Positions 1-40,298 of a stretch of DNA of 40,298 bases are shown in pieces (within the stretch, counting starts at the first letter, position 1; every line of letters starts with the position of its first letter). Source of the stretch: a virus. The DNA lies in the IMG/VR virus record IMGVR_UViG_3300025154_000034, positions 1 through 40,298 of that record; one strand, written 5' to 3'. The notes under the pieces are model-generated. The model was not told the DNA's origin. It saw only the letters and a list, made by a program, of their open reading frames with translations, and did no database searches. The translations under genes and the position numbers were made by a program.

Positions 1-127
1 ATCAAGGTGGTGATCTTTGGTTTGAATCATTTAACAGTGCATTAAAAGTAGTCAAGGAAGAATTGAAAAACGCATATACAGAAGAAGAATATAAAACAAT
101 ATTGTGGCCATCCGTAAAACAAGCAAA
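1..127. repeat. 127-bp terminal direct repeat, left copy (circular contig joint)
   Basis: Bases 1-127 are identical to 40172-40298. The terminase frame is continuous across the joint: the second codon base at 40298 matches the second codon base at 127. A length of 127 equals a common maximum assembler k-mer, so the repeat is best read as the overlap of a circular assembly and not as a physical terminal repeat. The unique genome is then 40,171 bp. Such circular maps are typical of circularly permuted (headful) or cos-packaged genomes. Confidence 0.93.
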
Positions 128-353
128 GGCTGGCACTGGTACAGGTGGAAAAGTAGAGCGTAATCAAAGAATGTTAGTGTCTTATGAAAAAGGAAATATT
201 GTGCATGTTATCGGAACACATGAAGTTTTAGAACGATCATTGAAACGATTTCCAAACGAACCATTAGATTTAGCAGATGCGGCTTTTTGGGGTTGGAATG
301 ATCTAACCCGTGGTAATGTGACAATAATACAAGATCCATTCTCGGGATGGTGA
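1..353 (+). CDS. terL: Terminase large subunit, C-terminal part (continues from the window end)
   Basis: This is the C-terminal end of the terminase large subunit, the DNA-packaging motor and nuclease. The frame is open from base 3, so a TTG at 63 is not the true start. The repeat at positions 1-127 and 40172-40298 joins it in frame to the gene starting at 38971, giving a protein of 517 residues. The stretch around positions 267-290 reads LDLADAAFWGW, the usual last acidic motif of the RNase H-like nuclease (Asp493 of the joined protein). The gene stops two bases before the GTG that precedes the portal gene. Confidence 0.93.
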   Translation, partial: QGGDLWFESFNSALKVVKEELKNAYTEEEYKTILWPSVKQAKAGTGTGGKVERNQRMLVSYEKGNIVHVIGTHEVLERSLKRFPNEPLDLADAAFWGWNDLTRGNVTIIQDPFSGW

Positions 354-360
354 GGTGCTT

Positions 361-1770
361 ATGGCAAATTTTATTATGAACGGAATTAACAACTTATTCA
401 ACATGATCGCAATGGGGATTGCTGATAACATCTCCCAACGTATCAACTCAAGCGCGCCTGAGATCAATGACGCTGTAAACTATCGACGCGGAGAACAACC
501 AAAGCCGCTCAAGGTGAAATCAGGACAGCATGACGACAACGTGACAATCAACCTATCCGGTATTGTGGTCGATAAGACCGTTAGCGCAATGTTGGGCGAC
601 AAGGTCAAGTTTGATCTTCCTGGTGACGAAAACAGCCCGGAGCAGGATTACATCAATAATGTTATGGCAGCCAACCGGAGCGAAATATTCTTGTATAACG
701 CCTGTGTCGCGGCTGCAGATGGTGGTACCGGGTTTATAAAGCTTATGCCCGACATGATAGAGTACAAGGGGAAAATGTACCCGCGTCTGGACGTTATCAA
801 TCCGGCGTATGTGACCATGACAACCATGCCCCATGATGCTACGATGGTATGGCAATATGTGATCCAATACAATTTCATCGACGTGAGCGGGAAAGAAGCA
901 ATCCGGCGCGAAGTCACAGAGCATGACGCGGAGCGCAATAATTGGGTTGTCACCACCTACGAATATTCAGAAGCGACCGGCTGGAAGTTTGAACCTATTG
1001 ACGAACCTGTTATCTGGGAATGGGACTTCCCTCCGATTGTACACTGGCAAAACCTACCGAACCCGTACGGGGCAGAGGGCGAACCCGACCTAACAAAGGA
1101 CGTAAGGATTGTACAGGATAAGTTTAACGAGGTCGCATCGAATAACGCGAAGATCATCCGTATCTACACACACCCCATGAGATATGGTAAGGGGTTCGGA
1201 GGCGATAACGCAAGGAAAATTGAAGTTGGCCCGAATGACTTACCATTGTTAGGTGATACTGGCGAAATCGTACAACTTCCTGCTTTGGGTGACCTTCCCG
1301 GATCGTTGGCTTATCAGCAATTCTTGAAGCGCGAGCTATTCAACATCACCAGAACGGTTGACATTGAGAGCGTACAGGACAAGATCGGGGCATTGACTAA
1401 CTTTGGGTTGAAAGTGTTGTATCAGGACATGTTGGCGAAGATCAAAACAAAGCGGCAGCTATTCGGTGACGCTTTACTCGAACTGGTACATAGATTGCTT
1501 GCACTCAACGGAATGCCAGCGGACGAACCCGGGGTAATCATTTGGGACGAAGTGCTCCCAGTGAACAAGAAAGAAGAAATCGAAGCCTTGAAAATGGAAA
1601 TCGAACTTGGTACAGTCAGCGTGGAAACAGCGGCTACAGAACTTGGACGCGTGTATAAGACCGCTGACAATAACGGGGAGTTTGACAAGATTCAGCAAGA
1701 AAAACGATTGGAACAAACGAACAGGGCTAATCTTGGTTCGTTCTTATTAGACAATTTTGAAGCGAGGTAA
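361..1770 (+). CDS. Portal protein (SPP1 gp6-like)
   Basis: This protein should form the dodecameric portal ring at the capsid vertex, through which DNA is packaged and ejected and to which the tail attaches. It has about 469 residues, within the usual size of SPP1 gp6-like portals. It has the expected N-terminal region with conserved aromatic and charged residues, a mixed alpha/beta wing, and an acidic C-terminal helix-rich end. It lies directly after the large terminase and before the Mu F-like gene, the classical order. I chose ATG 361; a GTG at 355 in the same frame would add two residues, and GAGGTG just upstream could serve as ribosome-binding site. The call rests on composition, size and position; no short catalytic motif exists in this family. 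Confidence 0.85.
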   Translation: MANFIMNGINNLFNMIAMGIADNISQRINSSAPEINDAVNYRRGEQPKPLKVKSGQHDDNVTINLSGIVVDKTVSAMLGDKVKFDLPGDENSPEQDYINNVMAANRSEIFLYNACVAAADGGTGFIKLMPDMIEYKGKMYPRLDVINPAYVTMTTMPHDATMVWQYVIQYNFIDVSGKEAIRREVTEHDAERNNWVVTTYEYSEATGWKFEPIDEPVIWEWDFPPIVHWQNLPNPYGAEGEPDLTKDVRIVQDKFNEVASNNAKIIRIYTHPMRYGKGFGGDNARKIEVGPNDLPLLGDTGEIVQLPALGDLPGSLAYQQFLKRELFNITRTVDIESVQDKIGALTNFGLKVLYQDMLAKIKTKRQLFGDALLELVHRLLALNGMPADEPGVIIWDEVLPVNKKEEIEALKMEIELGTVSVETAATELGRVYKTADNNGEFDKIQQEKRLEQTNRANLGSFLLDNFEAR

Positions 1771-1772
1771 TT

Positions 1773-2180
1773 ATGGCTAAAAAAATACAGTTTGGCGGTG
1801 AGTTATTACGGGCAATGGAATTAGAGAACGGCGGGCTATCATTAGTCACCGGATCTGACTTCCTTGTCAAAAATGTATCCATTGGTACAGGTGTAGCGGA
1901 GTCGGGCGAGCTTGACTGTGGGGAAGGTATGCGACTGGTAGCATATTATCTTGGTACTCCATTGGTATCTACTACAATGACCTATAAGACAGGACATACC
2001 AGCGGTTCAAGACAGGTACTTCGCAAGGATAGCACTGTCATATCTGACACCGTTGCATCGTCTGTGAGTGTCAGTCTTGACCCGGGCACATTCTACCCAT
2101 GGCGGTATGTTTCCTTCGTGGCTGGCACCGTCCAAGGTGGTACAGCTTGTGCAATCGCGGCAATATTAGCATCGATATAA
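1773..2180 (+). CDS. Small beta-rich virion protein, function unknown
   Basis: This protein of 135 residues has no family I recognise. It is rich in Gly, Ser, Thr and Val with few charged residues, has no membrane segment, and looks like a beta-sandwich. A GAGGTAATT Shine-Dalgarno precedes ATG 1773, two bases after the portal stop codon. Its place between portal and Mu F-like protein, and its similar character to the proteins at 3173 and 5651, suggest a head decoration or head-fibre component. That role is inferred from position and composition only. Confidence 0.6.
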   Translation: MAKKIQFGGELLRAMELENGGLSLVTGSDFLVKNVSIGTGVAESGELDCGEGMRLVAYYLGTPLVSTTMTYKTGHTSGSRQVLRKDSTVISDTVASSVSVSLDPGTFYPWRYVSFVAGTVQGGTACAIAAILASI

Positions 2181-2181
2181 T

Positions 2182-3171
2182 ATGCTACCTGAAGAATTAG
2201 CGCAACGTCTGGAGAAGATACGCGGTTCGTTGAATAGTGTTCAGCGGGCGGCTATATTGCGTATTGTCAATTCATACAAATCTACCACGCGCTATCTTGA
2301 CAGTGACATTGATCTGCTAATCAAGGAACTGACAGGCGGTCAATTATCCGTTGCGGACGTGCAAAAGCTCAAAGCCTATAAGCGTCTTATGAGCAACACT
2401 GAAGAAGCATTGAAGGAATTTTCCTCCTATCTTGGTGTAGACATGCGCAATGAGATGTCAAAAATGGCGTCACTAGGAATGAGCGACGCGTTCGCACTGA
2501 TACTTACCCAGGGTGATGTATTACGCGGTGTTCTGAATCGGGGTGCCAACGATGCACAACTGAGAGCCTTGATAAACTATCTTGACCCTGGTAAGCCTTT
2601 GTACAAGCGTCTACAGCAATACGGGCAATATAACGCTGAGTACATAAGTAAGATGATCTTTGATGGTGTTCGGGGGGGATATAATCCAATTACCATAGGG
2701 CGGTCAATCCGTGACGCGTTCGGAATGGGGCTTACGGATGCCATGCGTATGATGCGTACTGTACAGATATACAGCTACAGGGATGCGAGTCACCTGAATT
2801 ACCAGAACAATCGCGATGTTGTCACGGGTTGGATCTGGTACGCAAAACTTGACGGTTTAACATGTCTCTCATGTTTATCCATGCACGGTACATTCCATAG
2901 TGTCGATGAAACATTGAATGACCATCACAACGGGCGATGCGTTCCCGTTCCCGTCACGAGGCTATCCGATCCGTTTATCAAGGACGGCGAAGGCAAGTCA
3001 TGGTTCGAGTCACAACCCGAAGGCGTACAAAAACAGATGATGGGTGCTGGTAAGTATGACGCGTGGAAGGCTGGCAAGTTTGACTTTAGCCAGCTATCCA
3101 AAGAGACTGAAAATGACGTCTTTGGTAAGATGCGTGGAGAGACACCACTAAAGGATTTAGTAAAGGAATAA
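2182..3171 (+). CDS. Phage Mu F-like minor head protein
   Basis: This is a head morphogenesis protein of the Mu gpF / SPP1 gp7 family, which usually binds the portal inside the capsid and is ejected or acts in early infection. It has 329 residues. The C-terminal half holds the family signature: a Cys pair (LTCLSCLSMHGTFH, around residues 230-244), followed by DHHNGRCVPVPV, resembling a metal-binding site of Cys and His residues. The N-terminal half is helical. There is no clear Shine-Dalgarno before ATG 2182, and the gene follows the previous stop by one base, so translational coupling is likely. Position after portal fits the family. Confidence 0.85.
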   Translation: MLPEELAQRLEKIRGSLNSVQRAAILRIVNSYKSTTRYLDSDIDLLIKELTGGQLSVADVQKLKAYKRLMSNTEEALKEFSSYLGVDMRNEMSKMASLGMSDAFALILTQGDVLRGVLNRGANDAQLRALINYLDPGKPLYKRLQQYGQYNAEYISKMIFDGVRGGYNPITIGRSIRDAFGMGLTDAMRMMRTVQIYSYRDASHLNYQNNRDVVTGWIWYAKLDGLTCLSCLSMHGTFHSVDETLNDHHNGRCVPVPVTRLSDPFIKDGEGKSWFESQPEGVQKQMMGAGKYDAWKAGKFDFSQLSKETENDVFGKMRGETPLKDLVKE

Positions 3172-3172
3172 T

Positions 3173-4000
3173 ATGCCACAAAACTTCCCACAAATGGATT
3201 ATGACGGTAGCCTGTACGTAATACAGAAGTCTGATTATTTCTCCGCTTTAGCGTTGGGACAGATACCTGGTAGAACGCGTGTCAATAAATTTGGTGAAGC
3301 ACCCAGTGGAATACAGACAACCGCGACCGATATTTGGAGTAGAGCGGACGCGACACCGACACAACAAATCTGGTTAGCACCAACAGCGGCAAGGGTTCAC
3401 GCGATTGTGTCCAGTAGTACGGATGATGACGGCGCTCCGGTGGGTACTGGTGCAAGGACAATCAGAATATACGGTCTAAAAACATGGGACACCGCTGAAT
3501 CGTACGAAGATATTACCCTGAATGGCACGACTGGAGTAAACACCGTCAACTCATACGTCATCATACACAGAATGAAGGTTCTGACAATGGGAGCATCTGG
3601 TCCTAATGTAGGGACCATATCAGCAACAGCCGCGACCGACAACACAGTGACGGCGGTCATCCTGCCAGGTGACGGGCAAACAGAAATGGCGATATATGGC
3701 GTACCATCTACACAGATTGCCTTGCTTCATAGGTGGTCTGCTAATATCGATAAGGCCTCCGGGCTGGTAGCAACGATTGACTATCAATTGCGCGTGAACG
3801 AGAATCCGAACGTACAGACAACCGGGTTTCTCAGGAAAGATGATCTCTCTGTACAATCAAACGGTTCAAGTGAGGCTGAAAGAATATTTAGTATTCCAAT
3901 GCGATTTGACGGGCCTTGTATTATAAAAATTCAGGGGATAGCAAGCACCGCTGATTCAGACGGGGAAGCGGGCTTTGATCTGGAGTTGGTGACAATATGA
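3173..4000 (+). CDS. Structural protein of unknown role (probable head protein)
   Basis: This protein has 275 residues, mostly beta-forming and rich in Thr, Ala, Ile and Gly, with alternating polar and hydrophobic residues through most of its length. I recognise no family. AAGGA lies just upstream of ATG 3173, one base after the Mu F-like stop. It sits between the minor head protein and the scaffold, where many phages of this type place accessory head proteins. A head decoration or head-fibre function is possible but unproven. The stop codon overlaps the start of the 45-residue membrane protein by four bases (ATGA). Confidence 0.6.
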   Translation: MPQNFPQMDYDGSLYVIQKSDYFSALALGQIPGRTRVNKFGEAPSGIQTTATDIWSRADATPTQQIWLAPTAARVHAIVSSSTDDDGAPVGTGARTIRIYGLKTWDTAESYEDITLNGTTGVNTVNSYVIIHRMKVLTMGASGPNVGTISATAATDNTVTAVILPGDGQTEMAIYGVPSTQIALLHRWSANIDKASGLVATIDYQLRVNENPNVQTTGFLRKDDLSVQSNGSSEAERIFSIPMRFDGPCIIKIQGIASTADSDGEAGFDLELVTI

Positions 4001-4134
4001 CAGACATAATCATTATTATTCTATTGGTGCTTATTTGGCTTGATAATTCCATGTTAGGTAAGTGGCTGTACGTGAAATTACGTCATAATAAGATCATGCT
4101 GAAACGATGGATAAAACGAACCTTAAAATTTTAG
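3997..4134 (+). CDS. Small single-pass membrane protein, 45 residues
   Basis: A short gene begins at the ATGA overlap with the preceding stop and encodes 45 residues. Residues 3-15 form a very hydrophobic Ile/Leu run ending in a Trp, which suits one membrane span. The remainder is strongly basic (many Lys, Arg and His). No family is recognised. The coupling and clear amphipathic design support a real gene. It could be a minor membrane-active protein; no function is claimed. Confidence 0.55.
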   Translation: MTDIIIIILLVLIWLDNSMLGKWLYVKLRHNKIMLKRWIKRTLKF

Positions 4135-4149
4135 AACAAATGTTTAGAA

Positions 4150-4213
4150 CACTTGTATTATTATAAATATTGTGGTATTGTATTGGTATTATAAATTTAC
4201 GTCTACTTAGACG
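4150..4213 (+). promoter_or_regulatory. AT-rich leader with a perfect inverted repeat before the scaffold gene
   Basis: Between 4135 and 4232 the DNA is very AT-rich and holds several TATTAT and TATAAA-like hexamers downstream of TTGT elements, so a promoter is possible but I cannot fix one. At 4200-4213 there is a perfect inverted repeat, CGTCTA-CT-TAGACG, ending ten bases before the AAGGAG ribosome-binding site at 4222-4227. It could be an operator, or a small hairpin that raises expression of the scaffold and capsid genes by processing or RNA stability. Confidence 0.4.
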
Positions 4214-4232
4214 GCATAAACAAGGAGATACA

Positions 4233-4742
4233 ATGACTGAAGAAATCACCAAAGAAGCTAACACCGAAGCACAAAAGCCAGAGAATGTTATAACGGAATC
4301 CTCACCGGAAACAAAAGAGGCAAAGACATTCACCCAGGCAGAGTTGGACAAGATCATTACAGAACGTTTAGAACGCGAATCAAAGAAACGCAAGGACGCT
4401 GAAGCCAAAGCACGCGAAGAAGCAGAACGTGACACATTAGCCAAAAACCAGGAGTGGGAAAAACTCGCTAAGAAACACGAAACTGATCTACTCGCAGCGC
4501 AAAGAGAAATCAAAGAACTGCTTAAAACAAAGGCAGCCGCGAAGTACCAACTCCCACTAGAAATAGCGGAACGATTACGCGGAGAAACACTGGAAGAACT
4601 CGAAAAGGACGCGGAGGGATTGAAAGCACTGATTCCCGAAGCGAAGTCTCAAGGTAAGCTGAATGCAACCGTTCCCGGCGGTAGCGGTAAGCCGGTCACT
4701 GAGACACGAGAACAAAAACTACAACGCTTAGGGCTTGCATAA
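4233..4742 (+). CDS. Capsid scaffolding protein
   Basis: This protein of 169 residues is highly charged and helical: long runs of Glu, Lys, Arg and Ala, almost no aromatic residues, and a coiled-coil pattern from about residue 30 to 120. That is typical of phage scaffolds, which direct assembly of the HK97-fold shell and then leave or are degraded. The gene lies immediately upstream of the major capsid gene, the usual place. I chose ATG 4233 because AAGGAG sits at 4222-4227; a longer reading from 4170 would have no ribosome-binding site. Family membership (DUF4355-like) is likely but rests on style and context. Confidence 0.82.
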   Translation: MTEEITKEANTEAQKPENVITESSPETKEAKTFTQAELDKIITERLERESKKRKDAEAKAREEAERDTLAKNQEWEKLAKKHETDLLAAQREIKELLKTKAAAKYQLPLEIAERLRGETLEELEKDAEGLKALIPEAKSQGKLNATVPGGSGKPVTETREQKLQRLGLA

Positions 4743-4762
4743 TAGCCCAATAGGAGACAAAT

Positions 4763-5638
4763 ATGTCAACAATTAATGCCTATTCTGTTGTATCAGCCAT
4801 TGCACCTGACATTCAAGAGGACGCGATATTCGTAGTCCGTGAAGCCAGTCTCATGCAGCGGCTTGTTACAGTTATGTCTGATATGAGTGGACTGAATCCA
4901 CGCAAGGGGTATCAATACAATCAGGCATCTGCAAAGGACATTGCAGAGGAAGATGATCTGACTTCATCCGCCTTCACCCCCTCGGTCGACCAGACCCTGA
5001 CACCATCCGAAATCGGAGAACAATTCTTCGTGACAGATTCCCGTGTCGAGTCTGAATTACCTGAAAACTGGCGCAACGATGCCGCTCAGGAACTTGGGTT
5101 AGCTGCACTGGATAAGATCGAAACAGATTTACTCGGTGAAATGGCTAATCTGACAGGTGGGACAATCGGTGCAGCCGGTACTGTTATCACCTGGGGTTAT
5201 CTGTCAGCCGCAATCGCACAAGCGCGAAACGCCAACAAGAACGCAGCCAAACCATTGACCGCTGTTATCCATGGTTATCAGTGGGCAGTGTTAGCTAAAA
5301 GTGCAACCATCGCTGGTGCAACCGTAGCCGCAACCGCTCCCAATTTCCAGGACAATCTGACCGCTAATGGTGGATCTGGTGTGATGGTCGCTCGTTTCAT
5401 GGGCGTACCCATTTATCAGGTTTACGCTGCTGCTGATAGTCTTGACGACTTTACCGGGGGCGTGTTCCCACGTGAAGCAATCGCGATTGACTGGAGACGT
5501 GCGATTCGTGTTGAAGCAGAACGTGACGCTTCCCGACGCGGTACTGAACTGAACATGAGTGGTGTTTATGCTCATGGTGTTTGGCGTCCTACTCGCGGTA
5601 TCAAAATGATCTTCGATGCAACCGCACCAACAAGCTAA
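4763..5638 (+). CDS. Major capsid protein (HK97 fold)
   Basis: This is the main shell protein, 291 residues. A strong ribosome-binding site (TAGGAGACAAAT) precedes ATG 4763, as expected for a very highly expressed gene. Its N-terminal arm, an acidic E-loop-like region around residues 55-85, and a long central helix with conserved Leu and Ala fit the HK97 fold. The C-terminal part has the usual beta-rich domain with FMGVPIYQV-like strands, as seen in coat proteins that follow a scaffold. It follows the scaffold by 20 bases. I see no protease gene, so maturation may rely on scaffold exit. Confidence 0.87.
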   Translation: MSTINAYSVVSAIAPDIQEDAIFVVREASLMQRLVTVMSDMSGLNPRKGYQYNQASAKDIAEEDDLTSSAFTPSVDQTLTPSEIGEQFFVTDSRVESELPENWRNDAAQELGLAALDKIETDLLGEMANLTGGTIGAAGTVITWGYLSAAIAQARNANKNAAKPLTAVIHGYQWAVLAKSATIAGATVAATAPNFQDNLTANGGSGVMVARFMGVPIYQVYAAADSLDDFTGGVFPREAIAIDWRRAIRVEAERDASRRGTELNMSGVYAHGVWRPTRGIKMIFDATAPTS

Positions 5639-5650
5639 TAGGAGGCTAAC

Positions 5651-6022
5651 ATGGCAGGACAATTTGATGTAAATATCGTTCAAATCCCCGTCGTACTGAC
5701 AGGGGCTACTGAAATTCCATTGCTCAAAGTACCAACCGTAGGCGGAGGTATCACCGTTCAATCTGTGTACATGATTAACGCTGGTACTACCGTTGCACCG
5801 CGATTTATTACAATGTCAAGTGCAGGAACACCAGCCTTGAGTGGTACTATCGCGTCATATTCTACAGCAACCGGAACTATAACCGAATCTGCGACAATTC
5901 CCGCGGCATTTGTCATCAGTGATGGATGGGTAGATGGCGGCGAATGGATTGGATTTGATCAGGCTTCTGGCACCGTGCCAGCCGGATCATATTTCTCAGT
6001 TGCTTACGTAACTGGTAGATAG
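5651..6022 (+). CDS. Probable head decoration protein
   Basis: This protein has 123 residues, nearly all beta-forming, with many Thr, Gly, Val and Ala and few charges. A consensus TAGGAGG lies just before ATG 5651, so expression should match that of the capsid gene 12 bases upstream. A small, highly expressed beta-rich protein right after the major capsid gene is most often a capsid decoration or stabilising protein. No sequence family is recognised, so the call rests on position, ribosome-binding site and composition. Confidence 0.6.
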   Translation: MAGQFDVNIVQIPVVLTGATEIPLLKVPTVGGGITVQSVYMINAGTTVAPRFITMSSAGTPALSGTIASYSTATGTITESATIPAAFVISDGWVDGGEWIGFDQASGTVPAGSYFSVAYVTGR

Positions 6023-6027
6023 TATGG

Positions 6028-6104
6028 ATGCGAGTGGATAGGTCGTTAACACCGAAAGCGGTTCACTCCAGCCGTTTCCACTCGCTTACCTGGAGTACCT
6101 GAAC
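6028..6104 (+). other. Structured intergenic element at the left edge of the accessory cassette
   Basis: The gap between the decoration gene and the first glycosyltransferase folds well. GCGAGTGGA (6030-6038) is the reverse complement of TCCACTCGC (6077-6085). Inside, GAAAGCGG pairs with CCGTTTC with one bulge. An alternative pairing joins GTTCA-CTCCAG (6061-6071) to CTGGAG (6090-6095) and TGAAC (6100-6104). There is no U-tract, so it is not a simple terminator. It could attenuate read-through from capsid genes into the cassette, process the mRNA, or mark an insertion boundary. Confidence 0.5.
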
Positions 6105-6118
6105 GGAGAGCAGGACAG

Positions 6119-8044
6119 ATGAAAATTTTATGGATGAGCAACGCCCCCTGGGTGCAAACTGGTTATGGAAATCAGACCAAGTTATTTACTCCACGAATAA
6201 ACGAATTACCAGAACATGACGTCACAATTTTTGCGTTCTATGGATTATCGGGGTCAGCACTAACGTGGAATGGAATGAGAATACTGCCTCATGGTCTTGA
6301 CATGTACGGTCAGGACATCATGAGTTCACACGCCAAGAACACAGGCTCACAGGTAATTATATCGCTTATAGATGCGTGGGTATTCAAGGCGAAAAACATC
6401 ATACACCAGGATATAAAGTGGTGCCCGTGGTTTCCTGTAGACAGCGAACCCTTACCCGTTCCCGTTGGTGATGCAATCGCTAATGCACATAAACGTATTG
6501 TATTCACGCGCTTTGCAGAACGAATGGTCAATCAGCGCGGCATGGATTGTTACTACGTCCCCCATGGCGTTGACACCAAGATATTCAAGCCGTTAGATAA
6601 AACAGGATTGCGCGAAAAGTACGGGCTGCCAAAAGATAGATATATCATAGGCATGGTAGCAGCTAACAAAGGCAATCCACCACGCAAGGCATTCTATTCA
6701 CAATTCCAGGCATTCTCCGAGTTCAAGAAACGACACGATGACGCGTTTTTGTACCTGCATACCACACGCGGAGAACATGGGGAATATGAAGGCATCAACA
6801 TTCCGGCGTATCTGGCATTCTTGGGACTAAAAGAGAATGTGGACTTTAAGATTGCCGAACAATATACATTAGTATCAGGCAACTTTGCAGATGAAAACAT
6901 GGCTGAATTGTACAACTGCATGGACGTTCACATGTTAGTCAGTATGGGAGAGGGCTTCGGTATTCCGATATTAGAAGCGCAATCGTGCGGTACACCTGTC
7001 ATCGTTGGTGACTGGACTGCAATGTCAGAATTATGCTTCGGTGGCTGGAAGGTTGAAAAGAAAGACGCGGAGCTGTTTTATAGCAATCTGGTAGCACACC
7101 AATACAATCCCCACATGCGCGGCGTGTTGAATAAAATGGAGCAGGCCTATGAAGTCAGGGGTAACACACTATACAACGAGAATGCACGCAAAGGCGCGTT
7201 GGCTTATGACGTCGATAAGATTGTTGAGAAATACTGGAAGCCTGTACTAAAGTCAATCGAAGAAAGTTTACCCGAACCGATAGAAACGAAGATGCGTAAA
7301 CATAATTGGAGTAATACGGGTGTCTATAATGCAGATGGTACAATATCATTCCCGTGTATTGACTGCTTCGACGAATTGATGTTCAATCCTGAAAACAATC
7401 ACAAGTATGTTATCAAGAACGGATTCAACCATAAACCAAACGGCGTTGAGTTGGATTTGGAAGACCATCCAACGGGCGGCGTGACAAAGATTATATGTCG
7501 CGAAATCCAGAACGATTACAAGTTGGACTTGGATTACAAAGACGGTGACGTTGTTATTGACATCGGCGCTCAGGTTGGCGTGGTGTCTGCTTATCTCGGG
7601 AAGAAATATCCGTTTATTAAAATCATTGCACTGGAACCAGTCAAGGAAAACTACGACCGCTTGATTAGAAACTTAGAAGCAAATGGGGTGAAGAATGTAA
7701 CCCCCTTGAACATGGCGGTAACGAGTGATGCTCGCAATGTCACTATGGATGGTAGCCTTGATATGAATAGCGGCTCAATGACAATTTACGGCAAAGGTAA
7801 GGCAACCATCCATAGTAAGACACTTGATGACATTATGAGAACCTTCCATATTGACAATATCCGCTTACTTAAAATCGATTGTGAGGGTGCTGAATACGAA
7901 ATACTGGAAGCCTCCGAACACCTGCTTGATAAGATAGGCGCAATACGTGGAGAAATTCACCCTATGCCCGGCAAGTCACAAGAGGATTTGATGACGCTGA
8001 TTAGAAGCCACATTCACGATGTAAAGATGACGGTGCTGAGATGA
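6119..8044 (+). CDS. Two-domain glycosyltransferase (GT4-like) fused to FkbM-type methyltransferase
   Basis: This is a bifunctional sugar-modifying enzyme of 641 residues. The N-terminal half is a GT-B fold glycosyltransferase. It has the family 4 signature E278-G-F-G-I-P-I-L-E286 (E-x7-E), which binds the nucleotide-sugar donor, followed by AQSCGTPVIVGDW. Residues about 470-630 form an FkbM-type SAM-dependent methyltransferase: VVIDIGAQVG (480-486) is the SAM loop and KIDCEGAEYE (585-594) is the hallmark motif. Together they suggest transfer of a sugar followed by O-methylation of it. A purine-rich site (GGAGAGCAGGACAG) precedes ATG 6119. The stop overlaps the next gene by ATGA. The glycan target may be a virion protein or the host surface. 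Confidence 0.88.
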   Translation: MKILWMSNAPWVQTGYGNQTKLFTPRINELPEHDVTIFAFYGLSGSALTWNGMRILPHGLDMYGQDIMSSHAKNTGSQVIISLIDAWVFKAKNIIHQDIKWCPWFPVDSEPLPVPVGDAIANAHKRIVFTRFAERMVNQRGMDCYYVPHGVDTKIFKPLDKTGLREKYGLPKDRYIIGMVAANKGNPPRKAFYSQFQAFSEFKKRHDDAFLYLHTTRGEHGEYEGINIPAYLAFLGLKENVDFKIAEQYTLVSGNFADENMAELYNCMDVHMLVSMGEGFGIPILEAQSCGTPVIVGDWTAMSELCFGGWKVEKKDAELFYSNLVAHQYNPHMRGVLNKMEQAYEVRGNTLYNENARKGALAYDVDKIVEKYWKPVLKSIEESLPEPIETKMRKHNWSNTGVYNADGTISFPCIDCFDELMFNPENNHKYVIKNGFNHKPNGVELDLEDHPTGGVTKIICREIQNDYKLDLDYKDGDVVIDIGAQVGVVSAYLGKKYPFIKIIALEPVKENYDRLIRNLEANGVKNVTPLNMAVTSDARNVTMDGSLDMNSGSMTIYGKGKATIHSKTLDDIMRTFHIDNIRLLKIDCEGAEYEILEASEHLLDKIGAIRGEIHPMPGKSQEDLMTLIRSHIHDVKMTVLR

Positions 8045-9000
8045 ACACAGGCATATACATGATACAAAATACCGTGAATGGTAATGCTTATATCGGGCAG
8101 AGTGCTAAATTAAATAATCGAAAATGGGCACATTTTTGGGCGCTTAATAATAGTACACATTTTAATCGACACTTACAAAACGCATATAACAAATATGGCA
8201 AAGAAAACTTTAGGTTTGATGTTTTGCTTTATTGCGAAAATTCTGAATTGACATACTACGAACAAAAAATAGTTGATACTCTCAGTCCAAAATATAATAT
8301 TCGTAGGGAATGTGTTGATAGTAGTAAGGGTATAACACGCACAGAAGAATATAAATTAAAACTATCTAAGGCACTTACTGGAAGAATATATTCTGAAGAA
8401 ACTATTCAAAAAATGTCATTAGCTCAATTAGGAAAAAAAGTTTCCGAAGAAACAAGAATAAAAATATCTTTATCAAATATGGGAAGAAAAGTTACTGAAG
8501 AAACAAGACGCAAAATAGGTTTAGCTAATAAAAATATGTCAGATGAAACTAGAAAAAAACTTTCTTTAATCAATACTGGCAACACTAATATGTTAGGTAA
8601 ACATCATTCAGAAGAAACCAAGCGCAAAATTTCATTATCACATATTGGAATGAAACATTCCGAAGAATCTAAAACAAAAATATCTTTAGTACAAATCGGA
8701 AAAAAACTATCTGAAGAAACTAAACATAAATTGTCTTTAGCAAACACCGGTAAAAAGCGCACAGAAGAACAAAATCGTAAAAACTCTTTAGCACACAAAG
8801 GAAAAAAACTATCTGAGGAACATAAACGTAAAATATCTTTAGTACACAAAGGAAAAAAACTATCTGAGGAACAAATAGAAAAAACACGTTTAAAAAACAC
8901 TGGCAAAAAAAGGTCTGAAGAAATCAGACAGAAAATGTCTTTAGCCGCAACAGCTAGAGAAGAAAAAAAGCGACAACAGCGATTACAGGTGCAACCATGA
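8041..9000 (+). CDS. GIY-YIG homing endonuclease with a long NUMOD3 repeat array
   Basis: This protein of 319 residues starts with a GIY-YIG nuclease domain: G4-I-Y and A16-Y-I-G, a conserved Arg near 27, and the catalytic Glu in TYYEQKIVDTL near residue 78. After residue 98 it consists of about eleven tandem copies of a 17-residue NUMOD3 motif of the type GKKLSEEHKRKISLVHK, which binds DNA in the minor groove. Known homing enzymes usually carry only a few copies, so this array is long. The gene is much richer in A and T than its neighbours, a sign of separate origin. It is joined to both neighbours by four-base ATGA overlaps, so it is free-standing and not inside an intron. Confidence 0.88.
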   Translation: MNTGIYMIQNTVNGNAYIGQSAKLNNRKWAHFWALNNSTHFNRHLQNAYNKYGKENFRFDVLLYCENSELTYYEQKIVDTLSPKYNIRRECVDSSKGITRTEEYKLKLSKALTGRIYSEETIQKMSLAQLGKKVSEETRIKISLSNMGRKVTEETRRKIGLANKNMSDETRKKLSLINTGNTNMLGKHHSEETKRKISLSHIGMKHSEESKTKISLVQIGKKLSEETKHKLSLANTGKKRTEEQNRKNSLAHKGKKLSEEHKRKISLVHKGKKLSEEQIEKTRLKNTGKKRSEEIRQKMSLAATAREEKKRQQRLQVQP

Positions 9001-9617
9001 TTAGCATCGTGACCCCATGGCATAATTGCAGCGAATTAGCGGACATGTACGAGCGTTCCCACGGGCGCGCGGAGATTATCAGCATCGACAACGGAAGCAG
9101 ACAGGAACACTCACTAAAGATAAGACAGATGACCGAACGGATGGGTGGGCAATACGTACGCAACGCTGTCAATAAGAAGTTCGCGAAGGCCAACAATCAG
9201 GGCTTCAAACTGGCAAGCAATGACATCGTAGTGTTCCTGAATAGCGACACAATGGGACAACCAGGCTGGGTATTCCAGGTGGAAGATGACGTCAAGGATG
9301 GCGCGTTATACGGCGTATCAATGGGTGTTCGCATGATAGCAGGTAAGACATTACCATACATCGAAGGCTGGTGCATCGCTGCCACAAAAGCCACATGGGA
9401 GCGCGTCGGGCTTTGGTACGAGTCCTTGAGCGGCATGTATTGGGAAGATAATATCTTGAGTTTACAGGCTATCAAAGCAGGCGTTCGATTACAGGCGACA
9501 AACTGGCAGGTGCAGCACTTGAACAATTACACCACCAACAGGACACCGGGAACATTGGATAACGTCGCAGACAATCAGGCAGTGTTTGAGAAAATGGCGA
9601 GGGAGTGGAAGCAATGA
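8997..9617 (+). CDS. Glycosyltransferase family 2
   Basis: This protein of 206 residues is a short GT-A glycosyltransferase. It opens with the strand MISIVTPWHN, then EIISIDNGS, and carries FLNSDT (near residues 79-84), the DxD-like metal and nucleotide-sugar site of family 2. A WYESLSGMYWEDN segment gives the acidic residues near the acceptor side. The usual family length is 220-300, so this one is compact. It is coupled to the homing endonuclease by an ATGA overlap and to the next gene by another. With the GT4/FkbM gene it likely builds a short modified glycan. Confidence 0.85.
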   Translation: MISIVTPWHNCSELADMYERSHGRAEIISIDNGSRQEHSLKIRQMTERMGGQYVRNAVNKKFAKANNQGFKLASNDIVVFLNSDTMGQPGWVFQVEDDVKDGALYGVSMGVRMIAGKTLPYIEGWCIAATKATWERVGLWYESLSGMYWEDNILSLQAIKAGVRLQATNWQVQHLNNYTTNRTPGTLDNVADNQAVFEKMAREWKQ

Positions 9618-10345
9618 GCATCTACGCCAACAATACACGCTTCAACCCTACGCTAAACGGTACCATCCACATCGGACATCTGTACATGGCATTAGTCAAC
9701 GAAGCAGAAGCCAGAGTAAGCGGCGGTAAGTTTATCGTTCGTTTCGAGGATAACCAAAAGGAATGGTTCTATTGCAACACACAGCAACAAATGGATCATT
9801 ATGCTGATACAATCCTGGAAGATTTAGAGTGGGCTGGTATCAAGGTTGATAAGATAGAATTTCAATCATTACTTGAACCGGAATACAAACGCTTATTGAA
9901 CCATCTCAACGGTGGAGGATTAAAAGTTAGGGAACGGTTTGCATTTGACTTACAGCCAGATGTTACATTTACCAACGCGGTCGCTTATCCATACGCACCA
10001 CACCTTACCGCTGAAAAAGTATTACTGGACTATATGGACGTTATCAATCTGCTTATTCGTGGAGAGGATTTGCTCACAGAATACAGCCTGTATAATTATT
10101 TCTGTGACCTGTGGGGAATACGAACACCAAAACACGTGTACTTGCCACGATTACGCTTACCGGATGGTTCTGAAATGCAGACGGAAATCAGTAAGACATC
10201 CGGCAATTTCAAGGTTGAAGGTTATCGTAAAGCAGGCATGAAGCCAGACAAGCTACTTGCTAAAATGCGTGAAGCGTGCCTGATTGACCCAGACGGTGAA
10301 TGGTTAATCAAGAACATCAAGCGGAGCCCTGAATGGAAATTATAA
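9614..10345 (+). CDS. Truncated glutamyl-tRNA-synthetase-like protein (class I catalytic domain only)
   Basis: This protein of 243 residues resembles the catalytic core of glutamyl/glutaminyl-tRNA synthetases. The N-terminus holds TRFNPTLNGTIHIGH, the class I HIGH signature at residues 19-22. FIVRFEDN follows as the counterpart of the FxLRIEDTD segment. RGED (149-152) matches the conserved IRGxD element. TEISKTSGN (190-198) stands where KMSKS/KLSKR is expected. There is no anticodon-binding domain; the family is usually 450-550 residues, while GluQ-RS, which modifies queuosine in tRNA-Asp, is about 300. I chose ATG 9614 (ATGA overlap) over GTG 9605. Inside a glycan cassette it may activate an amino acid for a non-tRNA acceptor. 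That role is an inference. Confidence 0.75.
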   Translation: MSIYANNTRFNPTLNGTIHIGHLYMALVNEAEARVSGGKFIVRFEDNQKEWFYCNTQQQMDHYADTILEDLEWAGIKVDKIEFQSLLEPEYKRLLNHLNGGGLKVRERFAFDLQPDVTFTNAVAYPYAPHLTAEKVLLDYMDVINLLIRGEDLLTEYSLYNYFCDLWGIRTPKHVYLPRLRLPDGSEMQTEISKTSGNFKVEGYRKAGMKPDKLLAKMREACLIDPDGEWLIKNIKRSPEWKL

Positions 10346-11280
10346 AGAACACCTCCGCTGGAATCTTTATTCTGCTACTCGTATTGATTGCTGTATTTTA
10401 CGCATTCAATCCTGTGTTCCTGTCAGCGGTCAATATTCAGACAATGGCGCGTTCTATGTCCTATAGTGGCATTATAGCGGTAGGCATGGCGTTATGCCTT
10501 ATATCAGGCGTTATTGACCTGTCTGTTGGCAGTACAGCGGCATTTGCCTCCGTCATGTTCGGGCGTGCGTTCGCATTATGGAATTTCGACATTGTGACGT
10601 CAATTCTAATAACATTAGGATTAGCGGTGATTATCGGATTATTCAATTCGTTCGTTATCCTGAAATTGAAAGTCACACCGTTTATAGCCACAATATCAAT
10701 GATGTTCGTTATTCGTGGATTGGCAAACTTTGCAAGTAATGGTTATTCAATCTATCCACTACCAGAACCAGCTTTGATGTTAGGTTATGCTAAACCATTG
10801 GGCGTGTCGTGGGCGTTTATTGCCTTTTTAATAATTATTATAATAGCCCATTTGGTTATGGAATATTCGTTATTTGGATTGCTCACACGCGCAACCGGAT
10901 CGGATCGGGAAGTTGCAATCTGTACAGAGGTAGATGTTGATAAGGTGAATGCAATCAACCTTGTGGCTATTAGCTTATTTGCTGGAATAGCAGGGATATT
11001 TATTAGCTTAATGCTAAATGCTGGAGCGCCTACCGTTGGGTCTGGTTGGGAATTTACAGCCATTACCGCGTGTGCGATTGGTGGAGTGAGCTTGTTCGGG
11101 TATCACGGGAACATGTTCGGTTTATTTTGTGGGCTTGCAGTCATTCAGGTTATCCAGAATGGGATTGTAATGATTGGTATAAGTCCGCACCTCCAAAGTG
11201 TTTTTATAGGTGGTATTTTGCTTACTGCAATGGCTGTTGATGTACGACGGCGCACCTATTTAAATTTAGACAAAGTTTAA
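10333..11280 (+). CDS. RbsC-type sugar ABC transporter permease
   Basis: This integral membrane protein of 315 residues has eight or more hydrophobic spans and matches the ribose/xylose/galactoside permease family (BPD_transp_2). ISGVIDLSVGS (about residues 57-67) is the diagnostic family motif, and later GGVSLFG is also typical. It would form the channel of a sugar importer in the host membrane. The start overlaps the synthetase-like gene by 13 bases. An RbsB-type protein follows, but I find no RbsA-type ATPase anywhere in the genome, so it would need a host ATPase. Sugar permeases are very rare in small siphophages. Confidence 0.9.
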   Translation: MEIIKNTSAGIFILLLVLIAVFYAFNPVFLSAVNIQTMARSMSYSGIIAVGMALCLISGVIDLSVGSTAAFASVMFGRAFALWNFDIVTSILITLGLAVIIGLFNSFVILKLKVTPFIATISMMFVIRGLANFASNGYSIYPLPEPALMLGYAKPLGVSWAFIAFLIIIIIAHLVMEYSLFGLLTRATGSDREVAICTEVDVDKVNAINLVAISLFAGIAGIFISLMLNAGAPTVGSGWEFTAITACAIGGVSLFGYHGNMFGLFCGLAVIQVIQNGIVMIGISPHLQSVFIGGILLTAMAVDVRRRTYLNLDKV

Positions 11281-11293
11281 AGGAGTAATAAAA

Positions 11294-12316
11294 ATGGAGT
11301 ACAAAAAAGTATTTCTAATCGTCGTAATGCTGATTTTAGTAATCGGCATGATTGGGTGCAAGCCCAAACCGGAAGTAGTCGCACCCGTTGAAATTCCACA
11401 GGCTGAGAAGTCTGTCAAGGAATTACAGAACGGGGTTCCTTTCCGCTATGTTGGCAATGGTCTCGAGCATCCTGTTATTAGAATTATGATGCTGGGATTT
11501 CAAGAGGCATGCGAAGACTATGACGCGTTATGTGAGTTTCATGTTGGTAGCACATTCGAGGACGCTGTTTATTTACAGATGTTGGATCAAGCAATGGGAT
11601 TAGGCTCAACTGGCATGTTAGTGTCTTCATATGGGCCACATAGACCATTAGCAATGCAAGGTATAAAACAAGGTATTCCAATGGTAAGTTTTCACACTCC
11701 ACTGGAAGAAACTGACATGCCCGGGTTGATTGCCTGGGTTGCAACCGACGTAACAGATTACGGTAAACGCGCCGCCGATGCAATGGCTGAGAAATTACAA
11801 TGTCAAGGCCCGATAGCCATTACACAGAATACATTCAATGACGTTGAAAACGAAGCCGCTAGAAGTTTTACCGAAGAAATGAAAATCAAGTGTCCTGATG
11901 TAGTTGTCTTACCATCTCAAGAAGAAGGAGGTGATCCACCCTCTGCAATCGCTAAGGCGAGCGCTATCTTGGTCGCCAACCCTGATTTGAAGGGTGCATT
12001 TGGCACAACGGGCGGTAGTCCTACCACGTGGGGCAAAGCCGCAGAACAAGCCGGAAAACAGCCTGGAGAACTGATTATTATCGGCATGGATTACACAAGA
12101 CCAAATCTTGATTTAGTCAAAGCCGGATGGGTATATGCGTTAGTGGGTCAACCTATTTACGAAGAAACTTACAGATGCGTTGAATTACTGATTGCTAACC
12201 TCAAAGGTGAAACAGTAGAATTTGATAACGTTTTCCCGTCACCTATTATAACAATTGATGACGTGGATAAATATTACGGTTATGCAGACCGTGTTGATGA
12301 AAAATTGGATAGATAA
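11294..12316 (+). CDS. RbsB-type sugar-binding lipoprotein
   Basis: This is a periplasmic-binding-protein fold (Peripla_BP_4 family) of 340 residues. It has a charged N-terminus, a hydrophobic span (residues 6-20) and a lipobox-like end MIG-C22, so it should be exported and lipid-anchored. It then has the two-lobed sugar-binding pattern with motifs such as VSSYGPH, GIPMVSFHT and FGTTGGSPTTWG. It would deliver a sugar to the permease encoded 13 bases upstream. A strong AAAGGAGTAAT ribosome-binding site precedes ATG 11294. It could instead act as a surface decoy or superinfection factor, but a transport role is the simplest reading. Confidence 0.88.
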   Translation: MEYKKVFLIVVMLILVIGMIGCKPKPEVVAPVEIPQAEKSVKELQNGVPFRYVGNGLEHPVIRIMMLGFQEACEDYDALCEFHVGSTFEDAVYLQMLDQAMGLGSTGMLVSSYGPHRPLAMQGIKQGIPMVSFHTPLEETDMPGLIAWVATDVTDYGKRAADAMAEKLQCQGPIAITQNTFNDVENEAARSFTEEMKIKCPDVVVLPSQEEGGDPPSAIAKASAILVANPDLKGAFGTTGGSPTTWGKAAEQAGKQPGELIIIGMDYTRPNLDLVKAGWVYALVGQPIYEETYRCVELLIANLKGETVEFDNVFPSPIITIDDVDKYYGYADRVDEKLDR

Positions 12317-12320
12317 ACAA

Positions 12321-13370
12321 ATGAGCTTCCTAAAAGACGATTTCATCCTTGTAATGGATTTCATATTTGAAGGAAGGCCGCTATCTTATGACAATCTGTG
12401 TCAGATACGCGATGCTGGCGTAAAGACAGTTACGTATTTCACGGATTGGAGTCAAATCGAAAAGGCGCGTGGTGTATATGATTGGTCTATTCTTGATAGA
12501 GCGGTTAACGATGCCACAAAAGCGGGGCTAAAAATTCTAATAGGTGATTATTCACAGGGCGCCGCCTGGTGTCCTAAGGAATGGTATTGTGCAACACTAA
12601 ATAATACACCGATTGAAAACCAACAAATACAACACTGGAAAAGCCTGTCAATCTGGAATAAAGAAGCGCAACAATATGTAGAGGATTTTATTCGTCTTTT
12701 AGGAAGCAGATATATAAGTGATACCGTCAAGTTATATTCAACTCAATCAGTAGCAGGAGAAAATTACCTACCCTTTGAGCCTGACAATCCATTCTATGAT
12801 GTTGCAGCAATCGAGGACTATCGCAAGTTCGTCAATAATGACACAGCCTTGCCGATTCCATATCCTCACAGGTCACCAAACGGAGACGCTATAACGGACG
12901 AATGGCTAAGAATAAGCATAGTCAAGGCAATGGTACGTCGCAACAAACTACTGATTGAGTTGAATGGTATCAACGAGATTTGGCACGCAGGACATCACTT
13001 GTGCAACTGGCAATATGCAGGTTGCGGATCTCCGTTTATTCGTGACGTTCTGGATGCGTACCTGGTGGAGTTCCCAGGTGTGATTATCAACGGTATTCAA
13101 TACACCTACTGGTATCACGAAGCATTCGATTATAAGAATATGTTGACAAACGACATAAAAAGGTATAATATGAAAGTGTGGGCTGGGGCGGAGTATTGTA
13201 CGGGGTTACAATCCTATACACCACAATTATTGAACTCTAATATATACGGGTTTATTCTAGGAATTTTATCACCATTATCTGACTTTACAAAAGTCGAACC
13301 ATGGATGATAACCAATATCAGGAATAGTTATAATGCTATAAAGCAGGCAAGGAGCGACAATGACAGCTAG
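12321..13370 (+). CDS. TIM-barrel glycoside hydrolase (clan A, GH39/GH42-like)
   Basis: This protein of 349 residues looks like a clan GH-A hydrolase. The N-terminus reads IRDAGVKTVTYF, then WSQIEKARGVYDWSILDRAV and AGLKILIGDY, which match the first strands of beta-galactosidase and GH39/42 barrels. Possible catalytic Glu residues lie in SVAGENY (acid/base position) and in VWAGAEYCTG (nucleophile position). No signal peptide is seen. I chose ATG 12321; a start at 12255 would read back into the lipoprotein gene. No strong Shine-Dalgarno is present. It closes the cassette and overlaps the connector gene by 11 bases. It may release the sugar that the transporter takes up, or trim glycans during entry. 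Confidence 0.72.
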   Translation: MSFLKDDFILVMDFIFEGRPLSYDNLCQIRDAGVKTVTYFTDWSQIEKARGVYDWSILDRAVNDATKAGLKILIGDYSQGAAWCPKEWYCATLNNTPIENQQIQHWKSLSIWNKEAQQYVEDFIRLLGSRYISDTVKLYSTQSVAGENYLPFEPDNPFYDVAAIEDYRKFVNNDTALPIPYPHRSPNGDAITDEWLRISIVKAMVRRNKLLIELNGINEIWHAGHHLCNWQYAGCGSPFIRDVLDAYLVEFPGVIINGIQYTYWYHEAFDYKNMLTNDIKRYNMKVWAGAEYCTGLQSYTPQLLNSNIYGFILGILSPLSDFTKVEPWMITNIRNSYNAIKQARSDNDS

Positions 13371-13938
13371 AACCACAATGGATGACTTAATTCAAAAGTT
13401 GCGAGTATATACACAGGCTGGGACATCAGACTTTGTTGTGAATACTACAACCTATTGGTCAGATGAACAATTACAGGACGAGCTTGATAAGACACAGAAA
13501 AAAGTCAATTATCAGGCGATGCAAGCAATCCCGACTTATGGTATTGGCGGTACTGTCACCTACACTGTTTATCAAACCGGACTTGCTGATTGGGAGAAAT
13601 CACCTGTTATCCAGAACGAAGGCGGTACAACCCTTACCGCTGGTACTGCAACCGCTAACTATAGTTTTGATGACAACGTTGGCGTTGTAACCTTTGTCAG
13701 TGATACCGAAGGTAAAACAAGGTATATAACTGGATATGTTTACAACGTTGAAATGGCAGCCGCGAAAGTGTGGGAGCAAAAAAGCGCGTTATATGCAACA
13801 TACTTTGACTTTAGCACAGACAATCACACCGTCAAGAAATCGCAAATGGTACAGGGTTGTCGTGACATGGCGAAGTATTACCAGAGCCGGGCTGGTGTTA
13901 TCCAGGTAGAAATGGTGAGGAGCGATGACACTTTCTAG
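13360..13938 (+). CDS. Head-tail connector (adaptor) protein
   Basis: This protein of 192 residues lies where the portal-adjacent adaptor gene belongs in siphophages: before head closure and tail completion genes. Its N-terminal 50 residues are helical and start with a short MDDLIQKLRVYT segment, as in many gp6/gp15-like connectors; a beta-rich insert follows, then a C-terminal helix pair with MAKYYQSRAG. AAGGAG precedes ATG 13360. In the ancestral order it probably followed the decoration gene directly, before the sugar cassette was inserted. Confidence 0.7.
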   Translation: MTARTTMDDLIQKLRVYTQAGTSDFVVNTTTYWSDEQLQDELDKTQKKVNYQAMQAIPTYGIGGTVTYTVYQTGLADWEKSPVIQNEGGTTLTAGTATANYSFDDNVGVVTFVSDTEGKTRYITGYVYNVEMAAAKVWEQKSALYATYFDFSTDNHTVKKSQMVQGCRDMAKYYQSRAGVIQVEMVRSDDTF

Positions 13939-14278
13939 CAGCGATTTATCGTATATGAGGGACGCGGTAGAATTATTGCTACCTGACACCTGCTACATCC
14001 TGACTAATTCAGGTACAGCGGATGGTTCTGGTGGTATCACCGATTCATGGGGTACAGCCACAACCACGACCGCTTGCAGACTTGATACAATGACGGGTAA
14101 TTATAAAGACATGGACGGCGCGGTGCAAACCTACAATAAACTTATCCTGAGTACACCGTATGATACAACCATCACCGAGGCAAACCGCGTTTATTATGGC
14201 GGCAATTCCTACCAGGTGACGTCTGTCAATGATGGTTCGTGGCTGGCAACTAAACGGGCGGAGGTACAAAAGATATGA
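13925..14278 (+). CDS. Head closure (stopper) protein
   Basis: This protein of 117 residues fits the head closure family of SPP1 gp16 and HK97 type. It has a short N-terminal helix, then a small beta-barrel with the typical pattern of a middle strand at LILSTPYDT and NRVYYGGNSYQVTSVND near the end, which is the usual C-terminal signature. It overlaps the connector gene by 14 bases and the gp10-like gene by ATGA. The protein should close the portal channel after packaging and form the tail-binding surface. Confidence 0.75.
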   Translation: MTLSSSDLSYMRDAVELLLPDTCYILTNSGTADGSGGITDSWGTATTTTACRLDTMTGNYKDMDGAVQTYNKLILSTPYDTTITEANRVYYGGNSYQVTSVNDGSWLATKRAEVQKI

Positions 14279-14694
14279 GTATGTCTACCTTCAAATTAGA
14301 CACCAGAGAGCTTGACAAGATTGTCCGTGAAATGGACGGCAACAAAAACAAAGTTGGTAAGATGTTAGGTTTTGAACTTGAAGCAGAAGCTAAGAAACGC
14401 GCTCCACGTCTGACAAGCGCAATGTCTAATTCTATCTACACTGTTACCAAAGAATCGGACGGATATTCAGCAGCAAGCGGAGCGGCTAAACAGATGAATC
14501 CACAAGCAGAAACACAGGCACATCCAACACCAACGGGAAATGTATTAGCACGTGTTGGCCCGTGTGTGAATTACGCGGAGTTTGTTGAATTTGGCACATC
14601 TAAACAGGCAGCGCAACCCTATCTGACACCAGCCGCAGAGGTTGTATTCCAGAAAGTCAACGACGGGACATACTGGAGAAAGTTGGTCGAATGA
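14275..14694 (+). CDS. HK97 gp10-like tail completion protein
   Basis: This protein of 139 residues matches the HK97 gp10 family. It has an N-terminal helix, AKKRAPRLTSAMSNSIY (about 42-58), a variable loop rich in polar residues, and the well-known YAEFVEFGTSKQAAQPYL segment before the C-terminal helix. Members join tail and head connector. The start shares ATGA with the previous stop; an ATG six bases later is a possible alternative. GGAGGT is about ten bases upstream. Confidence 0.87.
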   Translation: MSMSTFKLDTRELDKIVREMDGNKNKVGKMLGFELEAEAKKRAPRLTSAMSNSIYTVTKESDGYSAASGAAKQMNPQAETQAHPTPTGNVLARVGPCVNYAEFVEFGTSKQAAQPYLTPAAEVVFQKVNDGTYWRKLVE

Positions 14695-15104
14695 GCGGAG
14701 TATTGAATTTAGTATCAACAGCATTATATACCAAGTTTACAGGTGACACGACACTTAAAGGATTGGTAGCAAGCAATACCAGCTTTTACGCGATAAAGGC
14801 ACCTAAAGACACAGCTTATCCGTTTGTAGTGTGGTCTTTGTTGTACGGCGGGCCTGAGAATATCACCCCGTCCGACTTACAAAGTCACCTTTATTTTATC
14901 AGGGCATACGCAACGAGCGCGGTGACATCCGGGAACATTCACGCGCGGATTGCTTCGCTACTTCACCTGCAATCAATAACAGTGACCGGGTTCACTAATA
15001 TTTGGTTGTCACTCGAAGAAGAGTATGAGGGTGAAGAAATTTTAGAGACCGGGAATACCGTGTATATGCGCGGTGGTGGTTACAGAATCCGATTGGATAG
15101 TTAG
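14691..15104 (+). CDS. Tail terminator/completion protein (DUF3168-like)
   Basis: This protein of 137 residues resembles the DUF3168 / lambda gpU-type tail terminators. It starts with a helix (ALYTKFTGDTTLKGLV), then YPFVVWSLL in the middle, and has a C-terminal strand pair with VYMRGGGYRIRL. The segment IHARIASLLH is the usual second helix. It is coupled by ATGA to the gp10-like gene and comes directly before the major tail protein. It should cap the tail tube at the end that binds the head. Confidence 0.75.
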   Translation: MSGVLNLVSTALYTKFTGDTTLKGLVASNTSFYAIKAPKDTAYPFVVWSLLYGGPENITPSDLQSHLYFIRAYATSAVTSGNIHARIASLLHLQSITVTGFTNIWLSLEEEYEGEEILETGNTVYMRGGGYRIRLDS

Positions 15105-15112
15105 GAGAAAAT

Positions 15113-15517
15113 ATGGCAACAATAACAGGCAAAGATTTATACCTCACATGGATTCATTCAGGAGGAACGGTTGTGTTATCGGGAGATTATACACAGTTCA
15201 CTGATACTCCAAGTGTAGAGCTGTTAGATGAAAGCGCGGGTTCTGATGAATACAGAACTTACGTTGCGCGATTGAAGGATTCGAGTTATGCCTTCTCGGC
15301 GCGTTATCAATCCGCTGGTAGTGTTTTAATTAACTCTCTGGCAATGGGTGGATCTGGTACTTTGATTTATCACCCTGAAGGAACAGCCTCTGGAAAAGTA
15401 AAACGTACAATTCCATCAATCTCACAAGGTGCATCGGTGAATATTCCTTATGCAGGACTTGTTGAGATTAGCTGCACATTCCAGGGTAACGGAGCGATAA
15501 CAGATGCAACCAACTAA
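15113..15517 (+). CDS. Major tail tube protein
   Basis: This protein of 134 residues is a small beta-sandwich of the TP901-1/lambda gpV-like type: MATITGKDLYLTW at the start, an acidic Ser/Asp/Glu loop, repeated strands and a C-terminal strand with VEISCTFQGNG. TAGGAGAAAAT gives a strong ribosome-binding site before ATG 15113, fitting a protein needed in many copies. It lies between tail terminator and chaperone genes, as expected. It forms the stacked rings of the tail tube. Confidence 0.8.
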   Translation: MATITGKDLYLTWIHSGGTVVLSGDYTQFTDTPSVELLDESAGSDEYRTYVARLKDSSYAFSARYQSAGSVLINSLAMGGSGTLIYHPEGTASGKVKRTIPSISQGASVNIPYAGLVEISCTFQGNGAITDATN

Positions 15518-15752
15518 TGCTGATTTGACCTTGAGCGACGGCAAAGAAGTTGTATTCGACCTTAAAAAAATGTCACGTCAAGAATACCGTGACCTTCACA
15601 ATCCAGCCTACACAGACGAAAATGATGATCTGGTATTGGCGAAGGTCACTGGTATTGACGTCGAAGAATTACGTGACATGAACATGGAAGATTACGGCCG
15701 TTTGATCTGGCAGTTGATTCGCAAGGTTCAACAGCCGACAAACCCTACTTAG
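15504..15752 (+). CDS. Tail assembly chaperone, short form (gpG-like)
   Basis: This protein of 82 residues is the zero-frame form of the tail chaperone, which coats the tape measure and recruits tail tube subunits. It is acidic (LADGKEV-type start, then several Asp/Glu and RQEYRDLHNPAYTDE). It ends TAG at 15750-15752, directly after a slippery site at 15740-15746. Its position between major tail protein and tape measure and its overlap with a second reading frame match the lambda G/GT arrangement. It overlaps the tail tube gene by 14 bases. Confidence 0.82.
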   Translation: MQPTNADLTLSDGKEVVFDLKKMSRQEYRDLHNPAYTDENDDLVLAKVTGIDVEELRDMNMEDYGRLIWQLIRKVQQPTNPT

Positions 15753-15943
15753 GTCGTGCGGTCTATGATGCTTTGACGGTGAAAGAACCAGCACCATCCG
15801 AACTGATTACATGGACATTGGTAGAACGGTTCGGATGGACGCTGGAATATTCAAAAAGCATTAGCGTACAGGATTACCACGACCTGATTGCAATAGATGA
15901 CGCACGACAAAAAGCAAAATCAAGCATGGTTAGAACAAGATAA
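15504..15943 (+). CDS. Tail assembly chaperone, -1 frameshift product (gpGT-like)
   Basis: If ribosomes slip back one base on A-AAC-CCT (15740-15746), the first 81 codons continue in the -1 frame from TAC at 15746 for 65 more codons to TAA at 15941-15943, giving 146 residues. The added part starts YLGRAVYDALTV, has WTLVERFGWTLEY and ends with a helix rich in Ala, Lys and Arg. It has no start codon with a ribosome-binding site of its own, and no stop codon in 65 codons. This fits a gpT-like extension made by programmed frameshifting. Confidence 0.78.
15740..15746 (+). promoter_or_regulatory. Slippery heptamer A-AAC-CCT for -1 frameshifting
   Basis: In the zero frame the codons read AAC CCT; after a one-base slip they read AAA CCC, so the heptamer has the X-XXY-YYZ form. 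It lies one codon before the stop TAG, and a nearby stop favours pausing. The -1 frame is open both around and for 65 codons after the site. This heptamer is not among the most common ones (such as A-AAA-AAG), so efficiency is uncertain. Confidence 0.75.
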
Positions 15944-15955
15944 GGGAGGTGTGCT

Positions 15956-17572
15956 ATCGGAAAGAAGATTGCTAGCTTATACGCAGAAATTGGTGCAGAT
16001 ACCACCAAACTTAAAAAAGGGTTAGATGATACAAAAACTGGAATGGAAGGGGCGAAACAAAACTTCCTAACCAGTTCTGCTAAAATGGCAGCCGCTATTG
16101 GAATTGCAACTGCGGCTGTAGGTGCATTGTATAAGGGTCTAAAAGATACCGTCGATGTAACGATGGATTACGCCGCAGAGGTAAGAGATTTACAGCGTGC
16201 CAGCGGAATGAGCGCCGAAGAAACGTCAAAAATCATTCAAGTATTCGATGACATGGACGTTAGCGCTGAAACCCTTACAATGTCGCTCCGTAAAATGTCA
16301 CAGGAAGGTATCACGTTCTCCGTCGAAAAAATGGCGGAAATGAGCGATGAATATTTGAAACTTGAAGAAGGGGCTGAACGCAATAAGTTCTTATTGGATA
16401 ACTTCGGGCGTTCTGGTCTCGAGATGGGTAAAGCCCTTGAAATTGGTAGCGATGCTATCAAGAATATGGCTGATAATATGGACGGCGCGTTAATCCTGAC
16501 ACAGGATAGCGTGGATGCTGCCCGTGAATATGAAATCGCAATGGACGAAATGAATGATGCTGTTATGGGGTTGAAAGTATCTATTGGTAATCAGCTTATT
16601 CCAGTAATGACAGATTTAACAAATGCGTTCAATAGTATGGTAAGCCTTGTACCAGACGCTGAAAATGGTATCGATAATCTGAATGAAGCATTGATGTCTG
16701 GTGAAATATCCCATGATGATTATAAACGTGCTGTTGATGATTTATTAAAATCATTAAAAATTGAGATTGACGAACAAGGTAATCTTACCAGTAATATGCG
16801 AGGTTCGGAATCTGCAACCGACGCCTTGAAAGGATCAACCGCTTTATATTCCGAAGAAGCCTACGAAGCAGCAAAGGCAACCGCAGAATGGGACAAACAC
16901 GAAAAGATACTTGCCGACCAATTCAAAAAAGAAACCACACCAGCGATTGAAGACGCAACCGACGCTACAAACAGCGCTGCAGATGCAATGCGTAACTATA
17001 CAGAAGAATTATTATTCAGTATTGCATCACAAGGATTGACAGAAGCACAAGCGTTAGAACTTGCCTATGCAATGGGGCTGGTTGACGAAAAGACAGTATA
17101 CGCCACACAAAAAGCAGCGGATTATAAAACAATGTTGGACGAAGGTGTTATAACGCTTGCAGAATATAAAACAAAAATAGCGGAATTACAGGATGCGTTA
17201 GAGAGTCTTCCAAAAGATTTATATATTGATGTGTGGCTACAGACACATGGATTAGAGGGTATTCAAGAAATAGCAACAATGGGTGGCGGTGGATCTGGAA
17301 CCGGCGGCGGCTTTGAACAGAAAGCACTTGGCGGCGCTGTCAAAAGTGGTCAACCTGTACAATGGGGCGAATATGGACGTCCTGAAATGTTTATCACACC
17401 ATCTGGCGGCGGGCAGGTAGTCAACGCGCAACAGATTATGGAAGCAATGCGTTCAAGCGGCATGGACATCGGAAACAAGGGCGTGACCATCCAGCAACAA
17501 ATCATCTACTCAAGTACACGAGCCGACCTTATCCAATACAGTATTGAGCGTGCGAGAGGATATGCACTATGA
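15956..17572 (+). CDS. Tail tape measure protein, apparent ATC start
   Basis: This protein sets tail length and takes part in DNA entry. From ATC 15956 it has 538 residues; the first ATG is 29 codons later (16043). I prefer ATC: the segment GKKIASLYAEIGADTTKL is the standard tape-measure start, and AGGGAGG at 15943-15949 lies six bases before ATC, while ATG 16043 has no ribosome-binding site. The middle holds long helices and a hydrophobic segment (about 45-65). The end has a Gly-rich linker and WGEYGRPEMFITPSGGG, a classic tape-measure end. The size predicts a short tail of roughly 80 nm. Confidence 0.85.
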   Translation: MGKKIASLYAEIGADTTKLKKGLDDTKTGMEGAKQNFLTSSAKMAAAIGIATAAVGALYKGLKDTVDVTMDYAAEVRDLQRASGMSAEETSKIIQVFDDMDVSAETLTMSLRKMSQEGITFSVEKMAEMSDEYLKLEEGAERNKFLLDNFGRSGLEMGKALEIGSDAIKNMADNMDGALILTQDSVDAAREYEIAMDEMNDAVMGLKVSIGNQLIPVMTDLTNAFNSMVSLVPDAENGIDNLNEALMSGEISHDDYKRAVDDLLKSLKIEIDEQGNLTSNMRGSESATDALKGSTALYSEEAYEAAKATAEWDKHEKILADQFKKETTPAIEDATDATNSAADAMRNYTEELLFSIASQGLTEAQALELAYAMGLVDEKTVYATQKAADYKTMLDEGVITLAEYKTKIAELQDALESLPKDLYIDVWLQTHGLEGIQEIATMGGGGSGTGGGFEQKALGGAVKSGQPVQWGEYGRPEMFITPSGGGQVVNAQQIMEAMRSSGMDIGNKGVTIQQQIIYSSTRADLIQYSIERARGYAL

Positions 17573-20019
17573 CACTAACCAATTATAAACTTTTTGCAAT
17601 CAGACCGAAGGCGACAACGAACCTTTGTACGAATCCAAGTTTTGAGACAGGCACGACGGGCTATACTACGGGCGGTACAAACACCATAGCCACAAGCGCA
17701 ACCGTACAAAGACGGGGCGTGTATTCGTGTAAGTGTACTTATGGCAATGATGATTTAACCTTATCCTACGCAGCGACACTCACAGCTGTTGCCTATGTTG
17801 GCACGATTGACGTTTATATCCCGACTGCTTACGATGGTACAGAATTGACGCTTACCTGGACGGGTTACGCAGGCGCAAGCGTGACCGCTGGCAAACCTGA
17901 TATGACAATCCGTAACCACTGGCAACGAATAAGCGCTTACATCACACCTGTTGGCGGTGACTTAGTGGGGACGATGACATTATCTGAGACAGGTACAAAT
18001 GGCACGGCTGGCGTATTCGTTTATGTTGACGGTGTACAGATTGAAACTGGAACCGCTGCCACGACTTACCTTGACGGGGATCTGGAAGGGTTTATCAATT
18101 CAGACCAAATAACTGAGTTTTACTGGAGAGGACAATTACACGCAAGCCAAAGCACGAGAACATCTAACACGCGCGCAGGCGGGGATTTGATTGACATATC
18201 TACATATTGCAAAATCATATTGTTGGAAGGGTTAGGCGTTGCGCCTGTTGACCATGTGGCTGTACCATTGACAAGTGGCGGCGAAACTTATCTGTATTCC
18301 AATTACACCTCCAGATACTTTACTTTGAAGGTAGTATTTGAGGGTTCACACATTGGCGATATTCAGGCAAAACGCAAGGCATTATTGAACCTTATCAAAC
18401 CGGATGTGACAGGTTACGCGCAACCTCTTATATTGCGCTACCAGGGTTATACAGCCGCTGGTTTATTAGCAAGTGAACCTGTGGACATCAAGTGTCAGTA
18501 TATCAGCGGACTTGATAGTGCTCCACAAATGCGATTTGCACACTTCGCGGATATAACATTTCGGTTGTCGGACGTTGCCCTTGAAGTTGACGGCGATGTT
18601 GGAGCCGTGTTAGAAGTAAATGACACACTGGTTGACGCTGATTATATTGTAAAGCAAGATAGTACTGGTGTATGGTCTGCAATGGCTGGGGTCACTGGTA
18701 CTGTTATGGTTGTAAGACAAAATCCGGTTACAAAAGCAATATACATGGGTGGTACTGCCCTGAATATAGGTGGTGACGCGGACGCTGATTACCTGGCAAT
18801 GTGGGACGAAACAGCAGGCGCTTGGGTTGCTGTTGTTGCTGGTATCAATGGCACGGTTCACGACATCCAGTTTGATCCGGTTGGAAATATGTATATTTGC
18901 GGAGCCTTTACAGATTTAGGAGATGCCAACGGGGACAGAATTGTAAAAATAGATACGGCTTTGAATATTACAAGTTTAGGAGTAGGCGCAAATAATACCA
19001 TTAGAACAATCGCAATCGGTAATAATGGTTACATATATGTGGGTGGTGATTTTACATCTATTGGAGGTGTAGCAACTACTGGGCTTGGTGTTTGGGATGG
19101 TTCAACATGGGCGGCTGTTGGAACTGGTGTTAATAATATTGTTTATGTTCTAAAAATTGACAGACTTGGTAATCTAATTCTAGGTGGTCAATTTACATTA
19201 GCTGGTGGTGTTGCCAACACAATAAGGATTGCACAATGGGATGGATCTGTATTTACTCCGTTTAGTACAGGGGCAAACTCTGGTATTGTTTGGGATATTT
19301 ACATTGATGAAAATAATAACGTTTATACTGCCGGATCATTCAGTGCCTTAGGCGGCGTTGCCTGTCTCGGCGTTGGAATGTGGAATGGTTCAAAGTGGAA
19401 TGCTCTTGGTGCTGGCACTAATGGGACGGTTTATAATATTACAAAATTCAACAATAATATTATCTTATCCGGTAATTTTACATCTGCTGGTGCAATAACA
19501 GTATTAGATAGAATAGCAGAATATCTTGGTAACGGAGTTTATAAACCATTAGATATAGAATTACCAGGCACTCCGCTTGTTTATTCTCTGGTTGTTGATG
19601 AACAAAAAAATATGTATGTCGGATATGATACCGCTGGCACTGCAATTATTGGAGGTTGGCAATCTACGACAATTACTACGAATAATGCAGCAACTTATCC
19701 GGTGTTAGAATTTACGGGCATTGGTACATTAAAAAAGATTCATAATTACGAAAACAATAGGTCAATGGTTTTTGATGGTTTAACTCTTGTATCCGGCGAA
19801 GTAATTACATTGGACTTACGTACTGATAAGTTAACTATGACATCAACATTCAGGGGCAATGTAAAAAACTATCTTGTGAAGGGTAGTAACTTAGACTTTC
19901 CACTGATACCGGGCGATAACAATATTGGTATATTTATGACTGACACAGATGCAAGCGCAAAGGGAGTGATACGCTATAAAACACGCTTGCACGGATTGGA
20001 CGCGGCACAATATGAGTAG
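17569..20019 (+). CDS. Distal tail protein (Dit-like) with lectin-like and beta-propeller inserts
   Basis: This protein of 816 residues follows the tape measure, the place of Dit, the hub that starts the baseplate. Residues 1-20 begin as a Dit belt; about 20-180 form a jelly-roll, carbohydrate-binding-like domain (NLCTNPSFETG start). About 205-345 hold a Dit core with KVVFEGSHIGDIQAKR. About 350-690 are repeats with GGDFTSIGGV, VWDGSTW and alike, typical of a beta-propeller. The last 110 residues return to a Dit-like C-terminal domain. The usual Dit length is 250-300, so two domains have been inserted. They probably bind host surface sugars. Overlaps: ATGA at the start, 8 bases at the end. 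Confidence 0.8.
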   Translation: MTLTNYKLFAIRPKATTNLCTNPSFETGTTGYTTGGTNTIATSATVQRRGVYSCKCTYGNDDLTLSYAATLTAVAYVGTIDVYIPTAYDGTELTLTWTGYAGASVTAGKPDMTIRNHWQRISAYITPVGGDLVGTMTLSETGTNGTAGVFVYVDGVQIETGTAATTYLDGDLEGFINSDQITEFYWRGQLHASQSTRTSNTRAGGDLIDISTYCKIILLEGLGVAPVDHVAVPLTSGGETYLYSNYTSRYFTLKVVFEGSHIGDIQAKRKALLNLIKPDVTGYAQPLILRYQGYTAAGLLASEPVDIKCQYISGLDSAPQMRFAHFADITFRLSDVALEVDGDVGAVLEVNDTLVDADYIVKQDSTGVWSAMAGVTGTVMVVRQNPVTKAIYMGGTALNIGGDADADYLAMWDETAGAWVAVVAGINGTVHDIQFDPVGNMYICGAFTDLGDANGDRIVKIDTALNITSLGVGANNTIRTIAIGNNGYIYVGGDFTSIGGVATTGLGVWDGSTWAAVGTGVNNIVYVLKIDRLGNLILGGQFTLAGGVANTIRIAQWDGSVFTPFSTGANSGIVWDIYIDENNNVYTAGSFSALGGVACLGVGMWNGSKWNALGAGTNGTVYNITKFNNNIILSGNFTSAGAITVLDRIAEYLGNGVYKPLDIELPGTPLVYSLVVDEQKNMYVGYDTAGTAIIGGWQSTTITTNNAATYPVLEFTGIGTLKKIHNYENNRSMVFDGLTLVSGEVITLDLRTDKLTMTSTFRGNVKNYLVKGSNLDFPLIPGDNNIGIFMTDTDASAKGVIRYKTRLHGLDAAQYE

Positions 20020-21124
20020 TTATCAGATTGTTATCAAAACTGACAAGGGCGTTGAATTACCAAACACGCGATTTACTCAGGTAAACAGCTTACGGGCTGG
20101 ACGGTTTGACAGGGCTATGATACCTTGTGAGATTACAATGCCGCAAACGCTGACACCTAACGATTTCAGCAAAGATATGATTGTCGAGATTTGGCGCGAT
20201 AATGGCGATGGTTCGATTATATTAGACGGGGAAACAGGATATTTCCTGAGACGTTGGGATTTTTACCGTGACAGTGAAGGCAAGGACATGATATACCTGC
20301 TCGCACTGGACGCTAATTACATCCTTGACGGGCGCGAAGTGGAGTATGACGCGGAGTCAACACAGGCGACAAAATCCGGCGTTGCGTGTGACGTGATAAA
20401 AGAAATCATTGATGAGAACTTTGTCAGCGATGCGGTTGATACATCCCGTAATCTGGCAGCGACTTATTTCACCATTGACGGTGATGACGGGGCTGGTGGT
20501 ACGGTCACAAAGGCATTCAGCAGACAACAGGTGTTATCAACTATTCAAGCACTTGTAGACCAATCGCGCAATGAAGGCACATGGGTAACGTTCGACGTTG
20601 TCTATGACGGGGCATTACCATTCACATTCAAGACGTTTACCAATCAGCGCGGTAATGACCTGAGAGAATCAATAACCTTATCCGTCGAAGCGAACACGCT
20701 TGTTTATCCGTCATTGTCATTCAATTACACCAATGAGAAAACAGCTGCTTATATAGGGGGAAAGGGTGACGGAACGGCGCGATTAGTGGGTACTGCAACC
20801 AGTACGGGTATCAATGATAGTGTATGGTCAAGGCGTGAAGTTGTGTCGCAAAACTTCCAGGTAACAACCGAAGCCGGATTGAATAACGAAGCAAGGGAAT
20901 TATTGAACAAGAATAAGGGTAAGATTACGCTTACCGGACAGATAGCACAAACGAAGGGCTTAAAGTACGGGCGCGATTGGAATTACGGCGACCGCGTTTT
21001 GTCTACGTATTTAGGTTATACTTTCGATTGTCGTATCAATGGGTATGAAATCAACTATTCAAAAAATGGTGACAACACGATTGATACCGTTACAGCGTTT
21101 ATCATGGGAGATGAGCAGGTATGA
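20012..21124 (+). CDS. Tail-associated protein (ReqiPepy6 Gp37-like)
   Basis: This protein of 370 residues matches the Gp37-like family of siphophage tail proteins, which form the tail tip hub after Dit. The segments DFSKDMIVEIWRDNGDGSII and ETGYFLRRWDFYRDSEGKDM near the N-terminus are the type of beta strands seen in the hub domain. The middle has LVDQSRNEGTWVTFDV, and the C-terminal part ends with DRVLSTYLGYTFDCRINGYEI, again typical. It has no lysozyme domain. It overlaps the Dit gene by 8 bases and the next gene by ATGA. Confidence 0.78.
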   Translation: MSSYQIVIKTDKGVELPNTRFTQVNSLRAGRFDRAMIPCEITMPQTLTPNDFSKDMIVEIWRDNGDGSIILDGETGYFLRRWDFYRDSEGKDMIYLLALDANYILDGREVEYDAESTQATKSGVACDVIKEIIDENFVSDAVDTSRNLAATYFTIDGDDGAGGTVTKAFSRQQVLSTIQALVDQSRNEGTWVTFDVVYDGALPFTFKTFTNQRGNDLRESITLSVEANTLVYPSLSFNYTNEKTAAYIGGKGDGTARLVGTATSTGINDSVWSRREVVSQNFQVTTEAGLNNEARELLNKNKGKITLTGQIAQTKGLKYGRDWNYGDRVLSTYLGYTFDCRINGYEINYSKNGDNTIDTVTAFIMGDEQV

Positions 21125-21579
21125 GCGGACAACTAGACCCTATTGAGTTGATGAAAACTATCAACGAGCTTGAATATAAGATCAATGCACTGGCAACGAT
21201 AACTAAGGGTTGGTCATTCATTCCACTTACAACGGCGCTGACAAGCACGTCATGGGACGGTGATTCATTCAGCACTACCGCCAAAACTTTGATTGACCTA
21301 TCAGCGGTATTTGGTGTACCAGCCGGAATAAAAGCGGTTTACATGTCATTGAGTGTCAAGGATAGTGCAAGTCAGACTAGCGACACATGGATATTATTGG
21401 ACGCAACCGATGCCGCTGGTGTTGGAATATTTCTATCTCCGCAATATGTAAACGATAGAAACGGACGGGCAGCGGTAATTGTACCCTGTAATGCTAATGG
21501 TGATATTTATTATCAGATTACAGCAAGCGGAGCTAGTACCTTTGATGTAATCATAAGAATTTGGGGCTATTGGATTTGA
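21121..21579 (+). CDS. Small tail tip or fibre protein
   Basis: This protein of 152 residues begins with a short coiled coil (IELMKTINELEYKINALAT, about 8-26) that could trimerise it, followed by a beta-rich domain with many Ser, Thr and Asp and a C-terminal Trp-rich strand (RIWGYWI). It is coupled by ATGA to the Gp37-like gene and is the last gene of the tail block. A minor tail or fibre role is inferred from position and the coiled coil plus beta layout. I recognise no family. Confidence 0.55.
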   Translation: MSGQLDPIELMKTINELEYKINALATITKGWSFIPLTTALTSTSWDGDSFSTTAKTLIDLSAVFGVPAGIKAVYMSLSVKDSASQTSDTWILLDATDAAGVGIFLSPQYVNDRNGRAAVIVPCNANGDIYYQITASGASTFDVIIRIWGYWI

Positions 21580-21596
21580 TGTATAAATACACAGAT

Positions 21597-21615
21597 TCCA
21601 GTTATGTAAACTGGA
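21597..21615 (+). other. Hairpin after the tail gene block
   Basis: TCCAGTT (21597-21603) and AACTGGA (21609-21615) form a perfect seven-base-pair stem with loop ATGTA. There is no U-tract after it, so it is not a clear rho-independent terminator. It may attenuate or stabilise the late mRNA between the tail block and the lysis genes. Confidence 0.4.
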
Positions 21616-21660
21616 CATGGTCACGGATGCTTGCAAAGACGATTGAGATATGGAGGAGAG

Positions 21661-22011
21661 ATGAAGCTAAAACTATTGATGGTGTTTATCGGTGTTGTTG
21701 TAATACTGCTAATGGCAGGATTGGAGATTGTACAGGGCGAAGACGTTGGTTATCCAGCGCCCGTTGAAATTGGTTATCCAGATCCATATTGGGGCTATCC
21801 TATCGAAAACGAAATACTTGGTTATCCTGTGATTGAAGGCGTGCCAGATGGATTTTATATCACCAACAATCCGGTAATTCCAGATAGTTCAATCGAACCG
21901 TCAAGCAATCCTGTACAGTTGGAGCCTATTGAACCGCAATATGTGAACGGGCGCAACCTATGGCAGGAAATTGTGTATCAGTTTAGTAGACTGTTGGAGC
22001 TTATGAAATGA
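21661..22011 (+). CDS. Membrane-anchored or secreted protein with GYP repeats
   Basis: This protein of 116 residues has a basic N-terminus and a hydrophobic segment (residues 5-22) ending near EIVQGE, so it is a signal peptide or membrane anchor. The outer part is Pro, Tyr and Gly-rich, with four GYP motifs (VGYPAP, IGYPDP, WGYPIE, LGYPVI). The C-terminal end is helical. GGAGGAG lies before ATG 21661. It comes directly before the endolysin (ATGA overlap), so a helper role in lysis is plausible. The GYP style reminds me of secreted proteins from Chloroflexota. Confidence 0.6.
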   Translation: MKLKLLMVFIGVVVILLMAGLEIVQGEDVGYPAPVEIGYPDPYWGYPIENEILGYPVIEGVPDGFYITNNPVIPDSSIEPSSNPVQLEPIEPQYVNGRNLWQEIVYQFSRLLELMK

Positions 22012-22955
22012 ACGATGTGGTCTATCTACCACTTGTAATGAATGGGATTGTAGTAGCAGAGGAGGAGAGCATGCCCTACACTTTAGGAATTGACGTATCG
22101 CGTTGGCAGGATAATAATAGCACGGCGCAACAAATGGACTTCACTAAGTCGGTTGCAATGGGTGCCAAGTTTGTATTTATAAAATCCAGTCAGAGATTAT
22201 GGACGGACGAAGATATTTTATACAACTGGAAAACAGCAAAGGTGGCTGGTTTGTTACGTGGAGCTTACCACTTTTTAGACTGGGATGTATCGCCAAAAGA
22301 TCAAGCACAATACGCATGGTCTGTTATTCAGAACGACCCTGGTGAATTACCACCAGTCATTGACTTTGAATATTGGAATCCACCACCAGCTAATGCCTAT
22401 GATATGCTTTGGAATTATGTTATCGAAATGGAGCGGTTATCGGGTAAGAAACCGATAATCTATACAGGTGTGTTTTTCTGGGAATCTTACGGTACACAAG
22501 CGGACGTATGGAAAAATTACCCGTTATGGATTGCTTCGTATTCTACACAGGAATATATGGAATACAACCTTGACCGATTGACACCCTGGAATAAGTGGCA
22601 TTTTTGGCAATATACCAGCAAGGGTGACGGTATCGCGTTCGGCGCTGAAAGTCTTAACCTTGACATGAATTACTTCAATGGCACGCTTGATGAATTAAAG
22701 GTTTTCAGTGGCAGTGAAATCATTCAAGAACCAGAACTACCTATAAATCAGGTGATATTACCTACACTCAAGGTGATACGAAACGTGTTTGTCAGGATTA
22801 CGCCTAGCACGGCAATAAAGGAAATCGCAACCCGTTATCCCGGGGAAGTGGTCAAGGTATTGGAAATCAAGTCTTTCAATCCGGTATCAGTCTGGGTTCG
22901 TGACGAACGCGGCTGGTCGGCTGTTGTGCATTACGGCGTAAGGTATATGGAATAA
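22008..22955 (+). CDS. GH25 endolysin with C-terminal SH3-like domain; two possible starts
   Basis: This is a muramidase of 315 residues that cuts peptidoglycan between MurNAc and GlcNAc. The GH25 domain spans about 24-230: LGIDVSRWQ (Asp), KFVFIKSSQ, VIDFEYW (the catalytic Asp-x-Glu), and HFWQYTSKGDG near the end. Residues about 245-310 look like an SH3-type wall-binding domain. Two starts are credible: ATG 22008, coupled by ATGA, adds a 21-residue leader with VYLPLVMNG; ATG 22071 has a better ribosome-binding site (GAGGAGGAGAGC) and starts at MPYTLGIDVS. Both forms may be made. Confidence 0.9.
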   Translation: MNDVVYLPLVMNGIVVAEEESMPYTLGIDVSRWQDNNSTAQQMDFTKSVAMGAKFVFIKSSQRLWTDEDILYNWKTAKVAGLLRGAYHFLDWDVSPKDQAQYAWSVIQNDPGELPPVIDFEYWNPPPANAYDMLWNYVIEMERLSGKKPIIYTGVFFWESYGTQADVWKNYPLWIASYSTQEYMEYNLDRLTPWNKWHFWQYTSKGDGIAFGAESLNLDMNYFNGTLDELKVFSGSEIIQEPELPINQVILPTLKVIRNVFVRITPSTAIKEIATRYPGEVVKVLEIKSFNPVSVWVRDERGWSAVVHYGVRYME

Positions 22956-22961
22956 CAACCA

Positions 22962-22984
22962 ATAATTAGTCTAAACCTAATTAT
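22962..22984 (+). other. AT-rich hairpin after the endolysin gene
   Basis: ATAATTAG (22962-22969) and CTAATTAT (22977-22984) form a perfect eight-base-pair stem with loop TCTAAAC. No U-tract follows. It lies between the endolysin and the phosphoesterase gene and could be a weak terminator or an mRNA-stabilising hairpin. Confidence 0.4.
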
Positions 22985-23007
22985 CAGAGTATAGAATAGG
23001 GGCAACC

Positions 23008-23823
23008 TTGTCAAAAGCCAAAACAATACTAGCAATCTTTGGAGATACACATATCGGTAGTAGTACGGCTTTAGCACCTAAACAATTTACGATACACAAC
23101 CAATCAACGGACGAAGAGCAAACGGTACATCACAACCGCCTGCAATCGTGGTTGTGGGATAACTGGATTGACTACTGGGATTACGTCAAACTGTTGGCAG
23201 GCTGGACGAAACGCAAACGCAAGCATAGAATAATAGCCGTACATTTAGGCGATATTATTGACGGCAACCATCACGGAACTTTGCAGATTATTCAGGACGT
23301 ATCAGATCAGGTTATTGTTGCTATTGACGTTTTACAGCCTATCGTTGAAATGTGCGATGCGTTTTATGGCGTGCTTGGGACTAACGTTCACGGGTCCAAC
23401 GAGGAAGCATACATTTATAAAAATATAGGTGCTAATGAGTACGGACAGAATATCATGTTGGATGTTGACGGCAAACTTCACGACTTCGCACATCACGGGC
23501 GCACGGGTGGAAGACCCTGGACAAGTGGCGCGGTATCAATCGGCGTCGAGGTTATGCTTGATTGTGGTCAACAGGGTTTACCTTATCCTGATTATATATG
23601 GCGTGGTCACAAGCACAACATTGACGATAGTGGTGACAGACTGGAAGGTACAAGAGTCATCTGCTTACCGTCGTGGCAACTTAAAACAGAATTTGGACAT
23701 CGCGTGGTGCCAAATCGTACACGTTCGGATATAGGCGGTTACATCGTCGACGGTGGATTGGTTGACAATTCACAGGCGCGCTATAAGGGACAACCAGATC
23801 AACGAAGGATTATAAAACCATGA
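23008..23823 (+). CDS. Calcineurin-like metallophosphoesterase
   Basis: This protein of 271 residues belongs to the metallophosphoesterase superfamily, with two metals and a phosphoester substrate. IFGDTHIGSS (9-18) gives the D-x-H motif, HLGDIIDGNHHG gives the GD motif, GTNVHGS replaces the usual GNHD motif, FAHHGRTG and WRGHKHN supply the later His ligands. The start codon is TTG 23008, with AGGGG upstream; no ATG fits. Phage members may act on nucleic acids or cyclic nucleotides, but the substrate is not visible here. It is coupled to the next gene by ATGA. Confidence 0.8.
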   Translation: MSKAKTILAIFGDTHIGSSTALAPKQFTIHNQSTDEEQTVHHNRLQSWLWDNWIDYWDYVKLLAGWTKRKRKHRIIAVHLGDIIDGNHHGTLQIIQDVSDQVIVAIDVLQPIVEMCDAFYGVLGTNVHGSNEEAYIYKNIGANEYGQNIMLDVDGKLHDFAHHGRTGGRPWTSGAVSIGVEVMLDCGQQGLPYPDYIWRGHKHNIDDSGDRLEGTRVICLPSWQLKTEFGHRVVPNRTRSDIGGYIVDGGLVDNSQARYKGQPDQRRIIKP

Positions 23824-24038
23824 CAGAAAATGAATTACTTCAGGAACTAGCAAAAGAATTACTGATTGAACCAGTACGATTAAACGAGGTTACAGCTCAG
23901 GGTTTATCAAAACAAATTAGTATTAGTGTGCGTGGTGCATTAGATATATTACAACAGAAGGAACGTGAAGGCCTGCTAATCAGCCGTTGGGCTAGGGGTG
24001 ACAAAGGCAGGCGATTATTAGCGTTTCGCAAACCGTAG
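23820..24038 (+). CDS. Small winged-helix DNA-binding protein
   Basis: This protein of 72 residues has the layout of a single winged-helix domain: helix 1 LLQELAKELL, helix 2 LNEVTAQGLSKQ, recognition helix ALDILQQKEREG, and a wing with LISRWARGDKGRRLLAF. It overlaps the phosphoesterase gene by ATGA and is the last gene before the long RNA-coding gap. It may regulate late genes; the target is unknown. Confidence 0.6.
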   Translation: MTENELLQELAKELLIEPVRLNEVTAQGLSKQISISVRGALDILQQKEREGLLISRWARGDKGRRLLAFRKP

Positions 24039-24091
24039 CTATCATCCTTCATCTCCTCCTCTCTGCGCCGCTCCCAGAACATCGGGGGCGG

Positions 24092-24121
24092 TTGCAATTA
24101 ACTTGACATATATGCTATAAT
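24092..24121 (+). promoter_or_regulatory. Promoter for the tRNA and structured RNA unit
   Basis: A perfect TATAAT lies at 24116-24121, preceded by TGC (extended -10). A -35 box TTGCAA lies at 24092-24097 with 18 bases spacing; a perfect TTGACA at 24103-24108 is too close to this -10 but could pair with a weaker one downstream. Transcription should begin near 24128, directly before the first stem at 24134. Confidence 0.7.
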
Positions 24122-24133
24122 ATTTGTAATAGT

Positions 24134-24194
24134 ACCCGACACGCGATTAGTCTCGATGCATAACTGTTCGCACTAGCAGCGAACCGTGCCGGGT
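24134..24194 (+). ncRNA. Structured RNA segment 5' of the tRNA
   Basis: ACCCG (24134-24138) pairs with CGGGT (24190-24194), and CACG (24140-24143) with CGTG (24185-24188), with one mismatch between. Inside is a hairpin, GTTCGC (24166-24171) with GCGAAC (24179-24184), and a weaker CGA/TCG one. The result is a three-way junction of about 60 bases that begins near the predicted transcription start and ends six bases before the tRNA. It is too short and lacks a T-loop, so it is not a tRNA. Function unknown. Confidence 0.55.
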
Positions 24195-24200
24195 CGCTAT

Positions 24201-24273
24201 GCCGATATAGCTCAATTGGAAGAGTGGTCGCCCTGTAAGCGACTGGTTAGTGGTTCAAGTCCACTTGTCGGCT
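24201..24273 (+). tRNA. tRNA-Thr (UGU) with unusual C33
   Basis: A full cloverleaf is visible: acceptor GCCGATA/TGTCGGC (one G-U), D-arm GCTC/GAGT with G18 and G19 in the loop, anticodon stem GTCGC/GCGAC, five-base variable loop, T-arm AGTGG/CCACT with loop TTCAAGT, and T73. The anticodon loop CCTGTAA gives anticodon TGT at 24234-24236, reading ACA (Thr). Position 33 is C, where nearly all tRNAs have U. CCA is not encoded. It likely helps read ACA, a codon often seen in this genome, unless it serves as part of the larger RNA. Confidence 0.88.
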
Positions 24274-24379
24274 CTGTCCGCAACGAGGGCTACGCGACCA
24301 CAAGAGCGTTTGTGTAGGGCTTTACTACCTTTGGGGTAGTGTCATGATGGTGGTGCCTCCACCGCAAAAACGAGGACAG
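24274..24379 (+). ncRNA. Structured RNA segment directly 3' of the tRNA
   Basis: CTGTCC (24274-24279) starts at the base after the tRNA discriminator and pairs with GGACAG (24374-24379), closing a 106-base domain. Inside are three hairpins: CTA-CACAA with TTGTG-TAG, ACTACC with GGTAGT (loop TTTGG), and GGTGG with CCACC. A further small palindrome, CGACC-T-GGTCG, follows near 24394-24410. I cannot match this to an RNA family by eye. The dense pairing and lack of an open frame support a functional RNA or a tRNA-processing domain. Confidence 0.6.
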
Positions 24380-24453
24380 CATTATACAGTAGAGCGACCT
24401 GGTCGGACAAAACGGATCTGAAATATGGCTAATCCATAAAGTAGGATTCACCC

Positions 24454-24495
24454 AATCAGCCTTTACACTTAATCGGTAGGGGCTGATTTTGTATT
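24454..24495 (+). terminator. Rho-independent terminator of the tRNA/ncRNA unit
   Basis: AATCAGCCTTTAC (24454-24466) pairs over 13 positions with GTAGGGGCTGATT (24476-24488), including two G-U pairs, with a nine-base loop. TTGTATT follows. The transcript from near 24128 to here would be about 360 bases. Confidence 0.75.
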
Positions 24496-24984
24496 CCTTA
24501 TTACCACTTACATGTTAAAACGATAATACAGCTTACACACTATTACTTCTTTTCATATCTGCAAACAATACAAAACTGTATATTATATAACAACGAAAAG
24601 AATGCCAACTTGCATAGTAAAACCCGTCCAAAGTGCATAGTTGTCATGTCGCGTTTTCGCGATTTTCTTTATATGAGCCGGTTGTCATGTAAAGATTTTT
24701 GATTATTTGCGATATTAGATAAGCGCGGTAACCTGCAATCTATTACCGATAATCGCGATAATTCGATAGTAACCCGTCACCAATTGCATCTTAGTGTGAA
24801 ATCCCCAAGGTTTTACCGAAGGTATTGCCACATTGTTCCTTTGTGTTCTGTGTAGATTATCACGGAATACGTTTGTAATTTGTGTACAATTTATTCAATG
24901 GCGATGATTAAATTCTGGGAATGACTTCCCATTTGTAGCGTGAATTTTGGGAAGTGGAATGATACTACAATCCTGCTACAAGCA
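24496..24984. other. Gene-free AT-rich region with short repeats (possible replication origin or regulatory site)
   Basis: No gene is visible on either strand. The region lies between two converging terminators. It holds GTTGTCATGT twice (24640-24649, 24681-24690), AACCCGTC twice (24621-24628, 24771-24778), TGCATAG twice (24611-24617, 24634-24640), a CGCG-TTTT-CGCG hairpin (24650-24661), GATAATCGCGATAATTCG, a GGGAA-TGAC-TTCCC hairpin (24917-24930) and several short A/T runs. Such clusters suit protein binding or an origin. An alternative origin lies inside the initiator gene, so the assignment is open. Confidence 0.4.
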
Positions 24985-25020
24985 CAAAATAAAGGACGTA
25001 GAGCGATTATCCTACGTCCT
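24985..25020 (-). terminator. Terminator of the minus-strand early operon
   Basis: AGGACGTAG (24993-25001) and CTACGTCCT (25012-25020) form a perfect nine-base-pair stem. Read on the minus strand, the stem is followed by TTATTTTG, a usable U-tract. It lies 26 bases after the last minus-strand gene. Confidence 0.75.
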
Positions 25021-25046
25021 AGATATAAATTGATATTATGCTGATA

Positions 25047-25190
25047 TTATCCGTAATATGTATCATCCTTTTTTCCAAAGTTGTCGCCACGTGCAGACGC
25101 TTGACATATCGCGATTATGAACACGCCGAATAGTGTACCGACGAACATGCCAATAACAAACCAGATGAAGCCAATCCAGAATGGCGTCAT
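25047..25190 (-). CDS. Small membrane protein (DUF3789-like), 47 residues
   Basis: The minus strand encodes 47 residues: a start of MTPFWIGFIWFVIGMFVGT with a long hydrophobic segment (residues 4-29), then a polar, charged tail ending DDTYYG. The pattern of a Trp-rich single span with GxxxG-like glycines matches the small phage DUF3789 proteins. AAGGATGA lies upstream on the minus strand, and the start overlaps the previous stop by four bases. It is the last gene of the operon. Function unknown. Confidence 0.65.
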   Translation of the reverse strand: MTPFWIGFIWFVIGMFVGTLFGVFIIAICQASARGDNFGKKDDTYYG

Positions 25191-25321
25191 GATTCATCCT
25201 TATACATACTAATTTCATTATCTTGGCGTTCCCATCTTTTTCCACACGCAACACCAACCCAGAATAAAACGTTAATAAATATAAGTATGCCTACTGCCAA
25301 CTGTAAACTAATCTCATTCAT
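25187..25321 (-). CDS. Small membrane protein, 44 residues
   Basis: This short gene encodes 44 residues with one membrane span (LAVGILIFINVLFWVGVA, residues 8-25), followed by a basic stretch CGKRWERQD and a polar tail. It starts at a TGATG overlap with the upstream gene and ends in an ATGA overlap with the downstream gene, so it is translationally coupled at both ends. No family is recognised. Confidence 0.6.
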   Translation of the reverse strand: MNEISLQLAVGILIFINVLFWVGVACGKRWERQDNEISMYKDES

Positions 25322-25509
25322 CACTCACCTTCCTTTTGTGCGTCTGTTGCAATTACCCCTGTTACTCCTATTCGCTCTCCGCTGTCTGTCACAATAACAA
25401 CGTTGTCTATAAAGTCTAATAGCAGCTTGCTTTGTTCTGGTGTCAATTCACAACTTATCTGATATAGATAGCTCATTCTGATTGCTGCGTATATTTTTTC
25501 AAACATCAT
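25321..25509 (-). CDS. Hypothetical early protein, 62 residues
   Basis: This protein of 62 residues has an N-terminal helix (FEKIYAAIRMSYLY), a second helix (PEQSKLLLDFIDNV) and a C-terminal segment with VVIVTDSGERIGVTGV. I do not recognise it. It shares four bases with the upstream DUF551-like gene and one with the downstream gene. The tight packing in the operon supports a real gene. Confidence 0.55.
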   Translation of the reverse strand: MMFEKIYAAIRMSYLYQISCELTPEQSKLLLDFIDNVVIVTDSGERIGVTGVIATDAQKEGE

Positions 25510-25958
25510 TCACCGTCCTTTTGTCGTTGGGGTATGGGAATATTTGTACGCCAAAACACAATATTATCTCCCGATACCCACTGTCTACCGTCAAAATAAC
25601 AATACCATTCATCTAATAATCTACTATTAGTAAATAAAGCCTTTATATTTCCGTGTACTGCATATTTTCCTTCTTTTTCCGGCAACCTCTCGCTCACAGG
25701 TATCCACCTTTGCTCGGATTCCAGTTCTGCTATGCGTTTATCACGTCTTTGAATTGTGTTTGTAAGTGTTTCAAATACAGTTTGTTTTTTGCATTCAACT
25801 AATTCAATTATTGCTTGTAATCGTTGGATTTCGTCAAGAAGCATATTAATAAAACATTCATGATGAACTATCCAGCATACATCATGGTGAGACCTATTTT
25901 CTAGGATTTGATTGTGTTTTCTAACATCCTCAATCCATTCAGGTGTAAATTCATTCAT
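25506..25958 (-). CDS. DUF551-containing early protein with coiled-coil N-terminus
   Basis: This protein of 150 residues has two parts. Residues 1-80 contain FTPEWIEDVRKHNQI, then a coiled coil with LLDEIQRLQAIIEL; this part resembles the proteins at 26605 and 26256. From about residue 84 it reads RWIPVSERLPEKEGKYAV, the hallmark of DUF551, which is common in phages and has no known function, and ends with WYCYFDGRQWV and IVFWR. The DUF551 tail seems joined to a shared N-terminal module. It overlaps its neighbours by 4-8 bases. Confidence 0.72.
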   Translation of the reverse strand: MNEFTPEWIEDVRKHNQILENRSHHDVCWIVHHECFINMLLDEIQRLQAIIELVECKKQTVFETLTNTIQRRDKRIAELESEQRWIPVSERLPEKEGKYAVHGNIKALFTNSRLLDEWYCYFDGRQWVSGDNIVFWRTNIPIPQRQKDGE

Positions 25959-26259
25959 CGTTCACCTCTTCTAGGGCTTGTTTTATAACAATATCAATCT
26001 CAATGAGAGCGTCTATCAATCTTATATTTTGCTTATTGTGAGTTAGATCCCATATTTCTATCAACGCTTTCCTTAACCTCTCAATCTCCCATTCGATAGG
26101 GTGGGGGTCGGTCATCTCATTCCATTCTTTGATAGTTGCACATCTAAAACGGTTTTGGCATTTTAAATTTGTACAACAAATACGCTCACCGTTTTTTCGT
26201 ATAGAATTACTAAACGCTTTACTTCCACATAGCTGGCATGGTTTCAATTCTTCATTCAT
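25951..26259 (-). CDS. Lar-like zinc-ribbon protein
   Basis: This protein of 102 residues begins MNEELKPCQLCGSKAF, then has RICCTNLKCQNRF and IKEWNEM. The CxxC...CxxxxC layout followed by a WN motif is typical of Lar-type (restriction alleviation) zinc-ribbon proteins of phages. The C-terminal half is a helix pair. I chose ATG at 26259 because GGAGG lies upstream and the start makes an ATGA overlap; a longer start at 26310 would overlap the upstream gene by 55 bases. Whether it counters restriction here is unknown. Confidence 0.68.
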   Translation of the reverse strand: MNEELKPCQLCGSKAFSNSIRKNGERICCTNLKCQNRFRCATIKEWNEMTDPHPIEWEIERLRKALIEIWDLTHNKQNIRLIDALIEIDIVIKQALEEVNDE

Positions 26260-26597
26260 CTCTGCCTCCACTTTCCCATATTCAACAGGTGAATAAATCG
26301 CATCCGACACATGTGGTCAGGTGCCTTGAATTGCACAAACTCCTCTGCCAGCCGTTCAAAGTCTGCCAGCCTCGCGTCCAGATAATCGCGCTCCTGCTCC
26401 AATTCTGATATTTCGTCTTCGTGCATGTGAAGCTCTGATTCAAGTTGTACTGATCGGTCTAACATTAATTTCAGTTTATTGTCTATAAAGTTGATGTAAT
26501 TCTCAAGTGATCTTTTCTTATCAATCAACTTCAATATAGTCGATGTAGCTGTTTGTATTTCGTCTGTCTGTCTGATTGCGTGCCAAAGGTTCACCAT
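26256..26597 (-). CDS. Coiled-coil early protein
   Basis: This protein has about 113 residues from ATG 26597; a start at 26648 would give 130 but overlap the upstream gene by 44 bases. An AGGAGG lies about 12 bases before ATG 26597, a little far. The sequence is mostly a long coiled coil (LDRSVQLESELHMHEDEISELEQERDYL is broken by few turns), and the first 30 residues resemble those of the genes at 26605 and 25506. No function is known. Confidence 0.58.
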   Translation of the reverse strand: MVNLWHAIRQTDEIQTATSTILKLIDKKRSLENYINFIDNKLKLMLDRSVQLESELHMHEDEISELEQERDYLDARLADFERLAEEFVQFKAPDHMCRMRFIHLLNMGKWRQR

Positions 26598-26604
26598 GTC
26601 TTTG

Positions 26605-26823
26605 TCAATCCTCCTGTCGTGTAATCGAATGTAATAGTGGGGTGACATAACAACAATCTGAGCATTTATTGAATCGTTCCTGCTCCAACTCCTGTAAGCA
26701 CGTGCGCAGGCGTTCTATTTCATCGAGCATTTCAATTATTAAAGGTGAAACTGTTTGTACTTCTGCTTTCGTTTTAATAGCCCATCGTATATTTTCAATT
26801 CGTTCGGACGTAAATTCAATCAT
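26605..26823 (-). CDS. Short paralogous coiled-coil protein
   Basis: This protein of 72 residues starts MIEFTSERIENIRWAIK, then has IEMLDEIERLRTCLQELEQER, a coiled coil, and a Cys-containing end (CSDCCYVTPLL). The N-terminal half closely resembles that of the DUF551 protein (FTPEWIEDV...LLDEIQRLQ). ATG 26823 overlaps the stop of the 32-residue protein by one base; a GTG three bases earlier is also possible. Function unknown. Confidence 0.6.
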   Translation of the reverse strand: MIEFTSERIENIRWAIKTKAEVQTVSPLIIEMLDEIERLRTCLQELEQERFNKCSDCCYVTPLLHSITRQED

Positions 26824-26921
26824 CACTCCTCTCTTTCTTTTCCAACATCATACCCGAAATAAAAACCCATTATGAACATAACTACCATAACAAAAATTAG
26901 AAGCCAGTCTATTTCTTCCAT
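26823..26921 (-). CDS. Very small membrane protein, 32 residues
   Basis: The minus strand encodes 32 residues: a short acidic start MEEIDW, a hydrophobic span (LLIFVMVVMFIMGFYFGY) and a charged end DVGKEREE. TAGGAGGAG is upstream at the right spacing, and the stop overlaps the next start by one base. These support a true gene despite its size. Function unknown. Confidence 0.55.
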   Translation of the reverse strand: MEEIDWLLIFVMVVMFIMGFYFGYDVGKEREE

Positions 26922-26929
26922 CACTCCTC

Positions 26930-27139
26930 CTACCATGTCATTTCTAATCTCCCTGAAGTAAAATTATACGCTGTTGTCGCGTGTCGTTCGTCATCAATCA
27001 TCTGTTGTGCGCTGGTATGAATTGCTGGACGTAGTTCAAACATACTACAGCCGTTACATTGTGGTGTACCAATTTTGATACAATGTTCCTGATAATCAGG
27101 GGCAAATAAGATACGGGCGTGGGTGCAGCGGTGTTGCAT
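26930..27139 (-). CDS. Cys/His-rich early protein, 69 residues
   Basis: This protein of 69 residues contains HRCTHARI near the start and later C-x9-C-x2-C (CIKIGTPQCNGC), which could bind a metal ion. The rest is polar. ATG 27139 is preferred, with GGAG five bases upstream; a GTG two codons earlier is possible. It follows the 130-residue protein by a few bases. No family is recognised. Confidence 0.55.
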   Translation of the reverse strand: MQHRCTHARILFAPDYQEHCIKIGTPQCNGCSMFELRPAIHTSAQQMIDDERHATTAYNFTSGRLEMTW

Positions 27140-27147
27140 GTTCACTC

Positions 27148-27540
27148 CTATTTTATCTTTACGGTTACAGATGGTGTTCCCTCTTTGATTACAAGAGGTT
27201 CAATCTTTGCATCCTTGCAAACATTTGACCAGTTTACTTTTTCTTCAATCCGTGTAAACTCTGTGATAATATCAGGATCAATCAACGGTTTAGCGGATTC
27301 CCAGTCAACGTATTCTGTCCTCGTTGTGTTGGAAGTAATCCAATAAACTGGAGCGGTTTTACCTGGTGTTTCATAATCCAATTCTCTACGACCATTTGTA
27401 TAACTTGCCACAACACTTCCAACTTTTTGACTTGATTGTAGCTCTAATACTGCCTGCTTGATTTCTGTTTCCAGTGTGTCAAGCTCGTTTTTTTTGGCTT
27501 CCCATTCTAGCATTTTTGCTGCTAATTCTGATGCGTTCAT
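27148..27540 (-). CDS. Early protein of the recombination cluster, 130 residues
   Basis: This protein of 130 residues begins with a charged helix (LAAKMLEWEAKKNELDTLET, about 7-26), followed by a mixed alpha/beta part (VASYTNGRRELDYETPG) and ends IKEGTPSVTVKIK. Proteins of this kind are often encoded next to recombination genes in phages. GAGAGGA precedes the start. It lies 43 bases after the stop of the gene at 27584. I cannot assign a function. Confidence 0.6.
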   Translation of the reverse strand: MNASELAAKMLEWEAKKNELDTLETEIKQAVLELQSSQKVGSVVASYTNGRRELDYETPGKTAPVYWITSNTTRTEYVDWESAKPLIDPDIITEFTRIEEKVNWSNVCKDAKIEPLVIKEGTPSVTVKIK

Positions 27541-27583
27541 TTCAAATCCTCTCTATGCGTTAACATGCGCATCCCGTATATGA

Positions 27584-28588
27584 TTATTGTCGTGATTCTA
27601 ATATCACCTTACAAGCGTCAAGTTTTCGCTCTCTATCTTCGCGTTCAATGTCGCCCATTGGTGATTTTAGTTTCTTTTGTAGTGCGTTTGCCATTACTGA
27701 TAATTTATCAGTTGGCAGGTCGCCATATTTCACGCCGTCGCTATTAACTTCGCTTATTGCCATTTCAAGGCTCATGCTGGATTTCACCTGTCCACCTAAT
27801 TCAACGGCGGCGTCAACCATGGATTCGGGTTCGTCGAACCATTCTACGGGCGGTGGTGTTTGTTGCACAGTCTGCTTTGCTTTGGCTGGTTGTTTCTTGT
27901 CAGGCTCAACGGGTACAAATTCAGCGTCGATGTAGTCCTCAATATCTTGGGTAAAATATTCACTGGCATTTGTGGCTAATAATACAGCCGCGATGTAGGC
28001 TCGTTTTTGTCCCATTTTCTGAAGCGTGTTCACAATATCCGCGATGTCAGGGTTCTTGATTTGTCCACGTGGCTGGTCTTCGATTGATTTGTCACCTTTG
28101 GAAAATTTAGCATTGCAGCCGCCTATTTTACCGAAGCAATACCACCCGTCGTCGAACTTTGATTTTTTGATAGTGTCAGATCCACACTTCGGACATTTGA
28201 TGTCAGCCGAACGATAGCGGTATTTTTTCTCAAAGCTATTACAGCTACCTTCGCCCTCTGCAATTACTTTTCCGTTGCGTGTCAGGGTGCATTTGTACCA
28301 GTAATTGAAGAACGATTCTCCGCCGTGATTTTCACCAGTCCAGTCCTCTGATTTTTCGATGATTGCAAACTGGGTGGATAATCCGAAGAATGTTGATAGT
28401 TTTTCAGCACCAGGCTTCAATAATGTTGGTTTACTGGTTCCCGGGATAATACCGTAATCAACTTCGTTCTTCAGAATACTCTGGATGAAGTCCTTCATGT
28501 CTTGATACCGTTGCAATGCCCCTTGAACGTTTACCACCGGGGCTATAAATAAATTGTTGTCGCGTACTGCTAATCCTTGTTCTGTCAT
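27584..28588 (-). CDS. Conserved phage protein with zinc ribbon, recombination-associated
   Basis: This protein of 334 residues begins with a domain holding NEVDYGIIPGTSKPTLLKPG and AEKLSTFFGL (about 40-68), a signature I know from many phage and plasmid proteins near recombination genes, usually labelled hypothetical. A zinc ribbon follows, CPKCGSDT...CFGKIGGC (about 132-158). Then comes QMGQKRAYIAAVLLAT-like sequence with an ALxxxA helix, also found in single-strand annealing proteins. The C-terminal 120 residues are polar linker and helices. A role in DNA recombination or single-strand annealing is plausible but unproven. It is the first large gene of the operon. Confidence 0.65.
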   Translation of the reverse strand: MTEQGLAVRDNNLFIAPVVNVQGALQRYQDMKDFIQSILKNEVDYGIIPGTSKPTLLKPGAEKLSTFFGLSTQFAIIEKSEDWTGENHGGESFFNYWYKCTLTRNGKVIAEGEGSCNSFEKKYRYRSADIKCPKCGSDTIKKSKFDDGWYCFGKIGGCNAKFSKGDKSIEDQPRGQIKNPDIADIVNTLQKMGQKRAYIAAVLLATNASEYFTQDIEDYIDAEFVPVEPDKKQPAKAKQTVQQTPPPVEWFDEPESMVDAAVELGGQVKSSMSLEMAISEVNSDGVKYGDLPTDKLSVMANALQKKLKSPMGDIEREDRERKLDACKVILESRQ

Positions 28589-28589
28589 C

Positions 28590-28676
28590 TCATCTCTCCT
28601 TCGCTAACATATCTGCTAATTTCGCCATTATGGCGGTGGTGCCGAACACTAACATGATTATGATTTCTACTGGCAT
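28590..28676 (-). CDS. Tiny membrane protein, 28 residues
   Basis: This gene on the minus strand encodes 28 residues with one hydrophobic span (VEIIIMLVFGTTAIMA) and a charged end. AAGGAG lies at the right distance from the ATG, and the stop is within two bases of the next start. It is too short for a firm call but fits the pattern of small membrane proteins in this operon. Confidence 0.42.
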   Translation of the reverse strand: MPVEIIIMLVFGTTAIMAKLADMLAKER

Positions 28677-28721
28677 TGGTACTCCTTGCCGGTTATAAAG
28701 CCACCGGCGGGGCTGGTAAAA

Positions 28722-28889
28722 TTATTCATCGTATGTATAAATCAATGGTCGGTTATTTTTTTCTGTCCACTCCGTAACTTTTCTCAATATAACAAAATAT
28801 CCCTTGCTAAAGCGCTCAACGCTCTCTAATTCTTTATATAATTTGTGTGCTTCGTTTTCCAGTTTTTCTTGTTCATGTGTTAGGTTCAT
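28722..28889 (-). CDS. Small helical early protein, 55 residues
   Basis: This protein of 55 residues is charged and helical: EQEKLENEAHKLYKELE, then VERFSKGYFVILRKVTEW and a polar end. AGGAG precedes the ATG at 28889 by six bases. It is not recognised. A hairpin (GCCGGT/ACCGGC, 28688-28708) lies between it and the next gene. Confidence 0.55.
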   Translation of the reverse strand: MNLTHEQEKLENEAHKLYKELESVERFSKGYFVILRKVTEWTEKNNRPLIYTYDE

Positions 28890-28918
28890 CTCAATCTCCT
28901 GTTTGTTGTTCGTTCTAT

Positions 28919-28958
28919 GTATCTATAATAGCAGATTCCACATCGCAATAATAGATAC
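28919..28958. repeat. Inverted repeat in the early operon leader
   Basis: GTATCTAT (28919-28926) and ATAGATAC (28951-28958) form an eight-base inverted repeat with 24 bases between. The left arm overlaps a TATAAT (28924-28929, plus strand), and a TATTAT is present on the minus strand. It could be an operator or an internal promoter for the genes after 28889. Evidence is weak. Confidence 0.35.
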
Positions 28959-28969
28959 AAATGTTCTAT

Positions 28970-29158
28970 TTATTCGGATTCGATTTCAATAACTAAAGGA
29001 CACCATATTGGACGTTCTTTTCCTTGTATATAATTATCATTCACAGCAACACACCACCACAAAAATGGTATATCAATCCTTATCGCACGAAACCTTGAGA
29101 AACAACAATCTCTACAACTTTCCGGCACCTCATCCACTACGATCTTGATTACGTTCAT
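28970..29158 (-). CDS. Cys-rich early protein, paralog of the one at 35376
   Basis: This protein of 62 residues begins IKIVVDEVPESCRDCCF, has a central Trp-Trp-Cys and ends PIWCPLVIEI. The pattern V-D-E-(V/L)-P-E-x-C-x2-C ... W-C-P-L is shared with the 74-residue protein at 35376-35600 on the other strand. The four Cys positions suggest a zinc knuckle. Its start shares one base with the stop of the upstream gene (TAATG). Function unknown. Confidence 0.65.
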   Translation of the reverse strand: MNVIKIVVDEVPESCRDCCFSRFRAIRIDIPFLWWCVAVNDNYIQGKERPIWCPLVIEIESE

Positions 29159-29463
29159 TATTCACCTCTCCGCATATAACTTGTTGTGTAATCCCATTCC
29201 TTCGCTGGGTCATACTCAGGCTCAATCTCCGGCAAGCAGTCACCCGGCCCGAACGGGTCAACATTCAGCATGTCGTGAAGCTCGTCCAGCAGCATGTCGG
29301 CGCGGGCGATGGCTTCGTTTGTTTGTGCGGTGCGTTCTGCCAGTCTGCCGAATGGGTCGTAGCCTTCACGTACTTTGCCGCCTTCAATAATCCAGTTCAC
29401 CATCCATGGTGTCAGCTCAATTTCCTTGTCGTAGTCGTCGGTTGCTTCGTTATATAATTGCAT
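29158..29463 (-). CDS. First gene of the minus-strand early operon, hypothetical
   Basis: This acidic protein of 101 residues has YDKEIELTPWMVNWIIEGG near the start, a central helix (ERTAQTNEAIARADMLLDEL) and an acidic tail. AAAGGAG precedes the ATG, and the gene lies just after a strong promoter, so it should be made early. I recognise no family. An anti-host or regulatory role would suit its place but is speculative. Confidence 0.6.
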   Translation of the reverse strand: MQLYNEATDDYDKEIELTPWMVNWIIEGGKVREGYDPFGRLAERTAQTNEAIARADMLLDELHDMLNVDPFGPGDCLPEIEPEYDPAKEWDYTTSYMRRGE

Positions 29464-29490
29464 ATCAATCTCCTTTGTTATCTTATATAG

Positions 29491-29518
29491 ATTATACAGC
29501 TTATTTTATGAAAGTCAA
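29491..29518 (-). promoter_or_regulatory. Minus-strand early promoter
   Basis: Read on the minus strand, TTGACT (29513-29518) and TATAAT (29491-29496) are separated by 16 bases. This is a near-consensus promoter that should drive the whole leftward early operon. Its -35 box is part of the inverted repeat shared with the rightward promoter. Confidence 0.82.
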
Positions 29519-29543
29519 GGGTTTTTAGTAATTGCTTGACTTT
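29511..29543. promoter_or_regulatory. Symmetric operator-like inverted repeat between divergent promoters
   Basis: AAAGTCAAG (29511-29519) and CTTGACTTT (29535-29543) form a perfect nine-base inverted repeat with 15 bases between. Each arm contains the -35 box of one promoter. One dimeric repressor or activator bound here could control both operons. The HTH protein encoded at 29583 is an obvious candidate regulator. Confidence 0.65.
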
Positions 29544-29563
29544 TTGTTATAAAGTGGTATTAT
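29536..29563 (+). promoter_or_regulatory. Plus-strand early promoter
   Basis: TTGACT (29536-29541) and TATTAT (29558-29563) are separated by 16 bases. This promoter should transcribe the HTH, HNH and primase genes. It mirrors the minus-strand promoter. Confidence 0.78.
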
Positions 29564-29582
29564 TATATAAACGGAGGTACTT

Positions 29583-29795
29583 ATGGTAAAAGATAGAGGC
29601 AAAAAGCTACGCAATGAATTACAGTGGGTAATGGTATTGAAGCTACGTAAAAGCGGTATGACATACCAAAAGATCGGTGATACCCTGGGTATTAGTAAGC
29701 AGCGCGTCCACCAGCTTATCAACCTGGCAAAGGTTCACCGAACAAAACATGACGGGGAATTGTCGGATAAGATTGGAAAGTTGATGGTGACATAA
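29583..29795 (+). CDS. Helix-turn-helix regulator (sigma region 4-like)
   Basis: This protein of 70 residues has a clear HTH: MTYQKIGDTLGISKQRVHQLIN (about 26-47 with a turn at LGIS), as found in sigma-70 region 4 and small phage regulators. Its N-terminus is basic. ACGGAGG lies before ATG 29583. It is the first gene after the rightward early promoter and next to a symmetric operator-like site, so it may autoregulate both promoters or redirect host RNA polymerase. Confidence 0.72.
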   Translation: MVKDRGKKLRNELQWVMVLKLRKSGMTYQKIGDTLGISKQRVHQLINLAKVHRTKHDGELSDKIGKLMVT

Positions 29796-30139
29796 TGTCT
29801 GATTATGCTGATAGTTTAGGAACATTACTAGCTGATTTTTGGATTGAAAATAGATTCATTAGAGAAGAACAATACACGTTTACATTACGGCCTGATTATA
29901 AAGAATACATCAAGTCTCCTGAATGGAAGGTTAAGGCGAAGGCATATAAAGAAAAAGTCGGATGGAAATGTCAACTTTGTAATAAACCTGGAAACGGTAA
30001 AACTTTGAACGCACACCACCGGACATATTCAACTTTAGGAAATGAAGACAATGATGTAATTGTATTGTGTAAAGAGTGTCACGCTGATTTCCACAGGAGA
30101 AAAGGCAATGTCATACAAAATAGCGGTATCGAGTTTTAA
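29795..30139 (+). CDS. HNH endonuclease
   Basis: This protein of 114 residues has a typical phage HNH domain: EWKVKAKAYKEKVGWKCQLC (about 46-65), LNAHHRTYSTLGNEDNDVIV (the conserved His-His pair), and LCKECHADFH. Four Cys residues bind a structural zinc. It starts at a TAATG overlap and its last 32 bases overlap the primase gene. It may nick DNA for packaging or replication, or be a mobile element; no intron is present. Confidence 0.85.
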   Translation: MSDYADSLGTLLADFWIENRFIREEQYTFTLRPDYKEYIKSPEWKVKAKAYKEKVGWKCQLCNKPGNGKTLNAHHRTYSTLGNEDNDVIVLCKECHADFHRRKGNVIQNSGIEF

Positions 30140-30986
30140 GCTAGACAAGAAGATTCCCCAGGGTTCGGACATGTGGTCAAAGTTTAACGCGTCATTCGTC
30201 AACTTCGAGCTTGAGCAAAAAAATATCATGGCAGCTATCTACCTGGGGAGATCCATTACCACACAACACAAGAATAACTGGAGGACATCTGAAAATTATA
30301 TTTGTGGTCAACACATTGGACTTGATTTCGACACCGGCGATAAAAGCAGCTCACTTGAACAATTATCACGGGATAAGTTTATAGCCAAGTATGCTTCATT
30401 CCTGTACACCACCATAAGCCATAAACCAGAGGAACCCAGGTCAAGGGTAATATTTCTTCTAGATCAACCAATCATGCAGGCCAAGAATTATACAATGGCA
30501 GCCAGTGCTTTATTGTGGCTATTTGGCACCGCTGATAGACAATGTAAAGATGCTGTACGATTTTTCTACGGTTCCCAGGGGTGCGAGTTTTACAAGATCA
30601 ATCAAGTGTTACCTGTTGATGTTATAAAGAAAATAATCCAGAACTATAAAGATAGTGGGGACAATGAGCGACGGTTGACGGTAAGAAAAAACTATCTGGC
30701 ACCTGCTTCACAGAAAGAGGTACAGGAAGCATTGAGGTTGATACCACCATGGGGCATTGCATACGATGAATGGGTTCAAGTGCTTATGGGGATTCATTCT
30801 GAATTTGGGGATGCCGGTTACAATCTGGCTGAAAGTTGGGCCGACGGTAAACAGGGCGAAGTGGAGCGAAAGTGGAAATCATTCCACGACAAAGGCAGCG
30901 AAGGCAGCGCGGTTACAATTGCGACGTTGTTTAGTATTGCCAAAAGATTCGGCTGGGTGAAATCGCATGAATCTCTTGACATTTGA
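30108..30986 (+). CDS. AEP-type primase with PriCT-2 domain
   Basis: This protein of 292 residues is a replication primase. The N-terminal part is an archaeo-eukaryotic primase-type domain: GLDFDTGD (71-78) carries the D-x-D metal site, and TISHKPEEPRSRV (near His105) the second motif. The C-terminal part has YDEWVQVLMGIHSEFG and WKSFHDKGSEGSAVTIATLF, which define PriCT-2. I chose ATG 30108, with AGGAG upstream; a longer reading from 30060 lies inside the HNH gene. With the DnaD-like initiator and helicase it forms the replication module. Confidence 0.83.
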   Translation: MSYKIAVSSFKLDKKIPQGSDMWSKFNASFVNFELEQKNIMAAIYLGRSITTQHKNNWRTSENYICGQHIGLDFDTGDKSSSLEQLSRDKFIAKYASFLYTTISHKPEEPRSRVIFLLDQPIMQAKNYTMAASALLWLFGTADRQCKDAVRFFYGSQGCEFYKINQVLPVDVIKKIIQNYKDSGDNERRLTVRKNYLAPASQKEVQEALRLIPPWGIAYDEWVQVLMGIHSEFGDAGYNLAESWADGKQGEVERKWKSFHDKGSEGSAVTIATLFSIAKRFGWVKSHESLDI

Positions 30987-31004
30987 AATGAATTGTTGTA
31001 TGAT
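30976..31004 (+). promoter_or_regulatory. Promoter for the leader RNA and replication operon
   Basis: TTGACA (30976-30981), 17-base spacer, TATGAT (30999-31004). This is close to consensus. Transcription should start near 31010-31012, exactly where the structured leader begins. It lies at the end of the primase gene. Confidence 0.82.
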
Positions 31005-31010
31005 GGTTAT

Positions 31011-31109
31011 GTCTAGGTGAAGGGAAATAGTTTGTGAGCAGAACCCGATTATCCACCCTGTGACCTAGACAATCACAAACTTTGGATGGTCGGGTTCTGC
31101 TATACAGGG
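31011..31109 (+). ncRNA. Pseudoknotted leader RNA that can mask the initiator ribosome-binding site
   Basis: The predicted 5' end of the transcript opens a strongly structured 100-base leader. A stem of 19 pairs (two G-U) joins 31037-31055 to 31083-31101. Its 27-base loop holds ACCTAGAC (31063-31070), complementary to GTCTAGGT at 31011-31018, and TCACAAACT (31073-31081), complementary to AGTTTGTGA at 31029-31037. CCCTGT (31056-31061) is complementary to ACAGGG (31104-31109), part of the ribosome-binding site of the next gene. The pairings cross, so they form pseudoknots or compete. A switch controlling initiator translation is the best reading. Confidence 0.72.
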
Positions 31110-31116
31110 AGTAACA

Positions 31117-31848
31117 ATGGCTGATTACTGGATAAAAATATATCACGAAATATTAGAAGATCCAAAAATGGCTACAATGCCAGATAGACTATGGCGCAGG
31201 ACAATTGAAATATTTTTGATTGCCGGAAAGTTATCAAAAGATAAAAGCGGTATTCTTCCAGAAACAAATCAACTTGCCTGGTTATTGAGAATGAACACAG
31301 ATGATTTAGCACTTGATTTGAAACAACTTGAAACAGCCGGAATTATAAAACGAATTGATAACGGCTGGACGGTAGTAAACTTTGAAAAACGACAAGCTGC
31401 GGTAACTGGTTCAGAACGTGTTCAACAATTCAGGAAACGACAACATAACGAACAATACTACGATAATGTAACAGAATTGAAACGAAATGTTACACAGAAT
31501 ACAGAGTACAGAATACAGAGTCAGAATACAGAGTCAGAAACAAAAAAAGAAATAACTACTAGTAGTGATAGTTTTGGTCAGCTTATAAAAGAGTATGAGC
31601 AAAATATAGGTGTTATCACACAAAAAACAAGTGATATGGTATCAGATGATTTTGATACTTATGGTTATGAAATGTGTTCAAAGGCGATTACCGAAGCTAT
31701 CAGACAGAATAAGAGAAATTGGTCATACGTTCAGGGAATATTAAAAAACTGGTGGACAAGTGGATATAATAAACAAACCAAAAAATATGAACCTTCATTG
31801 AGAAGGATGGTACACCCTGATGGAACGATTGAAGAGGTTATGGCATGA
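31117..31848 (+). CDS. Replication initiator/helicase loader (winged helix plus DnaD-like domain)
   Basis: This protein of 243 residues likely recognises the origin and loads the helicase. Residues 1-110 are a winged helix of the phage replisome organiser type (WIKIYHEILEDPKMATMPDR, then LAWLLRMNTDDLALDLKQLE). A polar linker at about 125-150 is encoded by direct repeats. Residues 155-215 resemble a DnaD/DnaB_2 domain: LIKEYEQNIGVITQKTSD and KRNWSYVQGILKNWW, where YxxGILxxW is diagnostic. Its ribosome-binding site, AGGGAG, lies within the leader RNA structure. The helicase gene overlaps by four bases. Confidence 0.85.
   Translation: MADYWIKIYHEILEDPKMATMPDRLWRRTIEIFLIAGKLSKDKSGILPETNQLAWLLRMNTDDLALDLKQLETAGIIKRIDNGWTVVNFEKRQAAVTGSERVQQFRKRQHNEQYYDNVTELKRNVTQNTEYRIQSQNTESETKKEITTSSDSFGQLIKEYEQNIGVITQKTSDMVSDDFDTYGYEMCSKAITEAIRQNKRNWSYVQGILKNWWTSGYNKQTKKYEPSLRRMVHPDGTIEEVMA
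31496..31534 (+). repeat. Three 12-bp iterons inside the initiator gene (likely origin)
   Basis: AGAATACAGAGT occurs three times exactly (31496-31507, 31510-31521, 31523-31534), spaced 14 and 13 bases. They encode the polar linker of the initiator. A-rich DNA follows (31536-31555) and then a perfect palindrome ACTACTAGTAGT (31555-31566). This matches the lambda pattern, where iterons inside gene O form the origin, next to an AT-rich unwinding region. Confidence 0.68.
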
Positions 31849-32864
31849 ATCCTGAAATCGTACAATATGAAGTTTTGGCAAAAGAATTATTACGGCGGTG
31901 CATGGCAGAGGACGAACCGGAAGAATTGCGACGGTGGCTATCTGAAATGTTGGCACGCATGGGAGCCGGCGAAGAGGACGCTATTTTGAAGTGGGTTGAT
32001 TCGTTCGATTTTACCAGTAAGATTATAGAGGACTACGAAAAGATTGCCAACACGCCTGAAAGTTTACGACGCGATTTATCATGGCCGTGGCAATCGTGGA
32101 ATAATATTATAGATCCACTTGAGGACGGTATGCTTGGATTGGTAACAGCTCCAGACGGTGCAGGAAAAACTATTTATGCTGAATCAATCGCCGAACATTG
32201 GGCAGCACATAAAAACAGGGTGGTATTTGTCCACTACGAACTAAACCGGAAACTAATGATGCTACGCAGAACATCACGTCATACAGGGATTACACCCAGG
32301 GATATAAAAAGCGGCAAGTTAAATCTATTGCAGAAACAAAAGATTGACGAAGTAAAGCCGCGCTTGCTGAAATGGGAAGGTTATATATCTTACCTTCACA
32401 CACCAGGCTGGACTATGGAACGAACCATCACAGAATTAAGACGGTTGGTCAATGAGGATGAATGTGACGTAGTGGTGTTGGACTATCTCGAAAAGGCGTC
32501 TGCTTCAAAGCGGCAATTACAAATGTTCGGCACCAACATATACCAGCGCGAAGCCGACAACGTAGAACAAATAAAAACGTTTGCAGAGATGACAAGCATT
32601 CCGGTATTGATGGTTGCACAAATGAGCAAGGAAGGCAAGCAAACATCATTTGAAAATGTTGACAGGTCAAGTGTCAGGGGAGCTGGTGAAAAAAGCGATA
32701 AGTCGAACCTGGTGGTATTGTTACGACGTGACAGAATAGAGAACGGGTATTCAAATATTGTTGATGTTCTGGTGGATAAAAACACCATGGGCTCAACTGG
32801 TGTATTCAAACAGATTATGCAACCTGAATATTTTCGGGTTGGCGATTTAGAGAGAGGAGCATGA
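31845..32864 (+). CDS. DnaB-like replicative helicase
   Basis: This protein of 339 residues carries a RecA-like ATPase core. APDGAGKT (102-109) is Walker A, DVVVLDYLE (208-216) Walker B, and PVLMVAQMSKEG the sensor region (motif H3), followed by RGAGEKSDKSNLVVLLRRDR, the usual DnaB C-terminal motif. The N-terminal 90 residues are helical and shorter than in bacterial DnaB (about 450 residues), as in many phage helicases. It is coupled by four bases to the initiator. Confidence 0.85.
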   Translation: MNPEIVQYEVLAKELLRRCMAEDEPEELRRWLSEMLARMGAGEEDAILKWVDSFDFTSKIIEDYEKIANTPESLRRDLSWPWQSWNNIIDPLEDGMLGLVTAPDGAGKTIYAESIAEHWAAHKNRVVFVHYELNRKLMMLRRTSRHTGITPRDIKSGKLNLLQKQKIDEVKPRLLKWEGYISYLHTPGWTMERTITELRRLVNEDECDVVVLDYLEKASASKRQLQMFGTNIYQREADNVEQIKTFAEMTSIPVLMVAQMSKEGKQTSFENVDRSSVRGAGEKSDKSNLVVLLRRDRIENGYSNIVDVLVDKNTMGSTGVFKQIMQPEYFRVGDLERGA

Positions 32865-32865
32865 A

Positions 32866-33045
32866 ATGACCGAACCAGAGTCAACCTACGACGTATTTAA
32901 CCCTGACGATTACATCAACCTGTTATTACAGCGGATAGACACCATGTGTGACATGATTGACCAACTGCGACAAGAGCAGACGATGCTACTGTTGCAACGT
33001 GATGAGATGCTGAAACGGATAGGAGACAACAATGCTAATCAATGA
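32866..33045 (+). CDS. Small coiled-coil protein, 59 residues
   Basis: This short gene encodes 59 residues: an acidic N-terminus (MTEPESTYDVFNPDDY) and a coiled coil (LLLQRIDTMCDMIDQLRQEQ onward to LLQRDEMLKRIGD). GAGAGGAG lies upstream of ATG 32866, one base after the helicase stop, and the end overlaps the methyltransferase start by 14 bases. No family is recognised. Confidence 0.55.
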   Translation: MTEPESTYDVFNPDDYINLLLQRIDTMCDMIDQLRQEQTMLLLQRDEMLKRIGDNNANQ

Positions 33046-33853
33046 CCACTTCCAAAACTTCAAAGGTTATAACATCCCACCAGCGCAATTGGTAATTGCA
33101 GATATTCCTTACAACATCGGAATAAATGCCTATGGTTCAAATCCTGCTTGGTACGTTGGAGGAGATAACAAAAACGGTGAAAGTGAACTAGCAGGAAAAG
33201 CGTTTTTCAACACAGATGAATATTTTAAGCCTGCTGAATTTATGCACTTTTGCAGTAAGCTAATGAGAAAAGAACCAAAGGAACGAAATGATGCCGCATG
33301 TATGATTGTATTTTGTAGCTTTGAGCAACAATTCTTTTTGATTGAACTTGCAAAAAAATATGGTATCAATAATTACATAAACCTAATATTCAGAAAAAAC
33401 TTTTCAGCGCAAGTGTTAAAAGCTAATATGAGAGTAGTGGGAAATGCTGAATACGGACTTATTTTATACCGCGAAAAATTACCAAAGTTTAGAAACAATG
33501 GAAAAATGATTTTCAATGTTATGGAATGGGAAGATGATAAAGACGCTTTATTCGAAAAAATTCACCCAACACAAAAACCTGTGAAATTATTAGAACGATT
33601 AATTAGTATTTTTACAGACGAAGGTGATGTAGTAATTGACCCTGTTGCTGGGAGTGGATCTACTTTAGTAGCTGCCAATAATTTAGGGCGTCGCGCTTAT
33701 GGTTTTGAAATAAACAAACAATTTTATAGGGATGCGAAAATATGGGTAGAACGATGCGAAAAAGTCAACAAGGAAATTAAAGAAGTTGGATATTCTCCAA
33801 CGTTGATGAAATATCAAACTAATCAAAATTCATTATTCGAGGTGACAATATGA
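33032..33853 (+). CDS. Type II-like DNA methyltransferase (N6-adenine or N4-cytosine)
   Basis: This protein of 273 residues transfers a methyl group to an exocyclic amine in DNA. D24-I-P-Y-N is the catalytic motif IV (here DIPY instead of DPPY), followed by the target-recognition part; HPTQKPVKLLERLI and DPVAGSGST (203-211, the SAM site) come at the end. This order (IV before I) is the beta class. No cognate restriction enzyme is adjacent, so it probably guards phage DNA against host restriction. AGGAG precedes ATG 33032. Confidence 0.9.
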   Translation: MLINDHFQNFKGYNIPPAQLVIADIPYNIGINAYGSNPAWYVGGDNKNGESELAGKAFFNTDEYFKPAEFMHFCSKLMRKEPKERNDAACMIVFCSFEQQFFLIELAKKYGINNYINLIFRKNFSAQVLKANMRVVGNAEYGLILYREKLPKFRNNGKMIFNVMEWEDDKDALFEKIHPTQKPVKLLERLISIFTDEGDVVIDPVAGSGSTLVAANNLGRRAYGFEINKQFYRDAKIWVERCEKVNKEIKEVGYSPTLMKYQTNQNSLFEVTI

Positions 33854-34155
33854 TACGCTATAACGACAAATACAATGCAGACTACAAATTCAAGCGCGAG
33901 ATGTACCGCGACAAGTCATCGCTAGTCGGCGAAATGGCAGGCTACAACGAGCAGGACATGAACGAGGCGATTGAGGCAACCTACCAGAAACTTGAGCCAC
34001 ATGACAGGGTGATTATCGACGGGATGCTGAACATGTTGCAGAATTACGCAGACGAACGAGGGCGGCGCGGCTTCGGTGATATGTCGCGCAAGGAACTGCT
34101 GGTCAAGCTTGGATTGTGGCTGGCAGAACGTACAAAGGCGGTGAAACATGGCTAA
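33850..34155 (+). CDS. Hypothetical early protein, 101 residues
   Basis: This charged, mostly helical protein of 101 residues has MIRYNDKYNADYKFKREMY at the start, then a helix pair with DGMLNMLQNYADERG and KELLVKLGLWLAERTK. It begins in an ATGA overlap with the methyltransferase. Its 3' end lies in the first copy of a 16-base direct repeat. No family is recognised. Confidence 0.55.
   Translation: MIRYNDKYNADYKFKREMYRDKSSLVGEMAGYNEQDMNEAIEATYQKLEPHDRVIIDGMLNMLQNYADERGRRGFGDMSRKELLVKLGLWLAERTKAVKHG
34140..34155 (+). repeat. 16-bp direct repeat, left copy
   Basis: GGTGAAACATGGCTAA occurs here and again at 34390-34405, exactly 250 bases apart. Each copy holds the end of one gene (VKHG) and the start of the next (MAN). 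The AT-rich gene between them looks inserted by short-homology recombination. Confidence 0.8.
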
Positions 34156-34405
34156 TAAAATAAAATTAGTAAGAAGAATAAACCAATGTCCTATTTGTCA
34201 TAAACCACCTTATTTATGGTTTTGGGAAGAAAAAATAGAACGAGTTGAATGTATGACAATCAATTGTGAAATGTCAAAAGTTGGTTCATTTTCTGTTGAA
34301 CAATGGAAATTATTAGGAAAATATTTTAATTTTTACAATAAAAATAAATTACTTCATAATCCATTAAGTTTTCTCTCAAAACTAGGACAGGTGAAACATG
34401 GCTAA
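34148..34405 (+). CDS. Lar-like zinc-ribbon protein between direct repeats
   Basis: This protein of 85 residues begins with a basic stretch and has CPICHKPPYLWFWE and CMTINCEMSK, a Lar-like zinc ribbon, then FSVEQWKLLGKYF. The gene is markedly AT-rich compared with neighbours. Its first eight bases and last ones lie in two copies of a 16-base repeat, so it seems to have been inserted as a unit. A restriction-related role is only suggested by family. Confidence 0.65.
   Translation: MANKIKLVRRINQCPICHKPPYLWFWEEKIERVECMTINCEMSKVGSFSVEQWKLLGKYFNFYNKNKLLHNPLSFLSKLGQVKHG
34390..34405 (+). repeat. 16-bp direct repeat, right copy
   Basis: This is the second copy of GGTGAAACATGGCTAA. It contains the stop of the zinc-ribbon gene and ATG 34398 of the following short gene. 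Confidence 0.8.
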
Positions 34406-34502
34406 CATCAAAGAAACACCCGTCAACGTTATATTTGTGATGGACGGCAAGTCACCACGTCCACGAATACGAATTGAGATAGACACCTGGTGCGATTTTT
34501 AG
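34398..34502 (+). CDS. Short protein, 34 residues
   Basis: ATG 34398 overlaps the end of the zinc-ribbon gene and starts a frame of 34 residues: NVIFVMDGK, then PRPRIRIEIDTW and an end of CDF. GGTGAAAC is upstream. Before the probable insertion this gene would have followed the 101-residue protein directly. It may be a remnant or a true micro-gene. Confidence 0.4.
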   Translation: MANIKETPVNVIFVMDGKSPRPRIRIEIDTWCDF

Positions 34503-34567
34503 GTTATGCCGCCTGAGATATTCTTCAAGCTGTGTAGCGAATATTGGAGCAATCGCGAAATTGCATC

Positions 34568-34596
34568 TTGAAATTGTGTCGGGAAAGTTGTATGAT
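34568..34596 (+). promoter_or_regulatory. Promoter before 34615
   Basis: TTGAAA (34568-34573), 17-base spacer, TATGAT (34591-34596). The -10 box and the bases around it (GTTGTATGATG) match those of the promoter at 30976-31004. It should start transcription of the genes from 34615 on. Confidence 0.65.
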
Positions 34597-34614
34597 GATA
34601 AGTGAGGTGATGAG

Positions 34615-34836
34615 ATGAATGAAACAGAAGAATATGCGATCAAACAACACAAAGTTTATATTGATGAAATGTACGAATCAATAATTGAAAAAATTCAAGG
34701 TGGGCGTCTTTTTGGAGATCCGATTGATAAAAACGACATAAAACAATTAGTTGTATCTGCTTATCTTATTGGAGAACAAAAAGTACGATTAGAACATATA
34801 ACACGAGATTGTATTTTAGATGAATTGCGAAGGTGA
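34615..34836 (+). CDS. Hypothetical protein, 73 residues
   Basis: This helical, charged protein of 73 residues has EEYAIKQHKVYIDEMYESII, a loop with GGRLFGDPIDKND and a C-terminal helix LVVSAYLIGEQKVRLEHIT. GAGGTGATGAG precedes ATG 34615. The gene is AT-rich. No family is recognised. Confidence 0.52.
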   Translation: MNETEEYAIKQHKVYIDEMYESIIEKIQGGRLFGDPIDKNDIKQLVVSAYLIGEQKVRLEHITRDCILDELRR

Positions 34837-34839
34837 TAC

Positions 34840-35379
34840 ATGAAAACAGCCGAACAAATGATGTGCGAGTGGATGCAATCACAGCTTAGGAATAATCAGA
34901 CGTTTACCATCAACAGCGAGCAATACCTGGAGATATACAACTGGTATCAGAGCGTGCAACTGGCAATGGAAAAACAAAACATGATTGATATACCAGATTT
35001 ATATGATGTCCCAATTGGTGCAGAACTTAGCACGGGAGATTATATTGTAAAATGGACAGGCAATGAAGACGCATGGAAACATGCACACGCAGGAGAAAAA
35101 ATGAAATATGCAAAACGTGTGGACGGCAATCACCACGAGATAATTCAAGGATTGCGCGATTGTGGCTACAAAGTCAAAGATACGTCAAAATATGGTGACG
35201 GGTTCCCTGATTGTATCGTAGCAGGCGGCGGACGTGTTGTTATGCTGGAAATCAAGCAGGGCAGCGCAAAATTGACGGATGCGGAGAAGGAATTCCACGA
35301 AGCGTTTTACGGGCTAGGGTTGCACGTTGTCAGGACACTTGAACAAGCTTTGGATGTGATGCGAAAAGAGACGATATGA
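34840..35379 (+). CDS. PD-(D/E)XK nuclease (VRR-NUC/resolvase-like)
   Basis: This protein of 179 residues has an N-terminal helical region and, from about residue 95, a nuclease domain: EIIQGLRDCGYKVKDTSK, GFPDCIV with Asp124, and VVMLEIKQGS with Glu137 and Lys139. These are the PD-(D/E)XK catalytic residues. Then KLTDAEKEFHEAFYGLG follows, common in phage VRR-NUC and Holliday-resolvase-like enzymes. It may process recombination or replication intermediates. GAAGGTGAT precedes ATG 34840. Confidence 0.8.
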   Translation: MKTAEQMMCEWMQSQLRNNQTFTINSEQYLEIYNWYQSVQLAMEKQNMIDIPDLYDVPIGAELSTGDYIVKWTGNEDAWKHAHAGEKMKYAKRVDGNHHEIIQGLRDCGYKVKDTSKYGDGFPDCIVAGGGRVVMLEIKQGSAKLTDAEKEFHEAFYGLGLHVVRTLEQALDVMRKETI

Positions 35380-35600
35380 AAATCTACAAAGTGTTAGTTG
35401 ATGAATTGCCAGAAAAGTGTGGTGGATGTCCGTTGTTTGACACGGAATATTATATGTGTTGGGGTACGGGAACATGGGATAAAATACGCGAGGATGATAA
35501 ACGTCCTGATTGGTGTCCGCTTGAATATCGCGAACATATACTGTCAAAAGATTGTTGGTGTAATCCTACTGTTGAAGATTATAGGGATGATAAAAAATGA
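35376..35600 (+). CDS. Cys-rich protein, paralog of the one at 28970
   Basis: This protein of 74 residues begins IYKVLVDELPEKCGGCPLF, then has YYMCWGTG and RPDWCPLEY, and ends with KDCWCNPT. It shares VDE-x-PE-x-C-x2-C and WCPL with the minus-strand protein at 28970-29158, with an added C-terminal Cys pair. A zinc-binding role is likely. It overlaps the nuclease gene by ATGA. Confidence 0.65.
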   Translation: MKIYKVLVDELPEKCGGCPLFDTEYYMCWGTGTWDKIREDDKRPDWCPLEYREHILSKDCWCNPTVEDYRDDKK

Positions 35601-35725
35601 CAAAGCGTAAACCAGACGAAGCACCTGCCGCGATTTTAATAATCATAATTATCACCTGGCTCACGTTGCTTTGGGCGATGTGGTACCGGTTGCGCGTGAT
35701 TGAATTAGTGTGCAGGAGAGGATGA
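35597..35725 (+). CDS. Small membrane protein, 42 residues
   Basis: This protein of 42 residues has a charged start (MTKRKPDEAPA), a strongly hydrophobic span (AILIIIIITWLTLLWAMW) and a basic end. It begins in an ATGA overlap with the Cys-rich gene and overlaps the next start. It is a convincing micro-gene with one membrane span. Function unknown. Confidence 0.6.
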   Translation: MTKRKPDEAPAAILIIIIITWLTLLWAMWYRLRVIELVCRRG

Positions 35726-35892
35726 TGCCAGAATCAATCGGTGAGCTCGTGCTATGTGCTGAAGGCCAACGCCTGTATGACGAATACAATAAGATGTTCG
35801 ACGACGAAAATAATTCAGAGGATGACATGCTGGACGCGTGGGACGCGTATTATGAGCACCGGATGATTTGCGATGAATGCCAATACAAGTAA
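35722..35892 (+). CDS. Small acidic protein with Cys pair, 56 residues
   Basis: This protein of 56 residues begins MMPESIGELVLCAEGQRLYD, has a run of acidic residues (MFDDENNSEDDMLD) and ends MICDECQYK. The C-terminal C-x2-C may bind metal together with another protein. AGGAGAG lies just before ATG 35722; a start at 35725 is equally possible. Function unknown. Confidence 0.52.
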   Translation: MMPESIGELVLCAEGQRLYDEYNKMFDDENNSEDDMLDAWDAYYEHRMICDECQYK

Positions 35893-35928
35893 ACAATCTT
35901 AACAATTCCGTCAATTACAGATTATCTA

Positions 35929-35957
35929 TTGACAACATAGAATAAATGTGCTAATGT
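35929..35957 (+). promoter_or_regulatory. Promoter of the holin and tail fibre block
   Basis: TTGACA (35929-35934), 17-base spacer, TAATGT (35952-35957). The -35 box is perfect, the -10 box weaker. It lies in the only gap of this area and precedes the holin-like gene. Confidence 0.65.
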
Positions 35958-36017
35958 GGTACCATGATTATTGGTATATCGTATCAATCCAATCTATTAC
36001 CTCCGGAGGGTAACAAT

Positions 36018-36377
36018 ATGTCAGTCTTAGGAATTTTAGCAATAATTTTCTTGTTGTCGTTTCTTGTCGAAGCGATGGTTGAGTATATCTTTGGCAAGCT
36101 GTTCGATCACGTGCCAGTGTTGGTGCCTTATAAATGGCTGTTGCAGTATGTGGCTTTGGGCTTTGGCGTTTTGGGCGCGTTTATATATAAGTTTGACGTT
36201 ATCAGTCTGTTGTCAATCTGGTTGGAAACGCCGATAGAAATACACCCGTTCGGGATTACCATCACAGGACTTGCCATTGGTAGGGGTAGTAATTTTATCC
36301 ACGACCTGATTAAGAAATTCTTCCAACAAGATCCACTGGTGACGAACAACACTGTATATAACACAGTCACAAAATAA
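36018..36377 (+). CDS. Holin-like membrane protein
   Basis: This protein of 119 residues has about three membrane spans: VLGILAIIFLLSFLVEAMV, WLLQYVALGFGVLGAFIY and a third near IEIHPFGITITGLAIG. It then ends in a polar tail. CGGAGGG precedes ATG 36018; an upstream ATG at 35964 in frame has no good ribosome-binding site. Size and span number suit a phage holin or a related LLH-type membrane protein, although the endolysin is 14 kb away on the map. Confidence in the exact role is moderate. Confidence 0.62.
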   Translation: MSVLGILAIIFLLSFLVEAMVEYIFGKLFDHVPVLVPYKWLLQYVALGFGVLGAFIYKFDVISLLSIWLETPIEIHPFGITITGLAIGRGSNFIHDLIKKFFQQDPLVTNNTVYNTVTK

Positions 36378-36386
36378 GGGGGCGTC

Positions 36387-36710
36387 ATGGATGCAATCAT
36401 CATAGCAGTCATAGGACTGGTTGGCGTGTTGGCAGGAAGCCTTATAACAAATCTATTCTTGAGAAACAAAGTCAATGCGGAAGCTGATAAAACATCCAGC
36501 GACGCATGGCAGGGGTTTGCAAACAAAATGGAATCACGAGTAGAAAAACTTGAGACGTTGGTAGACAAGCAGGAAAAAAAAATAACCCGATACGGAAACC
36601 GGATTATTTATTTAACCAAGGGGATTGAGATTCTGGTCAATCAGATTTTGCAGGACGGGAAAGACCCTTGCTGGATGCCTAACGACTGGCACCCGGACGC
36701 GGAGGACTGA
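36387..36710 (+). CDS. Membrane-anchored coiled-coil protein (holin or tail-related)
   Basis: This protein of 107 residues has one N-terminal span (AIIIAVIGLVGVLAGSLITN) and then a long coiled coil (WQGFANKMESRVEKLETLV, then KQEKKITRYGNRI) with an acidic tail ending in DWHPDAED. A span plus coiled coil is common in phage holin-like and spanin-like accessory proteins. AAGGGGG precedes ATG 36387. It is coupled to the next gene by TGATG. Confidence 0.6.
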   Translation: MDAIIIAVIGLVGVLAGSLITNLFLRNKVNAEADKTSSDAWQGFANKMESRVEKLETLVDKQEKKITRYGNRIIYLTKGIEILVNQILQDGKDPCWMPNDWHPDAED

Positions 36711-37075
36711 TGACAGAAATGACCGTTTATCAAGGGGAATATAAAGTCTACGAATGTACCGCAACCGAGGACAGCGCGGCTTTAGTCCTGACAGGTGCGG
36801 CTATTTATTTCGCAGCGTACAAGTCCAATCCACCAGCAACATACACGGATGATTCCAATGCCATTATCGCCAAGAGTACGGTTAGCGGTATCACCATCAC
36901 GGACGGGGCAGCTGGTGAATTTGAGATTGAATTCGAGAAGGCTGATACTCAATACCTGGAGACGAACCGGAAGTATCTATACAGCATCGAAGCCGTTCTA
37001 TCAGGCTACACAGACCCCGTAGTATTGGACGTTGGCACGATTGAGATTCTACCAAGCTATGTGAGGGCGGTATGA
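36710..37075 (+). CDS. BppU N-terminal-like tail/baseplate protein
   Basis: This protein of 121 residues looks like a BppU N-terminal domain, an immunoglobulin-like fold that plugs receptor-binding proteins into the baseplate. The pattern YQGEYKVYECTATE, LTGAAIYFAAYK, and later FEIEFEKADTQYLETNRKYLYSIEAV and GTIEILPS is typical of this family. It comes just before the large lectin-like protein, which supports an adaptor role. Confidence 0.72.
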   Translation: MTEMTVYQGEYKVYECTATEDSAALVLTGAAIYFAAYKSNPPATYTDDSNAIIAKSTVSGITITDGAAGEFEIEFEKADTQYLETNRKYLYSIEAVLSGYTDPVVLDVGTIEILPSYVRAV

Positions 37076-37076
37076 T

Positions 37077-38366
37077 ATGGCGATTACGACCACGATTAGC
37101 GATAAAGCAGGGGAGAGGAGTGTAACGATGAATAGTGCGCAGAAGTTGTTGGTGTTGTTGGGAACAAAAGCATATCATTATTATTTACGCGATTTGTTTT
37201 CCGGCACAATCGCAGCAGGTTCGGTAAATGGTACTTATGCAACAGATGGAATGCATATAAGGTCAATAGTTGATACTGAAAATAAAATTTCCATTGGTTC
37301 AGACAGTATTATTTTTGCAGGCGGAAAAGCATCAGCTGCATTAGGCGATCCAATGTTAAGTTATACACAACCATTTAACCGTATTCCAGGATTAACGCTG
37401 GATATTGAATTTATGGCAACCATTACAAATCAAGGGACGTTTGGATTACATAGTTCACAGGATGCTAGTTGGAATATAACAGAGGGGTTTAGAATATTAA
37501 GTGGTAAATTTTACGATGCTGTATCAACAACGGATTTGGCAACAACTCATTATAGTAATGGACACAAATTGGCAAGAGTTGTATTAAAGGCAGTTGGTTA
37601 TAATTTATACACAAGTGACGATGGTGGATTAAGTTGGTTGTTAGAACATGAAAACACTACATCAACAACAAACCCACTCTATTTAGTTTTTCAAAGTTAT
37701 AATTTTACAGGTTCATTTAGAAAACTATCACTTTTCACAGGAATAAAACCGCTACCAAATTATATTTATGATGATTTTGATAGAGCAGATACAATAGCAA
37801 ATGCAGGATCAGAATTTGAACTTGGATCATTAGGACAAACAGATCAAGGCATAAAATGGACAGCATCAGGCGCGGCTTTACCGTTTATTTCCAGCGAATC
37901 AATGGTAATAAATGCCGAAGGCGGGGCTGGATATGGAATATTAGCATTTCCAACAAATATAAATCCTAAAACCCTGACAGGAAAAATAGAATGGAATACA
38001 ACATCTGGCGTGGGTGATGAAGGATTAGGTGTGTTGATTTCTGGTACAGCCTTATTAACCGATATGGTTCATTGCATATTTTATCTTGATCATTATGTGG
38101 TAACAATTTGGGATAACGCGGATTTGGGTACTCATATTCAGCTAGGCGAAAATATTTTTGCCGCATGTGCTGTTGATACCGAATATACAATAGGAATGCG
38201 GGTTGATGGAAATACTGTTTATATTACCTGTCCAGACGGTCAAATATTTTCGCATACAAACGCAGCAGTAAGCACGCATTGGGGTAGAAATGTATGTTTT
38301 GAATTAGTACATAACATAGGTTATAACGAACAGCCAAAATTTAATAATGTTAGAGTTGATTGGTAA
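37077..38366 (+). CDS. Probable receptor-binding tail protein with lectin-like domains
   Basis: This protein of 429 residues has a short N-terminal segment (about 1-40), then two beta-sandwich domains. The first (about 40-225) has LFSGTIAAGSVNG and RKLSLFTGI; the second (about 230-429) has YDDFDRADTIAN, then IRVDGNTVYI-like strands and FNNVRVDW at the end. Both resemble concanavalin/LamG-type sugar-binding domains, suggesting an internal duplication. The gene is more AT-rich than the head genes. It follows the BppU-like gene by one base. It probably recognises the host surface. Confidence 0.66.
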   Translation: MAITTTISDKAGERSVTMNSAQKLLVLLGTKAYHYYLRDLFSGTIAAGSVNGTYATDGMHIRSIVDTENKISIGSDSIIFAGGKASAALGDPMLSYTQPFNRIPGLTLDIEFMATITNQGTFGLHSSQDASWNITEGFRILSGKFYDAVSTTDLATTHYSNGHKLARVVLKAVGYNLYTSDDGGLSWLLEHENTTSTTNPLYLVFQSYNFTGSFRKLSLFTGIKPLPNYIYDDFDRADTIANAGSEFELGSLGQTDQGIKWTASGAALPFISSESMVINAEGGAGYGILAFPTNINPKTLTGKIEWNTTSGVGDEGLGVLISGTALLTDMVHCIFYLDHYVVTIWDNADLGTHIQLGENIFAACAVDTEYTIGMRVDGNTVYITCPDGQIFSHTNAAVSTHWGRNVCFELVHNIGYNEQPKFNNVRVDW

Positions 38367-38381
38367 TAAAGGAGCACACAC

Positions 38382-38432
38382 ATGGCAAACGAGTTCACAC
38401 ACGCAGACGCGGTAGGGGAGCGGGATGGATAA
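38382..38432 (+). pseudogene. 16-residue remnant of a phage fibre-type gene
   Basis: A good ribosome-binding site (AAAGGAG) precedes ATG 38382, but the frame stops after 16 codons. The start MANEFTHADAVG looks like the usual N-terminus of longer phage proteins (MANxFTHxDVG...). The stop overlaps the start of the next gene. It is either a relic left by recombination or a leader that drives translation of the next gene. Confidence 0.4.
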
Positions 38433-38628
38433 GGCTGTGAAGTTTGAAGCGGAATTGCGACAAGTCAAGTCGATGGCGGATCGGTCATATAACCTGATAC
38501 TAAACATACCTGAGTATGAAATAGACCAGGCGCGAGAATTGATGGGAATGTTGTTGGATCACGTTGCGGTGGCGATAGTGAAAGTAGCAAAGAGCGATGA
38601 TAAAGAATACGGCGGTAGGTTGAAATGA
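38425..38628 (+). CDS. Hypothetical protein before terminase, 67 residues
   Basis: This protein of 67 residues is helical: AVKFEAELRQVKSMADRSYN, then EYEIDQARELMGMLLDHVAV and a basic tail. It resembles small proteins often found near terminase and replication genes in phages. It overlaps the 16-codon frame by eight bases and the small terminase gene by four. Function unknown. Confidence 0.58.
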   Translation: MDKAVKFEAELRQVKSMADRSYNLILNIPEYEIDQARELMGMLLDHVAVAIVKVAKSDDKEYGGRLK

Positions 38629-39002
38629 GTAAATATAAAGACGAAACAAAAGCAGCGGTTATGGCGGCCTTATTAACAGGTCAGTCTGTTTCGTCTATTG
38701 CTAGAGAATATGACATACCAAAGGGGACTGTTTCAAACTGGAAAAGAAATACAGGAGGTACGATAAAACGTACCCAAAAAACAGAACACATTGGAGAGTT
38801 GCTAATAAGATATTTACAGTCTAATTTAGAAGCATTATCAGCACAAGCCGAACAATTTAAAGACAAGGAATGGTTGAGAAAACAGACGGCTTCCGATGCT
38901 GCTGTATTACATGGCGTTATGACTGATAAGGCAATCAGACTATTAGAAGCATTATCGAAAACGAGTGAAAATGTTACCAGCGATACAAACACCATCGATT
39001 AA
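38625..39002 (+). CDS. terS: Terminase small subunit
   Basis: This protein of 125 residues has an N-terminal HTH: AALLTGQSVSSIAREYDIPK, then GTVSNWKRNTG, which would bind the packaging start site. Its middle and C-terminal helices (LLIRYLQSNLEALSAQAEQF) would form the oligomer ring. It overlaps the large subunit by 32 bases. The HTH alone could suggest a transposase-type regulator, but the position decides. Confidence 0.83.
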   Translation: MSKYKDETKAAVMAALLTGQSVSSIAREYDIPKGTVSNWKRNTGGTIKRTQKTEHIGELLIRYLQSNLEALSAQAEQFKDKEWLRKQTASDAAVLHGVMTDKAIRLLEALSKTSENVTSDTNTID

Positions 39003-40298
39003 TACCGGATCATTTAACTTCGGGAATAAAAACCTGATACCACCATCACGGTTTAAATCATGGCGTGATTGCTTGCAGTCTCTATTTCCTGATTATGTTG
39101 ATAAACCATTTGGAAAGCGTCACATAGATTTTTGGGAGTGGATTGAATCAATTGATACAAAAAAGAAACCGCGTCCATTTATAGCGTTATGGCCTAGAGG
39201 TGGAGCTAAGTCAACCAGTGCTGAAATGGCGTGTGTTCGGATTGGTAATAAGAGAGTAAGGAAATATATCTGGTATGTTTCCAGTACACAGGACAAAGCA
39301 GATAAGCACGTCGAAACAATCGGGGCAATGCTTGAGAGTAGTAACGTCGAAAGATATGACCAGTCATTATCAAGCAGAAAACTTGGTAAGTATGGACACT
39401 CTAAAGGTTGGAGACGCTCCCGGTTGAGAACTGATAGCGGTTTAACTATTGATGCACTTGGATTAGATACTGGTACTCGTGGAGCAAAGATAGAGAATCA
39501 GCGTCCTGACTTTATTATATTTGATGACGTTGACGAAAAATTTGACACACCAAAAACGACACAGAAAAAGATTGAAACAATAACAACTTCCATTCTTCCA
39601 GCCGGATCTTCAAATTGTGCAATTTTGTTTATTCAAAACTTGATACATGAAAATAGTATTGCCTCTCAATTAGCAGATGGTAGAGCTGAATTTCTTATGG
39701 ATAGAATTGTAAGCGGTTCATTTCCTGCTGTTGATGGATTGGTGTATGAGCAACAATTCAACGAATTACTTAACCGCAATCTTTATAAGATAACCAGTGG
39801 ACTTGCAACATGGGAAGGGCAATCAATCGAAATATGTCAGTCGCAGATCAATGAATGGGGATTGACCGCGTTTCTCCAGGAAGCACAACATCAAGTAACA
39901 TTGACAGGTGGTATTTGGGATCATGTTGAATTTAGACACTGTACATTTGATGAATTGCCAGACTTTGTGAGGGGTTGTGTATGGTGTGATCCAGCCGTTA
40001 CATCAACCGATGAAAGTTGTGCAAATGGTATAATTGCAGATGGATTAGCAAGGGACGGAACAATTTATAGATTGTTTTCTTGGGAAGCCGTTGATAGTCC
40101 AATGAATATATTAAAGCGTTCTATCAAAAAAGCAATAGAACTTGGTTTTAGTTATGTTGGAGTTGAAACTAATCAAGGTGGTGATCTTTGGTTTGAATCA
40201 TTTAACAGTGCATTAAAAGTAGTCAAGGAAGAATTGAAAAACGCATATACAGAAGAAGAATATAAAACAATATTGTGGCCATCCGTAAAACAAGCAAA
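38971..40298 (+). CDS. terL: Terminase large subunit, N-terminal part (continues at window start)
   Basis: This is the ATP-driven packaging motor. The frame runs off the end and continues at base 128, giving 517 residues in total. LWPRGGAKST (73-82) is a Walker A of the deviant terminase type with Lys80; FIIFDDVDE (181-189) is Walker B with the catalytic Glu; CDP (Asp340) and GVETN (Glu399) begin the RNase H-like nuclease, completed by Asp493 at the window start. ATG 38971 lies inside the small-subunit gene, in another frame. Its length is normal for the family. Confidence 0.94.
   Translation, partial: MLPAIQTPSINTGSFNFGNKNLIPPSRFKSWRDCLQSLFPDYVDKPFGKRHIDFWEWIESIDTKKKPRPFIALWPRGGAKSTSAEMACVRIGNKRVRKYIWYVSSTQDKADKHVETIGAMLESSNVERYDQSLSSRKLGKYGHSKGWRRSRLRTDSGLTIDALGLDTGTRGAKIENQRPDFIIFDDVDEKFDTPKTTQKKIETITTSILPAGSSNCAILFIQNLIHENSIASQLADGRAEFLMDRIVSGSFPAVDGLVYEQQFNELLNRNLYKITSGLATWEGQSIEICQSQINEWGLTAFLQEAQHQVTLTGGIWDHVEFRHCTFDELPDFVRGCVWCDPAVTSTDESCANGIIADGLARDGTIYRLFSWEAVDSPMNILKRSIKKAIELGFSYVGVETNQGGDLWFESFNSALKVVKEELKNAYTEEEYKTILWPSVKQA
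40172..40298. repeat. 127-bp terminal direct repeat, right copy
   Basis: This stretch is identical to bases 1-127. It lies in the terminase gene and marks the circular joint of the contig. Confidence 0.93.

Follow-up and report, generated by a model that had tools for sequence, protein, structure and literature searches.

Phages are thought to depend on host pools of activated sugars, and cyanophages carry PstS, a substrate-binding protein of the host importer type. Mycobacteriophages have glycosyltransferase (GT) genes among their cargo, for which capsid glycosylation has been suggested, though no more than suggested (PMC11256854). The locus described here joins, in one phage-borne module, genes that look fit for sugar uptake, possibly for loading the sugar with an amino acid, and for glycan building. 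The importer was apparently acquired at least twice, a sign that imported sugar may supply the glycan synthesis of some phages.

The window (that is, the whole stretch of DNA analysed, 40,298 bp) is an IMG/VR virus record, as a database look-up established. Its ends carry an exact 127-bp direct repeat (1-127 = 40172-40298) and its TerL frame continues across them; the genome is accordingly complete, at about 40,171 bp. (A technical note: the repeat marks the complete genome as circularly permuted; the record itself gives no end class. Two features lie apart from the subject of this paper: a single tRNA-Thr gene, anticodon tgt, at 24201-24274, at the end of the structural gene block, and, at 17569-20019, an 816-aa tail-region protein with a Rax2-type beta-propeller match, E 2e-16.) The capsid matches in bacterial genomes fall on three short MAG contigs (L046, L047, L048) whose bins disagree (Chloroflexi, Caldisericales, Saccharibacteria), and host assignment by this route was rejected.

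The cassette and its genes

As an earlier note on this DNA had described, the ORF listing places seven co-directional genes (6119-13370) between a decoration-like gene and a head-tail connector gene. Gene families were called from the ORF listing with Pfam (matches over cut-offs) and PHROG scans:

4763..5638, + strand: major capsid protein, left anchor of the slot (PHROG 544 major head protein; 32-103 relatives in IMG/VR)
5651..6022, + strand: small decoration-like gene, left border (no family match; kept 3' of the capsid gene in relatives)
6119..8044, + strand: GT4 glycosyltransferase-FkbM methyltransferase fusion (Pfam, PHROG 2170; the GT4 is the fixed occupant of the slot)
8041..9000, + strand: GIY-YIG/NUMOD3 homing-endonuclease-type gene (Pfam/PHROG; mobile insert, outside the module)
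8997..9617, + strand: GT2 glycosyltransferase (Pfam; kept beside GT4 and mini-GluRS)
9614..10345, + strand: mini-GluRS, the catalytic core of a class I Glu/Gln synthetase (HIGH and ISK motifs; no anticodon domain; connective domain of about 35 residues)
10333..11280, + strand: RbsC-type (CUT2) sugar permease, full length (E 4e-34; cytoplasmic loop altered, residues 182-202)
11294..12316, + strand: RbsB-type sugar-binding lipoprotein (lipobox ends at Cys22; Peripla_BP_4)
12321..13370, + strand: clan-A-type (beta/alpha)8 glycoside hydrolase (no signal peptide; candidate catalytic residues E147 and E291)
13360..13938, + strand: head-tail connector-type gene, right anchor (precedes the Phage_HCP gene at 13925-14278; kept in relatives)

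The family assignments of the earlier note hold: GT4 with FkbM, GIY-YIG with NUMOD3, GT2, the class I GluRS catalytic domain, BPD_transp_2 and Peripla_BP_4 all exceed their Pfam cut-offs, and so does the clan-A hydrolase, on a weak GH42 match. Its picture of overlapping genes needs one amendment: the hydrolase does not overlap RbsB, since its start is the ATG at 12321, which is kept in relatives, and not the TTG at 12255. The mini-GluRS begins at the ATG at 9614.

One of the seven genes does not belong. The GIY-YIG/NUMOD3 gene combines the catalytic domain, NUMOD repeats and mobile presence of a homing endonuclease: it is found in the window and L001 and is missing from the close relatives L002, L004, L005 and L010. 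In those four, GT4 and GT2 either lie next to each other or have a different small ORF between them. A relative of the GIY-YIG/NUMOD3 gene follows GT4-FkbM in L035/L036. As a mobile insert, the gene was rejected as a member of the pathway.

A slot for glycan cargo

The earlier note held that siphophages normally have no genes between decoration protein and connector. For this group of phages that is wrong. Of 87 loci with a capsid match, collected at 44-100% identity, 77 continue for 1 kb or more downstream, and every one of these has the GT4 gene in place; slot length is 2.3-8.9 kb in the 43 with both borders (some of the loci being near-duplicates of each other). A cultured relative, the Microcystis phage Mae-JY09, likewise encodes an "RfaG glycosyltransferase" (GT4) at this place. 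The remaining cargo, sampled as 33 slot proteins, serves glycan building for the most part, with GT2 and other GTs, UDP-galactopyranose mutase, methyltransferases, a formyltransferase, radical SAM, a GDSL esterase and a lectin-like protein. (Small ORFs also occur in the slot: L062 16384-16797 has a weak phage-metallopeptidase/SprT match, and L005 4478-4852 is alike by eye.) The locus is thus a glycan-cargo slot, with a fixed GT4 and swappable cargo. What is out of the ordinary for this phage group is not the slot but a sugar transporter within it: of 33 records searched for a permease, only the window and L062 have one.

The module in other phages

Scans that took mini-GluRS or RbsB as the query recovered other copies of a module comprising mini-GluRS, clan-A hydrolase, RbsC and RbsB. 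The earlier note had proposed looking for the same gene set at the same place in related phages; it is found there, at the window's own borders in contigs from metagenomes 3300025009, 3300025010, 3300027976, 3300027983, 3300001097 and 3300037692, and at the same slot in L062, L102 and L099. It is also found in phages of other kinds, in a 124 kb contig (L098; capsid and helicase matches) and a 70.7 kb contig (L100; complete, with TerL, portal and tape-measure matches and a 114-bp end repeat). Three unlike phage types therefore carry the module. Each of these five further contigs (L062, L102, L099, L098, L100) has a single-NBD ABC ATPase, mini-GluRS, RbsC, RbsB and one or two hydrolases, in varying order and with GTs or glycan genes close by; L192, a fragment, has a partial module. 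In the 70 kb phage the neighbours are RmlD, an RfbH-like DegT aminotransferase, a nucleotidyltransferase-like gene and several GTs, a company that points to glycan building rather than sugar breakdown.

The mini-GluRS also keeps company with the glycosyltransferases in other contigs: L056 and L066 have GT4, GT2 and mini-GluRS and end within or just past the latter, and in L054 the GT4-GT2-mini-GluRS region is followed by a DNA methylase-like gene and the contig end.

The earlier note had treated the whole cassette as one functional set. With the homing endonuclease removed, that proposal is supported: GT, mini-GluRS, hydrolase, RbsC and RbsB turn up as a group in divergent phages and also in the two larger ones, and glycan-building genes make up both the slot's other cargo and the module's surroundings in the 70 kb phage.

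(Other observations from these scans: RmlD and the RfbH-like aminotransferase, E 9e-124, lie upstream of the transporter module at L203 6833-10240 of G341, the 70.7 kb phage; a larger ORF at L043 5473-7141, in an unrelated 44 kb viral contig, has a mini-GluRS-like match; and the RbsB copy at L098 11295-12302 lacks the lipobox Cys and is apparently anchored by an N-terminal membrane helix. The RbsB of neither the window nor L062 finds a match in 50,697 phage records. Phage YerA41, a candidate for a phage with a sugar ABC importer, proved a false lead: the transcripts in question are the host's.)

Two probable origins for the transporter

The transporter proteins themselves are readily identified. 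RbsC matches BPD_transp_2 over profile positions 3-268 of 269 (E 4e-34) and is a full-length permease; RbsB matches Peripla_BP_4 (E 5e-26) and, with its invariant lipobox Cys22, is a secreted binding protein. Their substrate is harder to name: the weak matches, to ribose, arabinose, allose, rhizopine and CbpA/D binding proteins, are not decisive, no NCBIfam equivalog cut-off for a known sugar is reached, and RbsC searched by sequence against solved structures gives no match.

The window's transporter is not that of the other phages. RbsC of the ATPase-bearing phages is 50-77% identical to that of L062, the window's 29%; the corresponding values for RbsB, relative to L102, are 45-75% and 24%. 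In a tree with 48 Chloroflexota homologues the RbsC of the window clade pairs with one Chloroflexota RbsC (100/98), and the ATPase-bearing phages form a separate clade of their own. A single clade for all phage RbsC is rejected by the AU test (p 0.0032), on a tree with long branches, a bootstrap that has not settled and, plasmids apart, one phylum sampled. With the caution that long branches demand, a single origin is disfavoured, and the sugar transporter was apparently acquired twice, separately. In the operon of that Chloroflexota RbsC the adjacent gene codes for an RbsB that shares 38% identity with the window's (E 7e-60), a complete RbsA with two NBDs comes next, and the operon also has an isomerase-like protein and a dehydrogenase. 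Such independent recruitment of two importers to the side of the same partners is the best indication of import being part of the pathway.

Purifying selection on the transporter genes is very strong. Between the window and its relatives, dN/dS is 0.03-0.04 for RbsC and 0.02-0.04 for RbsB (0.02-0.05 for the transporter genes overall), 0.05-0.06 for mini-GluRS and 0.06-0.11 for the hydrolase, as compared with 0.12-0.15 for the capsid protein. Genes so constrained are in use.

A permease without its ATPase

The earlier note was right that the window has no ABC ATPase gene: ABC_tran is absent from the entire record, no LSGG[QE] motif occurs in any of the six frames, and the genome is complete, so that a cognate RbsA-type ATPase of the kind present in L062, L102, L099, L098 and L100 does not lie elsewhere in it. 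The permease is altered as well, in the cytoplasmic loop (GxNxxAARLxG) that we take to be the ATPase contact. In the window clade 6 of 11 conserved columns have changed (R183L, Y186R, N191D, A194V, R196I/V, G199E). Position 186 is aromatic in 48/48 bacterial homologues and position 199 is Gly in 47/48; Y186R and G199E occur in none of the 48, and the ATPase-bearing phages keep G199 and N191.

Does the window clade import anything at all? Having lost ATPase and coupling loop, its RbsB and RbsC could serve in exclusion, receptor masking or sensing; the complete, ATPase-less genome and the two substitutions without bacterial counterpart speak for this. We nevertheless think it improbable: a full-length RbsC is maintained at a dN/dS of about 0.03, other phages keep the full importer with the same partners, and the excess of changes in the loop over the rest of the permease is not significant (Fisher p 0.14). 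The ATPase that other phages carry with the same types of permease and binding protein adds to the credibility of import. For the window clade this leaves two versions: RbsC engages a host ATPase by way of an altered contact, or the RbsB/RbsC pair does its work without any.

A truncated synthetase and a barrel hydrolase

The mini-GluRS (243 aa) aligns with GluRS along the two catalytic stretches (residues 11-82 and 118-220, numbered in the longer frame), separated by a connective stretch of about 35 residues in place of about 105 in Thermus thermophilus GluRS. HIGH, ISK/MSK, the N-terminal Arg and the Arg of IRG(E/D) are kept in the phage set down to 39% identity, and the HIGH and KMSKS-type motifs with conserved Arg9 and Arg149 assign it to the class I GluRS/GluQ-RS superfamily; its score against the curated GluQ-RS model, 76.4 bits, falls short of the cut-off of 250. 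Among 301 Chloroflexota genomes the matches are full-size synthetases (at least 478 aa) except for one 318-aa frame. The AlphaFold model is weak (pLDDT 63), with GluRS still the top structural match. Judged by its motifs, the protein likely activates an amino acid; because most of the tRNA-binding parts are missing, the anticodon domain included, the acceptor would be something other than tRNA.

The hydrolase model (pLDDT 83, pTM 0.87) folds as a TIM barrel in which E147 follows strand 4 (where confidence is locally low) and E291 follows strand 7. Its best fold matches are beta-amylase and the GH42/GH35 galactosidases, GH35 and GH42 being equally good. The GH42 family score, 24.2 bits against a threshold of 21, covers only 59 residues; the residue before E147 is Gly, where the Asn-Glu acid/base pair of GH42 has Asn, and the protein consists of the barrel alone, lacking the C-terminal domains. 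E147 is invariant in ten copies; E291 is replaced by Gln in three and by His in one. (The copies with strand-7 replacements are L062 15368-16420, L102 4250-5302, L098 12433-13503 and L100 12294-13328.) In tandem pairs one copy keeps the strand-7 Glu; the other may be a binding protein. By inspection, no copy has an export signal at its N-terminus, which leaves the earlier suggestion that the hydrolase frees a sugar outside the cell unsupported; the enzyme would instead act in the cytosol, on virions or after lysis.

What the module may do

We put it at even chances that this is a phage module for importing a sugar and building an amino-acid-modified glycan, probably for the virion. The steps would be these: 1) The RbsB lipoprotein would bind a sugar or sugar-like solute outside the membrane. 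2) RbsC would bring the solute in, driven by a phage ATPase in the related phages and, in the window, by a borrowed host ATPase or in a changed, perhaps ATPase-free, mode. 3) Mini-GluRS would activate glutamate or a similar amino acid and join it to the sugar or glycan, not to tRNA. 4) GT2, GT4 and FkbM would build and methylate the glycan, with the cytosolic hydrolase trimming it. 5) The glycan would end up on virion proteins, a location suggested by the embedding of the cassette genes in the head operon. What we infer in this scheme is the import, the amino acid transfer, the glycan product and the glycan location. A fully specified version would be a pathway peculiar to phages: a sugar taken in from outside (an amino sugar or amino cyclitol, possibly) would be joined to glutamate by a tRNA-independent mini-GluRS and enter a GT-built virion glycan, so that phages would gather an external metabolite with importers recruited twice for the purpose. 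This version is offered tentatively; in that detail it is rather doubtful.

Is the transporter perhaps only a scavenger, an auxiliary metabolic device that supplies sugar for energy or nucleotides, with the glycosyltransferases merely sharing its slot? In its favour, uptake is what binding proteins and permeases are for, an isomerase-like protein and a dehydrogenase accompany the transporter in the bacterial counterpart operon, and phage-borne PstS is a known precedent for uptake genes (e.g. PMC10976474). The phage copies tell against it and make it an unlikely reading: no kinase, isomerase or dehydrogenase was seen beside the transporter in any of them, its regular companions being GT, mini-GluRS and hydrolase, joined in the 70 kb phage by sugar-nucleotide genes.

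A glycan might also be placed on the host envelope, altering phage receptors, and not on virions. Phage GTs of such a kind are known, and permease and lipoprotein are membrane proteins. The genes lie inside the head operon, presumably to be expressed late, and the Pfam/PHROG scans detect no flippase or polymerase gene in the window cassette; we accordingly give host-surface modification a low probability. That the cassette is host DNA fused to phage DNA by chimeric assembly, a refutation that the earlier note had anticipated and that the bacterial relatives of the cassette genes could suggest, is refuted: independent contigs of other metagenomes have the same borders at 82-98% protein identity (one identical contig left out), and the module is present in six more contigs of other metagenomes.

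If import for glycan building is what the module does, phages would also steer both the choice of sugar taken into the cell and the product made from it, and mini-GluRS would represent a new, non-tRNA use of an aminoacyl-tRNA synthetase core. The cultured phage Mae-JY09 shares the slot, and opens its core GT4 to study. Full-text literature searches, in which subscription journals are thinly covered, found no published description of the module, and its novelty is provisional to that extent.

Comparison with known systems

Each part of the module has a described relative from which it departs. Mini-GluRS shares the catalytic core, with HIGH and KMSKS-type motifs, of GluRS and GluQ-RS (YadB), and like the latter has no anticodon domain; its short connective domain, its length and its score set it apart from both. 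The hydrolase resembles the GH42/GH35 beta-galactosidases of clan GH-A in its TIM barrel with Glu after strands 4 and 7; it differs in being a single barrel of 349 aa, 9-16% identical to them, with that weak GH42 match only, and in that some copies in other phages are without E291. Mycobacteriophages likewise combine GT genes with suggested capsid glycosylation, in an account whose abstract mentions neither a sugar importer nor an aminoacyl-synthetase-like enzyme (PMC11256854).

The transporter belongs to the families of the CUT2 importers (RbsABC, AraFGH, XylFGH), with RbsC and RbsB in the order of the Chloroflexota operon. Unlike these it is phage-borne, without an ATPase in the window, and with a half-size, single-NBD ATPase in other phages as against the usual two-NBD RbsA. 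Cyanophage PstS is a binding protein only, and for phosphate; the module adds a permease and, in the window's relatives, an ATPase, and ties them to glycan genes.
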